The notes beneath the pieces were generated by a model that worked only from the letters and a program-made list of their open reading frames with translations, did not search any database and was not told the DNA's origin. This document shows, in pieces, positions 1-10,681 of a stretch of DNA of 10,681 nucleotides. Origin of the DNA: Brachyspira catarrhinii (GTDB lineage Bacteria > Spirochaetota > Brachyspiria > Brachyspirales > Brachyspiraceae). Made by a program: the position numbers and the translations under genes. Numbering within the stretch: the stretch's first letter is position 1; each line of letters starts with the position of its first letter. Where the stretch lies: contig NZ_SJDU01000044.1 in assembly GCF_005518285.1 (NCBI RefSeq), forward strand, positions 1-10,681, written 5' to 3'.

Positions 1-1789
1 TGAAATTATTAAATATTTTTATTATGTCTTGGTTTTGAAAATCAATTTTTGAGTTTAAAGAATTTTGAATATCGAGCATCGCGTTTATATTTTCTTTTAT
101 GTAAATCGCTATATTGCTTTGTTCTTCCACTATATTAAATATGTCATTATTATATTTTTCCAAAGTTTCAAAAGATTCTAAATTGGAATCTTCAAAATTA
201 AAACTATTTTCTATCGTTTTCAAATAATCGTCCATTTCTTTAGCCAACTCGTTAGCCGAATTCTCTATCATTTTGCAATGCTCTTCCACATAAAAAGAAG
301 AGTTTTCTACCATAACCAAACCAGAAAATATATTTATAAGAATTTTTTCCATAAGTTCCGTGCTTTGATTAATTTCTGTCGCTAAAACGCCTATTTCTTT
401 CGCCACAACCGAAAAACTTCTTCCATGAATTCCCGCTTTTGTCGATTGAATACCCGCGTTTATCGAAAGCAAATTCGTTTTATTCGTCATATTTTTTATA
501 TATTCTATCGTTTCGTATATTTCGCCCGTTATGGCGCTTATATCTTTAAATTGGTTAGAATATTCGAGCATATTGTCTATGAATTTTTTGGAAGTTTTTT
601 GCAAATCGTTTTTTATATTTTTTAAATCTTCGTTCAATTCTTTTATTTCGTTATTTGAAAAATCGGATTCTTTTATTCTTTTAATTATTCCGTTTAACAC
701 TTTACAGTTATCTTGCAATCTGTTTTTATATGTTTCAAAAACGCTAAATACGGCGCTTGTGAATCTTATTCCGTCTTTTATTATTTGATTTTTATTTTCT
801 TTAGTTTCCGCGAGTTTATCTTTCGAGGCTAAAATATTTTCGACTTTTGAATTCATTATATCCAAAGCGTCTTTATTTTCTTTATCTATTTCGAATACGA
901 ACATTGAAGAATCCATAAAATTTTTGTCGACAGTATTTAATTTGTCGGAGATTCCATGAATAGTGGTAAGTATATTTAAGTTATTTTTTAATCTGCTTAC
1001 CAAAACATTGTCTTTATTTATCACATTCAAAGCGTTCACGGTAAAACTTGAAAAAGTCGCTATAAACCTAATCATATAAGATAAAGTTATCGCAAGTCCC
1101 GTTCTGTCGAAGTTGATTCCCGCATTAGTTTTGAAAAGCGATATATCGGTAAATATCAAATATAATCCTATTAAACTGAAAATATTAAACACTACATTTA
1201 TTCCAACATTATGTCTCGAAATAATATCGAGTATTACGGGAATTAAAGTTGCGGCGAATACGAATAATATTATATACATTTTAAATAGATAAAATAAACC
1301 GTTTGGAGACACTCTATAATAAATTCTATCCGCTCTATGAAATATTTGATTTACATTAACTCCAAAAAAAGCGTCAAAATTTATCACGCTTACTATAAGA
1401 AGGGCGATAATCAAAAGTCCCGTTATAATCAAAATAAAATTATTTGCATTATTAACCGTTTTCATACTACTTAAAAAATTTCTATTATTAAGAGGCATAA
1501 TCAAAACCGTAAATAAAACGAGTATATTATTGAAAATATATAAATTAGTCGTTATGTCGGGAAATATATTATAGAGTTCAAAAAATGTAATAACCACCAA
1601 TATAATATTATATAAAGAAAGGAGCTCCAAAGTAACGGCGATTATAAAATATGTCGAGCTTTTCGTTCGCCTCGACAATAATATAAATATAACGGCAAAT
1701 ATAGTCATTACCGACAAGTCTATTACGGGAACTAATAATTCGATGATATTAATATTATATCCTAATATAAAAGTAGTTAATAAATCCAT
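1..1789 (-). CDS. Seven-helix membrane receptor with MCP-like signalling domain (C-terminus cut by window edge)
   Basis: An open frame of 596 codons starts at ATG 1789 and continues without a stop to the left edge, so the C-terminus is missing. The first ~255 residues hold about seven hydrophobic segments (roughly 16-39, 46-70, 82-100, 117-137, 165-189, 196-218 and 228-253). I see no large extracytoplasmic ligand domain and no clear HAMP domain. The rest is coiled coil with a hairpin tip at about 431-471 like that of methyl-accepting chemotaxis proteins: TNLLSINAG (438-446), then HGRSF (455-459), VVAKE and VLA. The family's near-invariant Glu is Gln448 here, and Lys451 stands near the usual Arg. 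A chemoreceptor-like role signalling to CheA/CheW is inferred from this tip. The gene lies 8 bases after the paralogous receptor gene upstream and is almost surely co-transcribed with it. If the lengths match (644 residues upstream), about 50 residues are missing. The ligand is unknown. Confidence 0.85.
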   Translation of the reverse strand, partial: MDLLTTFILGYNINIIELLVPVIDLSVMTIFAVIFILLSRRTKSSTYFIIAVTLELLSLYNIILVVITFFELYNIFPDITTNLYIFNNILVLFTVLIMPLNNRNFLSSMKTVNNANNFILIITGLLIIALLIVSVINFDAFFGVNVNQIFHRADRIYYRVSPNGLFYLFKMYIILFVFAATLIPVILDIISRHNVGINVVFNIFSLIGLYLIFTDISLFKTNAGINFDRTGLAITLSYMIRFIATFSSFTVNALNVINKDNVLVSRLKNNLNILTTIHGISDKLNTVDKNFMDSSMFVFEIDKENKDALDIMNSKVENILASKDKLAETKENKNQIIKDGIRFTSAVFSVFETYKNRLQDNCKVLNGIIKRIKESDFSNNEIKELNEDLKNIKNDLQKTSKKFIDNMLEYSNQFKDISAITGEIYETIEYIKNMTNKTNLLSINAGIQSTKAGIHGRSFSVVAKEIGVLATEINQSTELMEKILINIFSGLVMVENSSFYVEEHCKMIENSANELAKEMDDYLKTIENSFNFEDSNLESFETLEKYNNDIFNIVEEQSNIAIYIKENINAMLDIQNSLNSKIDFQNQDIIKIFNNF

Positions 1790-1800
1790 AATAACCCTTA
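1790..1800 (-). promoter_or_regulatory. Ribosome-binding site overlapping the upstream stop codon
   Basis: On the minus strand the stop of the 644-residue receptor gene (TAA, 1800-1798) overlaps an AAGGG purine stretch (1799-1795). Five bases lie between this stretch and the ATG at 1789. The arrangement implies translational coupling of the two receptor genes and supports the ATG at 1789 as the true start. Coupling is inferred from spacing. Confidence 0.55.
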
Positions 1801-3732
1801 TGTCGTTTTGGAATGTTCTCTAATTATACTATCCAAATTATCGGAATATTCTAAAATTTGTTCTTTCTCATTATTAAGTTTTCCGCTCACCGATTCCAAA
1901 TCTTCCGAAGTAGCCAAAAGTTTGTTCATATCTCTCATAAGATTTTTTACTTCCGTATTATGTTCGGAGGCTTTCTCGGATATGTCTATTATATAATCGT
2001 TAAATTCTTCTATTCTCAATCTTATATTCATAAAATCGTTTTCTTCGCTCGTTATTATTTTATTTATATCCGATACGGAATCGAACATTTTATTCGTATT
2101 TTTTGCCATATTAACATTAAAATCGTTTTGTCTATCCATACTTCTATTGAATTGATAGATTTTATCGTAATAAGCCGATATTTCTTGCGCCAATTCGGAT
2201 GCGTTATTATTTATATTAACTGTTGCAGAATTGAATTTTTTGAAAATATCTTCTATTTGATAAAGTAATTTCTGCATTCTTTCCGATACGGTCAAAGATT
2301 CCGTTACCAATTCCAATACGGAATTTGAAACCGTTTCAAAATTGCCCATCCAATCTCCAGATTTTGAAGCTTGAATTCCAGAATTTATCGAAAGAGTTTT
2401 CGCTCTGTCGGATATATTCGACATAAAAACTACGATTTTATTTATTTGCATATTCAAATGGCTAAGTTCCGAAGATTTATTGAGTTCGTTTCCTATATTA
2501 AATTTTTCCTTATCGACATATTTTTGAAAAGAATCGAATTTATCGACTATATTCGAACTTTCTTCTTGCAAATTGTATATTTCTTCGATAGATTTTTGTA
2601 AATTTGAATTTAAATTCGCAAGCATCGTTTGTTGAGATACGGAAGCCTCTTTTAATTTCGGGTAAGTTTCTATAAGTTCGTTAATTTTTTCGATATTCGA
2701 GTTTGCATCGTTTACCTGAAAGTTTTCTATCGTGATAAATTCGTTTATGGAATCTATAGTTTTCGCTATATCCGTTTTCAAAGCGCTAACCGAAGAATAG
2801 GCGTTTGAAACATCTTCCGTTAATTCTTTTACCGCTTTTTGAAAATCGTCTTTAAATTCGAGCATTTTTTTTGAAGTGTTTGACGCCGTATTTATTATAA
2901 CCGTATCCTGCGCTCTAATCTCTTCAAAATTATAACTCTGTTTATTTCTTCTGCGGAAAACGGACGAAATAAATTGATTGACCGAAGAATGTATAATCGC
3001 GATATTATAAATTATATAAGCCAAAGTGATTCTTGAAAATGGAACGTTTCTCAATATTAAAAAATCTCCTCTTTCTTGATACACCGAAATTCCGTTAAAA
3101 TCGTCAAAGAAAAATATCGCTATTATGGAAGTTAAAATTAAATATTGAACATTTTTCGCGTAATTTTTATTAACCACCACTTCGTAAATAAAAGCGCTTA
3201 TTACCAAAAGCATATATGCCGATACGACAAAATCTCTAAATACATATAAAGGTCCTATTTTTCCTCTAATTTTTATGCTGTTTCTCATAGTTTCGTTTAG
3301 AGTGTCGACCGCTTCCGTTCTTGAAATGAAAGAATCCGAATAGATAATTCCTATAAATATAATTGTAGCCACCAAAAATATCGCCAAATTATAAAGAAAT
3401 TCCAAAGCCCAATGATAATTTTTATTCAATTCCAAATTATTTTTCGCGTATATTATCCACGGGAAAATCGTTAAAGATAAGGCGATTTGCTCCGCTCTGT
3501 ATAAATAAAATCCGATTTTGTTGTCATAACTTGAAATAGATATTACTATATTTATAAATTCCAAAGACGAAAAAACGAATGCCAAAATTCCTATAGATAA
3601 AGTTATTAATTGATTTTCTTCATATAATTTGAAATAAATATAACCGTAAAGTATTATTCCCACCAAACCCGTAAAAGTTCCTATAGTGGGAATTCCGATT
3701 TCAAAAAATATATGAAAGAAATTTCTATCCAT
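1798..3732 (-). CDS. Seven-helix membrane receptor with degenerate MCP-like signalling domain
   Basis: This complete 644-residue protein has the same layout as the gene that follows it. It has about seven membrane helices (roughly 13-36, 42-66, 74-95, 110-131, 164-187, 196-211 and 230-250), a basic stretch RRRNK after the last helix, then about 380 residues of coiled coil. The layout resembles the seven-helix sensor modules found on some histidine kinases, but no kinase or cyclase domain follows. The hairpin-like centre (about 436-480) keeps only traces of the chemoreceptor tip: TLSINSGIQ at 446-454, then KSGD. The GRxFAVVA segment is replaced by GNFETVSN (463-470). The usual Glu is Gln454. 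Interaction with CheA/CheW is therefore doubtful; partnering with the co-transcribed paralogue is a reasonable guess. The start at ATG 3732 has a short GGA five bases upstream. The MATE gene lies 86 bases upstream on the same strand and may share its transcript. Confidence 0.85.
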   Translation of the reverse strand: MDRNFFHIFFEIGIPTIGTFTGLVGIILYGYIYFKLYEENQLITLSIGILAFVFSSLEFINIVISISSYDNKIGFYLYRAEQIALSLTIFPWIIYAKNNLELNKNYHWALEFLYNLAIFLVATIIFIGIIYSDSFISRTEAVDTLNETMRNSIKIRGKIGPLYVFRDFVVSAYMLLVISAFIYEVVVNKNYAKNVQYLILTSIIAIFFFDDFNGISVYQERGDFLILRNVPFSRITLAYIIYNIAIIHSSVNQFISSVFRRRNKQSYNFEEIRAQDTVIINTASNTSKKMLEFKDDFQKAVKELTEDVSNAYSSVSALKTDIAKTIDSINEFITIENFQVNDANSNIEKINELIETYPKLKEASVSQQTMLANLNSNLQKSIEEIYNLQEESSNIVDKFDSFQKYVDKEKFNIGNELNKSSELSHLNMQINKIVVFMSNISDRAKTLSINSGIQASKSGDWMGNFETVSNSVLELVTESLTVSERMQKLLYQIEDIFKKFNSATVNINNNASELAQEISAYYDKIYQFNRSMDRQNDFNVNMAKNTNKMFDSVSDINKIITSEENDFMNIRLRIEEFNDYIIDISEKASEHNTEVKNLMRDMNKLLATSEDLESVSGKLNNEKEQILEYSDNLDSIIREHSKTT

Positions 3733-3818
3733 ATTAATCCGTAAGTCCGTATAAAAATAAAATATCGTTTACATTATCGGAATTTATAATTAAGTTTTTT
3801 ATCAAAATATTTACATAT

Positions 3819-5210
3819 TTAATCGGTTAATTTTCTTACCCAACGCTCTTCTTTAAGCATTATAATCGCTATGGTTATTTTTACGAAGTCGGTTAATTTC
3901 GCTATCCCAAACATCGCAACGGGACCAACGGAAGTAAATTTTGCCAAAATAAGCGCAACTGGAGCGAATAATAATAACGATACGGGAACATCTACCGCGA
4001 AACCAAATAAAGTGTCGCCTCCCGCCCTCGAAACTGCAAATTGCGAATTAATATAAGTCCAAACTGGCATATAGCATGAAATTAATATCACCAAATTTCT
4101 TGTAATCGTTTGAGCGTCCGCCGTGAGTTTTGAAAATATGAGCGGAATTAAAACTATTGACGACATTTCTATCAATCCGACTATAGAACCCGCTATTATA
4201 GAACCGTTCATTATCCATCTTGCCTTATTTTTAGCGTCTTCGAGTTCGCCTCTTCCTAAAGTTCCGCCGACTACAACCATAGTGGCGACATGAACTCCTT
4301 GAAAAACCAAATAAAATATATTCGCAATAGTAAATCCCGAAGCCATTCCCGCTACAGTTTCCGCTCCTCCTCTGCTGTTATAAAGCGCTGTCATAAACAT
4401 TTCGCTTAATCCCCAACTTATTTCGCTTAAAAATATTAGGCTCGATTTATTAAGCATAGCCCAAAAAACGCCTATTTTAACTTTTAATATTTCTCTCGTT
4501 CTGACATAAAATTTTTCTTTATGCAATTTGATATATATTATAAAAAGCGACATTTCCAATATTCGCGCTATTAAAGTCGCCGTTGCCGCTCCCGTTTCTT
4601 CGAGTCTTGGCGCTCCCAAATTACCGTATATTAAAATCCAATTCCCAAATGTATTGCAGGATGTCGCTATAACGGAAATTACCAAAGGAATATGCGGCTT
4701 TCCTATTTCTCTGTATGAGCTTCCTATAGCACCCGAAATTGAAATTGGAATAAATGTGAAAGCGATTATTTTCATGTATTTCGAGCTTGATTCCAATATT
4801 TCATTTTGAGAGTAATTTCCTTGAGTAAGCAGTCGCATAAAAATTTCTGGATTTACGAGCATCAAAATCATATATACGATTGAAATAAAAAGAGGAAGAA
4901 TAACTTTAAACCTAAAAGCCTGTTGCATTCCTTCTTGATTATTCGCTCCGTTATTTTGAGCCATGTAGATTCCGCCCGCTCCGTAAAAAGTGTATAATAT
5001 AACCAAATACATGAAATTTAATTGATTTGCCACATTAACCGCCGCCATTTTTATATCGCCGAGTCCCGCAACCATAAAATTATCTATAAGCGAAACCATA
5101 CCCATTATTAATTGTTGAGCCATAACGGGAACGGCTATAGATATGCATAATTTGTAGAAATCCCAATTTCCGAATATTTTATTTTTTGAATAATTTAAAC
5201 TGTCGTCCAT
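3819..5210 (-). CDS. MATE-family multidrug/cation antiporter
   Basis: This polytopic inner-membrane protein is predicted to export toxic cations or drugs in exchange for sodium or protons. The N-terminal part has the family pattern of a proline-containing first helix followed by QQL, MVSLIDNFMVAGLG and AAVNVANQ. A second half of similar hydrophobic pattern follows, giving about twelve helices and the usual MATE length. I place the start at ATG 5210 (463 residues). The frame is open to a TTG at 5228, which would add six residues. That TTG has no ribosome-binding sequence and lies at about the predicted transcription start, so the shorter form is preferred. The ATG also lacks a good Shine-Dalgarno site. 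The gene is divergent from the ankyrin gene and is the first of a possible minus-strand unit with the two receptor genes. The substrate cannot be read from sequence. Confidence 0.88.
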   Translation of the reverse strand: MDDSLNYSKNKIFGNWDFYKLCISIAVPVMAQQLIMGMVSLIDNFMVAGLGDIKMAAVNVANQLNFMYLVILYTFYGAGGIYMAQNNGANNQEGMQQAFRFKVILPLFISIVYMILMLVNPEIFMRLLTQGNYSQNEILESSSKYMKIIAFTFIPISISGAIGSSYREIGKPHIPLVISVIATSCNTFGNWILIYGNLGAPRLEETGAATATLIARILEMSLFIIYIKLHKEKFYVRTREILKVKIGVFWAMLNKSSLIFLSEISWGLSEMFMTALYNSRGGAETVAGMASGFTIANIFYLVFQGVHVATMVVVGGTLGRGELEDAKNKARWIMNGSIIAGSIVGLIEMSSIVLIPLIFSKLTADAQTITRNLVILISCYMPVWTYINSQFAVSRAGGDTLFGFAVDVPVSLLLFAPVALILAKFTSVGPVAMFGIAKLTDFVKITIAIIMLKEERWVRKLTD

Positions 5211-5232
5211 AATAATATTTTTAACCAAATAT

Positions 5233-5261
5233 AGTATAAAATTTAAAATTTTGAATTTATA
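5233..5261 (-). promoter_or_regulatory. Probable promoter of the MATE gene
   Basis: A minus-strand TATACT (5238-5233) is a good -10 element. The -35 position about 17 bases upstream (5261-5256, TATAAA) is poor. The predicted transcription start falls near 5226, just upstream of the ATG at 5210, which leaves a short leader. In DNA this AT-rich, -10 matches occur often by chance. Confidence 0.35.
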
Positions 5262-5311
5262 AACATAATATTATTTTTATATTTGTCAAGAGTTTAATCA
5301 GGCTGCCATCT

Positions 5312-5336
5312 TTCATTTTTTATAATAAAAAATGAA
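5312..5336. repeat. Perfect AT-rich palindrome between divergent genes
   Basis: Two 12-base arms (5312-5323 and 5325-5336) are perfect inverse complements around a single central base. The left arm reads TTCATTTTTTAT. The palindrome lies between the inferred promoters of the MATE gene (left) and the ankyrin gene (right), and no gene end points into it. A terminator role is therefore unlikely. It could be an operator for a dimeric regulator or a cruciform-forming site; nothing proves function. Confidence 0.45.
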
Positions 5337-5354
5337 TTTTTAGAAATAAATTTA

Positions 5355-5382
5355 TTGAAATTTTATTTTTTTATTGTATTAT
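5355..5382 (+). promoter_or_regulatory. Probable sigma70-type promoter of the ankyrin-repeat gene
   Basis: TTGAAA (5355-5360) and TATTAT (5377-5382) are separated by 16 bases. Transcription would start near 5389, giving a leader of about 28 bases that contains the purine-rich AAGAGAG at 5401-5407, nine bases before the ATG. Confidence 0.5.
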
Positions 5383-5416
5383 ATAAGTAGAAGTTTTTAT
5401 AAGAGAGTATTTTATT

Positions 5417-7054
5417 ATGAAAAAAGCAATAAAAATTATTTCTACTATAATTATGGTGTTTGCGACTATATTAATAGCGCAAGAAAATAATAATGCAGAT
5501 ATTTTTGCATTAATAAGAGCGAATAATGTTCAAGAGATAAGAAAATTAATCTCTCAAGATGGTTTTAATGTTAATATACAGGATGTAAATGGAAATACTC
5601 CTTTAATACATGCCGTAATAAGAAAAAATCAGCAAATGGTTCAAGCGTTAATAGAAGCCAAAGCGAATGTTAATACGAAAAATAACGAAGGAAACACGGC
5701 TTTAACTTATTCTTTAACGAATAGGAATAATAGAATATTGAATATGATTATAGATGCGGGAGCCGATGTTGAAACAAAAGATACAAACGGAAACACTCCT
5801 TTAATACATGCGGCTATTAATAAAAACAGACAATTAACGGAAACTTTGATAAAAAATAAGGCAAATGTTAACGCTAAAAATAAAGAAGGACTTACAGCTT
5901 TAAATTACGCTTTAAATAATCGTAATAATGAAATAGCGAAACTACTTATAGGAGCTGGAGCTAATATAAATATTAAAGACGATAAAGGCAATACTATTTT
6001 AATGAATCTCGCCTATAATAATAATTACGATTTGGCAAGAGCTATAATAAATACAAAAGCTGATGTTAATGTTAAAAATAAAGAGGGTTTTACAGCTTTA
6101 ACTTTCGCCGCTTATAAAGGAAGTTATAATGTTGCAAAACTACTTATAGATTCTGGAGCTAATATAAATATTAAGGATATAAATGGAAATACTCCTTTAA
6201 TGTATGCTTCCTACAATAATTATACAAATGTTCTAAAATTGCTTATTGATTCGGGAGCTAATATTAACGAAAAAAAATCGGACGGTTTTACGGCTTTAAT
6301 GTTTGCGGCTTATAAAGGAAGTTATGCAACCGCGGATATGCTTATACAAAATGGGGCAAATGTTAGAATGAAAGATATAAACGGAAACGACTCTTTTATG
6401 TATGCCGCTTATAATAATAGAGTAAATATGCTTCCTTTATTTACTAATTCTATGAGTATCGATTCGACCAATAATGAAGGAAGAACGCCTTTAATTTTAG
6501 CTTCTATTAGCGGACATAGAGAAATGGTTCAAGCTCTTATTAATTTGAACGCGAATATTAACGCTAAAGATAAAGACGGAAACACCGCTTTAATGTATTC
6601 CACTTTTAATAATAAATCCGATTTAATTAATATATTTATAAATTCAAATGCCGATTTGAATATTCAAAATAATATAGGAGTAACGGCGTTGATTTTTGCG
6701 TCTATGAACGGATACGACAGAATAGTGAAAACTTTAATAGACGCTAAAGCAAATATAGATATAAAAGACTATTATGGGAACACCGCTTTAATGTATGCGG
6801 CGGGCAGAGGAAACGATAGAGTCATCAGCATGTTAAATAAAAACGGTTCTAATATAGACACCCAAAATAGAGTTGGATATACGGCTTTATTTTTTGCGGC
6901 GGTTAATGGTTATGAACAAGCCGTTCAAATGCTTATAGATTTAAAAGCGGATATAGATATAAAAGATTCTTACGGAAAAACGGCTTTAATATACGCTCAA
7001 GAAAGAGGTTATGATAGTATAGTCGAATTACTTACAAAAGCTGCGGAAGGATAA
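5417..7054 (+). CDS. Secreted ankyrin-repeat protein
   Basis: This 545-residue protein begins with a Sec signal peptide: MKKAIK, then a hydrophobic stretch to about residue 20, then AQENN. There is no lipobox cysteine, so the mature protein should be periplasmic or released. Apart from a short N-terminal helix pair (about 26-55), the mature chain is a run of ankyrin repeats from residue 56 to the end, usually 33 residues each, with the signatures GxTALxxA and LLIxxGANxNxK. It should fold as a curved solenoid used for protein-protein binding; the partner is unknown. The repeat at 320-351 is one residue short and poorly conserved, and may be a break in the solenoid. The last repeat (517-545) is a C-terminal cap. 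Translation ends in three consecutive in-frame stops (TAA TGA TAA, 7052-7060). I see no clear terminator before truA, which converges on it. Exported ankyrin proteins are common in Brachyspira; a role with host or envelope proteins is only inferred. Confidence 0.92.
   Translation: MKKAIKIISTIIMVFATILIAQENNNADIFALIRANNVQEIRKLISQDGFNVNIQDVNGNTPLIHAVIRKNQQMVQALIEAKANVNTKNNEGNTALTYSLTNRNNRILNMIIDAGADVETKDTNGNTPLIHAAINKNRQLTETLIKNKANVNAKNKEGLTALNYALNNRNNEIAKLLIGAGANINIKDDKGNTILMNLAYNNNYDLARAIINTKADVNVKNKEGFTALTFAAYKGSYNVAKLLIDSGANINIKDINGNTPLMYASYNNYTNVLKLLIDSGANINEKKSDGFTALMFAAYKGSYATADMLIQNGANVRMKDINGNDSFMYAAYNNRVNMLPLFTNSMSIDSTNNEGRTPLILASISGHREMVQALINLNANINAKDKDGNTALMYSTFNNKSDLINIFINSNADLNIQNNIGVTALIFASMNGYDRIVKTLIDAKANIDIKDYYGNTALMYAAGRGNDRVISMLNKNGSNIDTQNRVGYTALFFAAVNGYEQAVQMLIDLKADIDIKDSYGKTALIYAQERGYDSIVELLTKAAEG
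5582..7051 (+). repeat. Tandem ankyrin repeats with a 198-base two-repeat super-period
   Basis: Fifteen consecutive units start at residues 56, 89, 122, 155, 188, 221, 254, 287, 320, 352, 385, 418, 451, 484 and 517. Units beginning with Asp (DxxG) alternate without exception with units beginning with Asn or Lys (NxxG/KxxG). At DNA level, 5939-5979 aligns with 6137-6177 with few differences. GCTTATAAAGGAAGTTAT near 6110 recurs near 6308. Both pairs are offset by exactly 198 bases. This points to growth by duplication of a two-repeat block. Confidence 0.88.
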
Positions 7055-7100
7055 TGATAAATATCTATCTCTTGATATAATTAATATAAATTATAGAATT

Positions 7101-7847
7101 TTAATTAACAAAAAACGCTTTTCTAAAATATAATCCATGAGCTGGAGCTGTAACCAAAGCTTTAGTTCTATCCTCTTCTTTAATTATCTCTTCTATAAAA
7201 TCAATCGGTTTATTTTTTCTCTGCCCTTCTATTAAAGTGCCTACCATAATTCTAACCATATTATGCAAAAAAGCGTTTCCTCTTATTACCAAATATACGA
7301 TGTCTTTTTTTCTTATAGCAAAAACTCTTTCAATATATCGAAACTTCGAATCGTTTTCGTCTTCGGTTGAACAAAAAGAAGTAAAATTATGTTCGCCTAT
7401 TAAATATTTCGCGTATTCGTTAATCAATTTTTCGTTTATAATATTTTTTCTATAAAACCAAGCGTATCTTTCGTAAAAAGGATATGAAATATCTCCGTTA
7501 TAAACTATATATAAATATTCTCTAAAATTTGCAGAAACCCTTGCGTTAAAATTTTCGGGCATAATCTCCGCCGATATTATTCTTATATCTTTTGGCAAAC
7601 ATGAATTTAAAGCTATATGAACTCTCTCTATCGGAACGAGCATTTTTGGAACTCTAAAATTCGCAACCTGCCCAAGCGCATGAACTCCCGCGTCAGTCCT
7701 TCCGCATCCGTAAATAGTTATTTTCTCCGAATATATTTTTTGAACGGCTTTATATATTTCGCCTTGAACCGTTCTTAAATTCGGTTGTATCTGCCATCCG
7801 CAAAAATCCGTGCCGTCATATTGAATTATTATTTTTATATTAAACAT
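7101..7847 (-). CDS. truA: tRNA pseudouridine(38-40) synthase TruA
   Basis: TruA converts uridine to pseudouridine at positions 38-40 of the anticodon stem-loop of many tRNAs; it is a cytoplasmic housekeeping enzyme. The 248-residue length is normal for the family. Visible signatures are YDGTDFCGWQ (10-19), the catalytic loop GRTDAGVHA with Asp52 as nucleophile, the aromatic motif around FREYLY (108-113), NFTSF (154-158), FLHNMVRIMVGTL (193-205) and the C-terminal APAHGLYF. The start is ATG 7847, preceded only by a weak AAGAAA. The gene converges on the ankyrin gene with 46 bases between stops. It lies downstream of the substrate-binding lipoprotein gene but is separated from it by a terminator, and has its own -10 element. 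Confidence 0.97.
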   Translation of the reverse strand: MFNIKIIIQYDGTDFCGWQIQPNLRTVQGEIYKAVQKIYSEKITIYGCGRTDAGVHALGQVANFRVPKMLVPIERVHIALNSCLPKDIRIISAEIMPENFNARVSANFREYLYIVYNGDISYPFYERYAWFYRKNIINEKLINEYAKYLIGEHNFTSFCSTEDENDSKFRYIERVFAIRKKDIVYLVIRGNAFLHNMVRIMVGTLIEGQRKNKPIDFIEEIIKEEDRTKALVTAPAHGLYFRKAFFVN

Positions 7848-7863
7848 TTTCTTTTTTATATAA

Positions 7864-7869
7864 ATTATA
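7864..7869 (-). promoter_or_regulatory. Probable -10 element of truA
   Basis: A perfect TATAAT lies on the minus strand 17 bases before the truA ATG, so the leader would be only about 10 bases. No convincing -35 element is seen 16-18 bases upstream, where the terminator T-tract of the preceding gene begins. Confidence 0.45.
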
Positions 7870-7887
7870 GATTAGAATTTATTTTAT

Positions 7888-7925
7888 AAAATAAAAAAGC
7901 CCATATTAAAATTAATACGAGCTTT
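7888..7925 (-). terminator. Rho-independent terminator of the substrate-binding lipoprotein gene
   Basis: On the minus strand AAAGCTCGTATTAA (7925-7912) pairs with TTAATATGGGCTTT (7909-7896), allowing two G-U pairs. The stem is followed directly by a T-rich tract (to about 7888). It lies 22 bases after the stop of the gene at 7947-8885. It separates that gene from truA. Confidence 0.85.
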
Positions 7926-7946
7926 ATTATTTAATATCATTTTCTA

Positions 7947-8885
7947 TTATTGTAAATCCGCTGGAATCACGATTCCCAATTTTTGAGCCGAATTAGTATT
8001 TATTTTTAAAGATAAATTTTGCAAATATTCTATCGGCATATCTGCGGGTTTCGATTCTCCTTTCAATATTTTTACCGCTTGTTTTGAAGTCAACTTTCCA
8101 AGCTCGTAATAATTGATTCCGTAAGTAGCCAAACCTCCTCTTGGAAGCATTCCTTCTTCTCCGCATATAATCGGTATTTTCGCGGGTTCGGTTATCGATG
8201 CAACGGTAGGCATTCCAGCCGAAACCATATTGTCGGTTGGAACATATATAACGTCAACTTTTCCGATTAAATTTTGAACGACTTGCTGAATTTCGTTAGG
8301 GTTCGTTATCGTGGCGTCTCTTGTGATTAATCCTATTTCTTCCGCTTTCTTTCTCGCAATATCGACTTGATATTTTGAATTCTGTTCGCTCGAATTATAC
8401 AAAAATGCCACTCTTCTCGCGTTTGGAATTAATTTTTTTAACAAATCCATCTGCTCGCTAACGGGAGTCAAATCGGAAGTTCCCGTAACATTTCCGCCTG
8501 GCGCGTTATTGTCCGCAACCAATTTTGAATCCGCTGGGTCTGTAACTGCCGTAATAAGTATCGGTATATCTTTTGTAAGATTTGCAATCGCTTGAGCGGC
8601 TGGAGTCGCAATAGCCAAGATTAAATCGCTTCTGTCGTTAATAAATTTTTGAGAGATGGTTATACAATTTGCCTGTTCTCCTTGAGCGTTTTGATAATCT
8701 ATAATGATGTTTTTTCCGTCTTCGAATCCTTCTTCTTTTAATCCGTCCACAAAACCTCTGTTCGCATCGTCCAATGCTGGATGTTCGACTAATTGCAATA
8801 TTCCAATTTTATAAGCCGAAGATTCGCTTTTTGAACAAGAAAATGCAACCAAAATTATAGATAATATTATTAGTAGTTTTTTCAT
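7947..8885 (-). CDS. ABC transporter substrate-binding lipoprotein (TrpX-like family), no adjacent transporter genes
   Basis: This 312-residue protein has a lipoprotein signal: MKKLL, a hydrophobic core and the lipobox AFSC with Cys17 as the lipidation site. It should be anchored to a membrane and present a two-lobed binding domain. The body matches the ABC substrate-binding family that includes TrpX: TPAAQA (94-99), TAVTDP (112-117), PGGNVTGTSD (129-138), YNSSEQNS (163-170), PTDN (216-219) and GINYYELG (256-263). Known relatives bind aromatic amino acids; the ligand here is not determinable. Relatives usually precede permease and ATPase genes, but a terminator follows this one at once and neither neighbour is a transporter component. 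The start at ATG 8885 is firm: AAAGGAG lies eight bases upstream. Confidence 0.93.
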   Translation of the reverse strand: MKKLLIILSIILVAFSCSKSESSAYKIGILQLVEHPALDDANRGFVDGLKEEGFEDGKNIIIDYQNAQGEQANCITISQKFINDRSDLILAIATPAAQAIANLTKDIPILITAVTDPADSKLVADNNAPGGNVTGTSDLTPVSEQMDLLKKLIPNARRVAFLYNSSEQNSKYQVDIARKKAEEIGLITRDATITNPNEIQQVVQNLIGKVDVIYVPTDNMVSAGMPTVASITEPAKIPIICGEEGMLPRGGLATYGINYYELGKLTSKQAVKILKGESKPADMPIEYLQNLSLKINTNSAQKLGIVIPADLQ

Positions 8886-8937
8886 ATCGTTTTCTCCTTT
8901 CTTTGATAAAATTTTTAATGAAATTACTATTATTGAA

Positions 8938-8965
8938 ATTATACAAAATTTTACAATAAAGTCAA
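8938..8965 (-). promoter_or_regulatory. Strong promoter of the substrate-binding lipoprotein gene
   Basis: TTGACT (8965-8960) and a perfect TATAAT (8943-8938) are separated by 16 bases on the minus strand. The inferred transcription start is near 8931, giving a leader of about 45 bases that includes the AAAGGAG ribosome-binding site. The leader is too short to hold a T-box or riboswitch. The core overlaps the divergent promoter at 8950-8979. Confidence 0.7.
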
Positions 8966-8979
8966 ATATATGATATACT
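8950..8979 (+). promoter_or_regulatory. Promoter of the cysteine hydrolase gene, overlapping the divergent promoter
   Basis: TTTACA (8950-8955, five of six to the -35 consensus) precedes TATACT (8974-8979) by 18 bases. TGA directly before TATACT makes an extended -10 element. Transcription would start near 8986, 24 bases before the ATG. Confidence 0.6.
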
Positions 8980-9009
8980 AAAAAATAAAAAATTAGAGGA
9001 GATTTTATT

Positions 9010-9891
9010 ATGATTGATTTGAAAAATATTGTAAACGAAAAATATATTGGAAAAGAAGAAAACCCGATAAATCAAAACGAAATTTATAATTTTGCCTCTT
9101 CCGTTAATATAAAAAATAATAAAAACGAAGCCTTGCTTATAATAGACGCTCAAAGAGATTTTATTGATATGGAAAAAGGAGCTTTAGCCGTCAAAGGAGC
9201 GACTGAAGATATAAAAAGAATAATAAAATTTATTTACGACAATATTGAAAATCTATCTTCGATTTATACTACAATCGACACTCATAGCTACGATTCGATT
9301 TTTCATCCTTTTTTATGGAAAACTCCAAACGGCGAATATGTCAAACCTTTTACCGAAATCACTTTGGAAAAAATAGAAAATAAAGAAGTTATTCCCGTTT
9401 ATAAAGATATTCAAACGGATTATGTCAAAAAATTAAAAGAGCAAGGAAGTCAAAATTTAATTATTTGGACTTATCATTGCATCTACGGAACTGACGGATG
9501 GCTTATCGAAAAACAGCTTTCAAATATTCTCGCGTTTTTTGAAGCCTCTAAAAAAACTTCCATAAACAAAATAATAAAAGGAACGGATAAATTTACCGAA
9601 ATGTATGGAGCGATAAAACCAGAAGTAATGACGGGAAAAAATAATTATAATAACGATTGGGTAAAAGAAATTAAAAATTACGAAAAAATATTTGTTTGCG
9701 GAGAGGCGAAAGATTATTGCGTTTACGAAACAATTAAACAATTTTGCGAAATTTATAAATCGGAAAAAAATATAACGGAAAAAATTTATTTTATGAATAA
9801 TTGCAGCAGTTCGATTGGAGATGAAAATATTTGTAATAAGAAATATGAAGAGCTTGCAAATAATTATGGAATAAAATTGATAACCGTGTGA
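9010..9891 (+). CDS. Nicotinamidase/isochorismatase-like cysteine hydrolase
   Basis: This 293-residue soluble protein has no signal peptide and carries the superfamily's catalytic set. Asp46 lies in LLIIDAQRDF, Lys190 in IIKGTDKF and Cys237 in CGEAKDYCV. A probable metal-binding group is Asp90-x-His92 with His99 (TTIDTH...FHP). This pattern is closest to nicotinamidases, which hydrolyse nicotinamide to nicotinic acid for NAD salvage. The protein is much longer than typical nicotinamidases (about 180-220 residues), with a ~40-residue polar N-terminal extension and extra sequence between the core motifs. Another amide substrate is therefore possible. The start is well supported by GAGGAG (8996-9001) eight bases before the ATG. 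It is divergent from the substrate-binding lipoprotein with overlapping promoters. Palindromic repeats follow its stop. Confidence 0.85.
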   Translation: MIDLKNIVNEKYIGKEENPINQNEIYNFASSVNIKNNKNEALLIIDAQRDFIDMEKGALAVKGATEDIKRIIKFIYDNIENLSSIYTTIDTHSYDSIFHPFLWKTPNGEYVKPFTEITLEKIENKEVIPVYKDIQTDYVKKLKEQGSQNLIIWTYHCIYGTDGWLIEKQLSNILAFFEASKKTSINKIIKGTDKFTEMYGAIKPEVMTGKNNYNNDWVKEIKNYEKIFVCGEAKDYCVYETIKQFCEIYKSEKNITEKIYFMNNCSSSIGDENICNKKYEELANNYGIKLITV

Positions 9892-9903
9892 AAAATTTAA
9901 TTA

Positions 9904-9981
9904 TCATTGCGAGCGAGTGGAACGAATGAAGCAATCTATAATAAAATAGATTACTTCGGCTATAAAATAGCCTCGTAATGA
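9904..9981. repeat. Palindromic dispersed-repeat element, copy 1
   Basis: The ends TCATTGCGAG (9904-9913) and CTCGTAATGA (9972-9981) are inverse complements with one mismatch. Inside lie two nested hairpins: GAAGCAATCTA (9928-9938) with TAGATTACTTC (9947-9957), and GGCTAT/ATAGCC (9958-9972) around three A's. The element lies 12 bases after the stop of the hydrolase gene. Sequences beginning TCATTGCGAG and containing GAAGCAATC are, from memory, widespread intergenic repeats in many bacterial genomes. I could not check copy number here. Confidence 0.75.
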
Positions 9982-9992
9982 CAAATTTAATG

Positions 9993-10049
9993 TCATTGCG
10001 AGCCGTTGCCTTAAGGCACACAGCGTGAGGCGTAGCAATACGAAAATGA
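9993..10049. repeat. Palindromic dispersed-repeat element, copy 2
   Basis: It starts with the same TCATTGCGAG (9993-10002) as copy 1. It contains the perfect palindrome TGCCTTAAGGCA (10007-10018) and closes with GCAAT (10035-10039), which pairs with ATTGC at 9995-9999. The interior is unrelated to copy 1 and GC-richer than the flanks. The right end of copy 1 (9972-9983) and left end of copy 2 (9991-10002) also form a 12-base inverted repeat with one mismatch and a 7-base loop. Confidence 0.65.
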
Positions 10050-10054
10050 ATATA

Positions 10055-10089
10055 ATAAAAAAAGACACCGCAATAAATACGATGCCTTT
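10055..10089 (-). terminator. Rho-independent terminator of the lipoprotein gene
   Basis: On the minus strand AAAGGCATCGTA (10089-10078) pairs with TGCGGTGTCTTT (10072-10061), including G-U pairs, around a five-base loop. A run of seven T's follows (10063-10057). It lies about 30 bases after the stop at 10120. Confidence 0.82.
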
Positions 10090-10119
10090 AATTTCAAGAA
10101 GCTTAAACGAAAACTTTTA

Positions 10120-10681
10120 TTAACTACCTGCAGAAGTATCTTCAGTTAAAGTTCCTTCGTATTCCGCTTTATAACCGCCGTTATTATATACCGCTCCGCT
10201 TTCCGTAGTTATAGGTCCTCCATTCATGCCCATATATAAATAAAAGGTTATTTTGCTTGTATCTGCAGAATTAAGGGTTATTTGAATATACGATTTATAT
10301 CTAAATCCGTCTAAATCTATATCCTCGCTTGCTATATAACTATTGCCTCCTGAGGATTTAAGTATTATTGGCTCAGTGAAGCTGCTTCCACTATAACTTA
10401 TTGTGTTATCAGTTATAGTTACAAACGCCTGCCCTCCGCTTCCATTTCCTTCCAATATAAATTGGTCTCCGAACCCTTCTGGATTTGAAGTGTAAGATTT
10501 TCTGGTAACACCGCTTCCTACTATGCCTGTATAGGTTTTGCCGTTATACGCGGATAAGTCGGTTGCGGTAGCTTCCGTTCCAGATGCGGTAGGTATCGAG
10601 TCTAAATCTACTCCTCCACTTCCTCCTCCCGTTTTGTCTTCATTCTTACAGCTTACCGAAAACAAGAGCATAAACGATAAT
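10120..10681 (-). CDS. Surface lipoprotein of unknown function (N-terminus beyond window edge)
   Basis: The open frame runs from the right edge to a stop at 10120-10122. The first visible residues are LSFMLLFSVSCKNED, the end of a lipoprotein signal peptide with lipobox SVSC. The true start therefore lies outside the window; the in-frame ATG at 10671 is inside the hydrophobic core and would leave no charged N-terminus. After the cysteine comes a polar, glycine-rich tether (GGGSGG), then about 150 residues rich in Gly, Ser, Thr and Tyr with alternating hydrophobic residues, suggesting beta structure. I recognise no domain or catalytic motif. The protein should be membrane-anchored, possibly surface-exposed. 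A strong terminator follows the gene. Function is unknown. Confidence 0.82.
   Translation of the reverse strand, partial: LSFMLLFSVSCKNEDKTGGGSGGVDLDSIPTASGTEATATDLSAYNGKTYTGIVGSGVTRKSYTSNPEGFGDQFILEGNGSGGQAFVTITDNTISYSGSSFTEPIILKSSGGNSYIASEDIDLDGFRYKSYIQITLNSADTSKITFYLYMGMNGGPITTESGAVYNNGGYKAEYEGTLTEDTSAGS

What the first reader, a model, noticed from the sequence alone, without database searches (positions are those of the whole stretch)
1..3732. Tandem seven-helix receptors fused to MCP-like coiled coils
Two neighbouring, probably translationally coupled genes each join about seven membrane helices directly to a long MCP-like cytoplasmic coiled coil. Neither shows a periplasmic sensor domain or an obvious HAMP domain. 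Canonical chemoreceptors have two helices flanking a periplasmic domain; seven-helix sensor modules are better known on kinases and cyclases. The architecture and the paired arrangement suggest a receptor type that senses a membrane or lipophilic signal and may work as a heteromer. The paired function is inference.
Basis: partly seen in the sequence, partly recalled or inferred. Interest (0 to 1): 0.72.

Follow-up and report, generated by a model that had tools for sequence, protein, structure and literature searches.

The report
Paired seven-helix chemotaxis receptors in Brachyspira
Gut spirochaetes of the Brachyspira family carry a neighbouring pair of receptor-like genes that each join a seven-helix membrane sensor to a chemotaxis-type signalling rod, and the two copies look as if one kept more of the sensing part and the other more of the signalling part.

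Summary
Genes B (1798-3732) and A (2-1789, cut by the contig end) each encode seven membrane helices, predicted N-out/C-in, running into an MCP-like coiled coil without a detected HAMP. The pair is adjacent, order B-A, in 26 of 26 genomes of the genus and in 2 of 2 and 1 of 1 of two sister genera, usually followed by a CvpA-like gene. B and A are old duplicates. Their seven-helix part belongs to a modular Spirochaetota sensor family without a Pfam model of its own; 51 relatives carry MCP (14), kinase (14), HATPase_c_2 (12) or GGDEF (11) outputs. Its predicted fold is GPCR-like. Compared with unpaired seven-helix MCPs, the pair lacks conserved methylation-like motifs and has Q for the conserved tip glutamate (Tsr E385). 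In the main genus B keeps the 7TM signature while A keeps more of the signalling tip; the sister genera show this less. Best reading: a two-subunit chemoreceptor, B sensing, A coupling. The heteromer is inferred; the ligand is unknown.

The parts
1798..3732 (-). Gene B: 644 aa seven-helix MCP-like protein (first gene of the pair), proposed sensing subunit
   Evidence: ORF; 7 helices in AF2 model; MCPsignal 26.1 bits, below cut-off; orthologues in 26 of 26 genus genomes
2947..3720 (-). B seven-helix sensor region, residues 5-262
   Evidence: AF2 helices 5-36, 39-67, 72-99, 104-130, 161-187, 191-215, 234-262; profile A3 finds relatives outside the genus
3232..3267 (-). B signature in the helix 4-5 loop and start of helix 5 (RG..G..Y..RD, residues 156-167)
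   Evidence: R 51, G 48, G 51, Y 44, R 49, D 50 of 51 relatives outside the family; first R, first G and second R kept in 24 of 24 genus B proteins compared
2317..2409 (-). B hairpin-tip region, residues 442-472, with K445, Q454, K457 where Tsr has N376, E385, R388
   Evidence: these three columns invariant in 24 of 24 genus B proteins compared; correspondence from HMMER alignments, Tsr numbers recalled
1790..1797 (-). 8-base gap between B and A; AAGGG overlaps the B stop codon
   Evidence: sequence read on the minus strand
2..1789 (-). Gene A: seven-helix MCP-like protein, cut by the contig end (596 aa here), proposed signalling subunit
   Evidence: ORF open at contig end; MCPsignal 58.9 bits, over cut-off; orthologues in 26 of 26 genus genomes, one with a broken frame
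1013..1753 (-). A seven-helix region, residues 13-259
   Evidence: AF2 helices 13-42, 45-73, 77-96/98-103, 110-136, 165-190, 195-221, 229-259
389..484 (-). A hairpin-tip region, residues 436-467, with N439 kept and Q448, K451 where Tsr has E385, R388
   Evidence: these three columns invariant in 24 of 24 genus A proteins compared; alignment to Tsr
3819..5228 (-). MATE transporter, usual upstream neighbour of B on the same strand
   Evidence: PF01554 126.5 bits; TIGR00797 over cut-off; same place in 13 of 16 loci, elsewhere in 2, no sequence in 1

Best explanation
The two genes encode the subunits of one specialised chemotaxis-type receptor. Shown by computation: each chain is a seven-helix (GPCR-like by predicted fold) membrane module fused, with no HAMP detected, to an MCP-type antiparallel coiled coil; the two are old duplicates, related to seven-helix MCPs found as single genes in other spirochaetes; compared with those, both paired chains lack the methylation-like motifs and have Q for the conserved tip glutamate. 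Inferred: the outer-face motif of B's bundle binds or feels the stimulus, B and A associate through their coiled coils (as a heterodimer, or as homodimers mixed in one trimer), helix 7 of B passes the change down the rod, and A's better-preserved tip couples it to CheW/CheA of the che system that all genomes of the genus have. Without the usual methylation sites this receptor would not adapt through CheR/CheB in the usual way and may act as a slow bias or a tonic reporter of cell-surface or energy state. The CvpA-like protein of the same operon may be a membrane accessory.
For: Adjacency in order B-A in 26 of 26, 2 of 2 and 1 of 1 genomes of three genera. Homology over full length (hhalign E 4.6e-24) and over the 7TM part alone (E 9.3e-8). 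Trees: unpaired MCPs, B and A each on one side of a branch; with two genera 100/99, 100/99 and 100/100, with the third genus 100/100, 95/95 and 71/40. Complementary retention in the main genus: 27 family-conserved 7TM positions kept on average 0.505 in B and 0.196 in A; 39 conserved cytoplasmic positions kept 0.334 in B and 0.553 in A. The tip glutamate is E in 13 of 13 single 7TM-MCPs and lost in 27 of 27 A and 27 of 27 B; its Q is invariant in 24 of 24 genus A and B proteins although these diverge far faster than CheB (mean distances 0.53, 0.45 and 0.085), which points to selection, not decay. Methylation-like motif [EQ][EQ]x[ASGT][ASGT] conserved in 11 of 13 single 7TM-MCPs at each of two neighbouring sites, and at no position in a quarter or more of 25 B or 28 A proteins. 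In the second genus the operon lies tail to tail with cheA-cheW-cheR-cheD-cheB, 2 of 2 genomes. Partial correlation of A and B distances given CheB 0.84.
Against: No interaction, signalling or phenotype data. The sensor/coupler split is not general to the family: in the third genus both genes keep RG..G..Y..R, and in the second genus one of the two B genes (L098) has itself lost RG and Y of the motif. Both subunits lack E385, so even A may couple poorly to CheA. The K at R388 is not telling by itself: among six other MCPs of this genome with a readable tip that position is R in 2, H in 3 and Q in 1, while E is kept in 6 of 6. The operon in the second genus is convergent with the che genes, not co-transcribed. 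The 0.84 partial correlation may only reflect operon-wide rates. A's 7TM alignment to the family is weak, so some of its apparent losses could be misalignment. The methylation motif is a loose consensus that also rings once inside the 7TM part of the single MCPs.
Confidence: 0.4

Rival explanations
1. Two independent homodimeric seven-helix receptors for different stimuli, kept side by side because they share an operon and a duplication history.
For: Unpaired seven-helix MCPs exist in other spirochaetes, so one chain can suffice. In the third genus both genes keep most of the 7TM motif.
Against: 29 of 29 family genomes keep both, adjacent and in order, with gaps of 8-14 bases in the genus loci, 15 and 8 in the second genus and 32 in the third. 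Complementary losses in sensor and tip in the main genus are hard to explain for two self-sufficient receptors.
Confidence: 0.26
2. The MCP-type rod has been reused for something other than chemotaxis, for example an envelope or cytoskeletal scaffold or a sensor acting on the CvpA-like protein; the tip no longer binds CheA/CheW.
For: B scores below the MCPsignal cut-off; methylation-like motifs are gone; the tip glutamate is replaced in every A and B compared; a CvpA-like (PF02674) gene follows A directly in 14 of 15 genus loci where the end of A is visible and in the second and third genera.
Against: A keeps more than half of the conserved cytoplasmic positions and is over the MCPsignal cut-off; in the second genus the operon abuts the cheB end of the che cluster; related modules otherwise carry ordinary signalling outputs.
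Confidence: 0.19
3. B is a regulatory partner: a seven-helix pseudo-receptor that dampens or tunes A or the whole array instead of carrying the stimulus.
For: B has the more degenerate tip; degenerate paralogues acting as modulators are a common pattern (general knowledge).
Against: B, not A, keeps the family's 7TM signature in the main genus, which argues for a kept input role.
Confidence: 0.1
4. Ordinary MCPs with a periplasmic domain misread as seven-helix proteins, or a chance juxtaposition.
For: None found.
Against: Two separately predicted models with seven helices and a charge pattern to match; longest outside loop about 30 residues; pair conserved in 29 of 29 genomes.
Confidence: 0.02

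Closest known systems
MCP chemoreceptors such as Tsr and Tm1143 (PF00015)
   Same: Antiparallel coiled-coil hairpin; A over the MCPsignal cut-off; B's profile aligns with 2ch7 (a Thermotoga MCP) residues 20-297 (E 8.8e-13).
   Different: Seven helices instead of two plus a periplasmic domain; no HAMP found; no conserved methylation-like motif; Q at the E385 position.
Single seven-helix MCPs of other Spirochaetota (found here, e.g. L096, L097, L101, L110)
   Same: Same seven-helix module and direct fusion to an MCP rod; 14 of 51 relatives examined.
   Different: Single genes in the loci; tip glutamate kept in 13 of 13; methylation-like motifs in 11 of 13.
HisKA_7TM (PF16927) and 7TMR-DISM_7TM (PF07695) sensor modules
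   Same: Seven-helix input region on diverse outputs. hhalign with HisKA_7TM: unpaired modules 59% (E 9.1e-5, 162 columns), B set 21.8%, A set 1.6%; with 7TMR-DISM: 4.9%, 1.8% and 19.9%.
   Different: Window proteins do not reach either curated cut-off; best hint is the second-genus B gene with PF16927 at 19.0 bits against 28.6.
Sensory rhodopsin II with its transducer HtrII
   Same: A seven-helix receptor drives an MCP-type rod, and the complex forms trimers of dimers (passages of PMC8144572).
   Different: There receptor and transducer are separate chains, and the receptor holds retinal (recalled); here they are fused, and no lysine stands in the middle of helix 7 in B or A (sequence).
MASE-type multi-helix MCPs
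   Same: Membrane-embedded sensors without an extracytoplasmic domain on MCPs, common in the gut bacteria studied in PMC12415202 (passage).
   Different: No MASE or MHYT model among the matches; I know of no pairing.
GABA-B and other class C GPCR heterodimers (analogy only)
   Different: No sequence kinship seen; output is an MCP rod, not a G protein; Foldseek E-values are not significant (best 4.7e-3 and 2.4e-3).

Membership tests
MCP chemoreceptor (PF00015) | MCPsignal domain over the curated cut-off | tested here: inconclusive
   A 58.9 bits, met; B 26.1 bits, not met against 34.6; counterparts of B in the sister genera 37.5, 50.1, 49.8, met
MCP chemoreceptor (PF00015) | Conserved hairpin tip that contacts CheA/CheW and trimer partners | tested here: inconclusive
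   39 positions conserved in 13 single 7TM-MCPs: genus A keeps 0.55, genus B 0.33 on average; E385 equivalent lost in 27 of 27 A and 27 of 27 B. Binding itself not testable here
MCP chemoreceptor (PF00015) | Conserved methylation-site motif | tested here: not met
   no [EQ][EQ]x[ASGT][ASGT] site in 25% or more of 25 B or 28 A; control: two sites each in 11 of 13 single 7TM-MCPs. The motif is a loose consensus, recalled; methylation itself not testable. For this reason I call the pair MCP-like and do not file it as ordinary MCPs
MCP chemoreceptor (PF00015) | cheA/cheW system in the genome | tested here: met
   CheW domains in 7 of 7 genomes searched, the window's own included; CheB in 26 of 26 genus genomes
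HisKA_7TM (PF16927) | Score over the curated cut-off | tested here: not met
   0 of 25 B 7TM regions match at E <= 10; 2 of 25 A regions match, best E 7.8; second-genus B 19.0 of 28.6 bits
7TMR-DISM_7TM (PF07695) | Score over the curated cut-off | tested here: not met
   no match for A or B; 2 of 51 distant relatives match at E <= 0.001
GPCR | Seven-helix GPCR fold | tested here: inconclusive
GPCR | Sequence kinship and G-protein coupling | tested here: inconclusive
   no GPCR family among the Pfam matches; coupling not testable
Microbial (sensory) rhodopsin | Retinal-binding lysine in helix 7 | tested here: not met
   no lysine in the middle of helix 7 of B (234-262) or A (229-259; K259 at its very end) (sequence, helices)
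Heteromeric receptor | Physical B-A complex | not testable with these tools
   only genomic and evolutionary evidence

The most novel reading that the evidence does not exclude
Brachyspiraceae have a bacterial counterpart of an obligate class C GPCR heterodimer: two GPCR-like seven-helix chemoreceptor chains, in the main genus one specialised for sensing and one for kinase coupling, that form a methylation-independent receptor whose altered tips (Q in place of the conserved glutamate of the E385-R388 lock) keep it sorted from ordinary MCP trimers.
Probability: 0.2. Interest if true: 0.85.

Novelty: new variant of a known kind. Interest (0 to 1): 0.6.

Why it matters
Chemoreceptors are thought of as homodimers that mix in trimers and adapt by methylation. 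A strictly paired receptor with an apparent division of labour and without methylation-like sites would be an exception, and its tip change offers a direct test of which contacts sort receptors within arrays. The seven-helix module also links chemoreceptors, hybrid kinases, HATPase_c_2 proteins and cyclic-di-GMP enzymes of spirochaetes into one sensor family without a name of its own in the libraries searched; a ligand found for one output would inform the others. All 26 genomes of the genus examined carry the pair (gene A broken in one), the smallest (G019) included, so it probably serves a core function.

Tried and rejected
Ordinary two-helix MCP with periplasmic domain: spoken against by both predicted models and the charge pattern. 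HAMP hidden after helix 7: none at E <= 1. A third paralogue in the genus: the broad 7TM profile finds two matches in each of 26 genus genomes (at most 6 candidates scored per genome; for G015 and G012 the pieces of a broken or split gene). First thought that the third genus (G149) lacked the pair: wrong, the broader profile found it and the locus shows it. Dedicated che genes in the same operon: not so, convergent in the second genus. NCBIfam: no model over cut-off that names the 7TM part in the rows shown (one list was cut at 25 of 90). hhalign: forward-against-reversed controls gave at most 7.4%, except DISM against its own reverse at 69.8%, so a probability near 60% is a hint only; the B and A sets give HisKA_7TM only 21.8% and 1.6%. 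Heptad scan: 3.5-residue periodicity in many windows of both arms but weak right after helix 7 in B, in B 323-392 and 407-434 and in A 530-585, so the rod may not be uniform. Literature: 10 searches of an open-access library listed nothing that I could recognise as describing a paired 7TM chemoreceptor or this module; most subscription papers are not held, and the paper that I recall as the first on bacterial 7TM receptor families could not be opened. Genome papers of B. pilosicoli and B. hyodysenteriae (passages) count MCPs, and the first counts eleven genes with seven helices, without naming these two in the passages seen.

What was left out of counts: 51 relatives were scanned, namely 36 of the 38 proteins recovered (L270 and L286 dropped as weak or odd; L274 gave none) plus 15 of the loci (L112 and L113 gave no match there; L113's gene came back as L284). 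Near-copies were not thinned, weaker or short matches were not fetched, and that the four output classes do not overlap was not checked protein by protein. In some searches, 24 of 26 genus genomes were used (G012 and G015 left out: B split over contigs, A frame broken). The 13 single MCPs were picked by a tip pattern that demands the glutamate, so '13 of 13' keep it by construction; Pfam counts 14 MCP types.
Full report
What is in the window. The window is a whole contig (G000:C384) of a 2.69 Mb, 987-contig assembly that is 88.5% complete. Contigs of the same genus group match named Brachyspira records in length (for example G007:C107 and the B. innocens record), so I call the genus Brachyspira; this is an inference. 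Two minus-strand genes lie at the left end: B (1798-3732, 644 aa) and A (2-1789, 596 aa, cut by the contig end). Full-length relatives of A are 647-658 aa. The gap is 8 bases and the likely ribosome site AAGGG overlaps B's stop codon.

Signalling part. Pfam's MCPsignal scores 58.9 bits in A (over the 34.6 cut-off) and 26.1 in B (under it); no HAMP appears at E <= 1. Profiles of A and B align with solved MCPs, B with residues 20-297 of the 309-residue chain 2ch7 (E 8.8e-13). At the tip, A reads KTNLLSINAGIQSTKAG and B RAKTLSINSGIQASKSG. In 24 of 24 genus genomes compared, A has Q448 and K451, and B has K445, Q454 and K457. In Tsr numbers (recalled; alignment) these are E385 and R388 for A, and N376, E385 and R388 for B. 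Six other MCPs of the same genome with a readable tip keep E at E385 in 6 of 6 but have R, H or Q at R388 (2, 3 and 1), so the lost glutamate is the telling change. A figure legend of PMC8144572 names E385-R388' as an ionic lock between dimers (passage).

Pairing. Both genes occur in 26 of 26 genomes of the genus and are adjacent in the order B-A in all 26 by their coordinates; in G012 B is split over two contigs and in G015 A's frame is broken. In the same family, the second genus has the pair in 2 of 2 genomes and the third in 1 of 1. After A comes a CvpA-like gene (PF02674): directly in 14 of 15 genus loci where A's end is visible (in the most divergent, L081, it lies 4.5 kb away), and directly in the second and third genera. 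A and B are paralogues over their full length (hhalign E 4.6e-24) and over the 7TM part alone (E 9.3e-8). In the tree with all three genera, the unpaired MCPs lie on one side of a branch at 100/100, B with the third genus' first gene at 95/95, and A with its second gene at 71/40; the third genus' first gene is a long branch. With two genera only, A, B and the unpaired group are each supported at 100/99 or better. The duplication is thus at least as old as the split of the first two genera and probably older than all three; the root is not known.

The module elsewhere. A profile of B's 7TM part hits 40 of 392 Spirochaetota genomes, A's 32 (26 in the genus and 6 weak), and a broader profile 76 of 392, in 38 of 167 genera (at most 6 candidates scored per genome). 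Fifty-one relatives outside the family were scanned: MCPsignal in 14, HisKA, HATPase_c and response regulator in 14 each, HATPase_c_2 in 12, GGDEF in 11 and EAL in 10. A protein search with the 7TM part of one single MCP found 22 proteins, 20 on MCP and 2 on PAS-GGDEF-EAL; the four with an organism name are Spirochaetes or Spirochaetota. No Pfam or NCBIfam model names the module over its cut-off in the window's proteins. Kinship with HisKA_7TM is a hint: 59% probability in hhalign for the unpaired modules, but 21.8% for B and 1.6% for A, and 19.0 of 28.6 bits for a second-genus B gene.

What changed in the pair. Against the 51 relatives, 27 positions of the 7TM part are at least 80% conserved; genus B proteins keep 0.505 of them on average and genus A proteins 0.196. 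In the helix 4-5 motif RG..G..Y..RD, genus B keeps the first R, first G and second R in 24 of 24 and the D at 0.96; genus A keeps them at 0, 0, 0.08 and 0, though it keeps the second G in 24 of 24. In the cytoplasmic part, 39 positions conserved in 13 single MCPs are kept 0.553 in A and 0.334 in B. The sister genera do not show this split cleanly: both third-genus genes keep RG..G..Y..R, and one of the two second-genus B genes (L098) has lost RG and Y. A methylation-like motif is conserved at two neighbouring sites in 11 of 13 single MCPs but nowhere in A or B. A and B diverge five to six times as much as CheB between the same genomes, yet the tip columns named above do not vary.

Link to chemotaxis. 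All 26 genus genomes have CheB, and seven of seven genomes searched have CheW domains. In the second genus the operon lies tail to tail with cheA-cheW-cheR-cheD-cheB, in both genomes (Pfam for L179; the other by sequence; strands). Its CheB is 69-76% identical to the type of CheB found in each genus genome compared and 27-32% to three loci of a second type; 23 of 26 genus genomes have more than one CheB. A passage of PMC7666581 assigns F7 and F2 chemosensory classes to the Brachyspirae; I did not assign classes here.

Interpretation. The shown facts fit a receptor whose two chains divided the work in the main genus: B senses at the outer face of a seven-helix bundle, A couples to the kinase, and both left the ordinary MCP pool by losing methylation-like sites and the tip glutamate. 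The complex, the coupling and the stimulus are inferred. The main rivals are two separate receptors in one operon and a rod reused outside chemotaxis.

Novelty. Multi-helix MCP sensors are known (MASE-type, passage of PMC12415202; MHYT is described as a six-helix sensor in a passage of PMC8846402), and seven-helix sensor kinases too (BtsS, passages of PMC10653868). What I did not find described in ten searches of an open-access library is this module, its MCP form, or a conserved pair of such receptors. I file it as a new variant of a known kind.

Noticed in passing
L009 (G000:C92:2785-4760) and L179:1296-3068: A second receptor-like coiled-coil protein with a degenerate tip (IKVYSLNAI.ISSK). 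MCPsignal is below cut-off in L009 (28.9 bits) and absent at E <= 0.01 in the second-genus protein, which stands ahead of cheA there. Perhaps a standing partner of this che system.
   Followed up: partly
L070:5943-6413, L095:2465-2893, L247:5518-5985: CvpA-like (PF02674) gene follows A in three genera, with stop and start overlapping by one base in L070 (TAATG).
   Followed up: partly
L066, L065 (G015:C8, about 1094206-1096400): Gene A of one genus genome has a broken frame (one TAA and pieces in more than one frame) beside an open B; may be a real pseudogene or an assembly error.
   Followed up: no
window 5417-7054: Protein of 545 aa that looks like an ankyrin-repeat protein (several ankyrin-type NCBIfam matches, none over cut-off), with a signal-peptide-like start by eye.
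   Followed up: no
window 7947-8885: TrpX-like tryptophan substrate-binding protein (365 bits, just under the 390 cut-off); no transporter partner gene among the ORFs that I looked at in the window.
   Followed up: no
window 9010-9891: Nicotinamidase/isochorismatase-like protein (weak NCBIfam match, 33 of 174 bits).
   Followed up: no
L103, L104, L106 and relatives: The same seven-helix module on hybrid histidine kinases, PAS-HATPase_c_2 proteins with a weak RsbW match, and PAS-GGDEF-EAL enzymes in Spirochaetota; deserves a family model of its own.
   Followed up: partly
L078 and L084 (B. pilosicoli): The MATE gene that normally precedes B lies instead downstream of the operon on the opposite strand.
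   Followed up: no
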